A stretch of 64,000 bases of DNA. Origin: Candidatus Rhodoluna planktonica. GTDB lineage: Bacteria; Actinomycetota; Actinomycetes; Actinomycetales; Microbacteriaceae. This document shows positions 1 through 64,000 of the stretch, one piece after another (position 1 is the first letter of the stretch; the number at the start of each line of letters is the position of its first letter). A program made the position numbers and the translations under genes. The notes beneath the pieces are model-generated. The model ran no database searches and was not told where the DNA came from. It was given only the letters and a program-made list of their open reading frames with translations. The stretch is from contig NZ_CP015208.1 in NCBI RefSeq assembly GCF_001854225.1, positions 310,001 through 374,000 of the forward strand. Reading direction: 5' to 3'.

Positions 1-355
1 TGGACACTCGATGTCTCAGCACTAGCCAAGCAATAATCGGAGTAAACACCAGGTAGAGGCCGGTGAGAAAACCGGTGATAGCCGCGGTGGTTAGTTCAAG
101 GGCGATGGTCTGAGTGACATAGCCAAGCCCCAACATCAATCCGAGAGGGATGCCTTTCTTCAGCAGGTCACGGTCTATAACTCGCAGCACTTGGGGGCGC
201 ACCAAAATCATGGCCAAGGTTGCGATTGTGAATCGGGTAGCTAGAAAGTCATAAAACGGCTGCTGAACAATTGCCGGCTTCATAATCACAAAAGCTGCAC
301 CCCAGGTGACTGCTACTAAGACAAGGGAAATTCCGGCTACTGTGGTGCGCTTCAT
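1..355 (-). CDS. EamA/DMT-family transporter, N-terminal part
   Basis: Membrane permease of the drug/metabolite transporter superfamily; the substrate cannot be told. Only the first 118 codons lie in the window and the rest runs off the left edge. The visible part is hydrophobic, with membrane segments at about residues 5-25, 37-52, 68-88 and 92-113. The WG-x-AF motif in the first helix and the 'TGFLTGLYLVFTPI' segment are typical of EamA repeats. I start it at the ATG at 355 because it gives a proper first helix. No Shine-Dalgarno is seen, but TAGACT lies 6 nt upstream on the minus strand, so it is probably leaderless. It is downstream of the SDR/DUF2867 gene on the same strand but seems to have its own promoter. 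Confidence 0.85.
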   Translation of the reverse strand, partial: MKRTTVAGISLVLVAVTWGAAFVIMKPAIVQQPFYDFLATRFTIATLAMILVRPQVLRVIDRDLLKKGIPLGLMLGLGYVTQTIALELTTAAITGFLTGLYLVFTPIIAWLVLRHRVS

Positions 356-361
356 CAGACC

Positions 362-367
362 AGTCTA
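362..367 (-). promoter_or_regulatory. -10 element of a leaderless promoter for the EamA gene
   Basis: TAGACT read on the minus strand, followed by 6 nt and then the ATG. Transcription would begin at or next to the start codon. The same spacing recurs at many genes in this window. No clear -35 box. Confidence 0.5.
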
Positions 368-394
368 AAAGCAAGCACCGGTTACCTGGTTCGG

Positions 395-1912
395 TTAGGA
401 CTTCGAACGTTTCCTCTTGCCTTGGGCAACGGTTTTGACCATCGATGGGAAAACGAGGCCGTGCATAGGCCAAACCGCCCACCAGTAGAGGTGGCCCAGC
501 AAACCTTTGGGTGCATAGGTGGCTCGTTGCACAACGCGGGTGCCATGGCCGTCAGGTTTGGCAGTAACAGTCCACTCCAACCAGGCCAGGCCGGGCATCT
601 TCATTTCGGCACGAAGTCTTAAGCGCTTAGGTCGGTCAAGCTCTTCGACCCGCCAAAAATCGAGTGCTTCGCCAACTAAAAGATGGTTTGGATCGCGTCG
701 ACCTCGACGAAGTCCGACCCCGCCAAAAATACGGTCGATTAGCCCGCGAGCTTCCCAAGCCCAAGTCGCAGTCGAGTATCCGTTTTCGCCGCCAATTGAT
801 TCGACTCGAGCCCAAACTTCATCGATTGAATCGGTGCTTTCCGCAATGCGCTCGTCTAGGTAGAGCGAACCACCCGCCCAATCCGGATCGGTTGGTAGCG
901 GTTCAGAGGGTGTACCAGGGGTTGACGCATTCGACCATCGGGTCTCAACACTGGCATCTTTAATCTTGGTCAAGGCCAGTTCTACTGCCCGCTTGAAATG
1001 GGTTAGGCCACCATCCGGATCTGGAATCAGTTGCCGAATTCGATCATCCTCGGCGACCACTTTGTTTTTCAGGCTGGCGACCAATCTCTTTGCCAAAGTA
1101 TATGGAACCGGCGTGACCAGCCCGACCCAGCCGCTAGATAGTCGAGGAGTTAGCACTGGAATGGGGATGATAATTCTGCGACGAAGACCGGCGGCTTCAG
1201 CGTATTGCTGCATCATCTCGGCATAGGTAAAGATGTCTGGTCCGCCAATGTCGAAGTGATCGTTTATGTCGCTTGGCAGAGCGGCCGAACCGACCAGGTA
1301 GCGCAATACGTCGCGAATCGCAATCGGCTGAATTTTTGACTGAACCCATTTTGGAACAGTCATGATAGGCAATCTCTCGGTCAGGTAGCGGAGCATTTCA
1401 AAAGATGCCGAACCAGAGCCGATGACCACTCCGGCTCGAAGCTCGATGGTGGGTACCCCGCTTGCTCGCAAAATTTCACCGGTCTCCGCGCGCGATTCAA
1501 GATGCGGTGAGAGCTTAGAATCCTTGGCAATCATTCCGCCTAAATAAACAATCCGACGAACTTTTGCCTTTTTCGCGGCTTCACCAAACGTTGTCGCTAG
1601 CTGCCGTTCCTTAGCTTCAAACTCATCTTTCTCGAGCAGAGCATGAAGCATGTAATAGGCAACATCAACGTCTGCCAGGGCTGTTTCTAAGTCAGCAATC
1701 TTGAACGCGTCTCCGGTTATTACTTCTACCGTTTCAAACCAGGGATGATCTTTTAGACGATTGGCATCGCGCACCAGCACTCGAACCCGGTAGCCATGAT
1801 TGATCAGTTCGGTGACTAACCGGCCGCCGATGTATCCGCTGGCTCCGGTCACCAAGACTCGGGCCGGTTCTCCATTTGGTCGCTTGAACTGGGGTAGGTC
1901 GTTGGCGATCAT
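395..1912 (-). CDS. SDR-family NAD(P)-binding protein with DUF2867 domain
   Basis: A 505-residue two-part protein. Residues about 18-300 form an atypical short-chain dehydrogenase/epimerase domain; the dinucleotide-binding motif TGASGYIGG is at about 22-30. Residues about 345-495 match the DUF2867 (SRPBCC-like) domain, with 'GEALDFWRVEELD' and a 'PGLAWLEW' strand. The tandem arrangement and length are usual for this actinobacterial family, sometimes called YcbI-like. The substrate is unknown. A GAAAGG sequence precedes the ATG at 1912. The MutT-like gene ends only 14 nt upstream, so it is likely the last gene of a ppk-mutT-SDR operon. Confidence 0.85.
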   Translation of the reverse strand: MIANDLPQFKRPNGEPARVLVTGASGYIGGRLVTELINHGYRVRVLVRDANRLKDHPWFETVEVITGDAFKIADLETALADVDVAYYMLHALLEKDEFEAKERQLATTFGEAAKKAKVRRIVYLGGMIAKDSKLSPHLESRAETGEILRASGVPTIELRAGVVIGSGSASFEMLRYLTERLPIMTVPKWVQSKIQPIAIRDVLRYLVGSAALPSDINDHFDIGGPDIFTYAEMMQQYAEAAGLRRRIIIPIPVLTPRLSSGWVGLVTPVPYTLAKRLVASLKNKVVAEDDRIRQLIPDPDGGLTHFKRAVELALTKIKDASVETRWSNASTPGTPSEPLPTDPDWAGGSLYLDERIAESTDSIDEVWARVESIGGENGYSTATWAWEARGLIDRIFGGVGLRRGRRDPNHLLVGEALDFWRVEELDRPKRLRLRAEMKMPGLAWLEWTVTAKPDGHGTRVVQRATYAPKGLLGHLYWWAVWPMHGLVFPSMVKTVAQGKRKRSKS

Positions 1913-1926
1913 GCTGACCTTTCGAA

Positions 1927-2883
1927 TTATTCGATGGTTACCAGTGGTGCGTAAGTTTCAATTGCAACGATACTTCTGACCGTATCTGCTTTTTTGGCAG
2001 TTAGGTGAACCACCATCATCTCACCCGGTTCGAGTGCTCGGCCCTCATGCAAAAGAATCTCTTGGTTTGCGTTTCCGTATTTAGAAAGGGTGTCCAGAAT
2101 CGTCGGCAATGCCGGACGATGACTGCATAGAACCGAGGGTAATCCTGATTTAACGATGTCATCGACAACGTTCGCAGTTCGCCTTGGTCCTTTTTTGTTT
2201 CCTAGCTCAGACACTTGGTGGCGCTCAATAATCGGCAACTTCTGATTTTTAGCAAAGGGCTTCACGGTGTTGGCACATCGAGTCCAGGGTGAGGAGTAAA
2301 CCCGTTTTACACCGAAAGCTTTTAGCAAAGGAATCAGGGCGATTGCCTGCTTGGCACCGAGTGGTGTCAGCGGACGCGCACCGTCGTCGATATTCTTTCC
2401 GTTTTTCCATTCGCTGCGAGGCATTGCCTGAGCATGGCGTTGAATAACGACCGGCTTGGTTTTTAGTTTGCCAAGGGTGTACAGGTCTTCGACACGTTGC
2501 AGGATGTCTCTATCAAAATCGTAGGTGAGCAATTCACGTGCCTGGGCGGGGGTGCGCCACTCGACACTGGCTACTTCTTCGCTTGGCTTGAATGTTGATT
2601 TGCGCAGACTTTTGTCGGTCACCCTGGCTGCCCAGTAGTGAACTTCTTTCGGCGCCCCGCTGGGAAGGGTGTACTTTACGATGTCGAGTCTGATGCCAAG
2701 TTTTACCCGCAAACCTGTTTCTTCTCGAATTTCACGCACGGCCGTTTGAGGTAAAACCTCGCCGGGATCTACTTTTCCTTTAGGCCAGGACCAGTCGTCA
2801 TATCTGGCGCGGTGAATTAGAGCAACCTTGAGCCCGTCACCTTCTTCTCGCCATAAAACGGCGCCGGCGGCATAAACGGTCAT
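1927..2883 (-). CDS. Nudix hydrolase fused to a histidine phosphatase (MutT1-like)
   Basis: A 318-residue fusion like mycobacterial MutT1, which hydrolyses 8-oxo-(d)GTP and diadenosine polyphosphates to keep oxidised nucleotides out of nucleic acids. The Nudix box is complete: G36-x5-E42-x7-R50-E51-x-x-E54-E55-x-G57. After residue 140 a SixA-type phosphatase domain starts with the RH motif at 149-150, followed by an 'SSPWTRC' segment and a second conserved His in 'CSHRPALP'. The start overlaps the ppk stop by 4 nt (ATGA), indicating translational coupling. Assignment to the fused family is firm; exact substrates are inferred from homologues. Confidence 0.88.
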
Positions 2884-5003
2884 CGGGGTATCTTCTTACC
2901 CGCAATTTCTCTCATCACCTGGTCTTGGAAATCTGCCAGGGTGGCCCCGTCCCGGTCATACTGATGCCTGACCCAGTTTCCGTCAGCAGCGAGATGCCAA
3001 GAAGCCGTGCCAGGATTCATTGCCAAGTCAAAAAAGGCGTTTAGCTCACGGATATGATCCGGTTGTGAAATTCGAACCAGAGCCTCAACTCGGCGATCAA
3101 GATTTCGGTGCATCATGTCGGCAGACCCGATGAAAATCTCCGGATCGCCTCCACCGAGGAATCCAAAAATTCGAGAATGCTCGAGGTAGCGTCCCAAAAT
3201 TGACCGCACTTGGATGTTGTCACTCAGCCCAGGCACACCCGGACGAAGTGCGCACATTCCGCGAACCAAAATTTCAACATCAACCCCGGCATTCGATGCC
3301 CTGTATAGAGCATCGATAATTTGCTCGTCGACCAAAGAGTTGACCTTGATTCTCACCCGGGCTGGTTTACCTGCTTCGCGGTGGGCTATCTCTCGTTCGA
3401 TGCGCTCCAGTAGTCCTTCTCGAACACCATGTGGTGAGACCATGAGTGATTTGAATTCAGAGTCTGGGGCATAGCCGGAAAGTTGATTGAAAAGCTTGGT
3501 CAAATCTTCACCGACTGACTCCCGCGAGGTTAGCAAACCGTAATCCTCGTAGTAGCGTGCGGTTTTTGGGTTGTAGTTACCGGTGCCGACGTGGCAGTAG
3601 CGTCTAAGTTGATTTCCCTCTTGACGAATTACCAGCGAAAGCTTGCAGTGTGTCTTTAGGCCGACGATTCCGTAAACCACGTGCACACCGGCCTGCTCAA
3701 GTTTGCGAGCCCAAGCGATATTGTTCTGCTCATCAAATCTGGCCTTGATCTCAACCAGAGCCAAAACCTGTTTGCCCGCCTCGGCAGCGCTGATCAGCGC
3801 GTCAACAATCGGTGAGTCACCAGAAGTTCGATAAAGCGTTTGCTTGATGGCTAGAACCTTTGGGTCTGCAGCGGCCTGAACCAAGAATGACTGCACCGAG
3901 GTTGAGAAAGATTCGTATGGGTGGTGAACCAAAATATCCCGTTGACGCATGGCCGCAAAAATACTGACATCTTTATCTTCCACCGGGCGGAGGTAGCGAT
4001 TGGTGATCACCTGGTGGGGCGGGAAATGAAGGTCAGGTCGCTTAATTGATGCGATTTCGAACAAGCCACGCAAATCCAGGGGAGAGGGTAGGTGGTAGAC
4101 ATCTTCTTCGGAGATGTCAAGTTCTCGAATAAGCAAGTCGAGAACTTGAGGGTTGATGTCGTTGGCTACTTCCAGGCGAACCGGCGGTCCAAAACGACGT
4201 CTCAGCAATTCTTTCTCAAGAGCGATTAGAAGATTTTCGCCTTCTTCCTCATCGACTTCGAGGTCTTCATTTCTGGTAACTCTGAAGGTGTGGTGCTGCA
4301 ACACATCCATGCCAGGGAAAAGTTGTCCCAAGAATTCACCGATGATGTCTTCGAGTGGAACAAACATCTGGCCTGAGCCAGCTTCGCCCGGAATTTTGAC
4401 AAATCGAGGCAGCAGCGGCGGCACCTTAACGCGCGCAAAGTGTTCGCGGCCGTTCACCGGGTTCTGCAGCACCACGGCAAGGTTTAGCGAAAGTCCGGAG
4501 ATGTAAGGAAATGGGTGAGCGGGATCAACAGCCAGGGGAGTGAGCACCGGAAAAATCTGATTTTGAAAATATTCGTGGAGGGTCTTTTTTTGATTCTCGT
4601 CAAGGTAATTCCAGCGAACAATGTGGATAGCTTTTTCTTTCATTAAGGGCTTAAGCACCTTAATAAAGAGTTCGGCATGCCTAGTTTGAAGCTCGTGAGC
4701 TTTGTCAGAGATGGCACTCAAAACTTCTTGGGGCTCTAATCCAGAGCTAGAGCGAACTGCCAGCCCGGTGGCGATTCGACGCTTCAGTCCGGCTACTCGG
4801 ACCATAAAAAATTCATCAAGATTCGAAGCAAAAATGGCGCAAAAGTTTATTCGCTCGAGAAGGTAGACATTCGGGTCTTCTGCCAGTTCGAGCACTCGCT
4901 GATTAAAGGCCAACCAGCTCAGCTCTCGATCTAAAAATCGATCAGCCGGAAACTCAGAGCCCAAATTGGGCACTGCGATTGCCATGGTTTCTTCGGAAGA
5001 CAT
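2880..5003 (-). CDS. ppk: polyphosphate kinase
   Basis: Ppk1 reversibly polymerises the gamma-phosphate of ATP into polyphosphate. The protein is 707 residues, the normal length. The N-domain has '[17 protein letters not shown]'. The catalytic core has '[11 protein letters not shown]' and '[20 protein letters not shown]', which carry the two conserved histidines corresponding to the autophosphorylated and general-acid residues of E. coli Ppk. It heads the operon with the Nudix gene. The ATG at 5003 is taken; an internal ATG six codons later is also possible. GlnR lies just upstream on the same strand, 46 nt away. Confidence 0.97.
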
Positions 5004-5049
5004 AGATGTAATACTGCCACTACTTGGTTATTTGTAGGTTAACAACGGG

Positions 5050-5733
5050 TTAGCCGATGTTCTCAGAGAGAGCATCCTCGGTGGTTAGGTTGAATCGGTA
5101 GCCAACGTTTCGCACGGTGCCAATTAGCAGTTCGAGGTCGCCCAGCTTGGCCCGCAACCGTCTGATGTGAACATCAACGGTTCGAGTGCCACCGAAGTAG
5201 TCGTAGCCCCAAACCTCACTGAGCAACTGTTCGCGGGTGAAGACTCGACCCGGGTGTTGAGCCAAAAATCTGATCAGTTCAAATTCTTTATAGGTAAGGT
5301 CTAGTGGTTTACCGTGAATTTTTGCCGAGTAGCTGCCCTCATCGATAACCAACCCGGATGCGTGAATCTTGTCGACTTTCTCTTCGGTTTGTGCTCGGCC
5401 GATAGCGAGCCTGATTCGAGTTTCGATTTCCGCTGGGCCTGCAGTTTCTAGAATTATGTCTGCCGCGCCCCAGTCGTTACTTACTGCGGCCAAACCACCT
5501 TCGGTAACCACCAAAATAAGGGGAGCGCTAAGACCAGTGGTCACCAAAATTTTTGCCAGGGCTTTTGCGTTAGCTAGGTCTCTGCGTGCATCGAGAAAAA
5601 CCAGATCGTGACCGGGAGCGTTGACCAAGCTGGCCGGCTCAGCCGGAATTTGCCGCAGTCGGTGACTGAGTAGCGAAAGAGCAGGTAAAACTTCAGCTTC
5701 GGCTGTTGCCGAAAGTACCAGAAGTTGAGCCAT
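5050..5733 (-). CDS. glnR: GlnR-type OmpR-family transcriptional regulator
   Basis: A 227-residue orphan response regulator, closely like actinobacterial GlnR, the global regulator of nitrogen assimilation. Residues 1-115 are the atypical receiver: Asp48 is kept ('VFLDAR') but the usual N-terminal acidic pocket is missing ('[10 protein letters not shown]'). Residues about 125-220 are the winged-helix DNA-binding domain, including '[20 protein letters not shown]' and '[20 protein letters not shown]', which are nearly invariant in GlnR. I start at the ATG at 5733 because it follows GGAGAGAG and matches family N-termini; an upstream extension to 5850 has no support. No sensor kinase is adjacent, as expected. 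Confidence 0.93.
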
Positions 5734-5824
5734 TTCTCTCTCCGAATCGCTTAGCACAAGTTTAGTCGGGATTCTCTTTGCTGTAATCGAAGGTTTTTGG
5801 GTACGGCTAGGGCAAGATTGAAGA

Positions 5825-6088
5825 ATGAGGCGCGATTGGATTGAAATCACCGGAATTTGGGCTGCGGTTTTGGCCCTCGCCCTCTGGTTGGTTTTTCAGC
5901 CGGGCGCAACGGCAATTGCTGCAGAAACGTATTCGGGCGCTATTTTGGCCGGGGCCTTGGCCACGGTTTCGGCAATTCAACTTCGATCGCAGCGAGCTGA
6001 GGGCTTCGTGCGACGCCTGGTCTATGTTGCGGGTGGGTCCTATCTCATCCTGGCTTTAGCATCGCTGTTTATGCTGCTGAGGGGTTAG
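5825..6088 (+). CDS. small two-helix membrane protein, unknown function
   Basis: An 87-residue protein not recognised from any named family. It has a hydrophobic segment at about 10-25, a second at about 36-50, a short basic loop ([11 protein letters not shown]) and a third at about 65-84 ending in LLRG. It is divergent from glnR (91 bp apart) and followed 9 nt later by a 36-residue membrane peptide, then the nitrobindin-like gene. The coding frame is open and GC-balanced like its neighbours. Likely real; no function can be inferred. Confidence 0.65.
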
Positions 6089-6091
6089 ACT
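6086..6091 (+). promoter_or_regulatory. possible leaderless -10 element
   Basis: TAGACT overlaps the stop codon of the preceding gene and ends 6 nt before the ATG at 6098. It matches the TAnnnT-N6/7-start arrangement seen elsewhere in the window. Confidence 0.4.
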
Positions 6092-6097
6092 TTTACC

Positions 6098-6208
6098 ATG
6101 ATTCTTGCTCTAGAAATCTTCTTCACCGGACTCCTAGTTCTCGCATCTCTGGCCATTGCCGGAGTATCTGCGCTTGTGCTCTACAAACTATTCAAGGGTC
6201 AAAAGTAA
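6098..6208 (+). CDS. 36-residue single-pass membrane peptide
   Basis: A very short ORF, ATG at 6098 to TAA at 6206-6208. It encodes an acidic N-terminus (MILALEIF), one long hydrophobic helix at about 8-29 and a basic tail (YKLFKGQK), the layout of a single-pass membrane miniprotein with its C-terminus in the cytoplasm. It sits between two genes on the same strand and is preceded by TAGACT. No family is recognised. The alternative is that this DNA is the 5' end of the next gene, but that frame gives no sensible N-terminus there. Confidence 0.5.
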   Translation: MILALEIFFTGLLVLASLAIAGVSALVLYKLFKGQK

Positions 6209-6209
6209 C

Positions 6210-6815
6210 TTGTTCGTAATTCCAGAAAATTTACCTCTGGAGCTAACCCCCTTCGCCTTCCTGATTGGAAAATGGGAGGGAACCGGCGTCATCAGCTACA
6301 AAGTAAACGAGGATGACGATTCTGTCGTCGAATACGAATTCAAGCAGCGCATCGAATTTGCGCACGATGGCAGCAACGCGCTTACCTACGTTTCAAGCGC
6401 TGAGTTGATAGATTCAGATCTTCCGGCTTTGCCCAGCGAATTGGGCTATTGGCGATTGGCCCGCCCAGCTGAAGAATCTGACCATGGCCCGGGGATGATT
6501 GTTGGCTCAGGTGAATCAAAAATCCAGTCTCGTGAAGATCTAGAAAAACTTCGTAACGCCGAAGGTGGTTTCGACATTCAGGTTTCCACGCTGCATCCGG
6601 GTGGGGTAGCCGAACTCTACAACGGCAAAATCAAGGGTGCCCGGGTTGATCTTGCGTCAGCGCACGGTGTGGCCTTTGAAACCGCAAAAACCTACCGCCA
6701 CTCAACTCGACTGTACGGGCAGGTTGAAGGCGCTTTGCTTTGGGTGTGGGAAATAGCCATGCCGGGACGCGAATTGAAACCGCATGCCTCAGCCCGGCTT
6801 GAGCGAATCGAGTAA
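6210..6815 (+). CDS. nitrobindin-like heme-binding beta-barrel (FABP-type) protein
   Basis: About 201 residues of the THAP4/nitrobindin family (Rv2717c-like), small beta-barrels that bind heme and react with nitrogen oxides. The N-terminal signature 'FLIGKWEGTG' and alternating beta-strand pattern throughout support this. I use the TTG at 6210 because the protein then starts (M)FVIPENLPLELTPF, the usual family N-terminus; a TTG at 6156 would overlap the 36-residue ORF. The start is therefore uncertain. The stop TAA touches the GTG start of the next gene (ygfZ), so the two are probably co-translated. Confidence 0.8.
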   Translation: MFVIPENLPLELTPFAFLIGKWEGTGVISYKVNEDDDSVVEYEFKQRIEFAHDGSNALTYVSSAELIDSDLPALPSELGYWRLARPAEESDHGPGMIVGSGESKIQSREDLEKLRNAEGGFDIQVSTLHPGGVAELYNGKIKGARVDLASAHGVAFETAKTYRHSTRLYGQVEGALLWVWEIAMPGRELKPHASARLERIE

Positions 6816-7826
6816 GTGTTGACCGCAGAGCACTTTGGTAATCCGTTGGTTGAACAGCGAAAGTTGCTCAATTCTGAAGCTTCGGTTTTGCTCGAAGACT
6901 TGGCAGTGCTTCGGGTTGAAGGCCCAGATCGACTCGACTGGCTGCATGCATTACTTTCGCAAAACATCAAAAATCTCAAGCCCGGTGAAAGCGCCGAGGC
7001 CCTACTGCTTGATCCAAATGGTCGAATTGAGCAAGCTATCCGAGTTTTTGAAACTGGAAACGAAACTTACTTATCAGTTGGCAAAACCAGTTTTGCGGCC
7101 TTGAACTCTTGGTTGAGTAAAATGATTTTTCGCTCAAAAGTTTCCCTGACTGAGGTCGACTTGGTTGCCGTGGCCTATTTTGGCGAGGTCAAAGATGAAC
7201 CAAACGCGCTCTTCACCTGGACTGATAACTGGGACAAGATTTTGCCTGGCAGTTATCGCTACGGAAAACCATCGACCTCTGACTGGCCATTGAAAATTGC
7301 TTTCCTAGATTCAGCAGATGTTGAAAAATTCGCTTCCGAATTTGAAAGTGCTGGCCGTTTAGCGCTAACCGCTTTACGTATTGCTGCCCATCGGCCCGAT
7401 TTCGACGCTGAGGTTGATGAGAAAACGCTTCCGCACGAATTAGATTGGCTGCGCACTGCGGTGCACCTAACTAAGGGATGCTATCGAGGCCAAGAGACAG
7501 TGGCCAAAGTTCACAATCTTGGTCATCCCCCGCGACGGTTGGTCATGTTGCACCTCGACGGTTCAGGGCACATGCTTCCCGAGGTAAACGATTCGGTGAT
7601 TTACAACGGCGAAGTTAAAGGTCGAATCACCTCGGTCGCTCAACATTTTGATATGGGCCCAATTGCCCTTGCCGTGATCTCAAGAAATGTGCCCGAAGAT
7701 GCCCAGCTCGAGGTGGCATCCGCAGGGCAAACCATAGCGGCTGCTCAAGAAATCATTGTTCCGGCAAGCGCCGGCAAAGTGGCAGAACTGCCGAAGCGCA
7801 ATTTGCTCATGGGCGGCAAACATTGA
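6816..7826 (+). CDS. ygfZ: folate-binding protein YgfZ
   Basis: A 336-residue GcvT-like protein of the YgfZ/IBA57 family, which binds tetrahydrofolate and supports assembly or repair of certain Fe-S enzymes. The diagnostic motif K-G-C-Y-x-G-Q-E is present ('LTKGCYRGQETVAKVHN'), with the conserved cysteine. It starts at GTG 6816, directly after the previous stop, and ends with a TTGA overlap into the next gene. Confidence 0.93.
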   Translation: MLTAEHFGNPLVEQRKLLNSEASVLLEDLAVLRVEGPDRLDWLHALLSQNIKNLKPGESAEALLLDPNGRIEQAIRVFETGNETYLSVGKTSFAALNSWLSKMIFRSKVSLTEVDLVAVAYFGEVKDEPNALFTWTDNWDKILPGSYRYGKPSTSDWPLKIAFLDSADVEKFASEFESAGRLALTALRIAAHRPDFDAEVDEKTLPHELDWLRTAVHLTKGCYRGQETVAKVHNLGHPPRRLVMLHLDGSGHMLPEVNDSVIYNGEVKGRITSVAQHFDMGPIALAVISRNVPEDAQLEVASAGQTIAAAQEIIVPASAGKVAELPKRNLLMGGKH

Positions 7827-8896
7827 GTGAAGTTTGGCTCGACCGACTTCGACAATCCACAACCCGAGCAGTCGAGTCAATTGCTCCGATTAGTCAAATA
7901 GTTTTGGCAGCTGTGGCCGGCTACAGCATTGCGCACTTCGGCCTCGGTCACGAAACCCCAATTTTCGCAGTGACGGTTGCAATTACTGCTTTAGGTTTTA
8001 CCAGAGATGCTCGCCCGCGAAGAATAATCGAAACGGCACTGGGAATGATTATCGGAATCCTACTCAGTGAAGTGTTTTTGCTTTCATTGGGTCAAGGTTT
8101 GATTCAGCTGGCGGTTGTGCTTTTGATCTCGCTCTTGGCGGCACGTTTCATTTCAGGTTCGGCATCGTTTGCGCTTACGGTTGGCATCCAGGCGATGCTG
8201 GTTCAAATTTTGCCGGTACCTGATGGTGGCGCATTTTTGCGAAGCATCGATGGCCTCATCGGCGGTCTGACCGCTCTCGTTTTTACCGCAATAATTCCGC
8301 GCGACCCCAGAGGTATTGCCAACCGCGATGCCGAAAAACTTTTTAGGGTGTTTATCGATTCGGTCGAAGCTTTGCGGCTAGCCACTAAAAATGTTGACGA
8401 AAAAGTGCTCGATGAGGCACTCATCCGGGTTCGACGATCACAACCGCTAATTGATAACTGGCGGCTTTCGCTCGACAGTGCTGTTGCTATCGCCAAGATT
8501 TCGCCTTTTCTTCGAAAGTATCGCGATGAGCTGTCGGGACAGTTGCGTCTCATGCGCGGTATGGATTTAGCAACCAGAAATTTACGTGTTGTGGTTAGAC
8601 GAGTGGATTTCTTGGTTAAGGATGGCGAGCCACGGCCTTATTTGGCCGATTTGTTTGAGCAAATCAGTCAGGCTGCACAGCTATTGGAAAGTGGTTTGGA
8701 TGATTCAAGTGACCGCAGAGAAGCTCAGCGCCAGTTGGTTTACATCATCCATCAACTAGATCCAAAGAGATTCGGAATTGGTGACCAGTTACGCGAAGCA
8801 AGTGTGCTGTTGTTATTGCGTCCACTTTTGGTTGATTTGCTTTGCGCTAGCGGAATGAGCGAAGAAGATGCTCGTGCTGAGTTGCCTTCGATCTAG
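7823..8896 (+). CDS. FUSC/aromatic-acid-exporter-like membrane protein
   Basis: A 357-residue protein. The N-terminal half (about 20-160) has five to six membrane helices, with the 'PIFAVTVAITALGFTRDAR' region typical of FUSC/DUF939 proteins. The C-terminal half (about 170-345) is soluble and helical. This matches the aromatic acid exporter / fusaric-acid-resistance group; the actual substrate is unknown. The TTG start at 7823 overlaps the ygfZ stop by 4 nt. It converges with the methyltransferase gene, overlapping it by 4 nt at 8893-8896. Confidence 0.8.
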   Translation: MSEVWLDRLRQSTTRAVESIAPISQIVLAAVAGYSIAHFGLGHETPIFAVTVAITALGFTRDARPRRIIETALGMIIGILLSEVFLLSLGQGLIQLAVVLLISLLAARFISGSASFALTVGIQAMLVQILPVPDGGAFLRSIDGLIGGLTALVFTAIIPRDPRGIANRDAEKLFRVFIDSVEALRLATKNVDEKVLDEALIRVRRSQPLIDNWRLSLDSAVAIAKISPFLRKYRDELSGQLRLMRGMDLATRNLRVVVRRVDFLVKDGEPRPYLADLFEQISQAAQLLESGLDDSSDRREAQRQLVYIIHQLDPKRFGIGDQLREASVLLLLRPLLVDLLCASGMSEEDARAELPSI

Positions 8897-9663
8897 TTGG
8901 TCGGATCAACGGCGCTGTATTCAACGCTAAGTTCGCCAAGTCGCACACGCTTCCGATCCAGAGTTATCGGCCAGCCCGCTGACTTCAATTGATTGCAGGC
9001 GGCTAACCAACGCTGTGCCGCCGAAAACGTTCCGAGACCGGCATTTGATTGCCAGGCACGATCGAGGTCAACTAAAAACTGATGAATTTTTTCACCCGGA
9101 ACGTTGTGGTGAATTAGGGCTTTAGGAAGTCGCTCAGCAACTTTGCTCGGTGAGTCCAGTTCAGCGAGCCGCATCGAGATTGTGAAAGTAAGGGGTCTGA
9201 CTCGGTCAAGGGTTATCCAACTGCTGATGCGACCAATTTCATCGCAGGTACCTTCGATCAACTTTCCTTCAACTGTGAGGCGTGACTGCATTTTCTGCCA
9301 AGCCGGTAAGACCTGATCTTCGTCATACTGACGCAAAACGTTGAAGGCCCTGATTACGGTGACCTGGTTAGGCAGCTCTGGAGGAATCGGAACTTCAAAT
9401 CCGCCGTGTGTGAAGTGCAGACTTTCCGTCGCGATTGCCAGCCCGCGTTCAACTCGCTCGCGATCAATCTCTACGCCAACCACATGAGTTTGCGGGTTTA
9501 CTTTTTCTAGCCTCGCCAGTAACTCAACCGCGGTGATTGGGCTCGCTCCGAAGCCTAGATCAACGACAATCGGTTGCTTTTCCTGACGCAAAACGGGCAG
9601 CGCGGCAATAAATCGATCAACTCTGCGCAACCGATTGGGATTCGTCGTACCTCTAGTTATCAC
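8893..9663 (-). CDS. class I SAM-dependent methyltransferase-like protein
   Basis: About 256 residues. The SAM-binding motif I '[19 protein letters not shown]' and an acidic motif II '[14 protein letters not shown]' identify a Rossmann methyltransferase fold; the target is not known. The GTG at 9663 gives an N-terminus (M)[17 protein letters not shown] and is preceded by TAAACC-N7 on the minus strand, consistent with a leaderless start. Other GTGs at 9681 and 9687 are possible. It is divergent from gpmA with only 42 bp between the start codons. Confidence 0.82.
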
Positions 9664-9705
9664 TCCGAGGGGTTTATTCACTGCCACGGCAATAAACTTA
9701 TCGTC
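9664..9705. promoter_or_regulatory. divergent leaderless promoters (methyltransferase / gpmA)
   Basis: A perfect inverted repeat GTTTATT (9672-9678) and AATAAAC (9691-9697). Read outward, each arm gives a -10 hexamer: TAAACT at 9693-9698, 7 nt before the gpmA ATG, and TAAACC at 9671-9676 on the minus strand, 7 nt before the GTG at 9663. Neither gene has a Shine-Dalgarno. The repeat could also be an operator. Confidence 0.5.
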
Positions 9706-10458
9706 ATGACTTCGAAATACACACTCATACTTCTGCGCCATGGAAACAGCCTTTGGAATCAAGAAAATCTTTTCACTGGTTGGGTTGATGTCGACCTCAG
9801 TGACCAGGGCCGCGCAGAGGCTGCGCGAGCAGGTGAGTTGCTGAAGGAATCTGGTTTGAAGCCGGATGTGGTTTTCACATCAAGACTCAAGCGTGCAATC
9901 AACACAGCGCACATCGCGTTGAGTGCAGCCGATCGTTCTTGGATTGATGTTGAACGCGACTGGCGTCTAAACGAACGTCACTATGGAGCGCTGCAGGGCA
10001 AAGACAAGGCCCAGACTTTGGCCGAGTACGGAGCCGAGCAATTTCAAATCTGGCGCCGCAGCTACGATGTTCCGCCACCACCTATCGATGACGCTGACCA
10101 GTACTCACAGGTAAATGATGAGCGCTACGCAGAACTTGGATCTAACGTGCCAAAGACTGAGTGCTTGAAAGATGTCCTAGAGCGCATGTTGCCTTACTGG
10201 ATGTCGGACATTCAGCCAGCGCTAAAAAATGGCAAGACAGTTTTGGTTACCGCACACGGTAATTCACTGCGCGCATTGGTAAAACACCTTGACGGTATTT
10301 CAGATGACGAAATTGCCGAACTAAACATTCCAACCGGCATCCCGCTGGTCTACCAACTAGACGAAAACTTCAAGCCGTTGGTCAAAGGTGGCGAGTATCT
10401 TGACCCAGAGGCGGCAGCAGCCGGTGTCGCTGCTGTGGCTTCGCAAGGCAAAAAATAG
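9706..10458 (+). CDS. gpmA: 2,3-bisphosphoglycerate-dependent phosphoglycerate mutase
   Basis: Glycolytic interconversion of 3- and 2-phosphoglycerate, 250 residues. The catalytic motif [10 protein letters not shown] carries the phosphorylated His12. Also present are '[11 protein letters not shown]', '[11 protein letters not shown]' and the second catalytic histidine in 'VTAHGNSLR', all as in dPGM. The start at 9706 gives the standard N-terminus; an extension upstream would run into the divergent gene. A strong terminator follows. Confidence 0.97.
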
Positions 10459-10462
10459 CAGT

Positions 10463-10492
10463 AAAAAAGGGAGCCATAGGCTCCCTTTTTTT
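10463..10492. terminator. bidirectional rho-independent terminator (gpmA / phoU)
   Basis: A 13-bp stem AAAAAAGGGAGCC/GGCTCCCTTTTTT with a 3-nt loop and T-runs on both strands, placed between the convergent gpmA and phoU. Confidence 0.93.
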
Positions 10493-10507
10493 CTTGGCTG
10501 AATCTAA

Positions 10508-11158
10508 CTATTCAGCGTCATTCCAGTCGCCGGTAGTTAGGTAACTCACCTTGGCTGAGATGTCGACTACGTGGTCGGCAAAACGTTCGTGGTAGCGGCT
10601 GGCCAGGGTCACATCCACTGTGTACATGGCATTTTCTTTCCAGTCGCTGCCCAAAACTACGTCGAAAACATGGCGGTGCAGTTCGTCTATGCGGGCATCC
10701 TGAGCCTGAATTTGACGGGCAAAATCAACGTCGGTGTTCTGCAGCAGTTCGACAACTTTCTTGCCCAATTCGACGTCTAGCTTGCCCATCTCGACAAAGG
10801 TTTCGCGGAGCGGAGCAGGCACAGCGCTGTCTGGAAATCGATAGCGGGCAATTGCGGCGATGTGGCCAGCAAGTGCAGACATCCGCTCCAGCGATGCAGA
10901 AATGCGCAAGGCCGAAACCAAAATTCTCAAGTCTCGGGCTACCGGTGATTGTCGGGCCAAAATTTTGATCACTAACTCATCGAGGGCTAGGGCTTTGTTG
11001 GCTGTCGCGTCGGCTATGGCAATCGCGTCGTCAGCTAGATGCACATTTGACTGATTGAAAGCGTTAGTTGCCTTCTCGATTACTCGAGTGGCATCCTGGG
11101 CCAGCTCAACTAGCCTGCTCTGCACTTCGTGAAGTTCAGTTTGAAATACTTCGCGCAC
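10508..11158 (-). CDS. phoU: phosphate signalling protein PhoU
   Basis: A 216-residue protein with two PhoU helical repeats (about 8-95 and 110-205), including the 'MSALAGHIAAIA' and 'ERFADHVVDISAKVSYL' metal-binding signatures. It modulates the phosphate sensor kinase and the Pst transporter. It starts at GTG 11158 behind a strong GGGAGG. It is divergent from senX3-regX3, the actinobacterial phosphate two-component system, which fits its role; pst genes are not in the window. Confidence 0.94.
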   Translation of the reverse strand: MREVFQTELHEVQSRLVELAQDATRVIEKATNAFNQSNVHLADDAIAIADATANKALALDELVIKILARQSPVARDLRILVSALRISASLERMSALAGHIAAIARYRFPDSAVPAPLRETFVEMGKLDVELGKKVVELLQNTDVDFARQIQAQDARIDELHRHVFDVVLGSDWKENAMYTVDVTLASRYHERFADHVVDISAKVSYLTTGDWNDAE

Positions 11159-11274
11159 GATTTCCTCCCGGTGGGCTTACTGCTTCGACCTTTTCGCAAC
11201 TTGGTAAACAAACGGCAAATTATGCCTAAATACCGTCCAAATTATCTGGCTAGGCAATGACTTCTGGCCTACCC

Positions 11275-11302
11275 GTCAACTACCGTCAGCCTAGAGTTAA
11301 CC
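11275..11302 (+). promoter_or_regulatory. possible PHO box and -10 upstream of senX3
   Basis: Three related units GTCAAC (11275), GTCAGC (11285) and GTTAACC (11296), spaced 10-11 nt, precede the GTG at 11305. TAGAGT at 11292-11297 lies 7 nt before that GTG and could be a leaderless -10. RegX3/PhoP boxes in actinobacteria are direct repeats with about 11-nt spacing, so autoregulation is plausible but unproven. Confidence 0.3.
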
Positions 11303-11304
11303 TT

Positions 11305-12441
11305 GTGAACGAATTCTGGTTTGACTTTTTGATTGGCCTGGGCGGTGTCGTCTTCGGCGCAATCGTGGTCTACCTAGTTACTCGGGCAAGGCGCCTAGAT
11401 CTAGAGGAAGAATTGGCCAGACTGAGCGAGCCAGAGACTGCGGCAGAGTTGCTCGATGTTTTAGCGACGTCAGCAGCCTTGATTGACGGTTTGAACCATG
11501 TTGTAAAAGCCACCCATGCGGCCCAAGCCCTCGGTCTAAAGCAGGGTGTGGCCATGCCATATCCAGAGATCACCGCGCTTGCCAAGAACGCGCGTGACAC
11601 CGCCGAAGCTCAGAGCTCCGAAATCGAAATTGCCACTGGCATAACCGGCGAGACTATGACCGTGCTGGCGCGAGCAGCTCTGCTTTCTGATGGCAATGTG
11701 TTGCTTACGGTCGAAGACATGACTGAATCGGCAAGGTTAGATGAAACTCGTCGAGACTTTATCGCAAACATTTCGCATGAGTTGAAAACTCCGATCGGGG
11801 CAATCAGTCTGCTCTCTGAAGCATTGCTCGACTGCGAGGATGAGGCCACGACGAAAAAGTTTGCTGCTGACCTGCATCGCGAATCTATCCGCTTAGCCTC
11901 GCTAGTTCAAGACATCATCCAGTTGTCTCGCTTGCAGGTCGCTGATATCACCAAAACGGCTCAGCCAGTTGATCTTGGTCAGGTGGTAGTTGAGGCAATC
12001 GAACGCAACCGCTTCTTGGCAGAGAAAAACAACGTCGTAATTAAAGCGGATGCACCAAGCGGAGTTATCGTCCTGGGTGACCATGAGTTACTGGTTACGG
12101 CAATCAAAAACCTGATTGAAAACGCGATCAATTATTCGTCCGAGGGTTCACAGGTTGGAATAGGTCTTCGTCACAAGTATGGCGTGGCCGCAATTGCGGT
12201 TGCGGATAACGGCGTCGGCATTGCCCCCGAGCACCAAGAACGCATCTTTGAACGTTTTTACCGAGCCGATGCGTCACGTTCGCGCAACACCGGAGGAACG
12301 GGTTTGGGTCTGGCAATTGTGAAGCACGTCGCACTGAAGCACCGTGGCGATGTTCAGCTCTCGTCAACTCCCGGAGTTGGTTCCACCTTTACTTTCCGCG
12401 TTCCAATCGCTCGCGTTAGCAACACAGAGAAAGAGAGCTAA
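11305..12441 (+). CDS. senX3: sensor histidine kinase SenX3
   Basis: A 378-residue membrane kinase that responds to phosphate availability and partners RegX3. It has one membrane segment at about 5-25, then a degenerate PAS region at about 50-145. The H-box NISHELKTPIGAISLLSEAL carries His158. The N-box (NLIENAINYS), G1 (DNGVGI) and G2 (GTGLGLAI) follow. The GTG at 11305 is chosen because TAGAGT lies 7 nt upstream and the protein then starts directly before the membrane helix; an ATG at 11257 would add 16 residues. regX3 follows after 3 nt. Confidence 0.92.
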   Translation: MNEFWFDFLIGLGGVVFGAIVVYLVTRARRLDLEEELARLSEPETAAELLDVLATSAALIDGLNHVVKATHAAQALGLKQGVAMPYPEITALAKNARDTAEAQSSEIEIATGITGETMTVLARAALLSDGNVLLTVEDMTESARLDETRRDFIANISHELKTPIGAISLLSEALLDCEDEATTKKFAADLHRESIRLASLVQDIIQLSRLQVADITKTAQPVDLGQVVVEAIERNRFLAEKNNVVIKADAPSGVIVLGDHELLVTAIKNLIENAINYSSEGSQVGIGLRHKYGVAAIAVADNGVGIAPEHQERIFERFYRADASRSRNTGGTGLGLAIVKHVALKHRGDVQLSSTPGVGSTFTFRVPIARVSNTEKES

Positions 12442-12444
12442 CCC

Positions 12445-13131
12445 ATGACTTCGATACTGGTAGTAGAAGACGAGCAATCGCTTCGAGAGCCGCTGGTCTA
12501 TCTTCTGGAAAAAGAGGGTTACCAAGTCTTTCAAGCCGAGGACGGCGATCAAGCTATCGTCCAATTTGAGGCAGTCAATCCAGATCTGATTCTTTTGGAT
12601 TTGATGCTGCCCAAAAAGTCAGGCAACGATGTTTGTCGCGAGATTAGAGCGACTTCGAATGTGCCGATCATCATGCTCACGGCAAAAGATGGCGAGATCG
12701 ACAAAGTTGTTGGCCTAGAAATTGGGGCCGATGACTACGTCACCAAGCCCTATTCATCGAGAGAGTTGCTGGCTAGGGTGAAGGCGGTTTTGCGTCGCGG
12801 TGCCGAACCAAAACTAGCGGATGCGCAAGAAGGTATTTTGCAGGCTGGACCGGTGAAGATGGATCTTGAACGTCACATCGTTACCGTTCACGGCGAAAAG
12901 GTTTCAATGCCGCTGAAAGAGTTTGAGCTGCTTGAACTCCTGCTCGAGAACGTCAATCGAGTTTTGACCCGAGGTCAAATTATTGATCGTGTTTGGGGTT
13001 CAAATTATTTTGGTGACACAAAAACTCTGGATGTCCACATCAAACGAATTCGATCGAAAATCGAGGATGACCCTGCTCGACCAGCTCACTTGCTGACTGT
13101 GAGAGGTTTAGGTTACAAGTACGAGGCCTAG
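12445..13131 (+). CDS. regX3: response regulator RegX3
   Basis: A 228-residue OmpR/PhoB-type regulator. The receiver has the acidic pocket E8-D9, phospho-acceptor Asp52 (LILLDLMLP), Thr79 and Lys101 (DDYVTKPYS). The C-terminal winged helix (about 130-226) includes 'WGSNYFGDTKTLDVHIKRIR'. Co-transcribed with senX3 and divergent from phoU; expected to control phosphate-starvation genes. Confidence 0.95.
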   Translation: MTSILVVEDEQSLREPLVYLLEKEGYQVFQAEDGDQAIVQFEAVNPDLILLDLMLPKKSGNDVCREIRATSNVPIIMLTAKDGEIDKVVGLEIGADDYVTKPYSSRELLARVKAVLRRGAEPKLADAQEGILQAGPVKMDLERHIVTVHGEKVSMPLKEFELLELLLENVNRVLTRGQIIDRVWGSNYFGDTKTLDVHIKRIRSKIEDDPARPAHLLTVRGLGYKYEA

Positions 13132-13193
13132 CTGAGGGCATTGGTTTAGCTCCAAACCTCGAAAACATCGTTTTTGATCTCGAACTATTCATT

Positions 13194-13232
13194 AAGAAAA
13201 TGGAGACCCACAGGGGTCTCCATTTTCTTTTT
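13194..13232. terminator. bidirectional terminator (regX3 / lipoprotein gene)
   Basis: A perfect 16-bp stem (13194-13209 with 13214-13229), 4-nt loop and T-rich tails on both strands, between convergent genes. Confidence 0.92.
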
Positions 13233-13238
13233 GGAAGT

Positions 13239-13748
13239 TTATTCGGCTGCCGGTGCTTCGGTTTCGGTCACCTGAATTGAATCAAGAATCGCCTTGTACT
13301 CGGCAAGGGTTCCGTCAAGAACTGGGATGCGCAACTCTTGCGGGGTTTCTCCGTTTACGCCGATGAAAATTGAAGTTAGTGCGCCTGGTTCGCCAGCGAG
13401 AACCATAGGCAGCGCAGCTGCGTACTGGGTGCCAAGGTCAAGGCTTTCTTTTGGCTTCAATTGGAAGCTGTAAGTTTTGGTTTCGGCCAACTGGGCATCT
13501 TCGTACTGCAGGGTCACAGAGGCTGTTTCAAGACCCGAATTGACGAATGCGCCAACGAGAACGTTCTTTTTGTCACCATCGGTAAGGAACGAGACGTTTC
13601 TAACCTTGACGTCACCCAAATCTACCTGTGAGCCCTCGCTTGGAGCATAGACATCGAGAGATGCAATTGGGCTGACAAAGGTGCAGCCAGCGGTGCCCAG
13701 AGTGATTGCTGCGGCCAAGGCAATAGTGGCAACTTTACGGATTGACAA
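13239..13748 (-). CDS. predicted lipoprotein, unknown function
   Basis: About 169 residues. A lipoprotein signal peptide is clear: basic start (SIRK), hydrophobic stretch, and lipobox LGTAGC with the acylated Cys near residue 21. The mature part is beta-rich and ends in an acidic tail (TETEAPAAE). I start at the TTG at 13748, which follows AGGAGG; an upstream start would place the Shine-Dalgarno inside the gene. No named family recognised; small secreted lipoproteins of this kind are common beside carD in Microbacteriaceae (recollection, not checked). Confidence 0.75.
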
Positions 13749-13812
13749 TTTTCCTCCTGAAACAAACGTCAACCCTCCCAGTCTACTCCTATGTTCTTAG
13801 CCCTCCCTGTGG

Positions 13813-13818
13813 TAAAAT
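13813..13818 (+). promoter_or_regulatory. -10 element of the carD promoter
   Basis: TAAAAT, 25 nt upstream of the carD ATG, leaving room for a short leader that contains a GAAAGG Shine-Dalgarno. Confidence 0.4.
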
Positions 13819-13843
13819 TGTGGTTTCCGAAAGGGTTCACCTT

Positions 13844-14326
13844 ATGAAGTTCGAAGTCGGCGAAACCGTTGTTTATCCTCACCACGGTGCTGCACAAATT
13901 ATCGAAGTAGCCGATCGCACCATTCGCGGCGAAACCAAACTTTACCTACAGCTCAAAGTTGCTCAGGGCGACCTGACCATTTGGGTTCCGGCCGACAACG
14001 TTGAAATGGTTGGCGTGCGCGACGTCATCGACAAAAAAGGTGTTGAGCAGGTATTTAGTGTTTTGCGTGCCGAATTTGTTGAAGAGCCAACAAACTGGTC
14101 AAGGCGCTACAAAGCCAATCTTGAAAAGCTTGCCTCCGGTGATGTTGTCAAAGTTTCAGAAGTGGTTCGTGACCTGTGGCGTCGCGATCAAGACCGTGGC
14201 CTTTCGGCCGGTGAAAAACGCATGCTGGCGAAAGCCCGTCAAATTTTAGTTTCCGAGCTCGCACTTGCTCGCAAGGTTGACGAAGACAAAGCTTCGGCAA
14301 CGCTTGACGAAGTTCTGGCTTCTTAG
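13844..14326 (+). CDS. carD: CarD-family RNA polymerase-binding transcription regulator
   Basis: A 160-residue protein that binds the RNA polymerase beta subunit and stabilises open complexes, especially at rRNA promoters. The N-terminal RNAP-interaction domain starts '[19 protein letters not shown]'; the C-terminal helical DNA-binding domain includes '[20 protein letters not shown]' and '[20 protein letters not shown]', nearly identical to mycobacterial CarD as I recall it. It is the first gene of a carD-ispDF-cysS-rlmB cluster. Confidence 0.96.
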
Positions 14327-14334
14327 GCAGAATC

Positions 14335-15519
14335 ATGGGCACTCGCGACATCGCGGTTGTGCTGGTCGCTGCCGGTCGCGGAGAGCGTCTCGGTGCCGAA
14401 AAACCAAAAGCATTTGTTGAACTAGCTGGGCGCACCCTAATTTCGCACTCGCTAGAAAATATTGTTGCGGTGGCAAATTTGGCCCAGGTGATTGTTGCCG
14501 TCCCTAAAGAACTCATCGCTGAGGCAAATCAGTTGGTTAGCGCTCACCATCTGACCGATGTGTCTTTCGCAGTTGTTGCCGGAGGCCAAACGCGCCAAGA
14601 GTCAATTTCGCTGGCGCTTCAAAATCTCGATAGTCAAGTTGCGGTGGTTCTCGTGCATGATGCGGCCAGAGCCTTAGCACCGACTGAGTTATTCGATCGG
14701 GTTGCCAGTCGAGTTCGTGAAACCAAAGGCGCAGTCATACCTGCCCTGCCGGTTGTCGACACCGTGAAGCGAATTAGTGACGACCTAATTCTTGAAACTG
14801 TTGACCGTGAAAGCTTGGTTTCAGCACAGACACCGCAGGGTTTCTTGGCAGCTGAGCTAACCGAAGTTTATGCCGCTGCTCAGGCCGAGTTCACCGATGA
14901 CGCAGCGCTCTTTCAATCATTTGGCAAGTCGGTTAGTCACATCTATGGCACCAGACGAGCGTTCAAGATCACAACCCCAGAAGACCTAACCAGTGCCGAA
15001 TTGCTTTTTGGCGTCGATGTTCGAACCGGCATCGGAACCGACGTTCATCGCTTTACGAGTGATCCCGAAAAACCACTTTTTCTGGGCACCGTGGTTTGGC
15101 CCGGTGAGCTTGGTCTTGAAGGCCACAGTGATGGCGATGCGGTTAGCCACGCAATTGTCGATGCGCTGCTTTCAGCTGCGGGTCTAGGCGACATCGGCAG
15201 CAATTTTGGAGTCGACCGACCTGAATTTGCCGGGGCAAACGGGTCTGTGTTCCTCTCTGAAACACTGCGTTTGATTGCTCAACACGGGTTTCAGGTCAGA
15301 AATATTGCCGTTCAAATAATTGGCAATCGCCCCAAGGTGGCACCGCATCGCGAACGAGTTGAGGCAGCTTTGTTCGAGTTGATCAAGGCTCCGGTTTCAC
15401 TTTCCGCGACCACGACCGATGGGCTCGGCTTTCTTGGAAATTCAGAAGGTGTGGCGGCAGTTGCAACCGCGCTAATTGCCCGACCAAACTCATCGCCAAT
15501 CGATAGGCTTGGCGCGTGA
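14335..15519 (+). CDS. ispDF: bifunctional IspD-IspF (MEP pathway)
   Basis: A 394-residue fusion of two non-consecutive MEP-pathway enzymes. Residues 1-225 are IspD (MEP cytidylyltransferase): 'VAAGRGERLGAEKPKAF', 'VLVHDAARAL', 'SAQTPQGF'. Residues about 230-390 are IspF (MEcPP synthase): metal ligands in GTDVHRF (Asp236, His238), 'EGHSDGDAVSHAI' and 'TTDGLGFLG'. Such fusions are known in several bacteria including Microbacteriaceae. IspE, which acts between the two, is at 52.8 kb. cysS overlaps its end by 4 nt. Confidence 0.96.
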   Translation: MGTRDIAVVLVAAGRGERLGAEKPKAFVELAGRTLISHSLENIVAVANLAQVIVAVPKELIAEANQLVSAHHLTDVSFAVVAGGQTRQESISLALQNLDSQVAVVLVHDAARALAPTELFDRVASRVRETKGAVIPALPVVDTVKRISDDLILETVDRESLVSAQTPQGFLAAELTEVYAAAQAEFTDDAALFQSFGKSVSHIYGTRRAFKITTPEDLTSAELLFGVDVRTGIGTDVHRFTSDPEKPLFLGTVVWPGELGLEGHSDGDAVSHAIVDALLSAAGLGDIGSNFGVDRPEFAGANGSVFLSETLRLIAQHGFQVRNIAVQIIGNRPKVAPHRERVEAALFELIKAPVSLSATTTDGLGFLGNSEGVAAVATALIARPNSSPIDRLGA

Positions 15520-16913
15520 CCCTTAGACTCCACGACTCACGCACACAATCAATTCGTGATTTTGTGCCGCTCGATGCCAACAAAGTTGGCATGTATGTTT
15601 GCGGTCCTACTGTTCAGGGTGCTCCTCACGTTGGGCACCTTCGGTCCGCGCTGGTTTACGATCAACTGCGCCGCTGGCTGATGGCCAAAGGTCAAGAAGT
15701 CATCCTGGTTCGAAATGTCACAGACATCGACGACAAAGTTTTGGCTAACGCCCAAGCGACCCAAGAACACTGGTGGGCTTTGGCCTATCGATACGAGCTT
15801 GAGTTCAGTGCTGCCTATTCTGCTTTGAATATTTTGCCGCCGACCTATGAGCCGAGAGCTACCGCCAGCATCCCTGAAATGCTGAAACTTATAGATCGAT
15901 TGATTGCTAGCGGTTATGCCTACCAAGCCGAAGACGGCTCAGCCAACGTCTATTTTAATGCTCGAGATTGGCAAGAATACGGATCGCTAACAAACCAGCG
16001 AATCGACGACATGGAGCCCACAGACCCTGATGAGGCTCGAGGAAAGCGCGACAGTTACGACTTCGCCCTCTGGAAGGCACACAAACCAACTGAGCCAGAG
16101 AGTGCAGCTTGGGACAGTGCTTTCGGTCTAGGCAGACCCGGTTGGCACATCGAATGTTCGGCTATGGCAACCAAGTATCTGGGCAGTAATTTTGACATCC
16201 ACGGTGGCGGTCTAGATCTGAGGTTCCCGCACCATGAAAATGAATTGGCTCAATCTTCTGCTGCGGGTGATAAGTTTGCGAACTACTGGCTACACAACGG
16301 CCTAGTTAATGTTTCTGGGCAGAAGATGTCTAAGTCGTTGGGCAACTCAATCTTTGCTGCCGACCTCTTGGCTGCTGCTGAACCTGCCGTGGTCAGGTAC
16401 TACCTGGGTTCGGCACACTACCGCTCAGTGCTTGACTATCACGATGGTGTGCTCGAAGAGGCGCAGGCAGCACTAAACCGAGTTCGCGGGTTTATCGCTA
16501 AGGCAACCGCAGTTGCACCGCAAACTCAGCTGCCCGACAACATCATGTCGGCCCTGCCCCAAGATTTTGTTGCTGCGATGGACAACGATTTGGCCATTCC
16601 GGAAGCTTTGGCGGTACTGCACTCGACGGTTCGCGAAGGCAATTCGGCTCTTGCGGCTAACCAGCGCGACGAGCTTGTCCCAAAACTAACTCAGGTACAG
16701 GCAATGCTCACGGTGCTCGGTCTCGAGCTAGCTCCGGCCCAGTCCGCAGCAAATCAGGTGTTGGCCGACTTGGTGGGTGCATTGCTAGCAGAGCGTTCGC
16801 AGGCACGAGCAAACAAAGATTTTGCCCGATCAGATCAGATTCGGGACCTTCTAAAATCGGCGTCGATTTCAATCGAAGATAACGCTGACCACACAAATTG
16901 GAGCATTGACTAA
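15516..16913 (+). CDS. cysS: cysteinyl-tRNA synthetase
   Basis: A 465-residue class I synthetase. Zinc ligand Cys29 is in YVCGPTV, the HIGH-like motif is HVGH at 38-41, the other zinc ligands are in 'WHIECSAMA' and 'HHENE', and the KMSKS loop is KMSKSLGN near residue 270. The C-terminal anticodon-binding helices are complete. The GTG start overlaps ispDF by 4 nt and the stop shares one base with the rlmB ATG (TAATG). Confidence 0.97.
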
Positions 16914-17944
16914 TGGCAAAACCGGGGCGCCCAGGCGCAGCAAAAGGCAAAAAAGGCGCTCGTGTTGGCACGGGTGGCCACGGTAAGCAGGCACTTGAGG
17001 GTAAAGGCCCTACTCCAAAAGCTGAAGATCGAAAGAACCACAAAGCCTATAAGGCCAAGCAATCTGCCGAGCGCCGCAAAGAGGCAACCGGCGGTATAGT
17101 GCGCCGAGGTGAGTTTCTGGCGCCAACCGCAAAAACTGCCGGCACCAGAGGGGCAACAGCCCGAAATACTTCGCGGGTGGCAAAAGCCGCAGATGCCTCA
17201 GAAACACTTTCCGGTCGTAACTCGGTTGTCGAAGCTCTAAAGGCAAAAGTTCCAGCGACCGCATTATTTATTGCGCAGCGCATTGAAATGGATGACCGCG
17301 TCAAAGAGGCCATCACGTTGGCAAATAAGCGCGGCATTCCGGTAAACGAGGTAACCCGTCCCGAAATCGATCGCATGACCGGATTCGATTCAGTTCACCA
17401 AGGCATTGCGCTGCAGGTGCCGCCGTATAAATATCAGCATCCGCAGGAAATGCTCGACACAATTATTTCGCGAGGGCAAAAACCACTTTTGGTTGCTCTT
17501 GACGGCATTACCGATCCCAGAAACCTCGGTGCAATTATTCGCTCCGTGGCTGCATTTGGTGGCCAGGGCATAATTTTGCCGCAACGCCGTTCCACCGGAG
17601 TGACAGCATCGGCTTGGAAAACATCAGCCGGAGCCGCAGCGCGTGTGCCGGTTGCCTTGGCCGCAAACCTAAACGCCACCTTGAAAGAATTCAAAAAACG
17701 TGGGCTTTTCGTCGTTGGTCTCGACGCAGATGGCGACATTGACCTACCAAACCTAGAGCTGTCGAGTGAGCCACTGGTGATCGTCGTCGGTTCTGAAGGT
17801 AAGGGGCTCTCGCGGTTGGTGTCTGAAAACTGCGACGCTATTGTGTCAATCCCAATAACCGGAGACACCGAATCGTTGAACGCTGGAATTGCTGCCAGTG
17901 TGACTCTGTATGAAGTGTCTAAGCGCCGCGAACGCCTGCGCTAA
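16913..17944 (+). CDS. rlmB: 23S rRNA (guanosine-2'-O-)-methyltransferase RlmB
   Basis: A 343-residue SPOUT (TrmH-type) methyltransferase acting on the G2251 region of 23S rRNA. An extra Lys/Arg/Gly-rich N-terminal tail of about 90 residues precedes the substrate-binding domain ('SGRNSVVEALKAK'). The knotted catalytic domain has motif 1 'ITDPRNLGAIIRSVAAFG', motif 2 'VGSEGKGLSRLV' and motif 3 'SIPITGDTESLNAGIAASV'. The basic tail is usual in actinobacterial members. Converges with the DUF4032 gene, overlapping by 4 nt. Confidence 0.95.
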   Translation: MAKPGRPGAAKGKKGARVGTGGHGKQALEGKGPTPKAEDRKNHKAYKAKQSAERRKEATGGIVRRGEFLAPTAKTAGTRGATARNTSRVAKAADASETLSGRNSVVEALKAKVPATALFIAQRIEMDDRVKEAITLANKRGIPVNEVTRPEIDRMTGFDSVHQGIALQVPPYKYQHPQEMLDTIISRGQKPLLVALDGITDPRNLGAIIRSVAAFGGQGIILPQRRSTGVTASAWKTSAGAAARVPVALAANLNATLKEFKKRGLFVVGLDADGDIDLPNLELSSEPLVIVVGSEGKGLSRLVSENCDAIVSIPITGDTESLNAGIAASVTLYEVSKRRERLR

Positions 17945-19245
17945 ACCAAATCGCGCCAGTCAACTTCATCTTCATCATCGACCACGATTGTGCCTGAGGG
18001 CACAGCGTTTGGCAGGGTAATCGCTTCTGTTGCCGGCGCTAGATAGGCCTCTTCATCACGTCGATGAATCAAGACGTTGTCGATGTACGAGTGAACTGCT
18101 TCAACCAGGGGAACATCTCGATTTTGCTCTTGGCATAGATACCACTTGTGTTCAAGAACCTGGTGATAAATTTCTGCGGGCTCTAATCGCCCGTGTAATT
18201 CGCGCGGAATTGCCGTAACTACCGGTTCAAAGGCGTGGCTTAGCCATTCGTGTGCCAAAACCTCTTCGTCGGCCCCGGGTCGCGGATGCTCAAGTCGGTA
18301 CTGATCGAGATCATTGAGTAAACGCCTAGCCTGGTTTTCTTCAACGTCAAGGCCGGTCAGGCGAAGTAGGCGTCGGCTGTGGTGGCCGGCATCTACTACT
18401 TTGGGTTGAATTTTTAATGTGCTGCCATCGTCGGTGGTCTTAATGGCCATCTCTTCGATGTCGAAGCCCAATTCGTTGAGCGCTTGGACTCGGCGACCAA
18501 TTTTCCATTTTTCGTCAACGCTGAAAGTTTCCGCACTCGTTAGCGCAGACCAGAGTTCACGATATTTTGAAACTATTCGACTGCTGGTTGCAACCGGATC
18601 GACCCCCGGAGCAGCATTACCCGAGGCCACCAGATCCATTAGTTCACCAGCAATGTTCACCCGGGCAATCTCTAGATCGTTTTCCCGCTGGCCATTGGAT
18701 AATCCGGAATCGTAAAGCTGTCCAGTCTCGGCGTCGACCAGATACGCTGCAAAGGCTCCAGCATCGCGGCGAAACAGAGTATTCGAAAGCGAAACATCTC
18801 CCCAGAAGAAACCGGCGATGTGCAGGCGCACCAGCAAGAGCGCCAGCGCATCAACCAAACGAGTTGCGGTTTCAGGTCGAAGACCCTGAGACCACATGGC
18901 TCGATAGGGAAGTGAAAACTTAAGATGTCGGGTGATTAGAACCGACAGTAAAGGTTCGCCCTGCTCTGAAGTTCGATTGTTGATGATGGCAAATGGTTCG
19001 ACGCAGGGAACATCGAGCTTGAGAAGGTTTTTGAGCATCTCGTATTCGCGCTTTGCTAGTTCAGGCAAAGTCTCTTTGATGGCGATGACGTGATCACCGA
19101 GATGCGCAAACCGAACCGTATGCCGGCTGAGCCCCTTTGGCAAAGCCGCAATATGATCGGCTGGCCACTCTTCTAATGGCAAATGCCACGGTAGATCCAG
19201 CAGTGCCGGGTCTACCGTGGCAGCCGTGATATCTAGCGAAGTCAC
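17941..19245 (-). CDS. DUF4032 domain protein with a protein-kinase-like fold
   Basis: A 434-residue protein. The N-terminal half resembles a lipopolysaccharide-kinase/protein-kinase-like fold: 'HVIAIKETLPELAKREYEML' (candidate ATP-binding lysine) and 'LHIAGFFWGDVSLSNTLFRR' (catalytic-loop-like, with the D and N of an HxD-x4-N type motif in altered form). The C-terminal half is DUF4032. Its function is not known. Its ATG overlaps the stop of the sugar-ABC ATPase gene by one base, so the two are translationally coupled; this pairing recurs in actinobacteria (recollection). Confidence 0.85.
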   Translation of the reverse strand: MTSLDITAATVDPALLDLPWHLPLEEWPADHIAALPKGLSRHTVRFAHLGDHVIAIKETLPELAKREYEMLKNLLKLDVPCVEPFAIINNRTSEQGEPLLSVLITRHLKFSLPYRAMWSQGLRPETATRLVDALALLLVRLHIAGFFWGDVSLSNTLFRRDAGAFAAYLVDAETGQLYDSGLSNGQRENDLEIARVNIAGELMDLVASGNAAPGVDPVATSSRIVSKYRELWSALTSAETFSVDEKWKIGRRVQALNELGFDIEEMAIKTTDDGSTLKIQPKVVDAGHHSRRLLRLTGLDVEENQARRLLNDLDQYRLEHPRPGADEEVLAHEWLSHAFEPVVTAIPRELHGRLEPAEIYHQVLEHKWYLCQEQNRDVPLVEAVHSYIDNVLIHRRDEEAYLAPATEAITLPNAVPSGTIVVDDEDEVDWRDLV

Positions 19246-20321
19246 TAGTTGATGCGTTCGCCTGACTCGATGTCGAATAAGTGAACGATTCCGCCCTCTG
19301 GCTGAAGCGATACCTTCTCACCAGCGTGTGGGTGGACTCGACCGTCAACACGGGCAACTACGTCTTGAGATGCACCGTGAATGCTGGTGTGGCCGTATAG
19401 GTAGCCATCGGCACCTAGCTCTTCAACAACATCGATGTCTACCTCGATGCCGGCACCCTTTGAAACAACCATGTTCTCTGGGCGAATACCCACGGTTACC
19501 TCTTTAGCCTTGGTCTTTGCCAAGACTTCGCGAGCAACTGGGATAACTGCCGAACCAAACTGAACTCCGCCGTCAACGATTGGCAACTGCAGCAAGTTCA
19601 TTGCTGGCGAACCGATGAAGCCGGCAACAAACACGTTCTTTGGCTTGTCATATAGCTCTTGAGGTGAGGCAACCTGCTGAAGAATGCCGTCTTTTAGAAC
19701 GACAACGCGGTCACCCATGGTCATAGCTTCGACCTGGTCGTGGGTTACGTAAACGGTGGTGACTCCTAGGCGTCGCTGCAGCGAGGCGATTTGGGTACGG
19801 GTCTGAACGCGAAGTTTCGCATCCAAGTTAGAAAGAGGCTCATCCATCAAGAAGACCTGAGGCTTGCGGACGATTGCTCGACCCATAGCAACACGCTGAC
19901 GCTGACCACCCGAAAGTGCCTTGGGCTTGCGTGAAAGGTATGGCTCTAGATCTAGAAGTTTTGCTGCCTCTAGAACGCGCTCGGCGCGCTCTTCTTTGCT
20001 AACGCCAGCAATCTTCAAGGCGAAGCCCATGTTTTCAGCAACGGTCATATGTGGGTACAGCGCATAGTTCTGGAAAACCATAGCGATGTCGCGGTCTTTT
20101 GGTGGCACGGTAGTAACGTCGCGGTCACCAATAAGAATTCGGCCTGAGTTGACTTCTTCAAGGCCCGCAAGCATGCGAAGAGATGTTGATTTTCCACAGC
20201 CAGAAGGGCCGACAAGAACCAAGAATTCGCCATCAGCGATGTCTAGGTTTAGCGCGTCTACCGCTGCGCGGGTACCGCCTGGGTACATTCGTGTTGCGTT
20301 GTCAAATGTTACTGTTGCCAT
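19245..20321 (-). CDS. msiK: sugar ABC transporter ATP-binding protein (MsiK/UgpC type)
   Basis: A 358-residue ATPase of the CUT1 family. Walker A GPSGCGKST (38-46), Q-loop 'MVFQNYALYPHMTVAENMGF', signature LSGGQRQRVAMGRA, Walker B 'VFLMDEPLSNLD', and a C-terminal TOBE regulatory domain from about 235. No permease or binding protein is adjacent, so, like MsiK, it is probably shared by several sugar transporters encoded elsewhere. The ATG follows GAAGGAAAA. The symbol is by analogy. Confidence 0.88.
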   Translation of the reverse strand: MATVTFDNATRMYPGGTRAAVDALNLDIADGEFLVLVGPSGCGKSTSLRMLAGLEEVNSGRILIGDRDVTTVPPKDRDIAMVFQNYALYPHMTVAENMGFALKIAGVSKEERAERVLEAAKLLDLEPYLSRKPKALSGGQRQRVAMGRAIVRKPQVFLMDEPLSNLDAKLRVQTRTQIASLQRRLGVTTVYVTHDQVEAMTMGDRVVVLKDGILQQVASPQELYDKPKNVFVAGFIGSPAMNLLQLPIVDGGVQFGSAVIPVAREVLAKTKAKEVTVGIRPENMVVSKGAGIEVDIDVVEELGADGYLYGHTSIHGASQDVVARVDGRVHPHAGEKVSLQPEGGIVHLFDIESGERIN

Positions 20322-20488
20322 TTTTTATTTTCCTTCACCGGCAGGTACGTGCCGGACGATCCGTAGTGATGGGTGCACAGCAGCGGCGCTGCCGAACGCT
20401 CTCATTATGGCATTTGAAAACCCTCGTTTAGACTGAATGTTCTGGACCGTCACCAAAATGTGATTCACCCCTAGGTATTGGAGCCTGA

Positions 20489-21349
20489 ATGACCCCGAAC
20501 CAGCACAAACAGACTCGCTCACAGCAACGTGAAGAGGCTCGCGCCAAGGCTAAGGCGTTGAGAGAACAGCACAAAAAAACCGAGCGTCGTAAGCGAGTAA
20601 TTATCCAGAGCAGCGTGACCGTTCTGGCACTTGCGGTCATCGGCGGAATTGTGGCAGCGCTCGTTTCAGGTGCGAACCAAGAGACGGTCGAGCCGAAAAA
20701 CTTTAGCTTCAGCGACGGCATCAAGATCGGTGCAGGTTTGCAGGCATTTACCGAAACCAATACTCCAGAGCCAAGCGCGACTCCAGACGGTGGTTTTGCC
20801 ACGGTTCCGAACATCAAGATTTTCGTCGATTACCAGTGCCCGATTTGCCAGGCCTTCGAGGTGCCAAACCAGTCTCAAATTAAGAGCTGGGTTGAAACCG
20901 GCGCTGCAACCGTAGAGATTCACCCAATTTCTTTCTTGGATGGCCGCGGGTCACCGAATCAGTACTCTTCGCGGGCGGCTAACGCGGCAATCTGTGTTGC
21001 CGAGTACTCACCAAACAACTTCTTTGATTTCAACTCAGCACTGTTTGAAAACCAACCTGAAGAGGGGACACCTGGCCCCGAAAATGCAGCTCTAATCGAA
21101 ACTGCCAAATCGGTGGGCGTAACCAATGAGACCGAAATCGCAGATTGCATTAACGAAAAGCGATTCGGTGGTTGGCTATCAGATGCCACCGATAGAGCGC
21201 TATCAACGCCGGTTGAAGGCACTGACATCATCATCCAGGGAACTCCGGCAATCATCGTGAACGGCGAGCAGTACACCTGGACCACCGGTGACGAGTTGGT
21301 TAGCCCAGCGCGATTTGCTCAGTGGCTTCAGCAGGTGGCAGCTAAATAG
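20489..21349 (+). CDS. membrane-anchored DsbA-family thioredoxin-like protein
   Basis: A 286-residue protein: cytosolic Gln/Lys/Arg-rich N-terminus (1-37), a membrane helix at about 38-60, then an extracellular thioredoxin-fold domain. The redox motif is CPIC at 117-120 ('VDYQCPICQAFE'), followed by an inserted helical domain and the cis-Pro loop 'IQGTPAIIVNG'. It likely oxidises or isomerises disulfides of exported proteins. The ATG follows GGAG by 5 nt. Monocistronic, with tRNA-Thr downstream. Confidence 0.9.
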   Translation: MTPNQHKQTRSQQREEARAKAKALREQHKKTERRKRVIIQSSVTVLALAVIGGIVAALVSGANQETVEPKNFSFSDGIKIGAGLQAFTETNTPEPSATPDGGFATVPNIKIFVDYQCPICQAFEVPNQSQIKSWVETGAATVEIHPISFLDGRGSPNQYSSRAANAAICVAEYSPNNFFDFNSALFENQPEEGTPGPENAALIETAKSVGVTNETEIADCINEKRFGGWLSDATDRALSTPVEGTDIIIQGTPAIIVNGEQYTWTTGDELVSPARFAQWLQQVAAK

Positions 21350-21427
21350 ATTTTCCAAATGTCCGGTCATTCTGGTGACCGAGTCAATCTCTAGCGGTAT
21401 TCTAGAGAGGTTGCCGTTGGGCAACAT

Positions 21428-21500
21428 GCCTCCTTGGCGCAATTGGTAGCGCACCGCACTTGTAATGCGGGGGTTAGCGGTTCGAGTCCGCTAGGGGGCT
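21428..21500 (+). tRNA. tRNA-Thr (anticodon TGT)
   Basis: A 73-nt cloverleaf. Acceptor GCCTCCT/AGGGGGC, anticodon stem CCGCA/TGCGG with loop CTTGTAA giving anticodon TGT, and T-arm AGCGG-TTCGAGT-CCGCT. CCA is not encoded. Confidence 0.96.
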
Positions 21501-21524
21501 CTGTAGTTTGATTTCCGAGGGTCG

Positions 21525-22019
21525 CTAGCGTATCTCGGTGGTGGCGTTCAGCTGCTGCGTTGTTGCATTCCCTAAAACATCTCTAAGGGTCGCTTCCCAA
21601 GCGCAAACCCCTCGCTTACTGTTTTTTGGAATAAGCGCTGATCCTTCAAAATTCACGTCGCGAATGTTTCCAGCCCAGCGACCTTCCCATTTAAACGAAC
21701 CTGGATGTTCACCAAAGCTCACTTTGTATTTATCGGCGCCGGAAAGCGCAACGTGATACATCAGGATGGTTTGCCCGTCACGTTTGCAGGTGATTTCAGT
21801 AAACCCAGCTCCTCGGTCATCTGTTATTTGACCGGTGAAGGCAAATTTCCGGGTGGTGTCGTCGTTTTCATCGATGACAAAGTTTTGCGGTTTCATCTCG
21901 AACGAGACCAACCGTGGGGCTTCGCTGTCGGCTGTGTAAACGAAGTAGCCAGCAATAGAAAGGACGATTCCGGTGCCCCAGACCAACATGGTTTTTTTCG
22001 TTGGAACTGGAAATTTCAC
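21525..22019 (-). CDS. membrane-anchored secreted protein, unknown function
   Basis: 164 residues. A basic N-terminus (KFPVPTKK) is followed by one hydrophobic segment at about 11-28, an uncleaved anchor or signal peptide, then a beta-rich domain with two cysteines (ITCKRDG, RGVCAWEA) that could form an extracytoplasmic disulfide. The pattern 'APRLVSFEMKP' followed by 'DDRGAG' resembles immunoglobulin-like surface domains, but I do not recognise a family. GTG start at 22019. It lies 8 nt after msrB on the same strand, so probably co-transcribed; a shared envelope or oxidative-stress role is only a guess. Confidence 0.7.
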   Translation of the reverse strand: MKFPVPTKKTMLVWGTGIVLSIAGYFVYTADSEAPRLVSFEMKPQNFVIDENDDTTRKFAFTGQITDDRGAGFTEITCKRDGQTILMYHVALSGADKYKVSFGEHPGSFKWEGRWAGNIRDVNFEGSALIPKNSKRGVCAWEATLRDVLGNATTQQLNATTEIR

Positions 22020-22027
22020 TTTGCCTC

Positions 22028-22432
22028 TTACTTATTGATTTCGCTAAAAGTGATGCTAACTGAATTTATGCAGTATCGGTCACCGGTGGGAGTTTGAGGG
22101 GCATCATCGAATACGTGACCCAGATGCGAACCACAGTTTTTGCAGCGCACTTCAGTGCGAATCATTCCATGCGAAAAATCTGACAGCAGCTCTACCGCAT
22201 CGGTTGACTTGGGTTCATAGAAACTTGGCCAGCCGCAGTGGGACTCAAATTTTGTTTCACTTCGAAAAAGTTCTTGCCCGCAGCCGCGACAAGAAAAAAT
22301 CCCAAATCGATTCTCGTTAAGTAGCTCGCCCGAATAGGCAGGCTCTGTACCTGCCTTACGCAATACGTAGTACTCAAATTCGCTGAGTTCACTTTGCCAC
22401 TCAGATTCAGTTTTTTCTACCGGGTAGTTCAC
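22028..22432 (-). CDS. msrB: peptide-methionine (R)-S-oxide reductase MsrB
   Basis: 134 residues, complete. Reduces methionine-R-sulfoxide in proteins. Zinc cysteines 48/51 (CRGC) and 97/100 (CKNC), the 'CGWPSFYEP' substrate loop, 'GSHLGHVFDD' and the catalytic Cys121 in RYCINS are all present. The GTG start at 22432 follows GGAG. Confidence 0.97.
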   Translation of the reverse strand: MNYPVEKTESEWQSELSEFEYYVLRKAGTEPAYSGELLNENRFGIFSCRGCGQELFRSETKFESHCGWPSFYEPKSTDAVELLSDFSHGMIRTEVRCKNCGSHLGHVFDDAPQTPTGDRYCINSVSITFSEINK

Positions 22433-22481
22433 AGCATCTCCAGCCTAGACTTATGGGGTTGCAATTAATTAAGCAGGATTG

Positions 22482-23000
22482 ATGTCAAAAAAGTTCCAGC
22501 CCGATGAATTTGATGCGGTGGTCGAGCACGGTGGCCGACACCGCGAGGCTCGCACGGCAAAACATCGCATTTTTGAATGGCTAAGAATTTTTGTTGCCGC
22601 TGCAGTTGTCGCCTCGATTGGCTATGTCGGACTCAAAATCGCTGATAACAATGTGATTTTTACCGAATCTCTAAATTTTGGATCTTCGCAAAACGAAGCA
22701 CAGTTAAAGGTCACCGTACTAGATGGCTCCAACATCGAAGGGGCGGTCTCGGTCGCTGGCGAATCGCTCATCAAATCGGGGTACGCCCTCGGTGATGTCA
22801 GTGAACTAGTTGATCTAGATAAAAACCAGGTTGACATCGCCACCACCGTTGTGATTGCTCTTACCCAAGACGATTTGGCCGAGGCTGCGAAGATAGCCAA
22901 AATCTTGGGACCAGAGGTGCAGGTTGTTCTTTCTAGCGAATATCCTGGGCCCATAACGGTGCTGTTGGGTGCCGACTACCAGATCCCAGAAACCGAATAG
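22482..23000 (+). CDS. LytR_C-domain membrane protein
   Basis: A 172-residue protein: cytosolic N-terminus with His/Arg-rich stretch, membrane helix at about 31-51, then a LytR/CpsA C-terminal (LytR_C) domain from about 70 ('LKVTVLDGSNIEGAVSVAGE'). This domain often accompanies wall-polymer attachment enzymes, but here it stands without the catalytic LCP domain. The ATG at 22482 follows AGGA by 5 nt. Divergent from msrB. Confidence 0.82.
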   Translation: MSKKFQPDEFDAVVEHGGRHREARTAKHRIFEWLRIFVAAAVVASIGYVGLKIADNNVIFTESLNFGSSQNEAQLKVTVLDGSNIEGAVSVAGESLIKSGYALGDVSELVDLDKNQVDIATTVVIALTQDDLAEAAKIAKILGPEVQVVLSSEYPGPITVLLGADYQIPETE

Positions 23001-23162
23001 TTATAACCATTCGGTAAAAAATAGCCCAAACGCTAGGTCATTTGGTCTTTAACCGATAAGTTTGGCCTTGGTCGTAGCACTACCTGTAGCTTGAGCTGTT
23101 TGTATTCGCGACTCGGTTCGAAGAAGAATCTCGAGCCGCTAATTTAGCAACAGGAGCAACAC
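23001..23162 (+). promoter_or_regulatory. cspA promoter and long 5' leader region
   Basis: 162 nt without a gene. It probably holds the promoter and a cold-shock-type leader of the next gene. A hairpin-forming segment 'CTCGGTTCG...CTCGAGCCG' lies near 23112-23137, and AGGAG sits 8 nt before the ATG. I cannot place the promoter boxes with confidence. Confidence 0.35.
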
Positions 23163-23366
23163 ATGGCACAGGGAACCGTAAAGTGGTTCAACTCTGAAAA
23201 GGGTTTTGGTTTCATCACTCAGGATGGCGGAGCAGACGTATTCGTCCACTTCTCAGCAATCCAGACCGATGGTTACCGCGAACTTAAAGAGAACCAGCGA
23301 GTCGAGTTTGAAGTCAAGACTGGCGACAAGGGACCACAGGCGGATTCAGTCGTAGTAATCGGCTAA
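23163..23366 (+). CDS. cspA: cold-shock protein CspA family
   Basis: 67-residue single cold-shock domain. RNP1 is KGFGFI and RNP2 is VFVHFSAI, the nucleic-acid-binding motifs. An RNA chaperone that melts secondary structure. Monocistronic with a strong terminator. Named by family; the genome has at least one more (31.5 kb). Confidence 0.97.
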
Positions 23367-23381
23367 TTTTCCAGAGTTTCT

Positions 23382-23412
23382 AAGGGCTTCCGAATTTCGG
23401 AGGCCCTTTTCT
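23382..23412 (+). terminator. rho-independent terminator after cspA
   Basis: Stem AAGGGCTTCCGA / TCGGAGGCCCTT with one G-U pair, small loop and TTTTC tail. Confidence 0.9.
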
Positions 23413-23427
23413 CATACATAGAACCTA

Positions 23428-23454
23428 TTTGCACTCTGGCCCTGAGAGTGCTAA
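23428..23454 (+). promoter_or_regulatory. upstream CIRCE element (HrcA operator)
   Basis: TTTGCACTC-N9-GAGTGCTAA, one mismatch to the CIRCE consensus. It overlaps the predicted -35 TTGCAC (23429-23434) and the start of the -10 TAAAAA (23452-23457), spaced by 17 nt, so HrcA binding would block RNA polymerase. Confidence 0.85.
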
Positions 23455-23461
23455 AAATGTA

Positions 23462-23488
23462 TTAGCACTCAAACTAAGTGAGTGCTAA
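23462..23488 (+). promoter_or_regulatory. downstream CIRCE element (HrcA operator)
   Basis: TTAGCACTC-AAACTAAGT-GAGTGCTAA, a perfect match to the CIRCE consensus, in the groEL leader 28 nt before the start codon. Confidence 0.95.
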
Positions 23489-25138
<1,650 letters not shown>

Positions 25139-25150
25139 AGTCGAATTACA

Positions 25151-25188
25151 AAAAAAGGGTGACCCGAAAGCGGGTCACCCTTTTTTAT
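25151..25188 (+). terminator. rho-independent terminator after groEL
   Basis: A perfect 16-bp stem AAAAAAGGGTGACCCG/CGGGTCACCCTTTTTT with an AAAG loop. Confidence 0.96.
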
Positions 25189-25232
25189 GCTTCAAATCTA
25201 AGTTGATTGCTTGTCGCATTGACGTCGTCGCT

Positions 25233-25520
25233 TTAGATAAATAAGCGCTGGTTGCTCATCTCGATTTCGGCATACTGATTTGCCGCCATCGAGAGTGCCG
25301 CAGAAATTTCGGCCAATTGATTTTCTACAGTTGCACTGGTTTGTCTCCAGCGAGCTGCAAGCTCTTGAAAACTTGATGCCGCAGCGCCTGTCCAGCTGGA
25401 TTGCAAGGCAGAAAGCTGGCTCAACAGCACATCGTGGTCGGCGACAACCTTTGCCAAAGTTTGGTTTATGGCTGCTGTGGCGGCGACAACCTGATCTGAA
25501 TCAACACTGAAATGGGTCAT
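25233..25520 (-). CDS. WXG100-family (ESAT-6-like) protein
   Basis: 95 residues forming a helical hairpin. The WXG motif is Trp43-Thr-Gly45 ('LQSSWTGAAASSFQ') between two long helices. Such proteins are substrates or partners of ESX/type VII secretion; here there is no EccC or other ESX gene nearby, so its export and role are unclear. The ATG is preceded by TATTCT at 6 nt as well as a weak GAGG. Confidence 0.88.
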   Translation of the reverse strand: MTHFSVDSDQVVAATAAINQTLAKVVADHDVLLSQLSALQSSWTGAAASSFQELAARWRQTSATVENQLAEISAALSMAANQYAEIEMSNQRLFI

Positions 25521-25586
25521 GCCTCAAGAATAAATAGATCGATTACGGCTCGGTTTGGCAGTCGGCCAAGTTGTTAGTAACAGTTG

Positions 25587-27065
25587 CTAGTTTTTGAACT
25601 GTGGAATTTCAATCTGGAAAGTCGCACCGCCACCGCTGGTCTCAATTGCCCGAATTGAACCATCGTGACGCTTGATGATTGAGCTGGCAATCGCTAGACC
25701 CAGGCCGGAGCCTCCAGTCTCGCTATTGCGTGAATTGTCGATTCGGTAAAAACGTTCAAAGACTTTCTCACGAAGCTGCTCGGGTATGCCCTCGCCGTGA
25801 TCACGCACCTCGATGATGGTTTTGTCATCTCGCTGACCAATCGCAATTTCAATTTGATCATCGGGATTAGAGAATCGGCTGGCATTGGCGAGCAGGTTCG
25901 TGAGCACCTGGTGTAGGCCGTTGCGATTACCTAAAACTGGGATAGTCGTTTCACCGGTCAGCTCTTTACCGGCTAAGTCGGTAACAAGAATTTTTCGTCC
26001 GCTGTCAGCTACTGAGGCATCGCGGGCGGCATTGGTTGCAAGTTCAACTAATTCAAGTTTTGTTTTTTCTAGCGGGGTGCTCTCATCTTCTCTAGCTAAC
26101 GTCAGCAGGCTTTCAACCAAACCCGACATGCGGATCGCTTCGCTTTCGATTCTCGACATCGCTTCACCGATTTGCTCAGGGGTCTTCAGCGCTCCCATGC
26201 GGTAGAGCTCGGCATAACCGCGAAGCGAAACCAGTGGAGTTCGAAGTTCATGGCTAGCATCGGCCACAAAGCGCCGCATCTGGTCAAGTGTCTGATTTCT
26301 TGACTTCAGGGCAGATTCGATTCCATCAAGCATCGAGTTCAGTGATCGATTTAGCCGCGATATTTCAGTTTTACCCTGGTTTGTTATCAAACGCTTTGAA
26401 ATGTCACCTGACGCAACTGAAGCTGCGGTTCGTTCAACTTCGCGCAAAGGCCGCAACGCAGAGGTAATGGTTAGCCAAATACTTAGGCCGCTAAATGTCA
26501 GTAGAAGAATTCCAAAACCAGCACCGATGACCGCATACTGCCCGATAATCGCGGTGTTTCCGCCGGTTGGCAAGGCTACGATGATTGAACCTGGCAGGTC
26601 TGTCAGCGGCATGGCCACCATGCGCCAACCGCCAGCTCCACCTTCATCGGTAATTTTTCCTTGTGAATTAACTTCAAAGGGGGTTCCCTCGGTAGAGATC
26701 ACCACTGCGTAGTTGAAGTTTTGTAAGTTAGGCACAGCCTGAATTTTTTGTGCTGAAGAAACCAGACCGATCAGAAGGTTTCCGTTGACGTCCAGGTAGG
26801 CGATGTAATAGTCCGAGGGCAAGCTTGGCAATTCAAGTTGGTGTGTAGCAAGCCGATCTTCCAGAGTTATGGGATTCTCTTCGCGAAGCGCTGTTGCCGA
26901 GGCAGTAAGCATGGTGTCAAGGTTTGCCTGCAGATAGGTGCGAAGCAGTGCAATCGTGCCGATACTTGAAACCGTTAAGAGCAAACCGATTAGTGCCATG
27001 GACATCGCGGTCAGCTTGGTGCGCAGCGATATGCGCTCCCATGCTGCCCCGAATTTTGATTGCAT
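25587..27065 (-). CDS. two-component sensor histidine kinase
   Basis: 492 residues. Two membrane helices (17-42 and 172-200) flank an extracellular sensor domain of about 130 residues; a HAMP domain follows at about 200-255, then the H-box DASHELRTPLVSLRGY with His272, the N-box 'NLLANASRFS', G1 'DHGEGI' and G2 'GSGLGLAI'. Similar to the TcrY/PrrB/MprB group. The partner regulator gene lies 11 nt upstream. Signal unknown. Confidence 0.92.
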   Translation of the reverse strand: MQSKFGAAWERISLRTKLTAMSMALIGLLLTVSSIGTIALLRTYLQANLDTMLTASATALREENPITLEDRLATHQLELPSLPSDYYIAYLDVNGNLLIGLVSSAQKIQAVPNLQNFNYAVVISTEGTPFEVNSQGKITDEGGAGGWRMVAMPLTDLPGSIIVALPTGGNTAIIGQYAVIGAGFGILLLTFSGLSIWLTITSALRPLREVERTAASVASGDISKRLITNQGKTEISRLNRSLNSMLDGIESALKSRNQTLDQMRRFVADASHELRTPLVSLRGYAELYRMGALKTPEQIGEAMSRIESEAIRMSGLVESLLTLAREDESTPLEKTKLELVELATNAARDASVADSGRKILVTDLAGKELTGETTIPVLGNRNGLHQVLTNLLANASRFSNPDDQIEIAIGQRDDKTIIEVRDHGEGIPEQLREKVFERFYRIDNSRNSETGGSGLGLAIASSIIKRHDGSIRAIETSGGGATFQIEIPQFKN

Positions 27066-27076
27066 TTAGTTTTCTT

Positions 27077-27775
27077 TTACTTCGCTACCTTGGCTGATTT
27101 ATAAATGTAGCCCACACCACGTTTGGTTTGAATCAAAGGTTCGGTGGTTAGCGGGTCCAGTTTCTTACGCAGGTAAGAAACGTAGGACTCAACAATTCCC
27201 ATTTCGCCATTGAAGTCATATTCCCAGACGTGATCGAGAATCTGTGCCTTAGTCAAAACTCGATTTGCGTTCGCCATCAGAAAGCGCAGCAGTTTGTATT
27301 CGGTTGGGCTCAGCTCAACCACTGTGTCGTTGACGGTAACCTCATGGGCATCCTGGTTGATTGAAATCTCGCCCACGGTAAGCACCGACTCTTCGACTTC
27401 GCCGCTCTTGGTTCGGCGCAAAATTGCGTGAATTCGAGCAACAACTTCATCCAAGCTGAATGGTTTGGTCATGTAATCGTCACCGCCGACAGTTAGCCCG
27501 GTTACTTTATCTTGGGTTTCATCGCGCGCGGTTAGAAAGAGTACGGGGGCGTTGATGTTCATGGAACGTAGTTTTTTTGTCACACTGAAGCCGTTCATAT
27601 CTGGCAGCATCACATCGAGGAGGATGATGTCAGGCTCGCCTTTTTCGGCGGCGTAAATTGCCTCGGCGCCGTTTTTAACAGCGTGCACAGAGAAGCCGGC
27701 AAATCTAAGGCTTGTAGAAAGCAAATCGCGGATGTTTGGTTCATCGTCGACGATCAGTACTTTGATGTTTTCCAT
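27077..27775 (-). CDS. OmpR-family response regulator
   Basis: 232 residues. Receiver with Asp10-Asp11, phospho-acceptor Asp54 (ILLDVMLPDM), Thr82 and Lys104; C-terminal winged helix (about 135-228) with 'WEYDFNGEMGIVESYVSYLR'. TcrX/MprA/PrrA-like. Precedes and is coupled to the kinase gene; targets unknown. Confidence 0.93.
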   Translation of the reverse strand: MENIKVLIVDDEPNIRDLLSTSLRFAGFSVHAVKNGAEAIYAAEKGEPDIILLDVMLPDMNGFSVTKKLRSMNINAPVLFLTARDETQDKVTGLTVGGDDYMTKPFSLDEVVARIHAILRRTKSGEVEESVLTVGEISINQDAHEVTVNDTVVELSPTEYKLLRFLMANANRVLTKAQILDHVWEYDFNGEMGIVESYVSYLRKKLDPLTTEPLIQTKRGVGYIYKSAKVAK

Positions 27776-27821
27776 GCCTTGAGTTTCTTACGGTTTCCTG
27801 AAAGAAAACTGTGAGTCGCCT

Positions 27822-29456
27822 TTACAGGCTTTGTGAATCAAGAATTTCGTAACTGTAGCCCTGTTCAGCCAAAAATCGCTGACGATTTTGGGCAAAATCT
27901 TGATCAACTGTGTCGCGCGAAATCAACGTGTAGAAACTTGCCGAGCGTCCATCTTGCTTCGGGCGCAGCAGTCGACCCAAACGCTGCGCTTCTTCTTGAC
28001 GGCTACCAAATGAGCCCGAAATTTGGATTGCAACTGAGGCCTCTGGCAGGTCCACTGAAAAGTTGGCAACTTTAGAAACCACCAGGGTCGAAATTTCTCC
28101 GGTTCGAAACTTTTCAAACAGTTCTTCGCGAACCGGCACTGGAGTTTCGCCGGTGATTTTTTCGATGTGAAGTGTTTCTGCGACTTCATCAATTTGGTCT
28201 AAATACTGCCCGATAATTAGCGTCGGTTCGCCCTGATGTTTAGCGAGAATTTTCTGGATGACCGGCAGTTTTGCATTGCAGGTCGCCGCGATTCGATATC
28301 GGTCATCTTGGTCAGAAATTGCGTAATTTAGGCGCTGCTCGTCTTCCATGTCGACGCGCACTTCGAAACAAGCTGCCGGAGCGATGTAACCCTGTTCTTC
28401 GATTTCTTTCCATGGTGCGTCGTATCGCTTCGGTCCGATAAGAGAAAAGACATCGCCTTCTTTGCCGTCTTCTCGAACTAGAGTTGCGGTTAGTCCCAGG
28501 CGGCGACGAGCTTGCAAGTCCGCAGTCATCTTAAAGATCGGTGCAGGAAGCAAATGAACCTCGTCGTAAACGATGAGTCCCCAGTCGTTGGCATTCAAGA
28601 CATCGAGGTGGGCATATTCGCCACGGCGTTTGGTCGTCAGAATTTGATAGGTGGCGATGGTGACCGGTTTGATCTCTTTAGCTGCGCCAGAGTACTCGCC
28701 AATTTCATCCTCGGTTAGAGTTGTGCGCTTGATCAGCTCACTTTTCCACTGGCGAGCTGAAACAGTATTGGTCACCAAAATTAGAGTGTTGGTTTTCGCA
28801 ACAGACATCGCTGCCGCACCAACAATTGTTTTTCCAGCGCCGCAGGGTAAAACCACTACTCCGGAACCGCCAGCCCAGAACTTCTCCACAGCCTGCGATT
28901 GGTATTCGCGAATCTTCCAGTTGCCTTCGTCCAACCCAATTTCATGGGGAGTTCCGGCGGCAAATCCGGCAAGGTCCTCTGCGGGCCAACCAAGTTTGAG
29001 TAGTTCTTGCTTTACCTGCCCGCGAGCCCAGTCTTGAATTGCGATAGTGGTGTCAGAAAGTTGCTCACCTAGCAATTCATTTACTTTTCGGTGTTTGATC
29101 ACTTCGAGCAAGATGGCCTGCGAATCACAGCTGAGCACCAATTTGCCTTCTAAATCGCGGGTAATTTTCAGCCGACCGTAGCGACCCATGGTTTCGGTGA
29201 TGTCAGTGCGAACCGAAGTAGGAATTGGAAATTTCGCGTAGCGATCAAGGATGTCTAAAACAAAGTCAGCATCGTGTCCGGCCGCGCGCGCATTCCACAG
29301 GCCCAACTTTGTAATTCGGTAAGTGTGGATGTGCTCGGGGGCCCGCTCAAGTTCAGCAAAAATTGCCAAATCATGACGGGCGTCAGCAGCTTGAGGGTGG
29401 GCGGTTTCTAAAAGCGCAGTCTTGTCGCTTTGAACAATCAGTGGCCCAGTAGTCAT
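27822..29456 (-). CDS. DNA repair helicase XPB (bacterial)
   Basis: 544-residue SF2 helicase of the bacterial XPB/Rad25 type. N-terminal damage-recognition-like region (1-170), then Walker A PCGAGKT (Lys209), DEVH box at 298-301, motif III GLTATLVRE, and motif VI 'QRLGRLLRPKQDGR'. In actinobacteria XPB is a 3'-5' helicase; its repair role is not settled. The gene for a helicase-associated partner ends 14 nt upstream, forming an operon. Confidence 0.94.
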   Translation of the reverse strand: MTTGPLIVQSDKTALLETAHPQAADARHDLAIFAELERAPEHIHTYRITKLGLWNARAAGHDADFVLDILDRYAKFPIPTSVRTDITETMGRYGRLKITRDLEGKLVLSCDSQAILLEVIKHRKVNELLGEQLSDTTIAIQDWARGQVKQELLKLGWPAEDLAGFAAGTPHEIGLDEGNWKIREYQSQAVEKFWAGGSGVVVLPCGAGKTIVGAAAMSVAKTNTLILVTNTVSARQWKSELIKRTTLTEDEIGEYSGAAKEIKPVTIATYQILTTKRRGEYAHLDVLNANDWGLIVYDEVHLLPAPIFKMTADLQARRRLGLTATLVREDGKEGDVFSLIGPKRYDAPWKEIEEQGYIAPAACFEVRVDMEDEQRLNYAISDQDDRYRIAATCNAKLPVIQKILAKHQGEPTLIIGQYLDQIDEVAETLHIEKITGETPVPVREELFEKFRTGEISTLVVSKVANFSVDLPEASVAIQISGSFGSRQEEAQRLGRLLRPKQDGRSASFYTLISRDTVDQDFAQNRQRFLAEQGYSYEILDSQSL

Positions 29457-29470
29457 CCTTTTAGCCTAAC

Positions 29471-31213
29471 CTAGGCAATTTCGACAGAACGGATACTGGC
29501 TAGAGGCAGAGTGCGTTCGATGTCGGCCTGCTTATCCATCCCCCTGAAACGCCCATTCGCAAGCGACTTCGGTTCAAGCGTGAAAAAGACGATTTTCCCG
29601 TCTCGGGTCTGTGCGCCAACTTTTACTTTTGCACGATGCTTCATGGCCAGTTGGATTTGACGCGAAATATCATCGTCATCTTGGCTCGAACCAAACTCGA
29701 GGTCTACACGTCGGATTTTGGCTATCTGGTCGAGTAGGCGATCGACTTTAACATTTCGGTTGAATTTTTCACTGCTCGCATCTTCCGGTTGTCCTCGGTC
29801 GGTAACCAAGCTGGCTGGTAATCCCAACTCGCGGAGACTGCGCCAGACTACTTCAGCCGGAAATCTGGACTGAAGTTCAGTGTTTGAAATCCGTTTTAGA
29901 GATAGTTGTCGAAGTCTCGAATCGCCGAGAAGCTCGAAGGAAATAAGTTCTGTGCTGCAAGTGATGAGAGCATCATCCCGGCCTGAGATTTTTATCGAAC
30001 GATATTTTGTCTGGGCATCTCTAAGCAGGTAAAGAATGGGCTGTGGAATCGGAGTTAGCGCGATTCGACCAAGAAATTGTTCAATGGCATCAACGTCTAG
30101 GCCGTCCTCAAAGCCCCTGATTACGCTGATGAGATTCAATCGATAGCGGCTGGCAAGGCCCAGATTTTCAATCTCGGCAAATTTCAGCAGCTCTCGCTCC
30201 AGCTCAAAACTTAGCGGCCCTGGGGCGACCACACTCAGATCTGATTGCAAAATCACGTTCGGTTGCGACTTTGGTAAACAGTTTTCGGCTTCGGTCAAAG
30301 CGCCCGCTCTGTTGCCCAAAAGCAACAAGCGCGTCGCTGAAGTGAGGTAGCCCCTAGCGGTTATGCCGAGCAGGTCGCCTCGTGTTTCTAGTTGGGTCAG
30401 AACTTGGGCTAATCCTGATTTGGCAAAAGGGAAGCAGTGATTAAGCCAATCGGCGACCTTCACCGGATGGGTTAGTTGTTCAAGCTCTGCCTTGGCATCG
30501 TTGTCTAGCGGACTGGCCCAAAGCCTGACCAACTCAAAAAGTTTTTCGGCATCAGAAAGCTCTAGCCACTGTTTTGCATATTCGGTTGCCGACCAGTTGC
30601 CAGACGTTATCTCAACAAGCATCAACTCTTGAGCAATCTGGAATGTCTGTTTGACAATCTCGACATCCTGGCCCGTTTTCATCGCCAATCGTTTAGCTTC
30701 GTTCAAGCCCAGTGAGTTTTTGCCCACCATCTTCGGCCCAAACTCGATCACGTCGTATATGAGGGCACGCAGGTTTTGGAAAATTTCAAAAGCGGCAATG
30801 GCTGCATCTCGATCAACTTCATTGGCAGACAAGCCAGAGGGTACCGAGCCAAAATCAGTTTCTTCGGCAGTAGCCGTTTTAGCGCTCTGCTCGGAAACCA
30901 ACTTTCTCAACTCAGCCAGAACCGATGGGTAAACCTCATTCGATGCTGGATGTACCAAGGCGGCCGCGTACAAATTTTCTAGCAAACCTGCCGGTACAGG
31001 CTCTTGATTGGCAATTTTGATTAGGGTTTCGGAATTTGCTTTCGAAACGAAAAGCAGCGCTTTCTGAATGGCCTGCGGTTTATTTATGGCTTCGGCCAAA
31101 TCAAAAAAGTCTTTGCACCCGGTGACAGATGCTGAACGAATTCGACAAATGTTGGCAATTTGCTCATCGCTTAGTTGGCGAAGAGAGTTTGCCAACTTGA
31201 TGAGTTCGCTCAT
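29471..31213 (-). CDS. helicase-associated domain protein (XPB partner)
   Basis: 580 residues, mostly helical, with the 'helicase conserved C-terminal domain' (Helicase_C_3) typical of proteins encoded next to XPB in actinobacteria. The C-terminal region has 'AMKHRAKVKVGAQTRDGKIV' and '...RTLPLASIRSVEIA', a small barrel of WYL-like character. No ATPase motifs. Probably works with XPB, inferred from the constant gene pairing. The ATG at 31213 is 3 nt after the membrane-protein gene. Confidence 0.82.
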   Translation of the reverse strand: MSELIKLANSLRQLSDEQIANICRIRSASVTGCKDFFDLAEAINKPQAIQKALLFVSKANSETLIKIANQEPVPAGLLENLYAAALVHPASNEVYPSVLAELRKLVSEQSAKTATAEETDFGSVPSGLSANEVDRDAAIAAFEIFQNLRALIYDVIEFGPKMVGKNSLGLNEAKRLAMKTGQDVEIVKQTFQIAQELMLVEITSGNWSATEYAKQWLELSDAEKLFELVRLWASPLDNDAKAELEQLTHPVKVADWLNHCFPFAKSGLAQVLTQLETRGDLLGITARGYLTSATRLLLLGNRAGALTEAENCLPKSQPNVILQSDLSVVAPGPLSFELERELLKFAEIENLGLASRYRLNLISVIRGFEDGLDVDAIEQFLGRIALTPIPQPILYLLRDAQTKYRSIKISGRDDALITCSTELISFELLGDSRLRQLSLKRISNTELQSRFPAEVVWRSLRELGLPASLVTDRGQPEDASSEKFNRNVKVDRLLDQIAKIRRVDLEFGSSQDDDDISRQIQLAMKHRAKVKVGAQTRDGKIVFFTLEPKSLANGRFRGMDKQADIERTLPLASIRSVEIA

Positions 31214-31216
31214 GCG

Positions 31217-31477
31217 TTAGTTACCGTTTTCACGCGATCTTCTGGTCAGGCTGGTTGCTAGCAAAACGAGAACCAGGATGAAGCCCAGGGGGAGGCCCAA
31301 GAGTGGAATCTGGGCGAGAATCGCAAGATTCTCTTTTGCGCCAAGCAGTGAAGAAATAAGAGAAATAAACATTGAAACTAGGGACAGCCCGATGACCGAA
31401 ATGGCGGCGATCGCTAGAAACTGTTCGACCCGCTCGATTCCCGTTTTTTTCTTGTTTTCTTTGTCATTTGAAGGCAT
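31217..31477 (-). CDS. small membrane protein, unknown function
   Basis: 86 residues: charged N-terminus (PSNDKENKKK), two membrane helices at about 22-47 and 52-75, basic C-terminus (TRRSRENGN). First gene of the XPB operon. TATCCT lies 6 nt before the ATG with no Shine-Dalgarno, suggesting a leaderless operon start. Family not recognised. Confidence 0.72.
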   Translation of the reverse strand: MPSNDKENKKKTGIERVEQFLAIAAISVIGLSLVSMFISLISSLLGAKENLAILAQIPLLGLPLGFILVLVLLATSLTRRSRENGN

Positions 31478-31483
31478 CCAATA

Positions 31484-31489
31484 AGGATA
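31484..31489 (-). promoter_or_regulatory. leaderless -10 element of the XPB operon
   Basis: TATCCT on the minus strand, 6 nt before the ATG at 31477; the cold-shock gene promoter runs in the other direction from the same intergenic region. Confidence 0.45.
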
Positions 31490-31491
31490 CC

Positions 31492-31521
31492 TTGGCTGAA
31501 GTAAAGATGGGCTTGTAAACT
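31492..31521 (+). promoter_or_regulatory. promoter of the second cold-shock gene
   Basis: TTGGCT (31492-31497), 18-nt spacer, TAAACT (31516-31521), about 30 nt before the start codon, followed by an AAAGAGG Shine-Dalgarno. Confidence 0.6.
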
Positions 31522-31550
31522 AGGGCTTTGGATTTATGAAAGAGGTTCAT

Positions 31551-31934
31551 ATGCCTACCGGCAAAGTGAAGTTTTTTGACGACGACAAGGGTTTCGGCTT
31601 TATCGCATCTGACGAAGGTTCCGAGGTTTTCTTGCACGCCAGTGCTTTGCCTGACGGAATGACTTCGATCAAGCCTGGCAGCCGTGTTGAGTTCAGCATT
31701 GTTGATGGAAAGCGAGGCGCCCAGGTGCTGTCGCTTCGTGTGCTGGACGCACCAGTTTCGCTGGCCAAAATGAGCCGCAAACCTGCAGATGAGATGGCCA
31801 TCATCGTTGAAGACCTAATTCGCCTGCTCGATAACCTCGGTGGCGGTCTAAAGCGTGGAAAATACCCGGAGTCTGGCAACGGAAAGAAGATCGCTGCTCT
31901 CTTGCGTCGACTTGCAGATGAATTAGATGCCTAA
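31551..31934 (+). CDS. cold-shock domain protein with C-terminal extension
   Basis: 127 residues. Residues 1-65 are a cold-shock domain with RNP1 KGFGFI and RNP2 VFLHASAL; the extra 60 residues form a helical tail ('DEMAIIVEDLIRLLDNLGGG') found in a conserved actinobacterial subgroup. I start at the ATG at 31551 because AAAGAGG is 5-6 nt upstream; the in-frame ATG at 31536 would place that site inside the gene. The last 8 nt overlap the DUF3027 gene. Confidence 0.93.
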   Translation: MPTGKVKFFDDDKGFGFIASDEGSEVFLHASALPDGMTSIKPGSRVEFSIVDGKRGAQVLSLRVLDAPVSLAKMSRKPADEMAIIVEDLIRLLDNLGGGLKRGKYPESGNGKKIAALLRRLADELDA

Positions 31935-32598
31935 AGCCAAATCTTTTCAGGTGGGCTCCGAAGCCCTGGCCAGGAAAGCCGCAGTTGAGGTTGCCGGTTC
32001 GGTCGCCGTTGGCAATTTCCTTGAGGAAGTTGACGAGGGTAAGGGTCTGGCAACTTATCTGTTTGAGTCGCGACAAAAAGGCTATGTTGGCTGGCGTTGG
32101 TCTGTGACGATTTTTCAACAGACCGCAAAGTCAACTCCAACAGTTTCTGAAGTTTTAATGGTTCCCGGACCAGAGGCAATTTTGGCCCCAGCCTGGGTTC
32201 CCTGGTCAGAGCGTTTGGCAGACTACAAGGCCCTGCAGGCAGAGCTAGAGGCACAGGCAGCCCTTGACTTGGATGAGTCTGCCTACGACGAAGATGATGA
32301 AGCAGATTTAGCTGAGGATGAATCAGCTGATAGCGATGAGGAATCTAGCGAACCCGGCTCCCAAAAGGAAAATTCTGAAAATCTCGCAGAACTGCCTGAG
32401 GTTGACGAAGCACAGTCACTCGAAGAATTGACGGACTCGGCCGAGGAATTAGATGGCTCAATGCCAAAGCAAGTTGAAGCAGCTGAGTTAGTGGTTTCTG
32501 ACTTTGAACAGAGCCAAGATTCCCAGGACGACACCGATGCCGCAGGTAAGAAGCCACCAAGATTTCTCCGCCGCCGCAAGCGCTTCGGTAAAAAATAA
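31927..32598 (+). CDS. DUF3027 domain protein
   Basis: 223 residues. Residues 1-110 are the conserved DUF3027 domain, with Trp-rich 'KGYVGWRWSVTIF' and 'APAWVPWSERL'. Residues about 115-200 are a low-complexity Glu/Asp/Ser-rich acidic segment, and the end is strongly basic (RFLRRRKRFGKK). Function unknown; conserved next to the extended cold-shock gene in actinobacteria. Its last 111 nt lie opposite the DUF2530 gene. Confidence 0.85.
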   Translation: MPKAKSFQVGSEALARKAAVEVAGSVAVGNFLEEVDEGKGLATYLFESRQKGYVGWRWSVTIFQQTAKSTPTVSEVLMVPGPEAILAPAWVPWSERLADYKALQAELEAQAALDLDESAYDEDDEADLAEDESADSDEESSEPGSQKENSENLAELPEVDEAQSLEELTDSAEELDGSMPKQVEAAELVVSDFEQSQDSQDDTDAAGKKPPRFLRRRKRFGKK

Positions 32599-32715
32599 GA
32601 GAACTATAAAAGCAATAATCCAGGCACCAATACCAACGTAAATTGCCAGTGTGGCATTTGTTTTTACCGGCTCAGGGTCTGGTTTTCGTTCTGAGTCTTT
32701 TACGTAGAAGCGCAT
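32488..32715 (-). CDS. DUF2530 small membrane protein
   Basis: 75 residues: N-terminal 'KPDPEPVKTN' linker, helix at about 22-42 and helix at about 50-70 with the characteristic 'WWLLTCGIGVVLGILALFKV' stretch of DUF2530. The ATG lies 1 nt after the serC stop (TGA-C-ATG), so it is coupled to serC. The 3' 111 nt overlap the convergent DUF3027 gene antisense. Function unknown. Confidence 0.75.
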   Translation of the reverse strand: MRFYVKDSERKPDPEPVKTNATLAIYVGIGAWIIAFIVLLFFTEALAAAEKSWWLLTCGIGVVLGILALFKVRNH

Positions 32716-32716
32716 G

Positions 32717-33838
32717 TCAGTTTGTCATTTCAGCAACCACAAACTCGATTGCCCTGGTAAGAATTTGAACATCTTCAAGTTCTACCGAAGTGAAAGTTGC
32801 CACTCGCAACTGGTTTCGACCCAGTTTTCGGTAGGGTTCGACATCTACGATTCCGTTTGATCGCAGGTGTTTAGCTATTGCAGCCGCATCGATTTGTTCA
32901 TCGAAATCGATGGTGACAACTACCTGAGAGCGATGCTCCGGGTTGCTCACAAAAGGTGTTGCAAAATCTGAGGCATCGACCCAGTCGTAGAGGAATTTTG
33001 AAGCGGCCTTGGTTCGTGAGTCGGCCCAGGCTAGTCCGCCGTTTTCGTTGATCCAGTTAATTTGTTCACCGAGGAAAAACAAAGTGGCAATCGCAGGGGT
33101 GTTCAGGGTCTGATTTGCCCGTGAGTTATCGATGGCGGTTTTCACGCTAAGAAACTCGGGGATGTAGCGATCTGAAGCTGCAATCTGTTCAGCCCGCTCG
33201 ATGGCTTTGGGTGACATAAGCGCGAACCACAAACCGCCATCGGAGGCAAAGTTTTTTTGTGGAGCGAAGTAGTAAACATCGGTGTTCAGCGGGTCGAAAT
33301 CGATGCCTCCGGCGGCCGAAGTCGCGTCGGTGAGGAAGAGGGCATTTGAATCGACACCCGCTACTCGCTCAACCGGGCTGACCACGCCGGTTGAGGTTTC
33401 GTTTTGAGCGTATGCGTAGCTGTCAACGCCAGCTTCTGCTTCGAGCCAAAGTCTCGATCCGGGCTCACCCTTGATTACCGTCGGTGCTGAAAGCCAAGGG
33501 TTAGTCAAAGCGGTGGCAAATTTCGCACCAAACTCACCGTGCACCAGGTTCTGAGCCTTTTTTTCTACAAGTGAAAACGCTGCGGCATCCCAAAACGCCG
33601 TCGAGCCACCGTTGCCCAAAACAATTTCGTAGCCCTCAGGTGCGTGAAACAATTCGAGAAGGCCCTCTTGTACGCGTTTCACCAGGTTTTTCACCGGAGC
33701 TTGACGGTGCGAGGTTCCCATGAGTTTGGCGCCCTCGCTGGCAAAGGCAGCAACTGCCTCAGACCTTAGTTTTGATGGTCCGCAGCCGAAACGGCCGTCG
33801 CTGGGAAGCAGGTGCTGGGGAATTGAAATTTCGGGCAT
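32717..33838 (-). CDS. serC: phosphoserine aminotransferase
   Basis: 373-residue PLP-dependent enzyme converting 3-phosphohydroxypyruvate to phosphoserine. N-terminus 'GRFGCGPSKLR' and the PLP lysine Lys195 in 'YYFAPQKNFASDGG' match the actinobacterial SerC type. TAGACT is 7 nt upstream of the ATG with no Shine-Dalgarno. Confidence 0.95.
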   Translation of the reverse strand: MPEISIPQHLLPSDGRFGCGPSKLRSEAVAAFASEGAKLMGTSHRQAPVKNLVKRVQEGLLELFHAPEGYEIVLGNGGSTAFWDAAAFSLVEKKAQNLVHGEFGAKFATALTNPWLSAPTVIKGEPGSRLWLEAEAGVDSYAYAQNETSTGVVSPVERVAGVDSNALFLTDATSAAGGIDFDPLNTDVYYFAPQKNFASDGGLWFALMSPKAIERAEQIAASDRYIPEFLSVKTAIDNSRANQTLNTPAIATLFFLGEQINWINENGGLAWADSRTKAASKFLYDWVDASDFATPFVSNPEHRSQVVVTIDFDEQIDAAAIAKHLRSNGIVDVEPYRKLGRNQLRVATFTSVELEDVQILTRAIEFVVAEMTN

Positions 33839-33845
33839 AAAAGTA

Positions 33846-33851
33846 AGTCTA
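33846..33851 (-). promoter_or_regulatory. leaderless -10 element of serC
   Basis: TAGACT on the minus strand followed by 7 nt and the ATG at 33838. Confidence 0.5.
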
Positions 33852-33853
33852 CT

Positions 33854-34141
33854 TTGGGGTTTAGACGACCCGCGCTACTAAACATTCAACCAAAGGTAGA
33901 AGTTTTACGAGAAGGGGGAAGCCCTATTTTTAGAGGGATTCACTGGGAAACGCGGCACTTCGTTACCTTCTCGTAATAATGTTCTGGCTATTTGGCAAAA
34001 AGTAGGTAAAATTTCAACGTTGGTTGCCATAAACCTGGTAGCCAATCGGACCGGATGGTTTCCTAAGCCTGCAATCCGAGTCTTTAGAACGAATAGTTTC
34101 GGTGCAGGATTCAGAAATGATTGGAACTTCGGAGGTTTAGT
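33854..34141 (+). promoter_or_regulatory. promoter and structured leader of the NlpC/P60 gene (candidate cis-regulatory RNA)
   Basis: About 300 nt without a gene. A weak promoter TTGGGG-N16-TACTAA lies at 33854-33881. Then come two stems. One is a perfect 11-bp pair, TTACGAGAAGG (33905-33915) with CCTTCTCGTAA (33966-33976), enclosing CCCT/AGGG (33922-33925/33934-33937). The other, CCTGCA-AT-CCGA with TCGGTGCAGG (34068-34108), is enclosed by CCAATC/GATTGG (34042-34047/34119-34124). The outer pair ends 6 nt before the GGAGG at 34131. In actinobacteria such wall hydrolase genes often carry the c-di-AMP (ydaO) riboswitch, but I do not see its conserved core here. Confidence 0.45.
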
Positions 34142-35056
34142 TTGGCCGAAAAGCCTAAAGGCCGCCATCGTGCGGACGTCGAGATTAACATCCTCGAATC
34201 TTTTGAAATCCGTTCGCGACGGTCAATTCGCGAAGCTGAACGTGCTCGGCAGTCTAAGTTGCAGCGACGTCTAGACAAACTTGCTGCGAAACGCGATCAA
34301 GAATTCTTCAACCCTGCTACTGAAGGTCAAGATGGTCTGCAGGCTAAACCACGTTATGTAGTGTCACAGCAGCAAAAAGCGCCGTTTTACGCCAAGCGTG
34401 CTGTCAAGAACACTTTGACGATGTCGGTAGCATCTGGTCTTTTGGCAACTTTCGCATTGCCGGCATACGCCTACAACCCTGACGTGGCCGCTATGTCACG
34501 TTTCACTACCACTAACGCCGAAGCAGTTGCCTCGGCTGAAGACACCCAGAACCTAACAGTGGCTGCAGTCAACACCGTCAAATTTGCCCGCGGAGCTTAC
34601 TCTTCGGCAGATGCAGAAGAAATTGCTCGCCAAGAGCTTTTGAACAACTATCGCAACTACTCTGGCCCAACTGCGGCAGATTACGTTGCAAATCCGCCAT
34701 ACAGCACTCTCGATGCTGCAACCATCTTGAAGGTTGCAGCTAAGTACGTGGGCACGCCGTATGTGTTTGGTGGTTCAACTCCAAGCGGTTTTGACTGCTC
34801 TGGTTATGTTGCATTTGTGTTCTCGCAGTTCGGTATCGCCTTGCCTCACAGCGTGCATGGCCAGGCGCGAATGGGAATCCTGGTGAAGCCAGAAGATGCC
34901 ATGCCGGGTGACCTAGTAATCATGAATGACATGAGCCACGATGGAATTTATGCCGGTAACGGAAATTTCTACCATGCTCCTCGACGCGGTGACACGGTCA
35001 AGCTTGCTCCGATTTACACAAGCCAAGTTCACTTTGTTCGACTAGCGACCAACTAA
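34142..35056 (+). CDS. secreted NlpC/P60 peptidoglycan endopeptidase
   Basis: 304 residues. The C-terminal NlpC/P60 domain (about 195-304) has catalytic Cys219 in 'SGFDCSGYVAFVF', His266 in 'SHDGIYAG' and a third polar residue near His278. It cleaves D-Glu-gamma-Dpm-type bonds in wall peptides. A hydrophobic signal segment ending ALPAYA lies at about 92-108, unusually far in; the 90 residues before it are charged and basic. The TTG at 34142 is chosen because GGAGG is 6 nt upstream. Ends in a strong terminator. Confidence 0.88.
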   Translation: MAEKPKGRHRADVEINILESFEIRSRRSIREAERARQSKLQRRLDKLAAKRDQEFFNPATEGQDGLQAKPRYVVSQQQKAPFYAKRAVKNTLTMSVASGLLATFALPAYAYNPDVAAMSRFTTTNAEAVASAEDTQNLTVAAVNTVKFARGAYSSADAEEIARQELLNNYRNYSGPTAADYVANPPYSTLDAATILKVAAKYVGTPYVFGGSTPSGFDCSGYVAFVFSQFGIALPHSVHGQARMGILVKPEDAMPGDLVIMNDMSHDGIYAGNGNFYHAPRRGDTVKLAPIYTSQVHFVRLATN

Positions 35057-35072
35057 TCGTTTCGAAAAATTT

Positions 35073-35109
35073 ATAAAAACACACCCAAGAAAGTTGGGTG
35101 TGTTTTTAT
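35073..35109. terminator. rho-independent terminator after the NlpC/P60 gene
   Basis: A perfect 15-bp stem ATAAAAACACACCCA/TGGGTGTGTTTTTAT with a 7-nt loop and T-run. Confidence 0.95.
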
Positions 35110-35158
35110 TTGAGCATCTAACCTGAACTCCAAGAACAGTTTTGGAGAGGAACTCGCG

Positions 35159-35233
35159 ATGAAGCTGCGGTTGTTGCAAGCCTTGCAATACATGCAGCCC
35201 TACCAACGCGAGCATCTAAGCTCCATCCGTTGA
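35159..35233 (+). CDS. possible 24-residue peptide gene
   Basis: A short ORF (ATG to TGA) with a good Shine-Dalgarno, GGAGAGG at 35144-35150, 8 nt before the start. The product has a Leu/Gln-rich first half (KLRLLQALQYMQ) and a polar tail (YQREHLSSIR), so a short amphipathic helix is likely. It is bracketed by terminators at 35073-35109 and 35240-35266, which suggests an independent short transcript. GAGCATCTAA occurs at 35112-35121 and again at 35210-35219. Not a known family; it could also be a leader peptide or a small RNA with chance coding. Confidence 0.35.
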   Translation: MKLRLLQALQYMQPYQREHLSSIR

Positions 35234-35239
35234 TATCAG

Positions 35240-35266
35240 CGCGTCGCATTTGCGGCGCGTTTTTTA
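35240..35266 (+). terminator. rho-independent terminator after the 24-codon ORF
   Basis: Stem CGCGTCGC/GCGGCGCG (one G-U), ATTT loop, followed by TTTTTTATTTT. No annotated plus-strand gene ends before it except the 24-codon ORF. Confidence 0.85.
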
Positions 35267-35327
35267 TTTTCAGCTGTTCCTGATGACGAATACCCGGAAG
35301 CCGTCTGGGTGGTTTCGAGAGGATGAA

Positions 35328-35831
35328 ATGAAAACTTTGGTTTTGAACGCTGGATATGAGCCACTGGGGGTTGTGTCTTTCAAGCGGGCGTTGGTTTTGG
35401 TGCTCTCCGAAAAGGCGACCGTGCTCGCAAATTCTGGAGAGGTAATTCTGCACAGCGCTAATGCTGCGTACCAACTGCCCTCAGTCATTTTGCTGACCAG
35501 ATACGTGCGCGTGCCTTCGGTTCGAAAAATACCCGTTACTAGGCGAGGGGTGCTCCGCAGAGATCTAAATCGATGCGCCTACTGTTCGAGGCCAGCCAAC
35601 ACCATTGACCACGTTCAACCCAAATCTCGAGGTGGGGCAGATAGCTGGGAAAACCTGGTGGCCTGTTGCCTAAAATGCAACAACGCCAAGGGTGACCGAA
35701 CACTTGCAGAAATTGGCTGGAAATTAGATTTCGTGCCGAGAATGCCGGTTGGCCTGACTTGGATGTTGAAGGGTGCTGAGAGAACTGAACCAGAATGGGA
35801 TAGTTTCATCCGGTTTAGTTCGGCAGCCTAG
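35328..35831 (+). CDS. HNH endonuclease-domain protein
   Basis: 167 residues. N-terminal region 'KTLVLNAGYEPLGVVSFKRA', then an HNH domain at about 80-130 with zinc cysteine pairs CAYC and CLKC and the catalytic 'IDHVQPKSRGG...WENLVACC'. This is a widespread actinobacterial and cyanobacterial HNH protein of unknown substrate. The ATG at 35328 follows GAGAGG by 6 nt. Not obviously mobile. Confidence 0.87.
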   Translation: MKTLVLNAGYEPLGVVSFKRALVLVLSEKATVLANSGEVILHSANAAYQLPSVILLTRYVRVPSVRKIPVTRRGVLRRDLNRCAYCSRPANTIDHVQPKSRGGADSWENLVACCLKCNNAKGDRTLAEIGWKLDFVPRMPVGLTWMLKGAERTEPEWDSFIRFSSAA

Positions 35832-35843
35832 ATAGTCATTCTT

Positions 35844-35919
35844 TGGTGGCCCCGATAGGAATCGAACCTACGACACAAGGTTTAGGAAACCTCTGCTCTA
35901 TCCACTGAGCTACGGAGCC
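35844..35919 (-). tRNA. tRNA-Arg (anticodon CCT)
   Basis: Cloverleaf on the minus strand: acceptor GGCTCCG/CGGGGCC, anticodon loop with CCT, T-loop GGTTCGATTCC. The 3' CCA is encoded in the DNA (76 nt with CCA). Confidence 0.95.
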
Positions 35920-35988
35920 GAACTATCCAAATATAGTTCTAATCAAGGCACACCATCACGCCTATCAACTCATCTTCGGCTGCAAAGT

Positions 35989-35994
35989 TAGGCT
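35989..35994 (+). promoter_or_regulatory. leaderless -10 element
   Basis: TAGGCT, 6 nt before the ATG at 36001; no Shine-Dalgarno is present. Confidence 0.45.
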
Positions 35995-36000
35995 TGAAGC

Positions 36001-39000
36001 ATGTCTGAGATAGAAGAAACCCCCAATTATGTGGAGAACTCCACTTGGCAGCGGTGGCGCTCAGAAACTCTGAACTTTGGTGGCAATAACCCGCTAAAAA
36101 ACTTCGAATTCAACTCCTTTGGTCAAATCGATTTAGAGAAGAGCCATCCGGGTGGTTTTTCCCAACTAGTCACCGGCAAACGATCGTTGCTATCTAATTT
36201 GGTTCGCGATCCGCTTGCTTTTTCTAGGGCCTCTGCGGCTGCCCGCCGAGTAAAAAACAAAGCCGACAGAATTGAATCGACGCTTGGTTTCAAAACCTTG
36301 AATATGGTCGGTGGTCTCGCAACGATTGCAAAGCCTGAAGGCGAAGTCAAAATCCCTATTTTGATCTGGCCAATTTCGATGCTTAAGAAAGCCGATGACT
36401 ATGAAATTGAAATTTCGGGCCAAGTAAGCGTCAACCCGGTCTTGGTCCAAGAGCTCAATGAGTCTTTCGGCATTCAATTAAATGAGTCAGATTTACTTGC
36501 TCGGCAAAATGAGAGTTCAGATTTTGTTCCGGTCACAGTGCTCAATTATCTTGCTAACCTGACCCGAAACCAGGGTGAGATTGAATTCAAGCGCATCTTG
36601 GTAGTTGGCAATTTTGCAATTGAGCCAATCTTGCTGGCTCGAAAATTTAGCGATGAGCCTCATCCGGTGCTTAGCCGACTGGTGCAGGCAAACAGCGTCG
36701 AACTGGCAAAAGTTGAGACCGACCACCAAGAGACAATTTGCGAAGCCGACCTAATCCAGCGGCGAATTATTTCTAGAGCGCTGAATGGTGAATCATTCGC
36801 CGTCGAAACTTTGCCAGGGTGCGGATACCTGCAGACGGTTGTGATGTCGATTGCAGCCTTAGCCAAGCAAGGCAAAAGAGTTCTGCTGCTAGCAGCTCGA
36901 TCGCAAACGCGGGCCGAACTAAGTGATCGACTAAGCGAGCTTGGTTTATCCGGTTTGATCACCCGGGCAGATTCAACCTGGATTGATGCCGTGGCCGCTA
37001 TTTCGAGGCACGAGAAAGCAGCATCGGAAAGCGAATATCCGGTCAACCTGGACAGCTCCATTTTTGGTCCTTATTTTGAGCAGTTGGAGAAAACGCATCC
37101 TGATCTAGGTGTATCCGTTGCTGAGGCCATGTCTCAAATTGCAAAACTAACTGCACTGGAAAATGCGCCAGAAAATACTGCTCGCATTCCGTTGGAGAAA
37201 CTCAGCGGCTTGACCGATCGTGATGCGGTATTGACCGAATTGGCCCACGCCATGCAACTTGGCGAGTTCAAGTTTGGGCCTCAAGATTCAGCCTGGTTCG
37301 GGGCGGTGTTTAGTAACGCAGAAGATGTAAGCCGCGCGATTGAACTTGCTCAAAAACTCAACGAGACAGTTTTCACAGAGCTTTCTAAAGTTTTGGCAGA
37401 CTTCACCGAAAGAGTAAATTTCCGCCCTGCCAGCACAGTCTCCGAATGGGGAGACTATCTCTCCCTATTTATTGGAGTGAGGGAAACTTTAGACAAATTC
37501 ATCAGCGAGGTATTTGACCGACCGCTCACCGAACTTATTGCCGCTACAGCACCTCGCCGCGGTGTACCAAAAGATCAGCGCCCCGCAATTTCTGGAGGTA
37601 ATCGGCGCAGACTGAAGAAACTTGCCAAAGAATATCTTCGCAGCGGAATGTCGGTAGCAGACATGAACCAAGCGCTGCAGGCAATTCAGCAGCAGCGCGA
37701 TTCCTGGCGTGAACTTTCTCTGGTTCCAACGCAACCGCAAGTGCCTCAGGGGATCTTAGAAGCTCAAACCGCCTACCAAGCTTTCGTAGCTGATTTGCAG
37801 GCGCTTCAACGTCACCTTGATCCAGAAACCCATCCGGTTCCACTGTGGGATTTGCCTTTGGATCAGTTGAAGCAGGTACTCCACTCTCTGGCGAACGATA
37901 AAGAAGTCCTGGTAAATCTTTCCGAACGGGTCATGGTTCAATCTCGCCTAGCAGATCTGGGTCTGCAGCAATTAGTCCGAGAACTGGCCCGCTTACATGT
38001 TGACGATTTGCCCACTCTCGAACTTGAATTCCAACTTTCGTGGTGGCAGTCGGCACTCGACTTCCTGATCACTCAGCCAGATGCGCAGCGTCTGATTGAT
38101 TTTGAGAAACAGAATGATTTAGAAAACTCTTTTGCGAAGAATTACAGCGATTCGCTCAATCAAAATCGACTCGCTTTAGCCGCTGCGCTATCGAAAAAAT
38201 GGCGAAACTCACTTCAAGCCCATCCGGATGAGGCTCAGAAACTGAAGCAGCTGCTGCGAAGCGGTTCGGCTTCCATTTCGGAAATACAAGAATCTGCCCC
38301 GAGTCTGTTCGATTCAATCAGCAGCGGCGTGCTCATCTCGCCCTTCAGCGCTGAACTCTATTCGCTACCCAATTTCGATGTAGTTTTCGTTTTAGACGCC
38401 GCAGGCTTAGCAACAGCTGAAGTTGTCAACGGAATTCGATTTGCCCAACAAGTCATCGCATTTGGTGACCCAGCGATAGCCCAGCCGGAAAAATTTGAGT
38501 TGGAGCAAAGGGCCCAGCAAATTGAAAATGATTTGCACACCGACTCGGCATTTGCGGCAATCTCTGGTTGCTTTGGAACTGAGACGCTTGAACGCAGTTA
38601 TCGAACGACACCTCAGGCGCTAGGCGACCTAATCAACCGTGAGTTCTATTCGGGTCGCATCCAATTCACCCCCACCGCTGAAGAGTATTTTGGCGAGCGC
38701 CGTTTCTCGCTCGAAATTGTGACTGCAAAAAATCGAGCAAACTCAACGATTGAGGGGGCCACTGAAAGTCTAGATTCCGAGGTCAGTCGTTGTGTTGAAC
38801 TGGTTTTTAACCACGCTCTCTGGCACCCGGAGAAGTCACTTTTGGTCGCCAGCGCATCTGCAGTTCATGCAGAAAGAGTCAGAGCTGCGGTTGCACTAGA
38901 GCTCAATTCGAAACCTAACCTCGCCGAGTTCTTTGATTCTCACGGACGCGAGAAATTCGAAGTAGTTTCACTTTCAGAGCTGACTCACCGTATTGCAGAT

Positions 39001-39669
39001 CGCGTCATCTTTTCGATTGGCTTTGGACGGACCAGTCATGGCGCTGTTCTCTCTAACTTTGGGCAGCTAAATTTGGATTCCGGCAAGCGCTATCTTGCCA
39101 ATCTGATGGTCAGCGCTCGCGAACAAATAACAGTAGTTAGCTGTTTTCAGGCCAAGGATTTGCCAAATGATCGGCTAAGTCGAGGCGCCAACCTGCTGCG
39201 ACAACTATTGTCTGCGGCCGAAGAATTTGAACCTCAACAGGCTGATCCAATTGATGATCAGATTCTCAATGATTTAGTGATGCGTTTGAAAAAACTTGGG
39301 CTTCGGGTTGCTTCGCCTTACGGCGAGTTGGCCTTGGTCGTAAGTTATGGCAAGCGCGCTCTGTTCGTTGCACTGGATAAACATCTTGTCGGACATGATT
39401 GGATCGAAAAGTTCGCCATCGAACCTTCGTTTATTTGTGCCCTGGGTTGGGAATATTTCAGAGTTTTTAGTTTTCAACTTTTCTCAGATCCGCAGGGGGT
39501 TGCCAACCTCATCGCGGAGCATTTGGGCGTAGCAGTCTCAAAAAAGAAGGTTGCGCTCTTTGATGATTTCGACCGCTCGTTCGAAGATACCGATGCCGCC
39601 TGGGGTGAGCGAGCAACCGAAAATCGTGACGAAATCATGAAACGCGATAAGCCACCGCATTGGAAATAG
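36001..39669 (+). CDS. helicase-like protein with degenerate ATPase motifs and a C-terminal endonuclease-like domain
   Basis: 1222 residues, related to the DUF4011/SF1 helicase group. The Walker A position reads LPGCGYLQT (about 271-279) where active relatives have PGTGKSQT: Lys is Tyr and Ser is Leu. The Walker B position reads FDVVFVLDAAG (about 792-802) instead of FDxVxxDEAS. Later SF1 motifs persist in part: YRTTPQAL (about 867), 'VIFSIGFGRTSHGAVLSNFG' (about 1003-1022), then MVSARE in place of the TRAR motif VI. Residues about 1080-1210 resemble the MTES_1575-type restriction-endonuclease-like domain, also without a clear PD-(D/E)xK core. Predicted not to hydrolyse ATP. Monocistronic, in an otherwise core region. 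Confidence 0.78.
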   Translation: MSEIEETPNYVENSTWQRWRSETLNFGGNNPLKNFEFNSFGQIDLEKSHPGGFSQLVTGKRSLLSNLVRDPLAFSRASAAARRVKNKADRIESTLGFKTLNMVGGLATIAKPEGEVKIPILIWPISMLKKADDYEIEISGQVSVNPVLVQELNESFGIQLNESDLLARQNESSDFVPVTVLNYLANLTRNQGEIEFKRILVVGNFAIEPILLARKFSDEPHPVLSRLVQANSVELAKVETDHQETICEADLIQRRIISRALNGESFAVETLPGCGYLQTVVMSIAALAKQGKRVLLLAARSQTRAELSDRLSELGLSGLITRADSTWIDAVAAISRHEKAASESEYPVNLDSSIFGPYFEQLEKTHPDLGVSVAEAMSQIAKLTALENAPENTARIPLEKLSGLTDRDAVLTELAHAMQLGEFKFGPQDSAWFGAVFSNAEDVSRAIELAQKLNETVFTELSKVLADFTERVNFRPASTVSEWGDYLSLFIGVRETLDKFISEVFDRPLTELIAATAPRRGVPKDQRPAISGGNRRRLKKLAKEYLRSGMSVADMNQALQAIQQQRDSWRELSLVPTQPQVPQGILEAQTAYQAFVADLQALQRHLDPETHPVPLWDLPLDQLKQVLHSLANDKEVLVNLSERVMVQSRLADLGLQQLVRELARLHVDDLPTLELEFQLSWWQSALDFLITQPDAQRLIDFEKQNDLENSFAKNYSDSLNQNRLALAAALSKKWRNSLQAHPDEAQKLKQLLRSGSASISEIQESAPSLFDSISSGVLISPFSAELYSLPNFDVVFVLDAAGLATAEVVNGIRFAQQVIAFGDPAIAQPEKFELEQRAQQIENDLHTDSAFAAISGCFGTETLERSYRTTPQALGDLINREFYSGRIQFTPTAEEYFGERRFSLEIVTAKNRANSTIEGATESLDSEVSRCVELVFNHALWHPEKSLLVASASAVHAERVRAAVALELNSKPNLAEFFDSHGREKFEVVSLSELTHRIADRVIFSIGFGRTSHGAVLSNFGQLNLDSGKRYLANLMVSAREQITVVSCFQAKDLPNDRLSRGANLLRQLLSAAEEFEPQQADPIDDQILNDLVMRLKKLGLRVASPYGELALVVSYGKRALFVALDKHLVGHDWIEKFAIEPSFICALGWEYFRVFSFQLFSDPQGVANLIAEHLGVAVSKKKVALFDDFDRSFEDTDAAWGERATENRDEIMKRDKPPHWK

Positions 39670-39693
39670 CCCTATTTTTATCGGTAAAAACTA

Positions 39694-39903
39694 TTAAGAG
39701 TTAGAGCCTGAGCTTGAATTTGATGACGAAGCCGAGTCAGTTTTGTAGAAACCTGAACCCTTGAAAGTTACGCCGACCTGACCAAACACTTTTCTTAGTT
39801 CGCCTTCGCACTTAGGGCATTTTGTCAATGCTTCATCTGTAAAACTTTGCTGCACGTCAAATTGCTCACTGCAAGATTTACAGGCGTAGGTGTATGTAGG
39901 CAT
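39694..39903 (-). CDS. FmdB-family zinc-ribbon protein
   Basis: 69 residues. Zinc ribbon with CKSC and CPKC pairs ('MPTYTYACKSCSEQF', 'KCPKCEGELRK'), then 'FGQVGVTFKGSGFYKTD' and a Ser-rich tail, exactly the FmdB/Zn-ribbon-RRR layout. Function unknown. TAAAAT (39911-39916, minus strand) is 7 nt before the ATG. Confidence 0.92.
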   Translation of the reverse strand: MPTYTYACKSCSEQFDVQQSFTDEALTKCPKCEGELRKVFGQVGVTFKGSGFYKTDSASSSNSSSGSNS

Positions 39904-39922
39904 GAACCCTATTTTAAGTGAG

Positions 39923-40504
39923 CTATTTGACCTTGGGAAATCGGCTACTGCAAACGATTATTTGCGTGGGCGTCACAATCGCGTCGATCATCTGGTCGTG
40001 ACTTTCGGTCGGTAGATCGGTAAATACTTCTTCGTCAAAAACTACCGCGACAGTTAGCGGGTAATTTTCACCAAGAGCCCGGTCATAAAAACCCATTCCT
40101 TTACCGAGCCTTTTCCCGTTCGGCGAAGCTGCCAACGCTGGAGCGATAACCAGGTCAACATTTTCCAAAGAAGTCTCGGGGCCAATTGGCTCTGGAAATA
40201 CAAAAATTCCAGGCTCGGTGTCCCCGGAGAAGTCAACCCAGGTTAGCGATCTGTCTGCATTGGACCTTGGCATTACCAAGCTCAAGTGGTTCTCAAGTGC
40301 CCAGTCAATAAAAAGTTCGGTGTCTGGTTCTGTGCTTTGAGAAAGGTAGCAGGCCACTTTTTTGCTTCCCAATTTGGAAACCAAACCAATCAGTTGTTCG
40401 GCTAAACCGCTTGCTTCAAAAACTCTAAATTCAGTTTCGGTTCGACGTTGAATTATTTGTTTCCTTAAAGATTTCTTTTGTTCAACTATCGACAATTGCT
40501 CCAT
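39923..40504 (-). CDS. 5-formyltetrahydrofolate cyclo-ligase
   Basis: 193 residues. Converts 5-formyl-THF to 5,10-methenyl-THF with ATP. Signature 'NGKRLGKGMGFYDRAL' (about 130-145) and N-terminal basic 'KKSLRKQIIQRR' match the MTHFS/YgfA family. Starts at ATG 40504, leaderless, divergent from the acetyltransferase gene. Confidence 0.93.
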   Translation of the reverse strand: MEQLSIVEQKKSLRKQIIQRRTETEFRVFEASGLAEQLIGLVSKLGSKKVACYLSQSTEPDTELFIDWALENHLSLVMPRSNADRSLTWVDFSGDTEPGIFVFPEPIGPETSLENVDLVIAPALAASPNGKRLGKGMGFYDRALGENYPLTVAVVFDEEVFTDLPTESHDQMIDAIVTPTQIIVCSSRFPKVK

Positions 40505-40521
40505 ACCACTAATCTAGCCAC
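40505..40521. promoter_or_regulatory. overlapping divergent leaderless promoters
   Basis: The whole 17-bp gap between two divergent start codons. TAATCT (40510-40515) is 6 nt before the GTG at 40522; TAGATT on the other strand (40511-40516) is 6 nt before the ATG at 40504. The two -10 hexamers share five base pairs. Confidence 0.55.
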
Positions 40522-41130
40522 GTGTCCCATGCTCTAGAACTTGTTGATGGTGAAGTAAGCGCTCGCATTGTAAAAATTCGCGACGCCAAAAAGCTAGAAG
40601 AACTGCTGATGACCAATCGAGCTTGGTTGCGCCCGTGGGAGGCAACAAACCCCGAAGGGCCTGTCAGTTTTGACATAAAGAAACAAATTAGAGCCCTGCT
40701 TCGGCAAATGGACAATGATCAAGGGTTACCTTTTGTTATTTGCTTCAATGGGCAGGTGGTGGGCCAGGTCAACGTCGCAAACATTCTGTGGGGTTCAGTA
40801 AGTTCCGCTGTCATCGGTTATTGGATTGCACCAGATTTTGCGGGCCAGAACATAACTCCGACCGCAGTTGCTCTGGTCAGCGATTATCTAATGCGCGAAA
40901 TGGGGCTCCACCGAATTGAAATAGACATACGCCCAGAGAACAAGGCATCCATCCGCGTTGTTGAAAAACTGGGTTTTCGCTATGAAGGCTTTCGGGAAAA
41001 GTACATTCACATTAATGGCGCCTGGCGGGATCACTTCTCATTTGCGCTTACCAAGGAAGAAGTCGCCGAGGGAATTCTGCTGAGGTGGAAGCGTGGCCGA
41101 GTGCCCAAGTCTGAATACCCAATCTTTTAG
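40522..41130 (+). CDS. RimJ/RimL-type GNAT N-acetyltransferase
   Basis: 202 residues. Acetyl-CoA-dependent GNAT fold: 'IGYWIAPDFAGQNITPTAVA' (motif A region), 'GLHRIEIDIRPENKASIRVV' and 'KLGFRYEGFRE' are characteristic of ribosomal-protein alanine acetyltransferases. GTG start, leaderless. In corynebacteria and streptomycetes rimJ lies with the cyclo-ligase, glp(moeA) and glpR/sepX; here only glp/moeA is missing. Confidence 0.9.
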   Translation: MSHALELVDGEVSARIVKIRDAKKLEELLMTNRAWLRPWEATNPEGPVSFDIKKQIRALLRQMDNDQGLPFVICFNGQVVGQVNVANILWGSVSSAVIGYWIAPDFAGQNITPTAVALVSDYLMREMGLHRIEIDIRPENKASIRVVEKLGFRYEGFREKYIHINGAWRDHFSFALTKEEVAEGILLRWKRGRVPKSEYPIF

Positions 41131-41193
41131 CTGGGTCGGCCCCGAAAAATTAAACACACCGGATTAAATCCTGCCCAGTTTACATCAAACGCA

Positions 41194-41199
41194 TATCTT
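41194..41199 (+). promoter_or_regulatory. leaderless -10 element
   Basis: TATCTT, 6 nt before the ATG at 41206; no Shine-Dalgarno. Confidence 0.45.
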
Positions 41200-41205
41200 T
41201 GAACT

Positions 41206-41823
41206 ATGAATTTGAATGGTGCCGGCGGCTTGATGCTTTTAGTTGTCGCAGCACTATGGCTGTGGGTCTTTGTGCCGTCTTGGGTCAAGCAGAGTGAGAG
41301 AAAGCAAGAGATTCGCCGGGACAAAAATTCGATCAAATCGGAAATTAAAAATAATCAGACTAAGTCACTCAAGAACTACTCAGGTGTAGCTGCCAAGACT
41401 TATCGCTTGGTGCTGGTTCGTCGCTTGTTCTCAGCAACAATCGTTGTAAGTATTGCTACTCTCGCTCTGTCAAGCTACCTGTCCACGGAAAATTTTCTCT
41501 GGTTGTTTGCTGCAGCGCCAAGTTTTATTTTGCTGATTGCATCCTGCTGGGTTGTCTTCAAAGCATCTCAACGAATCGACCAGCTCTCGCTTCTGGCACT
41601 TGATTCAAAAAGCCAAATTTTCTCAAAATACGCTGCGACTTTCGAGTCTGATCAGAGTTCAATTGATTCTCGAGCCTGGGTTAGAACTGAACTTCCTGAA
41701 CCGAAACAGTCCCTGGCCACTTTAGAACAAGTTGAGGTTGCGTCAGTTGAAGTCTTAGAGACCAGTCGAGTTCGAGAAGTAGATCTGGACGAAATCATTC
41801 GTCGACGTCGCGCCAACGGATGA
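41206..41823 (+). CDS. membrane protein resembling the division protein SepX/GlpR
   Basis: 205 residues. Membrane helix at about 6-24 ('GLMLLVVAALWLWVFVPSW'), a basic cytosolic loop (SERKQEIRRDKNSIKSEIK), two more helices at about 72-90 and 94-116, and a cytosolic C-terminus ending DEIIRRRRANG. This topology, and its place after rimJ and the cyclo-ligase, match SepX/GlpR, an actinobacterial protein that works with FtsZ and the gephyrin-like Glp at the septum. Sequence similarity alone is weak, so the call rests partly on gene order. Confidence 0.55.
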   Translation: MNLNGAGGLMLLVVAALWLWVFVPSWVKQSERKQEIRRDKNSIKSEIKNNQTKSLKNYSGVAAKTYRLVLVRRLFSATIVVSIATLALSSYLSTENFLWLFAAAPSFILLIASCWVVFKASQRIDQLSLLALDSKSQIFSKYAATFESDQSSIDSRAWVRTELPEPKQSLATLEQVEVASVEVLETSRVREVDLDEIIRRRRANG

Positions 41824-41923
41824 AATTTCTGTGGTGGCAAAATCAGCAATTATGTTCTGGGTTTTTTGCCCGCGAAGAGTAAAGTTTTAAAGAACTCCCA
41901 CGTATATTTCAGGAAAGAAGCTA

Positions 41924-42532
41924 ATGGGTATTTTTGATTCAGCGAAAAAATTGTTCGCTAGAAACGCATCTAACATTGCAAAAGACGCCGGCAAGATTGC
42001 CGCTGAAGTTGCCGACGAGGCTGCTAAGGTCGCCGCAGATCTTGAGAAAAAAGTAGACAAAACTGTTGCTGAGGTTGAGAAGAAAGTTGCAACCACCGCA
42101 AAGGTCGTTGAAAAGAAGGCAACAGCTGCTGTGCGTACCGCGAGCAAGACCGCAACCAAGGCAACCAAGTCTGCTGGTACTGCTGTGAAGAAGGCAGCAA
42201 GCACAGCTGCGAAGACCACCGCGAAGGCTGCCAAGCCTGCGGCTAAGAAGGCTGCACCTAAGGCAGCTGCGAAGCCTGCTGCGAAGCCTGCGGCTAAGAA
42301 GGCTGCACCTAAGGCTGCTGCGAAGCCTGCTGCGAAGCCTGCGGCTAAGAAGGCTGCACCTAAGGCTGCTGCGAAGCCTGCTGCGAAGCCTGCCGCCAAA
42401 AAGGCTGCACCTAAGGCTGCTGCGAAGCCAGCTGCGAAGCCGGCCGTCAAAAAGGCTGCACCTAAGCCTGCTGCTAAGAAGGCTGCACCTAAGCCTGCAG
42501 CTAAGCCAGCCGCTAAGCCAGCCGCAAAGTAA
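41924..42532 (+). CDS. Lys/Ala/Pro repeat protein, histone H1-like
   Basis: 202 residues. Residues 1-75 are an amphipathic helical region (MGIFDSAKKLFARNASNIAK...), and about 75-202 is low-complexity KKAAPKAAAKPAAKPAA repeats, like the C-tails of histone H1, HupB or other nucleoid proteins. It lacks an HU domain. A nucleic-acid-binding or condensing role is inferred from composition. ATG follows AGGAAAG. The opposite strand is also open here but only as a shadow of the repeats. Confidence 0.8.
   Translation: MGIFDSAKKLFARNASNIAKDAGKIAAEVADEAAKVAADLEKKVDKTVAEVEKKVATTAKVVEKKATAAVRTASKTATKATKSAGTAVKKAASTAAKTTAKAAKPAAKKAAPKAAAKPAAKPAAKKAAPKAAAKPAAKPAAKKAAPKAAAKPAAKPAAKKAAPKAAAKPAAKPAVKKAAPKPAAKKAAPKPAAKPAAKPAAK
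42239..42442 (+). repeat. 51-bp in-frame tandem repeat (four units)
   Basis: Units start at 42239, 42290, 42341 and 42392. Units 2 and 3 are identical over all 51 bases; unit 1 differs by one base and unit 4 at several third positions. Degenerate partial units continue to about 42530. Each unit encodes 17 residues. A candidate site for length variation. Confidence 0.9.
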
Positions 42533-42540
42533 CTTAAACG

Positions 42541-42567
42541 AAAAAGGGGCCTTAGGGCCCCTTTTTT
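42541..42567 (+). terminator. rho-independent terminator after the repeat protein gene
   Basis: Stem AAAAAGGGGCC/GGCCCCTTTTT with TTAG loop and T-run. Confidence 0.93.
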
Positions 42568-42596
42568 ATTTTTAGCGAAGTGCTGTACGACGACTC

Positions 42597-43487
42597 TTAG
42601 TTTTTCTCGACGACCCAAGCGCTCGCCTGATCAAGACTCGGATGGGTGAACTGGAACCCACTCGAGATTAGTTTGTCGGCGCTCATGTTCTGCGAGCAGA
42701 GAAGCAACTCGCGAGCGGCCTCACCAATCAGCAAATTAAGCGCGAATTTAGGAACCGGAATTATTGCCGGGCGGTGCAACTTCTTGGCGAGACTTGCCAC
42801 TATTTGCCCGCAGGTAGCTGGCTCGGGTGCAGTGAGATTGTAGGCGCCCTCGGTCTTTTGATTATCGATGAGGTGGATTATTGCGCGGGCTTCATCAACC
42901 AGCGAAATCCAGGCCCAATCTTGTTTTCCTGACCCAAGAGGGCCGCCGATGCCAAGTTTAATTAGCGGTAGCAACCTGCCTAGGGCGCCCAAAGATTTTG
43001 ACATAACCATTGTGGTTCTAACCAAAACGACCCTGGTCTCGGCTTTTGCTGCTTCTGCTTCCCATTGAGCCGCAAGGTCGCTTAGGAAGCCAGTCCCTTT
43101 CGGCGAGGTTTCAGTCAAAACTTCGCCAGGCTTGTCTCCGTAGAAACCAGATGCAGAACCGCTAACTAAAACCTTCGGTTTGTTGGTTGCGCGATTGATG
43201 GCAGAAACTAAAGTTTTTGTTGAGTTGATTCTTGAAGAGACGATTTCTTGTTTGTACTTCTTAGTCCAAGGAATTTTGCCCGTGGTGGCACCGGCTAGAT
43301 TGACCACCGCATCGATGCCATCTAGGGCATCTTCAGGGATTCTTTGGGTTTCCGGATCCCATTGGATTTCAAAGTTATTTTCTGGTGCACGTCTAACCAA
43401 GCGATATGCCTCGTCACCGCGGGCAGTTAGCTGCCTGACAAGCTCGCTGCCAACAAGTCCAGATGCTCCAGAAATCAATACTTTCAA
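42597..43487 (-). CDS. TIGR01777-family NAD(P)-dependent epimerase/SDR
   Basis: 296 residues, like E. coli YfcH and mycobacterial homologues. Nucleotide-binding motif SGASGLVGSEL near residue 5-15, 'VNLAGATTGKIPWTKKYK', 'VSGSASGFYG' (active-site region) and the C-terminal DUF1731 segment 'VPKFALNLLIGEAARELLL'. Substrate unknown. TTG start behind GGAGG. Divergent from terC. Confidence 0.92.
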   Translation of the reverse strand: MKVLISGASGLVGSELVRQLTARGDEAYRLVRRAPENNFEIQWDPETQRIPEDALDGIDAVVNLAGATTGKIPWTKKYKQEIVSSRINSTKTLVSAINRATNKPKVLVSGSASGFYGDKPGEVLTETSPKGTGFLSDLAAQWEAEAAKAETRVVLVRTTMVMSKSLGALGRLLPLIKLGIGGPLGSGKQDWAWISLVDEARAIIHLIDNQKTEGAYNLTAPEPATCGQIVASLAKKLHRPAIIPVPKFALNLLIGEAARELLLCSQNMSADKLISSGFQFTHPSLDQASAWVVEKN

Positions 43488-43568
43488 CTCATCCTCCTAG
43501 CAAGTCAAGCCATTCAAAATTGGGAATTATTCCGACTGATATCTGTTTTGCTTCGGCAGGAGGAAATT

Positions 43569-44555
43569 ATGCAGGTTGATGCTTGGGTCTGGTGGCTGTC
43601 GATTGGTGTTTTAGTCGCGGTGATAGTTGGAGATTTGATTTATCAAATCCGTAACCCTCACGAGCCAACCTTCAAAGAATCTGCCATTCAGAGCTCTGTT
43701 TATATGGGTGCGGCACTTATCTTCGCTTGGGTCGTGGGCCAAGTTTGGGGAGGCCAATATGGTTCTGAATACTTGGCTGGTTTCATCACCGAAAAGAGCC
43801 TTTCGGTTGACAACCTGTTTGTCTTTCTAATTATTTTCACTCAGTTTGCGGTCCCGAGAAGGCTGCAGAGCCAAGCGCTTTTGATCGGCATTGTGATTGC
43901 GTTGGTCCTGCGCGGTATTTTCATCGCAGTTGGTGCTGCTGCCATCAATGCGTTCAGTTGGGTTTTCTACATCTTTGGTGCTTTCTTGATTTACACCGCT
44001 GCCATGTTGATTTGGGATACCTTCCATCATGCTTCCGAGGACAAAGTTCCAGGCGGAAAGCTAATGGCTTTTGTTAAGAAGCGTTTCGCCACCGTTGACG
44101 AGTTTCATGACACAAAGTTGACCATCAAAATTGATGGCAAGCGTTTCATCACACCGATGCTTTTGGTAATGATTTCAATCGGTGCCACCGATGTGCTCTT
44201 TGCGCTCGACTCGATCCCAGCTGTTTACGGTCTCACCAACGAACCGTACATCGTCTTTACCGCAAATGCCTTTGCTTTGCTCGGGCTTCGCCAGCTCTAT
44301 TTCTTACTTAGCGGTTTGATGGAACGCCTGAAGTACCTGGGTGTTGGTCTGTCGATTATTTTGGCTTGGATCGGCGCGAAATTAGTGTTCCATGCGATGC
44401 ACAAGAATGAACTTCCATTTATCAACAATGGTGAGTACATAAAATGGGCACCTGAAATTTCGACTGAACTATCGCTGACCGTGATTTTGGTGACACTGTT
44501 TTTGACAACAGTGATCAGTCTTTTGGCGACCCGAAAAAAGAAAGCCGAAATTTAG
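43569..44555 (+). CDS. TerC-family membrane protein
   Basis: 328 residues with about eight to nine membrane helices. Metal-coordinating signatures 'EKSLSVDNLFVFLIIF' and 'IGATDVLFALDSIPAVYGLT' are typical of TerC/Alx, which export manganese or protect newly secreted proteins from mismetallation. The ATG at 43569 follows AGGAGG. Overlaps the convergent aldo/keto reductase gene by 4 nt. Confidence 0.93.
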   Translation: MQVDAWVWWLSIGVLVAVIVGDLIYQIRNPHEPTFKESAIQSSVYMGAALIFAWVVGQVWGGQYGSEYLAGFITEKSLSVDNLFVFLIIFTQFAVPRRLQSQALLIGIVIALVLRGIFIAVGAAAINAFSWVFYIFGAFLIYTAAMLIWDTFHHASEDKVPGGKLMAFVKKRFATVDEFHDTKLTIKIDGKRFITPMLLVMISIGATDVLFALDSIPAVYGLTNEPYIVFTANAFALLGLRQLYFLLSGLMERLKYLGVGLSIILAWIGAKLVFHAMHKNELPFINNGEYIKWAPEISTELSLTVILVTLFLTTVISLLATRKKKAEI

Positions 44556-45388
44556 CCAAACGTTTCGGGATTTGGTCCAATTCGGTGACCTGAATCTAGG
44601 GTCTTGATTTGTTCCATTTCATCCGCGCTAAGAGAAAAATCGAAAACATCGATGTTCTCGGCGAGACGCACTGGGTTGGAAGATTTTGGAATAACCAAAT
44701 TTCCAAGCTGAATGTGCCAACGCAACACGGTTTGGGCTGCAGTTTTACCGTGGTTTTTAGCGATCTCGGTAATCACAGGGTTTTCGGAAAACATGCCTCG
44801 GCCCAGAGGCGACCAAGCCTCAGTTTTGATTCCGTACTTTTCGTTAGCCACTCGAACTTCAGTCTGTTGCAGAGCTGGATGCATTTCAACCTGGTTGATG
44901 CTGGGCAGTATTTGGGCATGTTCTACCAGTTGCTCAATGTGCTGAGGATGAAAATTGGAGACACCGATCGATCTAACCCGACCGGTTGCGACAGTTTCTT
45001 CAAATGCTCGCCAGGTGTCGACGAATTTATTCTGGCGCGGGACCGGCCAGTGAATCAGCAGCATGTCAACGTAGCCGATGTTCAGACGCGCCAATCCTTC
45101 ATCAATGGCCTCTAGCGCATCGTGGTAACCCTGGCGATCGTTCCAAATTTTTGTAGTCACGAAGATTTCCTCGCGAGCGATGCCAGACTGCCTGATTCCG
45201 CCACCAACCTCGATTTCGTTGTCGTAAATCGAGGCGGTATCGATTCGGCGATAGCCGAGATCGAGAGCCGTTTTTACAAGTTCGACACCGATGTCTTGGC
45301 CAACCTTATAGACGCCTAGGCCCAACTGAGGGATCGTGTTTCCGTCGTTGAGTGTGATTTGTGGGTTTTGTTCTAGTTGAAAATTCAT
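44552..45388 (-). CDS. aldo/keto reductase
   Basis: 278-residue NADPH-dependent (beta/alpha)8 barrel. Complete tetrad: Asp50 and Tyr55 (RRIDTASIYDNE), Lys80 (TTKIW) and His113 (LLIHWPVP). Closest in character to 2,5-diketo-D-gluconate reductases, but substrate range is broad in this family. Its ATG shares one base with the YciI gene stop. Confidence 0.92.
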   Translation of the reverse strand: MNFQLEQNPQITLNDGNTIPQLGLGVYKVGQDIGVELVKTALDLGYRRIDTASIYDNEIEVGGGIRQSGIAREEIFVTTKIWNDRQGYHDALEAIDEGLARLNIGYVDMLLIHWPVPRQNKFVDTWRAFEETVATGRVRSIGVSNFHPQHIEQLVEHAQILPSINQVEMHPALQQTEVRVANEKYGIKTEAWSPLGRGMFSENPVITEIAKNHGKTAAQTVLRWHIQLGNLVIPKSSNPVRLAENIDVFDFSLSADEMEQIKTLDSGHRIGPNPETFG

Positions 45389-45669
45389 TAGTTACTCCAT
45401 GGTCCGAATACTGGATTCCACTCGGTGATTGTTCTTTCGCCGATGAAACCTGCGATGTCGAATGGGTCTTCATCCAAGAGTTTGCTTAGTTCGGCCAAAT
45501 CTGTGGCTCGCCAAATCAGCAAAGCACTTGGGGTGTCAACCATTGGCCCGCTTGCCAGCAGCGAGCCTTCGTCAAGCTGATCGCTCAGCCATTGACGATG
45601 AGACGGTCTGACCAACGCAAGTTCATCCGCGTCGGCGGTGTAGAAGTAGGTGACGGCAAAGATAGCCAT
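45388..45669 (-). CDS. YciI-family protein
   Basis: 93 residues, ferredoxin-like fold. N-terminus 'FAVTYFYTADADELALVRPS' and the family pair His20/Asp, with 'RQWLSDQLDEGSLLASGP' and 'DPFDIAGFIGERTITEWNPV', match YciI. Activity unknown. Flanked within an MFS-YciI-AKR operon. Confidence 0.9.
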   Translation of the reverse strand: MAIFAVTYFYTADADELALVRPSHRQWLSDQLDEGSLLASGPMVDTPSALLIWRATDLAELSKLLDEDPFDIAGFIGERTITEWNPVFGPWSN

Positions 45670-45671
45670 GG

Positions 45672-46829
45672 CTAATCCTTCGGTTTTTGATTAAGTGACT
45701 TAGTCGTCAGCGCTGCTGCCACTACGGTTGCGGCGCCAAAAATTATTGAGACCCAAAGCGCGGCTGTGCTGGAGATTATGTCAATCGCAATTCCGCTAAG
45801 CGCTGCTCCAGCCGAATACCCCATCAGCTGGCCGGTGTTTATCCAGCCATAGGCCTCGGCAGCATCGGCTTGCTTTAGTCGTTTTGCGACCAAAGCCGCG
45901 AGTAATCCAAAGGCCGGGGCAACCCCGAGCCCCGAAACAAACATGCAGATGCCGATCCACCAAGGGTTTTCTGGGGCAAACCAAAACAATGAATACCCCA
46001 GCAAAATGACAGCGAGGAACTTCGTCAGTGCCCAATCCGTTTTTGCGCGGTTGCCCAAAAATATTCCACCTAGCAGTGAACCCGCGGAGAACGCGGCAAG
46101 CACCAGGCCTGCTGTTCCCTTATCCAAAATTGCAACGGCACCAACTTCAACCCCAGAGAACGAACCAACCATCAGCAGCCCGATAATCGCATTAGAAAGC
46201 ACCAGTCTGTTTCTCAGGATGCCGCCAACTCGGGCATTTGGTGCAGGAATTTTTAGCTGAGCAACTTCACGATTTGCCGAAAAGAGAATCGAACCAAAAA
46301 TTTGCAAAACGGCCATTAGTGCAACTACAGCAGCGCTTCCGAAACTGCTAGCTAGCAGCGCGGCGGTTACCGGCCCAATCACCCAGATAATTTCTTGGGC
46401 GGTAGCATCCATCGCGTACACGCTGTTCAGCTGCTTCTTACTAACCAAACTCGGATAGATCGTTCGAGCTGCGGACTGAATCGGTGGTGAGGTGAGGCCA
46501 ACAATCAGCGACAGAAAAATTACTAAAACAGTTGGAAGCCAAAAAATCGCAATTATTAGCATCGCAATTGCTCCGGTGATGGCGCCGGTGAGGATTACTC
46601 GCCGAGCGCCAAACGGACCCATCCAGCGTGCCAATAGCGGACCAGAAATTGCCGCACCAATGGTTTCAGCGCCTAGGGCTAGGCCTGCCACCGCGTAGGA
46701 ATCGTGCATCTGTTCAATGTGCAAAACAAATGCGATAGTCATCATGCCAAACGGGAACCTGGCTAAAAGTTGCGACAAAATTATGCGACCGAAGCCTTTT
46801 TGACGCAGTAGTTCTGAGTAGCTAGACAT
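45672..46829 (-). CDS. MFS transporter
   Basis: 385 residues with about twelve membrane helices. Loop 2-3 motif-A-like 'GPLLARWMGPFGARRVILTG' is present. Probably an efflux permease; substrate not predictable. First gene of the operon with YciI and the reductase. Confidence 0.85.
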   Translation of the reverse strand: MSSYSELLRQKGFGRIILSQLLARFPFGMMTIAFVLHIEQMHDSYAVAGLALGAETIGAAISGPLLARWMGPFGARRVILTGAITGAIAMLIIAIFWLPTVLVIFLSLIVGLTSPPIQSAARTIYPSLVSKKQLNSVYAMDATAQEIIWVIGPVTAALLASSFGSAAVVALMAVLQIFGSILFSANREVAQLKIPAPNARVGGILRNRLVLSNAIIGLLMVGSFSGVEVGAVAILDKGTAGLVLAAFSAGSLLGGIFLGNRAKTDWALTKFLAVILLGYSLFWFAPENPWWIGICMFVSGLGVAPAFGLLAALVAKRLKQADAAEAYGWINTGQLMGYSAGAALSGIAIDIISSTAALWVSIIFGAATVVAAALTTKSLNQKPKD

Positions 46830-46855
46830 GATTACACCAGCCTAGCCTGAGCGGG

Positions 46856-48292
46856 TTAGATCCAGGATGGAAGCCACATGTGTGACTGCCAAAACCAGAA
46901 CGGAATCCAGGTGCCCCACCAAATTGGTAGGAAGAAGTTGCTGAGACCGGCAGCGAGTGCCAAACCGGCGGCAAGCTTGATATCGAATGATTTTTTATTG
47001 CCGGCAACGGATCGCCGCTTTTGAAGCGCATAGGCAATGCCCATGACGGTCCAGGGTAAAAATACGATTGAGTAAAACTGAAAAACCGTGCGCTGCATGA
47101 AGAAAAGCCAAGGCACCCAGCCGGCAATTATGCCCAGTGAAATCAGAGTTGCGGTCCGATCAAGATTTTTGATTGCGAAATATGCGAGCCAAATAATCGC
47201 CGCTGTTCCGCCGAGCCAAATCAGCGGGTTGCCAAGCGCGGTTATTGCGCTAGAGCAACCACCAACCACCTCGCAGCCATTTTCACCTTCGGCTAGACCT
47301 TCGTAGAAAAAACTGGTTGGCCGAAGCGCTAGCGGCCAAGTTAGCGGGTTAGAGGCGTAACTGTGTGGGGTCTTGAGTCCAACGTGAAAGTTGTAGGCGG
47401 CCTGATGGTAGTTGAATAAGGCGACAAAAGCATTGGGGCTGGAATCGCGGTCGTAGCCGCTGTCGCCGAGCAGCCAGCCCAGCCAGCTTGAGATGTAGGT
47501 CAAAGCAATTGCCGGCACGGCCAAGCTAGCCATCTTCAGAATTTCGGTCAGTGATCGACGCTGCCACTTTGCTGATTCGTTTGCCCGGGCACGAAGCACC
47601 TCATCTGCCACTAGGTAAATTACAAAAACAAGGATGAAGTAAGCGGCCGACCACTTAGTTGCGAGACCCGCCCCGAGCGCAATTGCTGCAGCAAAAATAT
47701 ACCTGCGGGAAAATCGGCCCGTTTGCTCCCGAATTCTGCGATCGAGTAACAAAAACCAAAATGCAAGAAGCATAAAAAAGGTAAGAATTCCGTCGAGCAA
47801 GGCTGTTCTCGAAAGGACTATGGCATGTCCGTCAATCGCCATGAGTGTGCCGGCTACAACTGACCAAACTCCTGAATTGGTGAGAATGCGGGTCGCTACG
47901 ATTACGAGAGCAACGGAGGCAATTCCTAAAATCGCAACCGAAATTCGCCAGGAAAAAGATTGGTCTGGGCCAAAAAGCCACATCCCGAGCCCGATGATCC
48001 ATTTGCCTAATGGTGGATGAACGACAAAACTCGGGTCGTTCAAAAAGATTTCGGTCTGCCCTGCTTCAAATTTCGGATTCGCATCGGCTGGCCAAGCGCG
48101 CTCTGCCCCAGTTTTGAAAAGAGTCCAGGCATCCTTGACGTAATAGGTTTCGTCAAAGACCAGCTTTTTTGGGTAGCCCAGGTTCCACAAGCGAAGAATT
48201 GCCGCTATCAAGAGCACCGTCAGCGGCGCAAATAGGTCAAATTGTTTGCGACCTTTGGCGGTGGCAAGCAAATTTTGAAGTGCAGCAATCAC
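46856..48292 (-). CDS. dolichyl-phosphate-mannose-protein mannosyltransferase (PMT)
   Basis: 478-residue polytopic GT-C glycosyltransferase. The catalytic DE motif is Asp47-Glu48 ('KLVFDETYYVKDAWTLF') in the first extracellular loop; further helices and the PMT C-terminal four-helix domain follow. It transfers mannose from polyprenyl-phosphate-mannose to exported proteins, as in mycobacterial Pmt. GTG start at 48292, divergent from rsmI with a 23-bp gap; this rsmI/pmt pairing is common in actinobacteria. Confidence 0.93.
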   Translation of the reverse strand: MIAALQNLLATAKGRKQFDLFAPLTVLLIAAILRLWNLGYPKKLVFDETYYVKDAWTLFKTGAERAWPADANPKFEAGQTEIFLNDPSFVVHPPLGKWIIGLGMWLFGPDQSFSWRISVAILGIASVALVIVATRILTNSGVWSVVAGTLMAIDGHAIVLSRTALLDGILTFFMLLAFWFLLLDRRIREQTGRFSRRYIFAAAIALGAGLATKWSAAYFILVFVIYLVADEVLRARANESAKWQRRSLTEILKMASLAVPAIALTYISSWLGWLLGDSGYDRDSSPNAFVALFNYHQAAYNFHVGLKTPHSYASNPLTWPLALRPTSFFYEGLAEGENGCEVVGGCSSAITALGNPLIWLGGTAAIIWLAYFAIKNLDRTATLISLGIIAGWVPWLFFMQRTVFQFYSIVFLPWTVMGIAYALQKRRSVAGNKKSFDIKLAAGLALAAGLSNFFLPIWWGTWIPFWFWQSHMWLPSWI

Positions 48293-48315
48293 GCCCTAAT
48301 GCTAGACAATAGAAC
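48293..48315. promoter_or_regulatory. overlapping divergent leaderless promoters (pmt / rsmI)
   Basis: TAGACA at 48303-48308 lies 7 nt before the rsmI GTG. TAGCAT on the minus strand (48299-48304) lies 6 nt before the PMT GTG. The hexamers overlap by 2 bp. Confidence 0.5.
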
Positions 48316-49134
48316 GTGCTTATTCTCGCTGCGACCCCAATTGGAAACCTCTCGGATGCCTCGCCACGGCTTCGCGAGCTGTTAGCGGAGTCCAAATTTA
48401 TCGCGGCTGAAGACACCCGCTCACTTTTGCAGTTAGCTAATGCGTTGGGTATCCAGATGCAGGCGAAACTCTTTAGCCTGCACGAGCACAATGAACTTCA
48501 CCGAAATTCTGCTCTTGTCGAATTGGCATTGGACGATGATCTGGTTTTGGTCAGCGATGCGGGTATGCCGACCGTCAGTGATCCTGGTTTTGTGCTGGTT
48601 CGCTCGGTTGCGGCGGCCGGCGGCACGGTCACCGTAGTGCCGGGGCCTTCGGCAGTGATTAGCGCCTTAGCTGTTTCTGGTTTGCCAACTGGCAGGTTTA
48701 CCTTCGAGGGGTTTTTACCAAGAAAATCAGGTGAGCGGCAAAATGTCTTCGCCGAATTGCTTCAGGAACGCCGAACGATGATCTTTTTCGAATCGCCGCA
48801 CCGATTGCTGGATGCACTAATCGATGCGGTTGCTGTGTTTGGCCCTGATCGTTTGGCGGCCGTTTCTCGAGAACTCACCAAGAAATTTGAGGAAACAAAA
48901 CGAGGCTCCCTGGCCGAGCTGGCCGACTGGGCCCGAACTGAACCCAAGGGCGAAATGGTTCTGATTATCGGGGGAGCAGAGGAAAAGACAGTAAATCTTG
49001 ACCTACTTATCGAGCAAGTCAACCAGTTGGTCGCATCGGGCAACCGACTAAAAGAAGCGGTAATTGAAATTGCCGATGCCAACGACTTCAGCAAGAAACT
49101 GCTTTACGACGCTGTGCTTTCAGCACGCAAATAG
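48316..49134 (+). CDS. rsmI: 16S rRNA (cytidine(1402)-2'-O)-methyltransferase
   Basis: 272 residues of the tetrapyrrole-methylase fold. 'LAATPIGNLSDASPRLRELL', 'IAAEDTRSLLQL', 'SDAGMPTVSDPG' and 'VPGPSAVISALAVSGLPTGR' are the RsmI signatures. GTG start, leaderless. metG begins 1 nt after its stop. Confidence 0.96.
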   Translation: MLILAATPIGNLSDASPRLRELLAESKFIAAEDTRSLLQLANALGIQMQAKLFSLHEHNELHRNSALVELALDDDLVLVSDAGMPTVSDPGFVLVRSVAAAGGTVTVVPGPSAVISALAVSGLPTGRFTFEGFLPRKSGERQNVFAELLQERRTMIFFESPHRLLDALIDAVAVFGPDRLAAVSRELTKKFEETKRGSLAELADWARTEPKGEMVLIIGGAEEKTVNLDLLIEQVNQLVASGNRLKEAVIEIADANDFSKKLLYDAVLSARK

Positions 49135-49135
49135 A

Positions 49136-50752
49136 ATGGTATCCATGCCAAGCAACCCAGGAAAGTCGTTCTACGTTACGACGCCAATTTTTTATGTGAA
49201 CGACGCTCCTCACATCGGGCACGCATACACCGAAGTTGCAGCAGATGTGCTGGCTCGCTGGCATCGCCAGCGCGGTGAAAATTCGTTCCTCCTGACCGGA
49301 ACCGATGAGCACGGCGAGAAAATTCTGCGAACTGCCGCTGCCAACCAGTCGACGCCAAAAGTTTGGGCAGACAAGCTTGTCGAGGAGGCTTGGCTGCCAC
49401 TTCTGGAGACTATCGACATCGATAATCAAGATTTCATTCGCACGACCGAACCAAGACACGAACGCAACGTTCAAAAGTTTTTACAGCATCTTTATGACAC
49501 CGGTTTTATTTACCGCGGATCCTACGAAGGTAACTACTGCGTTGGTTGCGAAGAATACAAAACCGAAGCAGACCTAATTGATGGTCAGGGTGATTTTGCC
49601 GGAATCTCTGTTTGCGCTATCCACTCGAAGCCGGTTGAGAAACTTCAAGAAACCAATTACTTCTTCAAGTTGAGTGAGTTCACTCAACCGCTGCTTGATT
49701 TCTACGAAGCTAATCCCAAATTCATTCAGCCTGAATCGGCTCGAAACGAAGTGGTTGCCTTCGTGCGCCGAGGACTGGAAGATCTTTCGATTTCGCGATC
49801 TAAAGAGAAATTCGACTGGGGAATTGACATTCCCTGGGATGAGAGCCACATCACCTACGTTTGGTTCGATGCGCTACTCAACTACATAACCGCAATTGGC
49901 TACGGTGAAGAGTCGGCAGAACTGCAGCAGAAATTTGCTGATCTCTGGCCTGCCTCGGTTCAAGTTGTTGGTAAGGACATTCTTCGTTTTCACGCGGTAA
50001 TTTGGCCTGCAATGCTTATGGCGGCAGGGCTCAGCCCAGCAAACCAGGTTTTCGGTCACGGCTGGCTTCTTGTCGGTGGCGAAAAAATGTCGAAATCAAA
50101 GCTCACCGGTATAGCACCAAATCAAATTACCGACACTTTTGGTTCAGATGCATTTCGCTACTACTTCATGAAGGCAATCGCCTTTGGCCAAGACGGTTCG
50201 TTTTCATGGGAAGATCTGTCGGCCCGTTATCAGGCTGAATTGGCGAATGGCTTCGGTAATTTGGCATCGCGCGTAATTGCAATGGTGCACCGATATTTTG
50301 ACGGAGTTGTTCCTGAAGAATTCGGTCTGGAAGCCGTGGACTTGCATGTGGCTGAGGTGGCGAAGGCTGCTGCGCAAAATGCAGACGCAGCAATTGAAGC
50401 GGTAGCCATCCAAGATGCACTAAACAGCATCTGGACTCTAGTTGACGAATTGAACAACTACATCACGGTTCAGGAGCCGTGGGTGTTGGCTAAGAGCCCC
50501 GAAAATAAAGAGCGGTTGGCCACAGTTCTGAACACAACGCTTGAGGGCTTGAGGGTGCTCGCTGTTTTGCTCAATCCGTTTATTCCGAAGGCAACCGCCA
50601 AACTTTGGGCAGCGTTGGGTGATTCGGTCGGCGAGTTAGCAACTCAGCAAATTCAAAATGCTGGCAACTGGGGGCAGCTAACAACAGGTGTGACCCTGGG
50701 TCAGCTTGAAGCTTTGTTCCCACGCATTGAAGCTGAGTCAGAAACCAAGTAA
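49136..50752 (+). CDS. metG: methionyl-tRNA synthetase
   Basis: 538-residue class I synthetase. HIGH motif HIGH at 26-29, zinc-knuckle-like 'NYCVGCEEYKTE' followed by a second, weaker Cys/His pair (VCAIH), 'VWFDALLNYI' and the KMSKS loop EKMSKSK. No C-terminal EMAPII-like domain, the short type usual in actinobacteria. Start at 49136 (MVSMPSN) or 49145 (MPSN); no Shine-Dalgarno decides. Confidence 0.96.
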   Translation: MVSMPSNPGKSFYVTTPIFYVNDAPHIGHAYTEVAADVLARWHRQRGENSFLLTGTDEHGEKILRTAAANQSTPKVWADKLVEEAWLPLLETIDIDNQDFIRTTEPRHERNVQKFLQHLYDTGFIYRGSYEGNYCVGCEEYKTEADLIDGQGDFAGISVCAIHSKPVEKLQETNYFFKLSEFTQPLLDFYEANPKFIQPESARNEVVAFVRRGLEDLSISRSKEKFDWGIDIPWDESHITYVWFDALLNYITAIGYGEESAELQQKFADLWPASVQVVGKDILRFHAVIWPAMLMAAGLSPANQVFGHGWLLVGGEKMSKSKLTGIAPNQITDTFGSDAFRYYFMKAIAFGQDGSFSWEDLSARYQAELANGFGNLASRVIAMVHRYFDGVVPEEFGLEAVDLHVAEVAKAAAQNADAAIEAVAIQDALNSIWTLVDELNNYITVQEPWVLAKSPENKERLATVLNTTLEGLRVLAVLLNPFIPKATAKLWAALGDSVGELATQQIQNAGNWGQLTTGVTLGQLEALFPRIEAESETK

Positions 50753-50753
50753 C

Positions 50754-51671
50754 GTGCCGAGCGAAAACTTTGTGCGAACCAAGTCAGCCGGCGAGGTAGA
50801 TTCACCAGCTAAACCCGCCACGGTAAAGCAATCGAAATTTGCCTATCCAGACCTGCCTGATGCGTTGCCGGTTTCGCTTTACGACAATCACACCCACCTT
50901 GAGTTTCAATTTTTTGATGACCAGGAGCCACTTCCTGTTGCCGAACACCTAGATAAAGCTGCGTCGGTCGGCATCAAGGGTGTTGTCCAGGTTGGGGTAA
51001 CACTCGAATCATCAAAGTGGTCGGCCCAGCTGGCGCAGAGCAATGCTCGTGTCCTTGCTGCCGTTGCGCTGCACCCAAACGAGGCGCCGCTTTACGAGTC
51101 GATCGAGAAACTGGATGAAGCTATCGCCGAGATTGAACAGCTGGCAAAACTGCCCAGAGTTCGTGCAATCGGTGAGACCGGGTTGGACTTCTTCCGGACC
51201 GAGGGCGAGCAATCAATCAAGCTGCAGAAGCACAGTTTTGAAGAGCACATCCGCATTGCGAAAGAAAATTCCATTGCTTTGATGATTCACGATCGAGACG
51301 CCCACGAAGAAGTGGTTGAAACTTTGCTCAGGGTGGGTGCTCCAGAAAAAACTGTTTTCCACTGTTACTCGGGCGATGTGGACCTGGCGCAGATTTGTAA
51401 TGAAAATGGCTGGTACATGTCTTTTGCCGGCAACATCACAATCAAACGCAATCAACACTTGCGCGATTCACTTTTGGCGGCCAAGCGAGAGCTGATTCTG
51501 ATCGAAACGGATGCGCCATTTTTGGCCCCGGAGCCTTTTAGAGGCAGACCAAATGCCTCGTATTTGGTTCCAGTGACGGCAAGATTCATGGCTGAACAGT
51601 TGGGCACAGGTCTAGAAGACCTGTGTTTGCAGCTCGCGGCTAACACAGAGTCTGTTTACGGTAGTTGGTAG
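50754..51671 (+). CDS. TatD-family metal-dependent hydrolase/deoxyribonuclease
   Basis: 305 residues. Metal ligands in 'YDNHTHLEF', 'GETGLDFFR', 'IHDRDAHEE', 'FHCYSGD' and 'ETDAPFLAPEP' are complete. TatD enzymes are 3'-5' exonucleases or D-aminoacyl hydrolases. An N-terminal extension of about 45 residues precedes the barrel. GTG at 50754 lies 1 nt after the metG stop; part of the metG-tatD-rsmA operon. Confidence 0.93.
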   Translation: MPSENFVRTKSAGEVDSPAKPATVKQSKFAYPDLPDALPVSLYDNHTHLEFQFFDDQEPLPVAEHLDKAASVGIKGVVQVGVTLESSKWSAQLAQSNARVLAAVALHPNEAPLYESIEKLDEAIAEIEQLAKLPRVRAIGETGLDFFRTEGEQSIKLQKHSFEEHIRIAKENSIALMIHDRDAHEEVVETLLRVGAPEKTVFHCYSGDVDLAQICNENGWYMSFAGNITIKRNQHLRDSLLAAKRELILIETDAPFLAPEPFRGRPNASYLVPVTARFMAEQLGTGLEDLCLQLAANTESVYGSW

Positions 51672-51673
51672 CA

Positions 51674-52507
51674 ATGGTCGATTTGTTGGGTGGCAACGAT
51701 ATTCGTTTGTTGGTTGAGCGCTTAGGAATTGTGCCGACCAAAAAACTTGGTCAAAACTTCGTCACCGACCCCAACACAATTCGACGAATTGTGGCTGCTG
51801 CAAAGCTTGATGGCGATGAAACCGTGGTCGAGATTGGCCCTGGCCTAGGCTCACTGACTTTGGGCTTGCTTGAATCGGTGAAGAAAGTAATTGCGGTCGA
51901 AATTGATCCGAAAATGGCTGCCGAATTGGAAGACACTGTTGCGGCCCGTGCTCCCGGTACAGTGTTTCAGCTGGTTCGAGCTGATGCCATGAAGGTCACC
52001 GAACTGCCCAATGCGCCAGATGCCCTAGTTGCTAACTTGCCCTACAACATTTCCGTGCCGGTATTGCTGCACTTTCTCGAGACTTTTTCGAGCCTCGAGA
52101 AAGGTTTGGTTTTAGTGCAGGCCGAAGTAGCGCATCGCCTAGCCGCTACCCCGGGATCCAAAATTTACGGAATTCCCTCGGTCAAGTTGGCCTGGTATGC
52201 CGAATCAGCACTAGCTGGCAATGTTGGTAGAAACATTTTTTGGCCGGTGCCCAACGTTGATTCTGCCCTTGTCTACTTTGAGAAACGACAAAAACCTCTG
52301 GGTGACGAGGGGCTTCGCCTCAGGACATTCGAGATTGCCGACGCCGCATTTTCACAACGCCGAAAAACTTTGCGCCAAGCACTTTCCGGATGGGCGGGAG
52401 ATGCTGCCAACGCTGAGCGGTTGCTGCAACTTGCGGGGGTTTCACCGCAGGCCCGTGGCGAAGAACTGAGCGTTCACGATTTTGTGCGAATAGCTGAGGT
52501 TTCATAA
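51674..52507 (+). CDS. rsmA: 16S rRNA (adenine(1518)-N6/adenine(1519)-N6)-dimethyltransferase
   Basis: 277 residues (KsgA). 'KKLGQNFVTDPNTIRRIV', SAM motif I 'VVEIGPGLGSLTLGL' and the catalytic 'VANLPYNISVPVL' are present. ATG 2 nt after tatD stop; the stop shares a base with the next ATG (TAATG). Confidence 0.97.
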   Translation: MVDLLGGNDIRLLVERLGIVPTKKLGQNFVTDPNTIRRIVAAAKLDGDETVVEIGPGLGSLTLGLLESVKKVIAVEIDPKMAAELEDTVAARAPGTVFQLVRADAMKVTELPNAPDALVANLPYNISVPVLLHFLETFSSLEKGLVLVQAEVAHRLAATPGSKIYGIPSVKLAWYAESALAGNVGRNIFWPVPNVDSALVYFEKRQKPLGDEGLRLRTFEIADAAFSQRRKTLRQALSGWAGDAANAERLLQLAGVSPQARGEELSVHDFVRIAEVS

Positions 52508-52815
52508 TGTCTTTAGCTTTCAAGATTGAAGATTCCTTTGACGTTTCACTTCCTCGTCTAACCACGGTTTTGAACGATGTTGACTCGTGGCAAATCGAAC
52601 ATCGTCCACGATTGTTACTGTCAAAACCAGATCGAATCCAGCTGGCTTTCGATGATGGGACTCGCGCAATCATCGACTGGCAAACTTCGGGCGAAATTGT
52701 TCAGTTGCGAATCGTCCATGAGTTGTTGAATAAGCCTGATTCGGAAATCGAACCGCGAAGAAATTGGTGGCAAGAGGTCCTTGGCCAATTACATAGCCGT
52801 CTGGAGCAGCATTGA
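52507..52815 (+). CDS. small SRPBCC-like protein, unknown function
   Basis: 102 residues. Beta-rich first part and a C-terminal 'NWWQEVLGQLHSRLEQH' helix that resembles the end of SRPBCC/AHSA1 domains ('RIVHELL...W...L..L'). About 30-40 residues shorter than that family, so the call is tentative. Translationally coupled to both rsmA (1-nt overlap) and ispE (4-nt overlap). Confidence 0.65.
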   Translation: MSLAFKIEDSFDVSLPRLTTVLNDVDSWQIEHRPRLLLSKPDRIQLAFDDGTRAIIDWQTSGEIVQLRIVHELLNKPDSEIEPRRNWWQEVLGQLHSRLEQH

Positions 52816-53726
52816 ATAAAGCAGTTGCATCAGCACCGGCCAAGGTGAATTTAGCTTTCAAGGTTGGCCCTCTGGCTGATGATGGCTATCACGAAGTGGC
52901 TAGCGCATATTTGGGTTTGAATTTGCGTGACCGGGTTTCAGTTTCAATTGACACTGAGTGGAGCGTTTCAGTTGGTGGCTCTCTATCTGAGCAGCAATTG
53001 TCGATGGTGCCGCTTGATGAATCAAACCTGACCATCCAAGCCATCAAAAAATTAGCTGGCTGGGCAAATCTAGATTCATTTCCGCCGCTGCGAGTGGACA
53101 TCGAAAAACACATCCCGGTAGCGGGCGGGATGGCCGGTGGGTCAGCGGATGCAGCAGCAGCGTTGGTCGCCGCCAATGAACTGCTTGGCTGCCGACTAAC
53201 TGCTAGTCAACTGCAAAAATTTTCAGTCGAAATCGGCTCCGATGTTCCATTTGCTTTGCGCGGCGGCTTCGCTCTAGGCACCGGCCGTGGCGAAAACTTG
53301 AGCCCTCTGCCTCTCGGTCAATCGGTACATCTAGTTTTCGTGATTGACGAACAAGGTTTGTCAACCAAAGCGGTTTATCAGCAACTGGATAGCTTGCGTG
53401 GCAGCGCCCAAATCGAGCAACCAACGCTGAGCCAAACATTTTTGGCCGCTGCTGCTGGCGAGAGTGCGGCAGAACTAGCCGCCAACATCGTCAATGAGTT
53501 GCAGCCGGTGGCTATTTCGCTACGGCCAAGTTTGGCTGACACAATCCGGATCGGCCTCGAAATGCAGGCGCTCAACGGATTCGTCTCGGGATCAGGGCCA
53601 ACCGTGGCCTTTATCTGCGCCGATGCTGATTCGGCTGTTCAACTGCAACAGCAGTTTCAGCGGTTGGGTCATACCGCTGTCGTGGCGACAGATTCTCCGA
53701 CTGGCGCTCGAATCGAGGCCAGCTAG
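52812..53726 (+). CDS. ispE: 4-diphosphocytidyl-2-C-methyl-D-erythritol kinase
   Basis: 304-residue GHMP kinase of the MEP pathway. N-terminal 'SAPAKVNLAFKVGPLADDGY', ATP-binding 'IPVAGGMAGGSADAAAAL' and C-terminal 'GFVSGSGPTVAF'. TTG start with a 4-nt overlap upstream; the stop overlaps the next GTG. Works with the IspDF fusion at 14.3 kb. Confidence 0.96.
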   Translation: MNKAVASAPAKVNLAFKVGPLADDGYHEVASAYLGLNLRDRVSVSIDTEWSVSVGGSLSEQQLSMVPLDESNLTIQAIKKLAGWANLDSFPPLRVDIEKHIPVAGGMAGGSADAAAALVAANELLGCRLTASQLQKFSVEIGSDVPFALRGGFALGTGRGENLSPLPLGQSVHLVFVIDEQGLSTKAVYQQLDSLRGSAQIEQPTLSQTFLAAAAGESAAELAANIVNELQPVAISLRPSLADTIRIGLEMQALNGFVSGSGPTVAFICADADSAVQLQQQFQRLGHTAVVATDSPTGARIEAS

Positions 53727-55534
53727 TGGCACATTTACTCGGCGCTGAGCAAATCTCACTGGAATATCCGACGAAAAAGGTATTTTCCGGCATCACAATT
53801 GGCCTCAATGAGGGTGACCGAATTGGAATTGTGGGTCGAAACGGTGATGGAAAGTCAACTCTGCTGAAAGTCTTGGCAAAAGATTTGGCAGTCGACAGCG
53901 GCCGAGTCACTCATCGAAATGGCCTATCTATCGGAATGCTCGATCAGAGTGACGTGCTAGATCAGGAACTGACGGTTGGGGTTGCCGTGGTAGGTAACCG
54001 ACCAGATCACGAGTGGGCCTCTGATCCCAAAATTCGCGATGTGATTTCAGGTCTTTTAGGTGACCTTGACTGGAGTGCAAAAGTAGGTGACCTAAGTGGT
54101 GGTCAACGTCGCCGAGTCGCACTTGCCAAACTGCTAGCCCAAGAACTCGACGTGCTCTTCTTAGACGAGCCCACAAACCACTTGGATGTTGAGGGTGTCG
54201 CTTGGCTAGCCGGTCACCTAAGCAAGAGATGGGCTGCCAATGCCGGCGGGCTGATTGTGGTCACTCACGATCGGTGGTTTCTAGATGCTGTCTGCAATCT
54301 CACCTGGGAACTGCACGATGGCGTCATCGAACCTTTTGAGGGTGGTTATGCAGCCTATGTTTTGCAGCGCGCTGAAAGAGATCGAAGTGCCGCGGCCTCG
54401 GAGGCTAGACGTCAAAACTTGCTGCGCAAAGAATTGGCTTGGCTTCGACGTGGGGCACCGGCTCGAACCACAAAACCGAAATTTAGGTTAGATGCCGCAG
54501 CTGAGTTGATCAGCGATGTGCCTCCGCTGCGAGACAAGGTTGCGCTCTCGAAACTGGCCACTGCAAGACTCGGAAAAGACGTAGTCGACATCGAAGATTT
54601 GAGCTACGAAATCGAAAACAAAAACATTCTTCGGGATGTCACCTGGAGGCTTGGCCCCGGAGATCGGGTTGGCCTGCTGGGAATTAACGGAGCGGGTAAA
54701 ACTACAATGCTGCGCCTGATCGAGGGTCAGCTCAAGCCAACCTCTGGAAAAATCAAGCTTGGCAAGACCGTAAAAATAGCTACCCTGAGCCAAGAAGTAC
54801 GCGAACTTGACCAGTTTCACGGCGAGCGAATTTTTAATTTGATTGCTCGCGAAAAATCGACTTTTGTAATTGATAAAAAAGAGGTTTCGCCCGGTCAATT
54901 GGTCGAGCAACTCGGCTTTACTCAAGCGCAGTTGCAAACACCAATTGAGGATCTCAGCGGCGGTCAGCGGCGTCGACTGCAGTTTTTGAGATTGCTTTTT
55001 GGCGAGCCGAACGTTCTGATCTTGGATGAACCAACCAACGATTTAGACACCGACATTCTTACCGCGATGGAGGACCTACTCGACAGTTGGCCAGGGACTC
55101 TAATTGTGGTTAGCCACGATCGTTACCTGCTGGAAAGAGTGACCGACGATCAGTTTGCTCTAATGGGTGACGGCTCGCTCCGCCATTTGACCGGAGGAGT
55201 GGACCAATACCTCGAACTGCGTCGCCATTCGCTGTTGACCGGTGCAGCCAGCAACTCAAAATTGGCAGCCAGTTCCGAAGATTCCAAATCGAGCAAGCAA
55301 AACTCTTCGCTGAGTGGCGCCGAGCTTCGCGATGCCGAGAAGAATTTGAGTCGAATCGAGCGAGCCTTAGAAAAACTGGCTACTGAAGAGGCAAAGTTGC
55401 ACGCTGAAATGGCTGCTCACGATCAGGGCGATTATCAAGGTCTTGCCATCATGGCTGAGAAACAGAGCGCTTTCAACGAAAAACGTGAGGCGCTCGAAAT
55501 TGAGTGGCTTGAAACTTCAGAATTGCTGCAGTAG
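53726..55534 (+). CDS. ABC-F family ATP-binding protein
   Basis: 602 residues with two ABC domains and no membrane part. Walker A GRNGDGKST and GINGAGKTT; signatures LSGGQRRRVAL and LSGGQRRRLQF; Walker B 'LDVLFLDEPTNHLD' and 'VLILDEPTNDLD'. The charged linker (about 225-280) and a C-terminal coiled coil (about 530-602) fit ABC-F translation factors (Uup/EttA-like). End of the rsmI-to-ABC-F cluster. Confidence 0.93.
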   Translation: MAHLLGAEQISLEYPTKKVFSGITIGLNEGDRIGIVGRNGDGKSTLLKVLAKDLAVDSGRVTHRNGLSIGMLDQSDVLDQELTVGVAVVGNRPDHEWASDPKIRDVISGLLGDLDWSAKVGDLSGGQRRRVALAKLLAQELDVLFLDEPTNHLDVEGVAWLAGHLSKRWAANAGGLIVVTHDRWFLDAVCNLTWELHDGVIEPFEGGYAAYVLQRAERDRSAAASEARRQNLLRKELAWLRRGAPARTTKPKFRLDAAAELISDVPPLRDKVALSKLATARLGKDVVDIEDLSYEIENKNILRDVTWRLGPGDRVGLLGINGAGKTTMLRLIEGQLKPTSGKIKLGKTVKIATLSQEVRELDQFHGERIFNLIAREKSTFVIDKKEVSPGQLVEQLGFTQAQLQTPIEDLSGGQRRRLQFLRLLFGEPNVLILDEPTNDLDTDILTAMEDLLDSWPGTLIVVSHDRYLLERVTDDQFALMGDGSLRHLTGGVDQYLELRRHSLLTGAASNSKLAASSEDSKSSKQNSSLSGAELRDAEKNLSRIERALEKLATEEAKLHAEMAAHDQGDYQGLAIMAEKQSAFNEKREALEIEWLETSELLQ

Positions 55535-55586
55535 GTCGCTTAATTTCTGGCAGACTATAGAGGCAATCTCAGAAATGGGATTGCGT

Positions 55587-55657
55587 TGCTCCATGGTGTA
55601 ATGGCAGCACGACGCCCTTTGGAGGCGTTTGTCTAGGTTCGAGTCCTAGTGGAGCAG
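55587..55657 (+). tRNA. tRNA-Gln (anticodon TTG)
   Basis: 71-nt cloverleaf: acceptor TGCTCCA/TGGAGCA, anticodon stem ACGCC/GGCGT with loop CTTTGGA (anticodon TTG), T-arm CTAGG-TTCGAGT-CCTAG. CCA not encoded. TATAG near 55556 could be its -10. Confidence 0.95.
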
Positions 55658-55680
55658 CAAAACAAAAGGTCAGGAGCGCG

Positions 55681-57105
55681 ATGTCGGAACAGCATCTTGC
55701 AGTAGTCGTTCTGGCTGCTGGCGAGGGCACTCGCATGCGTTCCAGTAAACCCAAGGTCATGCACGAGTTAGCGGGCTTACCTCTTCTCGGTCACGCTTTG
55801 GCAACCGCATCTTCGCTAGATGCCGCATTCGTAGTTCCCGTCGTTCGATACCAAAAAGAGCTAATTAGCGACTACATCAAAGCTTTTTACCCAAACGCTC
55901 TTATTGCCGAACAGGATGAAATTCCCGGCACCGGCCGAGCGGTCGAGTGCGCTTTGGCATCCTTGCCTGCTGACTTCAACGGAGCCGTAATCGTAACCAG
56001 CGGCGATGTGCCGCTGCTAGATGTTGCCACCCTTGAGTCATTGCTTGAGGCTCACCTAAACGGCGGCTACTCCGCGACGGTGCTCACCGCAGTAGTCGAA
56101 GATCCGACTGGCTACGGACGCGTGATGCGAAGCAACGATGGCAAGTTCATCGAAATCGTTGAACATCGAGATGCTGACGCTAAGCAGCTGGAAATCAATG
56201 AAGTAAACGCCGGTGTTTATGTGTTTGACGCCGCCGCGCTGCGCGAGGCGCTCGGCAAAGTAGGATCACACAACGCTCAAGGTGAAAAGTATCTGACCGA
56301 TGCTGCAGCCGAGATTCTTCGAGCCAAAAAGAAAGTTCAGGCGCTCGCAGTTAGCGACAACTGGCTAGTTGCCGGTATCAACGATCGCGTCCAACTCAGT
56401 GAAGTTGCAGCCGAACTCAACTACAGAATTTGTGAAGCATGGCAGCTCGCCGGAGTCACCATCCTCGACCCAAGTTCAACCTTTATCGATGTCACAGTTC
56501 AGTTGGGTGAAGACGTGACTTTGCTGCCGGGCACCCACCTCAAGGGCCTAACCAAGGTTGCTCAGGGAGCCACCGTCGGACCTGAAGTTTTCATGGTTGA
56601 CAGCGCGGTGGGCGAATCTGCCACAGTTGTAAAGTCGCACGTCACAGGCTCGATTATCGACGCCAACGCATCGGTTGGCCCATTTGCGTTTCTACGTGCC
56701 GGAACAGAATTGGGTGAAGGCGGAAAAATTGGTACTTTCGTTGAAACCAAGAATGCCAAAATAGGCCCCGGCAGTAAGGTTCCGCACCTGAGCTACGTTG
56801 GAGATGCCGAGATTGGTGAGCAGTCAAACATCGGTGCTGGCACAATTTTTGCCAATTACGACGGCGTCAACAAACATCGCAGCAAGATTGGTTCACACGT
56901 AAGAAGTGGGTCACACAACGTCTTTGTCGCTCCGGTAACCATCGGAGACGGCGCATATACCGCAGCGGGAACAGTGGTTCGTAAAGACGTAAGTCCCGGA
57001 GATTTAGCAATGAATGTTGCGCCGCAAAGAAACATTGCCGATTGGGTTATTGCCAAGCGAGCCGGCTCAAAAGCCGCTGAAGCAGCCCAAAAAGCCAACA
57101 ACTAG
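55681..57105 (+). CDS. glmU: bifunctional GlcNAc-1-P uridylyltransferase / GlcN-1-P acetyltransferase
   Basis: 474 residues making UDP-GlcNAc for peptidoglycan. N-domain pyrophosphorylase motif 'LAAGEGTRMRSSKPKVMHEL' (11-30); C-domain left-handed beta-helix with hexapeptide repeats and 'NYDGVNKHRSKIG' active-site segment. Starts 23 nt after tRNA-Gln, behind AGGAG, and may share its transcript. Confidence 0.97.
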   Translation: MSEQHLAVVVLAAGEGTRMRSSKPKVMHELAGLPLLGHALATASSLDAAFVVPVVRYQKELISDYIKAFYPNALIAEQDEIPGTGRAVECALASLPADFNGAVIVTSGDVPLLDVATLESLLEAHLNGGYSATVLTAVVEDPTGYGRVMRSNDGKFIEIVEHRDADAKQLEINEVNAGVYVFDAAALREALGKVGSHNAQGEKYLTDAAAEILRAKKKVQALAVSDNWLVAGINDRVQLSEVAAELNYRICEAWQLAGVTILDPSSTFIDVTVQLGEDVTLLPGTHLKGLTKVAQGATVGPEVFMVDSAVGESATVVKSHVTGSIIDANASVGPFAFLRAGTELGEGGKIGTFVETKNAKIGPGSKVPHLSYVGDAEIGEQSNIGAGTIFANYDGVNKHRSKIGSHVRSGSHNVFVAPVTIGDGAYTAAGTVVRKDVSPGDLAMNVAPQRNIADWVIAKRAGSKAAEAAQKANN

Positions 57106-57121
57106 AAATCGGGAGTCCACT

Positions 57122-58096
57122 TTGGAAATTACTACCAGCAACTCAAAGAAACTGGTCATCGTTAGTGGACGTGCGCATCCGGGGTTGGCCGCTGAAGTGG
57201 CTGAAATTTTGGGAACAGAAGTTCTACCTACCACTGCCTACGACTTTGCCAACGGTGAAACTTTCGTTCGGTACGAAGAAAGTGTTCGCGGCGTTGACGC
57301 GTTCGTTATTCAGTCGCATGCCGCCGGCATAAACAACTGGGTCATGGAGCAGTTGCTGATGGTCGATGCTCTAAAGCGAGCTAGTGCCAAGCGCATCACT
57401 GTCGTGGCGCCGTTCTTTCCCTATGCTCGTCAGGACAAAAAGCACAAGGGCCGCGAGCCTATTTCGGCTCGCTTGATGACTGACCTTTTCAAAGCGGCCG
57501 GTGCCAACCGAATCATGTCGGTAGATTTGCACACTCCTCAGATTCAAGGTTTCTTCGATGGTCCGGTAGACCACCTTTGGGCTTTGCCGATGTTGGCTGA
57601 TTACGTGGCTCAAAAGTACAGCAGTGAAGAGCTGACTGTGGTTTCACCAGACTCGGGTCGAGTACGAGTGGCCGACATCTGGGCTGAGCGTCTTGGCACA
57701 CCTTTGGCGATTATTCACAAACGTCGCGATCCAGATCGTCCAAACCAGGTCGAAGCTCACGAGTTGGTCGGTGATGTTTCCGGACGAACTTGTTTGCTAG
57801 TAGATGACATGATCGATACCGCTGGCACAATCGTCGCAGCGGCTAAGGCACTTAAAGACAATGGCGCAGCGAAAGTCATTGTTGCGGCAACCCACGCTGT
57901 CTTCTCAAATCCAGCAGTCGAACGACTATCAAATGGTGTAGTTGACGAGGTTATTGTCACCAATACCTTGCCTCTGACCGAAGATAAAATTTTCGACAAT
58001 TTGACAGTACTATCAATCGCACCGTTGATTGCTGCGGCAATTAGTGCAGTCTTTGGCGATGACTCAGTCAACAAACTTTTCCCCGGCCACGCCTAA
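57122..58096 (+). CDS. prs: ribose-phosphate pyrophosphokinase
   Basis: 324 residues. PRPP synthase: 'FFPYARQDKKHKGREPISAR' (ATP loop), 'VVSPDSGRVRVADIWAERLG' and the PRPP-binding 'LLVDDMIDTAGTIV'. The TTG at 57122 follows GGGAG by 6 nt and gives the standard N-terminus. Genes order glmU-prs is widely conserved. The 3' end overlaps the permease start by 38 nt. Confidence 0.97.
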   Translation: MEITTSNSKKLVIVSGRAHPGLAAEVAEILGTEVLPTTAYDFANGETFVRYEESVRGVDAFVIQSHAAGINNWVMEQLLMVDALKRASAKRITVVAPFFPYARQDKKHKGREPISARLMTDLFKAAGANRIMSVDLHTPQIQGFFDGPVDHLWALPMLADYVAQKYSSEELTVVSPDSGRVRVADIWAERLGTPLAIIHKRRDPDRPNQVEAHELVGDVSGRTCLLVDDMIDTAGTIVAAAKALKDNGAAKVIVAATHAVFSNPAVERLSNGVVDEVIVTNTLPLTEDKIFDNLTVLSIAPLIAAAISAVFGDDSVNKLFPGHA

Positions 58097-59318
58097 ACAG
58101 CAGATCGGGCTGGTTTCAGCCGTTGCGATTGGCACAGCCTCGATGGTTGGCGCCGGGGTATTCGTTGTGTTTCGCGATGCCGTTCTACTCGCTGGTCCTT
58201 GGTTTTATTTGGCACTATTCTTGGCGGCTGTTCTTGCTTCACTAAATGCGGCTGCGGTTTACCAGTTGGCCGCTCAGGTCGCTAAACCGGGTGGAGTGTA
58301 TGCATACGCTCGAAAGTACCTGAACGAAACCTGGTCATTCATCGCTGGTTTTTCCTTTGTCGCCGGGAAAATCGCCTCAATTGGGGCAATTGGGCTGGTA
58401 GTCGCTTCGTATTTGAACTCGACTTTTTCGGTACCACTGGCAATCGCCTTGATTTTCTTGCTAACGGCCTTAAATATTTTTGGCATCCAACGCACTGCTA
58501 CGGCAGCCAAATTAATTTCAATTTCGGTGATTGGTTTTTTTCTGGTTGCAATTTTGCTTGGCTTCGGTCGGGTTGATCAGTTGAATTGGTCAAACTTAGA
58601 TTTGACCTTCACTTCTAATCCTGACGATGCATTCTTCGCGACACTGTCGGCTACCAGTGTGCTGTTTTTTGCCTTTGCCGGATATGCGCGGGTTGCCACG
58701 CTCGGTGATGATGTGATCAACCCGAAGAAAAATATTCCGAAGGCCATTCTGATTTCACTAATCCTCGTTGTTTTTCTATACGCCGCGATCGCTGCGCTGC
58801 TAATTCTGCAGCTGGGCAGTGAGCTCTTGATTAGCGAGGCACCGATGGCTTCGCTGTTTACGAACATGGGGTTGTCGATCGACCCCGTTGTTTCGCTAAT
58901 GGTTTCTATAGCGGGCCTCGGCTCGATGCTGGCTCTGCTAGCTGGGGTTTCTCGAACTGCCGCCGAAATGGCAAGCGATCGGGAGCTTCCGCAGGTCTTT
59001 TCACGCAAAAATCGCTTTGGATCTCCATGGCTGGCTGAGTTGGTGGTTGCTTCCGGAGCTTGCGTCTTAGTCATGACTGGGCAGTTGATTTGGGTCATCG
59101 GATTCAGCTCATTTTCGGTTTTGCTCTACTACGCGGTCGGTCAGTTTTCTGCCCTGCGCCAACCAATGATCGAACGTACGATGCCTAAAAATCTGAACTG
59201 GCTTGGCCTAGCCCTGGCACTAGTAGTCGCTATTTCAGTTCCTGGCCCTGCGTTATTGGTCTCAGGCTTGCTGCTGGCTCTGGTTCTCGGCTTGCGCAAG
59301 ATGGTTCGCCGCGCCTAA
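58059..59318 (+). CDS. APC-family amino acid permease
   Basis: 419 residues with about twelve membrane helices. The first helix carries the APC signature 'GTASMVGAGVFVVF'; helix 6 region 'LFFAFAGYARVATLGDDVIN' is typical. Substrate not predictable. The ATG at 58059 lies inside the prs 3' end; the next frame residues (TPKQQIGLVSAVAIG) fit the family N-terminus, so the 38-nt overlap appears real. Confidence 0.9.
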   Translation: MTQSTNFSPATPKQQIGLVSAVAIGTASMVGAGVFVVFRDAVLLAGPWFYLALFLAAVLASLNAAAVYQLAAQVAKPGGVYAYARKYLNETWSFIAGFSFVAGKIASIGAIGLVVASYLNSTFSVPLAIALIFLLTALNIFGIQRTATAAKLISISVIGFFLVAILLGFGRVDQLNWSNLDLTFTSNPDDAFFATLSATSVLFFAFAGYARVATLGDDVINPKKNIPKAILISLILVVFLYAAIAALLILQLGSELLISEAPMASLFTNMGLSIDPVVSLMVSIAGLGSMLALLAGVSRTAAEMASDRELPQVFSRKNRFGSPWLAELVVASGACVLVMTGQLIWVIGFSSFSVLLYYAVGQFSALRQPMIERTMPKNLNWLGLALALVVAISVPGPALLVSGLLLALVLGLRKMVRRA

Positions 59319-59321
59319 ACT
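59292..59321 (+). promoter_or_regulatory. predicted rplY promoter
   Basis: TTGCGC (59292-59297), 18-nt spacer, TAAACT (59316-59321), which includes the permease stop codon. This would give a leader of about 140 nt. Confidence 0.45.
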
Positions 59322-59327
59322 AGGGCA

Positions 59328-59467
59328 AGACAACGGCGAGGGTCGCAGAGCGACCGTTATCGACGGGGTATCAAGTCAAATTCAGACCTAATCCTCGCGT
59401 TCAACGCTTGAGTTGATTTCAAAAAACTTGAATCACAAAATTTGAAACAAAAAAACTAAGGATAAAA
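59328..59467 (+). promoter_or_regulatory. rplY 5' leader with hairpin
   Basis: About 140 nt without a gene. It contains a perfect GGTCGC-AGA-GCGACC hairpin at 59341-59355 and an A-rich stretch before a weak AAGGA site and the rplY ATG. Could host regulation of L25 synthesis; no known leader class recognised. Confidence 0.35.
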
Positions 59468-60046
59468 ATGTCAGACGCAGCAAAGATTGTCGGCGAAGTT
59501 CGTAACTCATTCGGCAAAGGCGCAGCTCGCAAGTTTCGCGCAGCCGGCCGCACCCCAGCAGTAATTTACGGTCACGGCACCGAAGCGCGCCACATCACCT
59601 TGCCAGCCCACGAAATTGCTTTGGTATTGCGCCACAAGAATGCCTTGCTTGATCTAACCATCGACGGCAAGACCGAGCAGGTTCTAGTAAAGAGCGCCTC
59701 AAAAGACCCAGTGACTCAGATTATCGAGCACATTGACTTGGTCACCTTGGTAAAGGGTGAGCGCGTTCACGTTGAGGTTCCAGTTCACGTTATTGGCGAA
59801 TCAATGGGTGGAACCATTGTTGAGGTCGAGCACAAGACTCTAAAGATCGAAGCTGACGCAACTGCAATTCCAGAATTCGTCGAGATCCACGTCACCAAAG
59901 AAAACGGTGCTGGAACCCACATCACTGCTGCCGATGTTAAGTTGCCTGCAGGCGCAAAGCTTGATTTTGCCGCCGATGAATTGATTGCAACCGTAGTTGC
60001 AACCAAGGCGGGTCACGCTGAAGAACTAGCGGAAGCAAACAGCTAA
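59468..60046 (+). CDS. rplY: 50S ribosomal protein L25 (CTC/TL5 type)
   Basis: 192 residues: N-terminal L25 domain (1-92, 'VRNSFGKGAARKFRAAGRTP') binding 5S rRNA, plus the C-terminal TL5 beta domain of the general-stress CTC form. Followed by pth, as is usual. Confidence 0.96.
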   Translation: MSDAAKIVGEVRNSFGKGAARKFRAAGRTPAVIYGHGTEARHITLPAHEIALVLRHKNALLDLTIDGKTEQVLVKSASKDPVTQIIEHIDLVTLVKGERVHVEVPVHVIGESMGGTIVEVEHKTLKIEADATAIPEFVEIHVTKENGAGTHITAADVKLPAGAKLDFAADELIATVVATKAGHAEELAEANS

Positions 60047-60070
60047 GCAAAGTCAGGCAAATTTGCTCTA

Positions 60071-60655
60071 ATGAGTGAAAACTCATACTTAGTAGTCGGG
60101 CTCGGGAATCCTGGGCCCGACTATTCTGCTAATCGGCACAATGTTGGCCAAATGGTAATTTCAGTTCTTGCCGATCGGCTGGGTGCCAATCTCAAAGCAC
60201 ATAAGTCCCTGGCCCTCGCCGCTGAGGCGAGGTTATTTCCGGGCGGGCCAAAATTGATTTTGGCAAAATCGCTGGGTTACATGAACAACTCCGGTGCACC
60301 GGTTTCAAATTTGGCTAAGTTTTACTCGATCAAACCAGATCACATAATCGTCATCCACGATGAGCTAGACATCCCAGCAGAGACTGTACGTGTAAAGTTT
60401 TCGGGCGGACACGGCGGGCACAATGGCCTGCGCGACATCATTTCAGCGTTGGGGACAAATGATTTTGCTCGGATCAGAGTTGGAATTGGTAGGCCGCCGG
60501 GTCACATGGATACGGCTGATTTTGTTCTCAAGGATTTTTCAAGTGCCGAGCGAAAAAATCTACCGGTGACACTTGAGATTGCAGCCGATGCCGCAGAAGC
60601 TATCGTCAAAGATGGCCTGGCAAACGCGCAACAGAAATTCAACTCGACGGAATAA
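60071..60655 (+). CDS. pth: peptidyl-tRNA hydrolase
   Basis: 194 residues. Releases tRNA from stalled peptidyl-tRNA. 'VVGLGNPGPDYSANRHNVGQ' with catalytic His23, 'KSLGYMNNSG' and 'VIHDELDIP' motifs complete. 24 nt after rplY, same transcript likely. Confidence 0.97.
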   Translation: MSENSYLVVGLGNPGPDYSANRHNVGQMVISVLADRLGANLKAHKSLALAAEARLFPGGPKLILAKSLGYMNNSGAPVSNLAKFYSIKPDHIIVIHDELDIPAETVRVKFSGGHGGHNGLRDIISALGTNDFARIRVGIGRPPGHMDTADFVLKDFSSAERKNLPVTLEIAADAAEAIVKDGLANAQQKFNSTE

Positions 60656-60672
60656 CTGATTCTGACGCAGGC

Positions 60673-60678
60673 TTAGAC
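60673..60678 (+). promoter_or_regulatory. leaderless -10 element of mfd
   Basis: TAGACT, 7 nt before the GTG at 60686; no Shine-Dalgarno. Confidence 0.5.
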
Positions 60679-60685
60679 TTACCCT

Positions 60686-63600
60686 GTGAGCGCGCAAAAC
60701 TCTGAGGCCTTTTCGCGCCTTGACGCACTCATTTCAGATTCATACGTATTTACCAAAGTAAAAGCCAAACTCAAATCCAAACGTTTAGATTTGGTTGCTC
60801 CGGTTGGAGCGCATCCAGTTTTGGTTTCAGCTTTTAGTCAGCTTCAGCATGATGAGACTGGTTTCAGCGTGCAGCTGGTTGTGGTTGCTACTGGGCGAGA
60901 GGCCGAGGAAACGGCCGCGGCCCTACGTGCACTCGACGACCGCGCTGAAGTGCTCGAGTTTCCAAGCTGGGAAACCCTGCCGCACGAGAGACTAAGCCCC
61001 AGCCCAGAAACCATCGGCAAGAGACTTCGAGTTTTACACCGACTTCATTCCTTACCGGAAAAACTAGACCATCCGGTGATCGTGCTCTCATCGGTGCGAG
61101 CGGTGCTGCAGCCGGTGGTGGCGCACCTAGCGGATTTCCCTCCGCTGACCCTCAACAGAGGCAGTGAATACAGTCTCATGGAGTTGTCACTGAAGTTGGT
61201 TGAGTTGGCATATTCTCGAGTCGATATGGTGACCAAGCGTGGCGAATTTGCTGTTCGTGGTGGCATCCTGGATATTTTTCCAACCACGGCTGAACACGCC
61301 CAAAGGCTCGAATTCTTCGGGGATGAACTTGACGAGATTCGAGAATTTTCGGTCGCTGATCAACGCTCGTTGCCGACGGATACCGAGCTGCAAAAAGTGG
61401 AAATTTTTGCCGCGCGAGAGATGATCATCACTCCTCAGGTTGCTGCTAAAGCCCGAGAAATGACTCACGAGTTTCCGAACATTTCAACAATGTTGGCCAA
61501 GATTGCCGAGGGCATCCCGGTGGATGGCATGGAGGCCTTGGTGCCAGTGCTCGCAACTGAACTAGTTCCGGTCACCAGTTATTTTCCTCAAAACACAATT
61601 GTCACTTTGCTTTCGCCAGAAAAATCAGCTGCCCGAGCAACAAATTTGGTCGAAACAAACGAAGAGTTTCTGCATGCGGCCTGGGATGCGGCCATAGAGG
61701 GTGCGAACGCCCCGATCGATCTATCGGCCGGTGGGTTTTTCGATCTGGCTGAATTCAAAAAACACCTCGATGATCGCCAGTTGTTTACGGTCAGTCAATT
61801 TGGCGCGGATGACGATTCGCTGATTAATCTTGGCTTTTTCGAGATTCCAAACTTCAAGGGCCTCGACACTACCGCCTCGGACTGGCTTTTGGATCAGCAG
61901 GAGGACGGCTACCAGATTGTTGTCGTAGCCGAGGGGAGCGGTTCAGTTGAGCGACTGAACGAACAGTTCAGTGCCTTGAAGTTGAGAGTTCAAGTGGCGC
62001 AAGGCTCTTTGCGAGCTGGCTTCGTCGCTCCCGACCCAAAGTTGATCGTCATCACCGAGGCCGAGTTCTACGGCAAACATTCTGCTTACGTCAGCCCGCA
62101 GGTTCGAAAGTTGGCGGCCAAGCGAGGTCAAGCGGTAGATCCACTGAGCTTAAAAAAAGGCGATTATGTGGTGCACCAAATTCATGGAATTGGCCGATTC
62201 GTTGAGCTGGTCACCCGTGAAGCAGGCATCGCTCGGCAAAAACACCAGCGCGAGTATTTGCTAATCGAATACGCGCCCAGTAAGCGCGGCTATCCGGGCG
62301 ACACTCTGTTTGTTCCGACCGATCAGCTAGATTTGCTGACCAAATACGTCGGTGGCGAGGCGCCGGTTTTGAGCAAGATGGGTGGCACAGACTGGGCTAA
62401 AGCTAAAGGTAATGCCCGAAAGGCAATCCGAAAAATCGCCATCGACTTAGTGAAGCTTTACAGTGCGCGCATGAAATCAAAGGGGCACGCTTTTGGTCCG
62501 GATACCCCGTGGCAGCGCGAACTTGAAGAGGCTTTTGCCTTCGTTGAAACCCCAGATCAGCTGACCACAATCGAAGAAGTAAAGCGCGACATGGAGCGCG
62601 AAGTGCCGATGGATCGACTATTGGCCGGTGACGTTGGCTACGGTAAAACCGAAATCGCAGTTCGCGCTGCATTCAAAGCAATCCAGGATGGCAAGCAAGT
62701 TGCCATGCTGGTTCCCACCACCTTGTTGGTGCGACAACACACCGACACCTTCGAATCTAGATTTGCTGGATTTCCAGTCAAGGTTCGCTCACTGAGTCGC
62801 TTTCAAACCGAAAAAGAAGTGAAGGAAACCCTGGCCGGGCTGGCCACTGGGGAGATAGACATGGTAATCGGAACTCACCGGTTGCTGTCGAATTCAGTCA
62901 AGTTTAGAAATCTCGGTTTGGTCATTATTGACGAAGAGCAGCGTTTCGGAGTCGAACACAAAGAGAAACTCAAAGATCTAAAACACAATGTTGATGTCCT
63001 AGCAATGTCGGCAACACCAATTCCTCGAACCCTAGAAATGGCAATCACCGGAATCCGTGAGATGTCGACGCTGGCTACTCCACCTGAAGAGCGTCATCCA
63101 ATTTTGACCTACATCGGAAGTTACAGCGATAAGCAGGTTGCCGCTGCTATCAGGAGAGAGCTGCTGCGCGAGGGTCAGGTGTTTTTCGTGCACAACCGGG
63201 TCAGCACGATTGAGAAGGTAGCCAACGATTTGGCCGAGTTGGTGCCCGAGGCGCGAATTGCTGTGGCGCACGGTCAAATGAGTGAGGCTGCGCTCGAGCA
63301 AGTGGTTGTTGATTTCTGGGAAAAGAAATTCGATGTGTTGGTGTCGACAACCATTATTGAAACTGGAATTGACATTCCGAATGCAAACACCTTGATTGTT
63401 GATCGCGCTGAAAATTTTGGCTTGAGTCAGCTGCATCAAATTCGAGGTCGAGTCGGTCGAAGCCGTGAGCGAGCATACGCTTACTTCTTCTACGACCCGG
63501 CCCGGCCACTAAGCGAGACGGCGCACGATCGACTGGCGACAATTGCGCTGAATAATGAGCTTGGCGGCGGTATGCAAATAGCGCTGAAAGATCTAGAGAT

Positions 63601-64000
63601 TAGAGGTGCCGGAAACCTTCTCGGCGGCGAGCAATCTGGCCATATTGCCGGTGTTGGCTTTGACCTTTACCTTCGCATGATTGGTGAGGCGGTAGCCGAA
63701 TTCAAGGGTGAAAAGGTTGATTCGCCTGCTGAATTGAAGTTGGAATTACCCGTTGATGCTCACATTCCTGCCACCTATGTTGACAGTGAGAGACTGAGAC
63801 TTGAGGCCTATCACAAACTTTCCGCAGCCTCTGGTGAAACCGGTTCGCGAAAGCAACTCGACATGATTTTGGCTGAGCTAGAGGACAGATACGGCAAGGC
63901 TCCGGAGGCTGTTCGCAACTTGATTGACGTAACTGAATTGCGTCAACAGGCCAACCGTCTCGGTTTGAAAGATTTCAACGTTCTTGGTTTGCAGGCCAAG
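60686..64000 (+). CDS. mfd: transcription-repair coupling factor Mfd (3' end outside window)
   Basis: 1105 codons visible and still open at the right edge. N-terminal UvrB-homology module (about 1-300), then the RNA-polymerase-interaction domain starting 'KKGDYVVHQIHGIGRFVEL' near 490, and SF2 motor: Walker A DVGYGKTE near 648, DEEQ box 'IIDEEQRFGVEHKE' near 750, 'MSATPIPRTLEM', and motif VI 'QLHQIRGRVGRSRERAYAY'. The TRCF C-terminal domain begins near 1020 and is cut by the window. It displaces stalled RNA polymerase and recruits UvrA. GTG start, leaderless. Confidence 0.96.
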   Translation, partial: MSAQNSEAFSRLDALISDSYVFTKVKAKLKSKRLDLVAPVGAHPVLVSAFSQLQHDETGFSVQLVVVATGREAEETAAALRALDDRAEVLEFPSWETLPHERLSPSPETIGKRLRVLHRLHSLPEKLDHPVIVLSSVRAVLQPVVAHLADFPPLTLNRGSEYSLMELSLKLVELAYSRVDMVTKRGEFAVRGGILDIFPTTAEHAQRLEFFGDELDEIREFSVADQRSLPTDTELQKVEIFAAREMIITPQVAAKAREMTHEFPNISTMLAKIAEGIPVDGMEALVPVLATELVPVTSYFPQNTIVTLLSPEKSAARATNLVETNEEFLHAAWDAAIEGANAPIDLSAGGFFDLAEFKKHLDDRQLFTVSQFGADDDSLINLGFFEIPNFKGLDTTASDWLLDQQEDGYQIVVVAEGSGSVERLNEQFSALKLRVQVAQGSLRAGFVAPDPKLIVITEAEFYGKHSAYVSPQVRKLAAKRGQAVDPLSLKKGDYVVHQIHGIGRFVELVTREAGIARQKHQREYLLIEYAPSKRGYPGDTLFVPTDQLDLLTKYVGGEAPVLSKMGGTDWAKAKGNARKAIRKIAIDLVKLYSARMKSKGHAFGPDTPWQRELEEAFAFVETPDQLTTIEEVKRDMEREVPMDRLLAGDVGYGKTEIAVRAAFKAIQDGKQVAMLVPTTLLVRQHTDTFESRFAGFPVKVRSLSRFQTEKEVKETLAGLATGEIDMVIGTHRLLSNSVKFRNLGLVIIDEEQRFGVEHKEKLKDLKHNVDVLAMSATPIPRTLEMAITGIREMSTLATPPEERHPILTYIGSYSDKQVAAAIRRELLREGQVFFVHNRVSTIEKVANDLAELVPEARIAVAHGQMSEAALEQVVVDFWEKKFDVLVSTTIIETGIDIPNANTLIVDRAENFGLSQLHQIRGRVGRSRERAYAYFFYDPARPLSETAHDRLATIALNNELGGGMQIALKDLEIRGAGNLLGGEQSGHIAGVGFDLYLRMIGEAVAEFKGEKVDSPAELKLELPVDAHIPATYVDSERLRLEAYHKLSAASGETGSRKQLDMILAELEDRYGKAPEAVRNLIDVTELRQQANRLGLKDFNVLGLQAK

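Follow-up and report, generated by a model that had tools for sequence, protein, structure and literature searches.

A core helicase-nuclease relative with degenerate ATPase motifs at a mostly fixed locus in Rhodoluna and its order

Described relatives and the open reading frame

Helicase-nucleases of the DUF4011 type carry anti-phage names, including ProA (NCBIfam NF058533), the PADLOC model PDC-S37, and Hhe, a DUF4011 anti-phage protein, and nearly the whole order to which Rhodoluna belongs keeps one protein of this type. PDC models are described as mostly unvalidated candidates (PMC12988326). In P. aeruginosa, a DUF4011 gene is reported at the flank of a core defence hotspot in every isolate examined (PMC10250203). 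Helicases that have lost their motor are also known. PriA of Deinococcus radiodurans belongs to a different helicase family. It has lost ATPase activity and retained DNA binding (PMC4504706), and resembles the protein described here in its predicted ATPase loss but differs in role. In AddB and RecC, inactivated SF1 helicase domains recognize Chi in single-stranded DNA (PMC4824097); the likeness is an analogy of working, in that a helicase fold is kept, its motifs are lost, and it is reused for reading DNA. Genome G000 carries elsewhere two adjoining PDDEXK_1 open frames (1027 and 1072 aa), which are probably its own AdnAB.

The window analysed here (the whole stretch of DNA, 64,000 nucleotides) contains a 1222-codon ORF for a protein of the DUF4011/SF1-helicase/MTES_1575-nuclease type in which Walker A and Walker B are broken; its position, length, and strand were confirmed. 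The features are as follows.

35844 to 35919, - strand: tRNA-Arg gene with a cct anticodon, next to the ORF on its upstream side
36001 to 39669, + strand: putative pseudohelicase-pseudonuclease ORF, 1222 aa (sequence, homologue alignments, genome matches)
36040 to 36690, + strand: DUF4011-like N-terminal region, limits approximate, placed via the relative L002
36814 to 36837, + strand: Walker A remnant PGCGYLQT, residues 272-279, Lys to Tyr (alignments)
38383 to 38406, + strand: Walker B remnant VFVLDAAG, residues 795-802, DE to LD (alignments)
39019 to 39063, + strand: conserved GFGRTSHGAVLSNFG segment, residues 1007-1021, with little difference between active-type and most degenerate rows
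39109 to 39120, + strand: motif VI remnant VSAR, residues 1037-1040, second Arg retained (alignments)
39286 to 39546, + strand: MTES_1575-like nuclease remnant, residues 1096-1182, conserved D and E to Ala (alignment)
39556 to 39666, + strand: C-terminal PPHW tail, residues 1186-1222 (profile and locus survey)
39923 to 40504, - strand: 5-formyltetrahydrofolate cyclo-ligase gene, convergent, conserved neighbour (the L108 counterpart is Pfam 5-FTHF_cyc-lig)
40522 to 41130, + strand: conserved neighbour by locus comparison, which we take to be a RimJ-like acetyltransferase gene

The initial annotation had also given the ORF its own promoter, for which we obtained no support: a scan for sigma-70-like sites found none on the + strand from 35700 to the start codon, and three in the whole window against 3.7 in shuffles.

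The 1222-aa sequence alone gave no match to PDB sequences, and a profile of the family (A1) matched SMUBP-2 (E 1e-12) as well as NAM7, DNA2, and UPF1. The P-loop and Walker B stretches align in SMUBP-2; unlike these SF1B helicases of the Upf1/SMUBP-2/Dna2 group, our protein lacks the ATPase residues. Pfam DUF4011 (PF13195) had no match in it, while L002 (23.6 bits against a curated cut-off of 22.2), L090, L114, and L109 exceeded the cut-off and L068 and L108 fell just under it. The NCBIfam models ProA (E 7.2e-39) and Hhe (E 5.4e-17) were matched at 133.1 of the curated 1500 bits and 60.5 of the curated 2000 bits, respectively, and neither equivalog score was reached. PADLOC gave PDC-S37 (E 2.8e-49, spanning positions 695-1256 of its 1550; homology rather than membership, no cut-off being given for it) and Hhe (E 2.2e-15). 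All 23 rows of alignment A1 matched ProA, Hhe, and PDC-S37. Homology to ProA and PDC-S37 extends over residues ~536-1109, but the protein has 1222 aa against 1903 model positions, has lost the Walker A, Walker B, and nuclease residues, and is by distribution a core gene rather than a candidate defence gene. Homology to Hhe is weak (residues 616-1075), and the protein differs from it in a score far under the cut-off, in the lost ATPase and nuclease residues, and in its core distribution. Among the matches listed, we found no publication describing this family, with most subscription journals lying outside the coverage, and none on ProA, PDC-S37, or Hhe that describes the 1222-aa protein in its title or the start of its abstract.

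Helicase motifs and the nuclease end

In the profile alignment, PGCGYLQT occupies the position of PPGTGKT in SMUBP-2, an SF1B helicase of solved structure, which speaks for a correct register, and neither [AG]x4GK[ST] nor GK[ST] occurs anywhere in the 1222-aa protein. A second P-loop or a shifted alignment was thus ruled out, and the proposed helicase-nuclease shell without ATPase residues was borne out. P-loop Lys is found in none of the 170 readable family rows, which is beyond chance, so no close homologue with an intact GKS/T turned up; it is likewise missing from 57/57 rows of 15 other families of the order. It is kept in 2/2 rows of f5 and 19/26 rows of f18. These family counts follow the removal of 17 duplicates from 249 rows (rows counting as distinct when they differ over 500 alignment columns) and exclude the long active-type paralogues L057 and L058, which retain GKS and DEAS. 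Three f6 rows (L330, L334, L319) have GKS strings of the form ALVxxGKS or ALMxxGKS, placed after the P-loop by eye.

At the Lys position, the 31 distinct Rhodoluna rows show Tyr wherever the residue could be read. The Leu that follows in the 1222-aa protein is not general, Thr being commoner (51/61 rows of alignment A2). The remaining loop is strongly kept in A2 (P272, G273, and G275 in 61/61 rows, Q278 in 60, T279 in 59), Arg replaces Lys in 8/8 rows of f34, and Asp occupies the former Glu column of Walker B in 61/61 A2 and 171/172 readable family rows. These residues might mean that the Gly-rich loop is kept for nucleotide binding or slow hydrolysis through a non-canonical P-loop. We consider this quite unlikely, because the Lys column varies within the family (G, Y, A, V, L, S, I), the entire loop is degenerate in f4, f9, f10, f14, and f20, and no Asp stands in the Walker B Asp column of any of the 172 readable family rows. 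The loss of Asp-Glu had been noted correctly, but the Asp still visible in the 1222-aa protein (LD for DE) stands in the Glu column; the Asp column is now Leu or Val (LD or VD). The Lys of Walker A and the DE of Walker B go together: both are present in 24 of 223 rows (the long paralogues L057 and L058 included) and neither in 199 (at least four of them, L038, L231, L235, and L236, gapped at Walker A), with no mixed row.

The loss of the first Arg of motif VI also held, VSAR replacing the TRAR of others, with Ser at this position in 19/61 A2 rows. The later motifs had been described as well kept, which is true of SIGFGRTSHGAVLSNFG, conserved in active-type relatives as well, but not of the Gln-Gly that precedes it (columns 995-996). 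Conservation of 90% or more across 22 active-type rows marks 288 columns. Of these, 130 show the same residue in 80% or more of 174 family rows (G822, D823, Y867, R868, D1000, G1007, G1014, G1021, and R1030 among them), and the majority residue is changed in 102, including Gln 826 (presumably motif III) and Gln-Gly 995-996 (presumably motif V). As motifs III and V are among those changed, nucleic-acid contacts may be weakened.

The initial annotation had left the state of the nuclease part unclear, but it can be read: the 1222-aa protein has Ala in both of the columns where most active-type rows retain D and E. D is found in 1/166 and E in 121/166 family rows (rows with at least 70 residues in the region, 40 later rows being outside this count). 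Pfam MTES_1575 (PF18741) gave no match in the 1222-aa protein, whereas the active-type L090, L108, and L109 and the f34 member L114 are above its curated cut-off and L068 and L002 below it. The protein is thus predicted to have lost both ATPase and nuclease activity.

Distribution, locus, and age of the loss

The gene was matched in 198/199 family genomes and 118/119 order genomes, and in all 53 sampled genera of the order, including small genomes (G433, 0.8 Mb; G070, 0.9 Mb), which agrees with its earlier description as a core-genome protein. Its match in 53/53 genera makes the gene a tractable target for study. The 80 named loci were taken as family members by similarity, some being labelled only to phylum or order and L163 as Acidobacteria; the 93-row alignment left out duplicate loci and the fragments L012, L026, L029, L030, L044, L046, L054-L056, L059, and L060.

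A convergent mscL lies downstream in 18/18 Lys-bearing f5 and f18 loci for which context and gene were read; L301 (Lys-bearing f18, target unrecognized) and G370 and G383 (Lys-bearing f18, context not fetched) stand outside this count. Active-type genes at the same locus suggest that the loss of the ATPase residues took place in situ, and they allow a direct comparison of what outlasts the loss of the motor. Neighbours were scored by named markers, clustering of all ORFs having given mostly spurious ORFs at these high-GC loci. Markers were found at all but 8 of 58 context loci, namely L089 (f7), L098 (f8), L099 (f12), L104 (f11), L109 (f37), L111 (f25), L094, and L100, the last two with <400 bases downstream.

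The best named matches being anti-phage models, the protein could be a domesticated factor of the ProA/Hhe/PDC-S37 type whose remaining task is to detect incoming or damaged DNA and alert another effector. The active-type copy in f37 is sporadic (1/21 genomes) and lies at a marker-less locus, like a mobile defence gene, and the hotspot gene of P. aeruginosa mentioned above makes universality compatible with defence. We nevertheless regard this origin of the present role as improbable, since the scores are far under the curated cut-offs, the PDC models are mostly candidates, and the locus is mostly fixed. A defence factor, one of the roles suggested at first, is less favoured because presence in 118/119 order genomes, even those of 0.8 and 0.9 Mb, is unlike that of a patchy defence gene. 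A housekeeping rather than an immune role would fit this distribution.

As judged from the alignments, the loss of the ATPase residues is old and lineage-wide rather than a local mutation, because two further families within the order carry positional orthologues with GKS and DEAS. A rapid LG+G4 tree was built from 72 rows chosen by hand, without the columns of motifs I and II; 29 rows are of unusual composition, and L057 (2167 aa) and L058 (cut, 2103 aa), the long active-type paralogues, formed the outgroup. In this tree, 41 Lys-less rows from 15 families group together (SH-aLRT 100). A single loss for all 53 Lys-less tree rows was ruled out (AU p 0.008), whereas one loss for the 41-row group together with f34 and f25 was not rejected (p 0.75). 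The ATPase residues would therefore have been lost at least twice, and we do not claim five losses.

Selection on the gene, also proposed earlier, is supported in its relatives: dN/dS was 0.010-0.110 in 11 of 14 hand-picked pairs, the other three being saturated; ORF 36001..39669 itself, whose nearest relatives are ~53% identical, is outside these pairs. A recent pseudogene is disfavoured by these values. A slowly decaying, functionless relic of a defence gene would explain why ATPase and nuclease residues disappeared step by step, as well as the in-frame stops in a few matches (e.g., one TAG in G175, one TGA in G216), but we give it very little credence in view of the same dN/dS values, the near-universal retention, and the long open frames that make up the great majority of the listed matches. 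Across the order, the ATP site is gone in most families, the locus is mostly fixed, and constraint is strong where measured; in the family of Rhodoluna the nuclease site has gone as well.

A possible role and the PPHW tail

Such good preservation despite the lost ATP residues makes a job without ATP probable. We favour, with reasonable but limited confidence, descent of this core protein from an active helicase-nuclease; it would now serve in housekeeping as an ATP-independent nucleic-acid-binding scaffold or sensor. The ancestor would have been an active DUF4011/superfamily-1 helicase/PD-(D/E)XK-type nuclease encoded next to mscL and the 5-formyltetrahydrofolate cyclo-ligase gene. The ATPase residues would have been lost early in most families of the order, and in the lineage of the Rhodoluna protein the nuclease residues as well, with the remainder retained. 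The old helicase groove may bind nucleic acid without ATP; the scaffold or DNA-binding role named in the initial annotation is likewise what we infer. The acidic, PPHW-ending tail, fused C-terminally here, perhaps works along with it.

The last ~37 residues of the 1222-aa protein match a small PPHW-ending protein. At 249 testable loci, this module is fused in 60, encoded by a separate downstream ORF in 136, and not found in 53, and a functional link between the two would fit this arrangement. Adjacency alone may explain the fusions, because the module turns up even where a genome lacks the helicase (of 118 class genomes, 68 have the module against 29 with the helicase) and went undetected at 53/249 loci. 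The broader reading is that, in most families of the order, a core helicase-nuclease whose motor died in place is indispensable and acts with the small acidic PPHW-ending protein, possibly an older resident of the mscL side that was fused in several lineages; to this we attach somewhat less than an even chance. If it is true, the active-type orthologues in the same slot in two families would be a natural before-and-after pair for the origin of a pseudohelicase. On the mscL side, only one of eight matches of the small-protein profile has the PPHW ending, which makes this broader reading slightly less likely.

Architecture of the protein and loss of its ATPase residues

Judging from sequence, the helicase-like protein is a lineage-wide pseudo-enzyme of the known DUF4011 helicase-nuclease class. 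The features concerned are as follows.

36001-39669, + strand: helicase-nuclease-like open frame of 1222 codons
39556-39666, end of that frame: C-terminal PPHW tail, the last ~37 residues of the protein, ending DKPPHWK

The protein alone gave no Pfam family above cut-off, and as a single query it matched no solved structure; among anti-phage models it matched ProA (7.2e-39), Hhe (5.4e-17), and PDC-S37 (2.8e-49), with the best-matching stretches falling within residues 536-1109. A profile of 23 homologues (A1) found SMUBP-2 at 1e-12, as well as NAM7, DNA2, and UPF1, and placed the P-loop stretch opposite PPGTGKT of SMUBP-2 and a later stretch opposite the Walker B region. The active-type homologues (bearing the Walker A Lys and Walker B DE) L090 and L109 exceeded the cut-offs for DUF4011, AAA_11, AAA_12, and MTES_1575; L108 exceeded the last three and lay just below that for DUF4011. 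The DUF4011/SF1 helicase/MTES_1575 architecture proposed in the initial annotation is thus borne out by these relatives and by the match of the profile to SMUBP-2.

The loss of the ATPase residues is real, and is older and broader than the initial annotation supposed. The P-loop reads PGCGYLQT where SMUBP-2 has PPGTGKT, and a search of the whole window protein for GK[ST] revealed no second P-loop. No close homologue in the family (Microbacteriaceae) has the intact GKS/T that would speak against the claim: with duplicates removed, Lys was found in 0/102 and 0/68 readable rows (four gapped rows lie outside the 102), the column being Y, G, A, V, L, I, or S, with Tyr in the Rhodoluna rows (31) and Gly in most remaining family rows. 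Beyond the family, in 15 families of the order, Lys was found in none of 18 and 39 readable rows, the 18 excluding the long active-type paralogues L057 and L058, with one f13 row gapped. Lys is retained in families f5 (2/2 rows) and f18 (19/26 rows) and in one sporadic copy of f37 (1/21 genomes), and f34, outside the order, has Arg there in 8/8 rows. Of 223 rows, 24 (two of them long paralogues) carry the Walker A Lys together with the Walker B DE, 199 (at least four gapped at Walker A) carry neither, and none is mixed. The claimed loss of Asp-Glu from Walker B holds in part: the Asp column is never Asp in the family, but Asp occupies the old Glu column in 171/172 readable rows.

The claim that the gene is under selection agrees with pairwise dN/dS values (Nei-Gojobori counts) of 0.010-0.110 in 11/14 hand-picked pairs of close relatives, none including the window's own gene; the other three pairs were saturated. 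In 22 active-type rows, 288 columns reach 90% conservation or more; 130 of these columns share their residue with at least 80% of 174 family rows, and in 102 the majority residue differs. The former include G822-D823, Y867-R868, N879, Y883, D1000, G1007, G1014, G1021, and R1030, and the latter K276, D798, E799, S801, Q802, Q826, Q995, G996, and nuclease D1111; the assignment of columns to motifs follows the usual SF1 helicase scheme.

At the nuclease end, most active-type rows have D in an IDLAV-like stretch and E in VExDG. Both were retained in 19/24 Lys-bearing rows versus 7/199 Lys-less rows (two of f6, one of f7, three of f18, and one of f1), which suggests that loss of the ATPase preceded that of the nuclease. 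In the family, D is found in 1/166 rows and E in 121/166, and the window protein has Ala at both. L088 and L032 (f6) and L089 (f7) lack the ATPase residues and retain nuclease D and E; their products may be ATP-independent nucleases.

Distribution, locus, and phylogeny

The gene was matched in 57/59 relatives, the two misses being genomes 62% and 70% complete. Named relatives with the gene are Aquiluna, Agromyces, Clavibacter, Curtobacterium, Leifsonia, and Cryobacterium. Matches were found in 198/199 genomes and 78/78 genera of the family, in 118/119 genomes and 53/53 genera of the order (threshold 1e-80), and in 29/118 genomes of the class at 1e-30, partly via long partial matches only. The window genome has 1,424,506 bases in one contig, and two smaller genomes, G433 (0.8 Mb; 1205 codons) and G070 (0.9 Mb; a 1175-codon open frame, the match crossing one TGA), retain the gene. 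A Microbacteriaceae-type copy is carried by JABBOB010000065.1, titled Acidobacteria bacterium, a contig perhaps mis-binned.

Next downstream of the ORF comes the gene for 5-formyltetrahydrofolate cyclo-ligase, convergent with it, and beyond that rimJ; in other genomes mscL often intervenes. The ligase lies downstream in the same orientation at 68/80 family-type loci, the other 12 having at most about 1.1 kb of downstream sequence. Where the target gene was recognised (58 loci), 50 had at least one downstream marker (convergent mscL, convergent ligase, or co-directional rimJ); L089, L094, L098, L099, L100, L104, L109, and L111 had none, L094 and L100 with <400 bases downstream. Because they share these markers, including convergent mscL at 18/18 Lys-bearing f5/f18 loci in this set, the dead genes are positional orthologues of the active-type ones. 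The sporadic f37 copy, L109 (genome G284), is possibly a mobile defence version.

In a tree of 72 hand-picked rows with the motif I and II columns removed, 41 Lys-less rows from 15 families clustered together (SH-aLRT 100) with the f5/f18 group as their sister, and the Lys label required five changes. A single group of all 53 Lys-less rows was rejected (AU p 0.008) and one of the 41 rows with f34 and f25 was not (p 0.75), so it is safe to state that Lys was lost at least two times.

Elsewhere in the window, a tRNA-Arg (cct) gene (35844-35919, - strand) sits between an HNH endonuclease gene and the ORF. A very lysine/alanine-rich, repeat-like ORF (41924-42532, + strand) presumably resembles a histone H1-type C-terminal domain, and a helicase-like ORF with an intact-looking P-loop, CGAGKT (27822-29456, - strand), is one we take to be XPB-type.

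Possible role of the protein

The protein most likely serves as a scaffold or sensor that binds nucleic acid independently of ATP. D. radiodurans PriA, reported to have lost ATPase and retained DNA binding (PMC4504706), sets a precedent, as do AddB and RecC, whose inactivated helicase domains recognise Chi (PMC4824097). The names of the matched families (ProA, Hhe, and PDC-S37) make a defence origin plausible. An immune (anti-phage) role, which we rate lower, is compatible with near-universal presence by itself, since in P. aeruginosa every isolate examined carries a DUF4011 gene adjoining a defence hotspot (PMC10250203). The protein need not replace end resection, because the window genome also encodes, side by side, two PDDEXK_1 open frames (1027 and 1072 aa, the second match crossing one TAG), which we take for AdnAB.

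The PPHW module

A PPHW-like string (P[PA][HQ]W, at most 12 residues from the stop) ends the helicase-like homologue itself at 60/276 distinct loci and a separate ORF at most 1,200 bases downstream at 136/276 further loci; none was found at 53/276, and 27/276 were unsuited to the test. The scan was positive on the forward strand at 194/247 loci versus 1/247 on the reverse strand and 4/247 after shuffling, and upstream of the gene at 0 of at most 153 loci. Six small PPHW ORF products gave no Pfam family above cut-off and no NCBIfam match. A module profile, of 11 short rows and thus weak in its borderline matches, matched 68/118 class genomes at 0.01 versus 29/118 for the helicase search. Twenty matched places included 10 with a PPHW ending and eight with mscL nearby (L369, L374, L378, L381-L384, and L387), both only at L369. 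With caution, the module may be an older small gene beside mscL, ahead of which the helicase gene would have settled, with fusions later. Gene overlap and fusion in several families suggest a functional link between the module and the helicase-like protein: in 7/12 examples a possible start of the PPHW ORF runs over the stop codon of the gene before it. Two f34 examples have their nearest ATG about 600 bases away.
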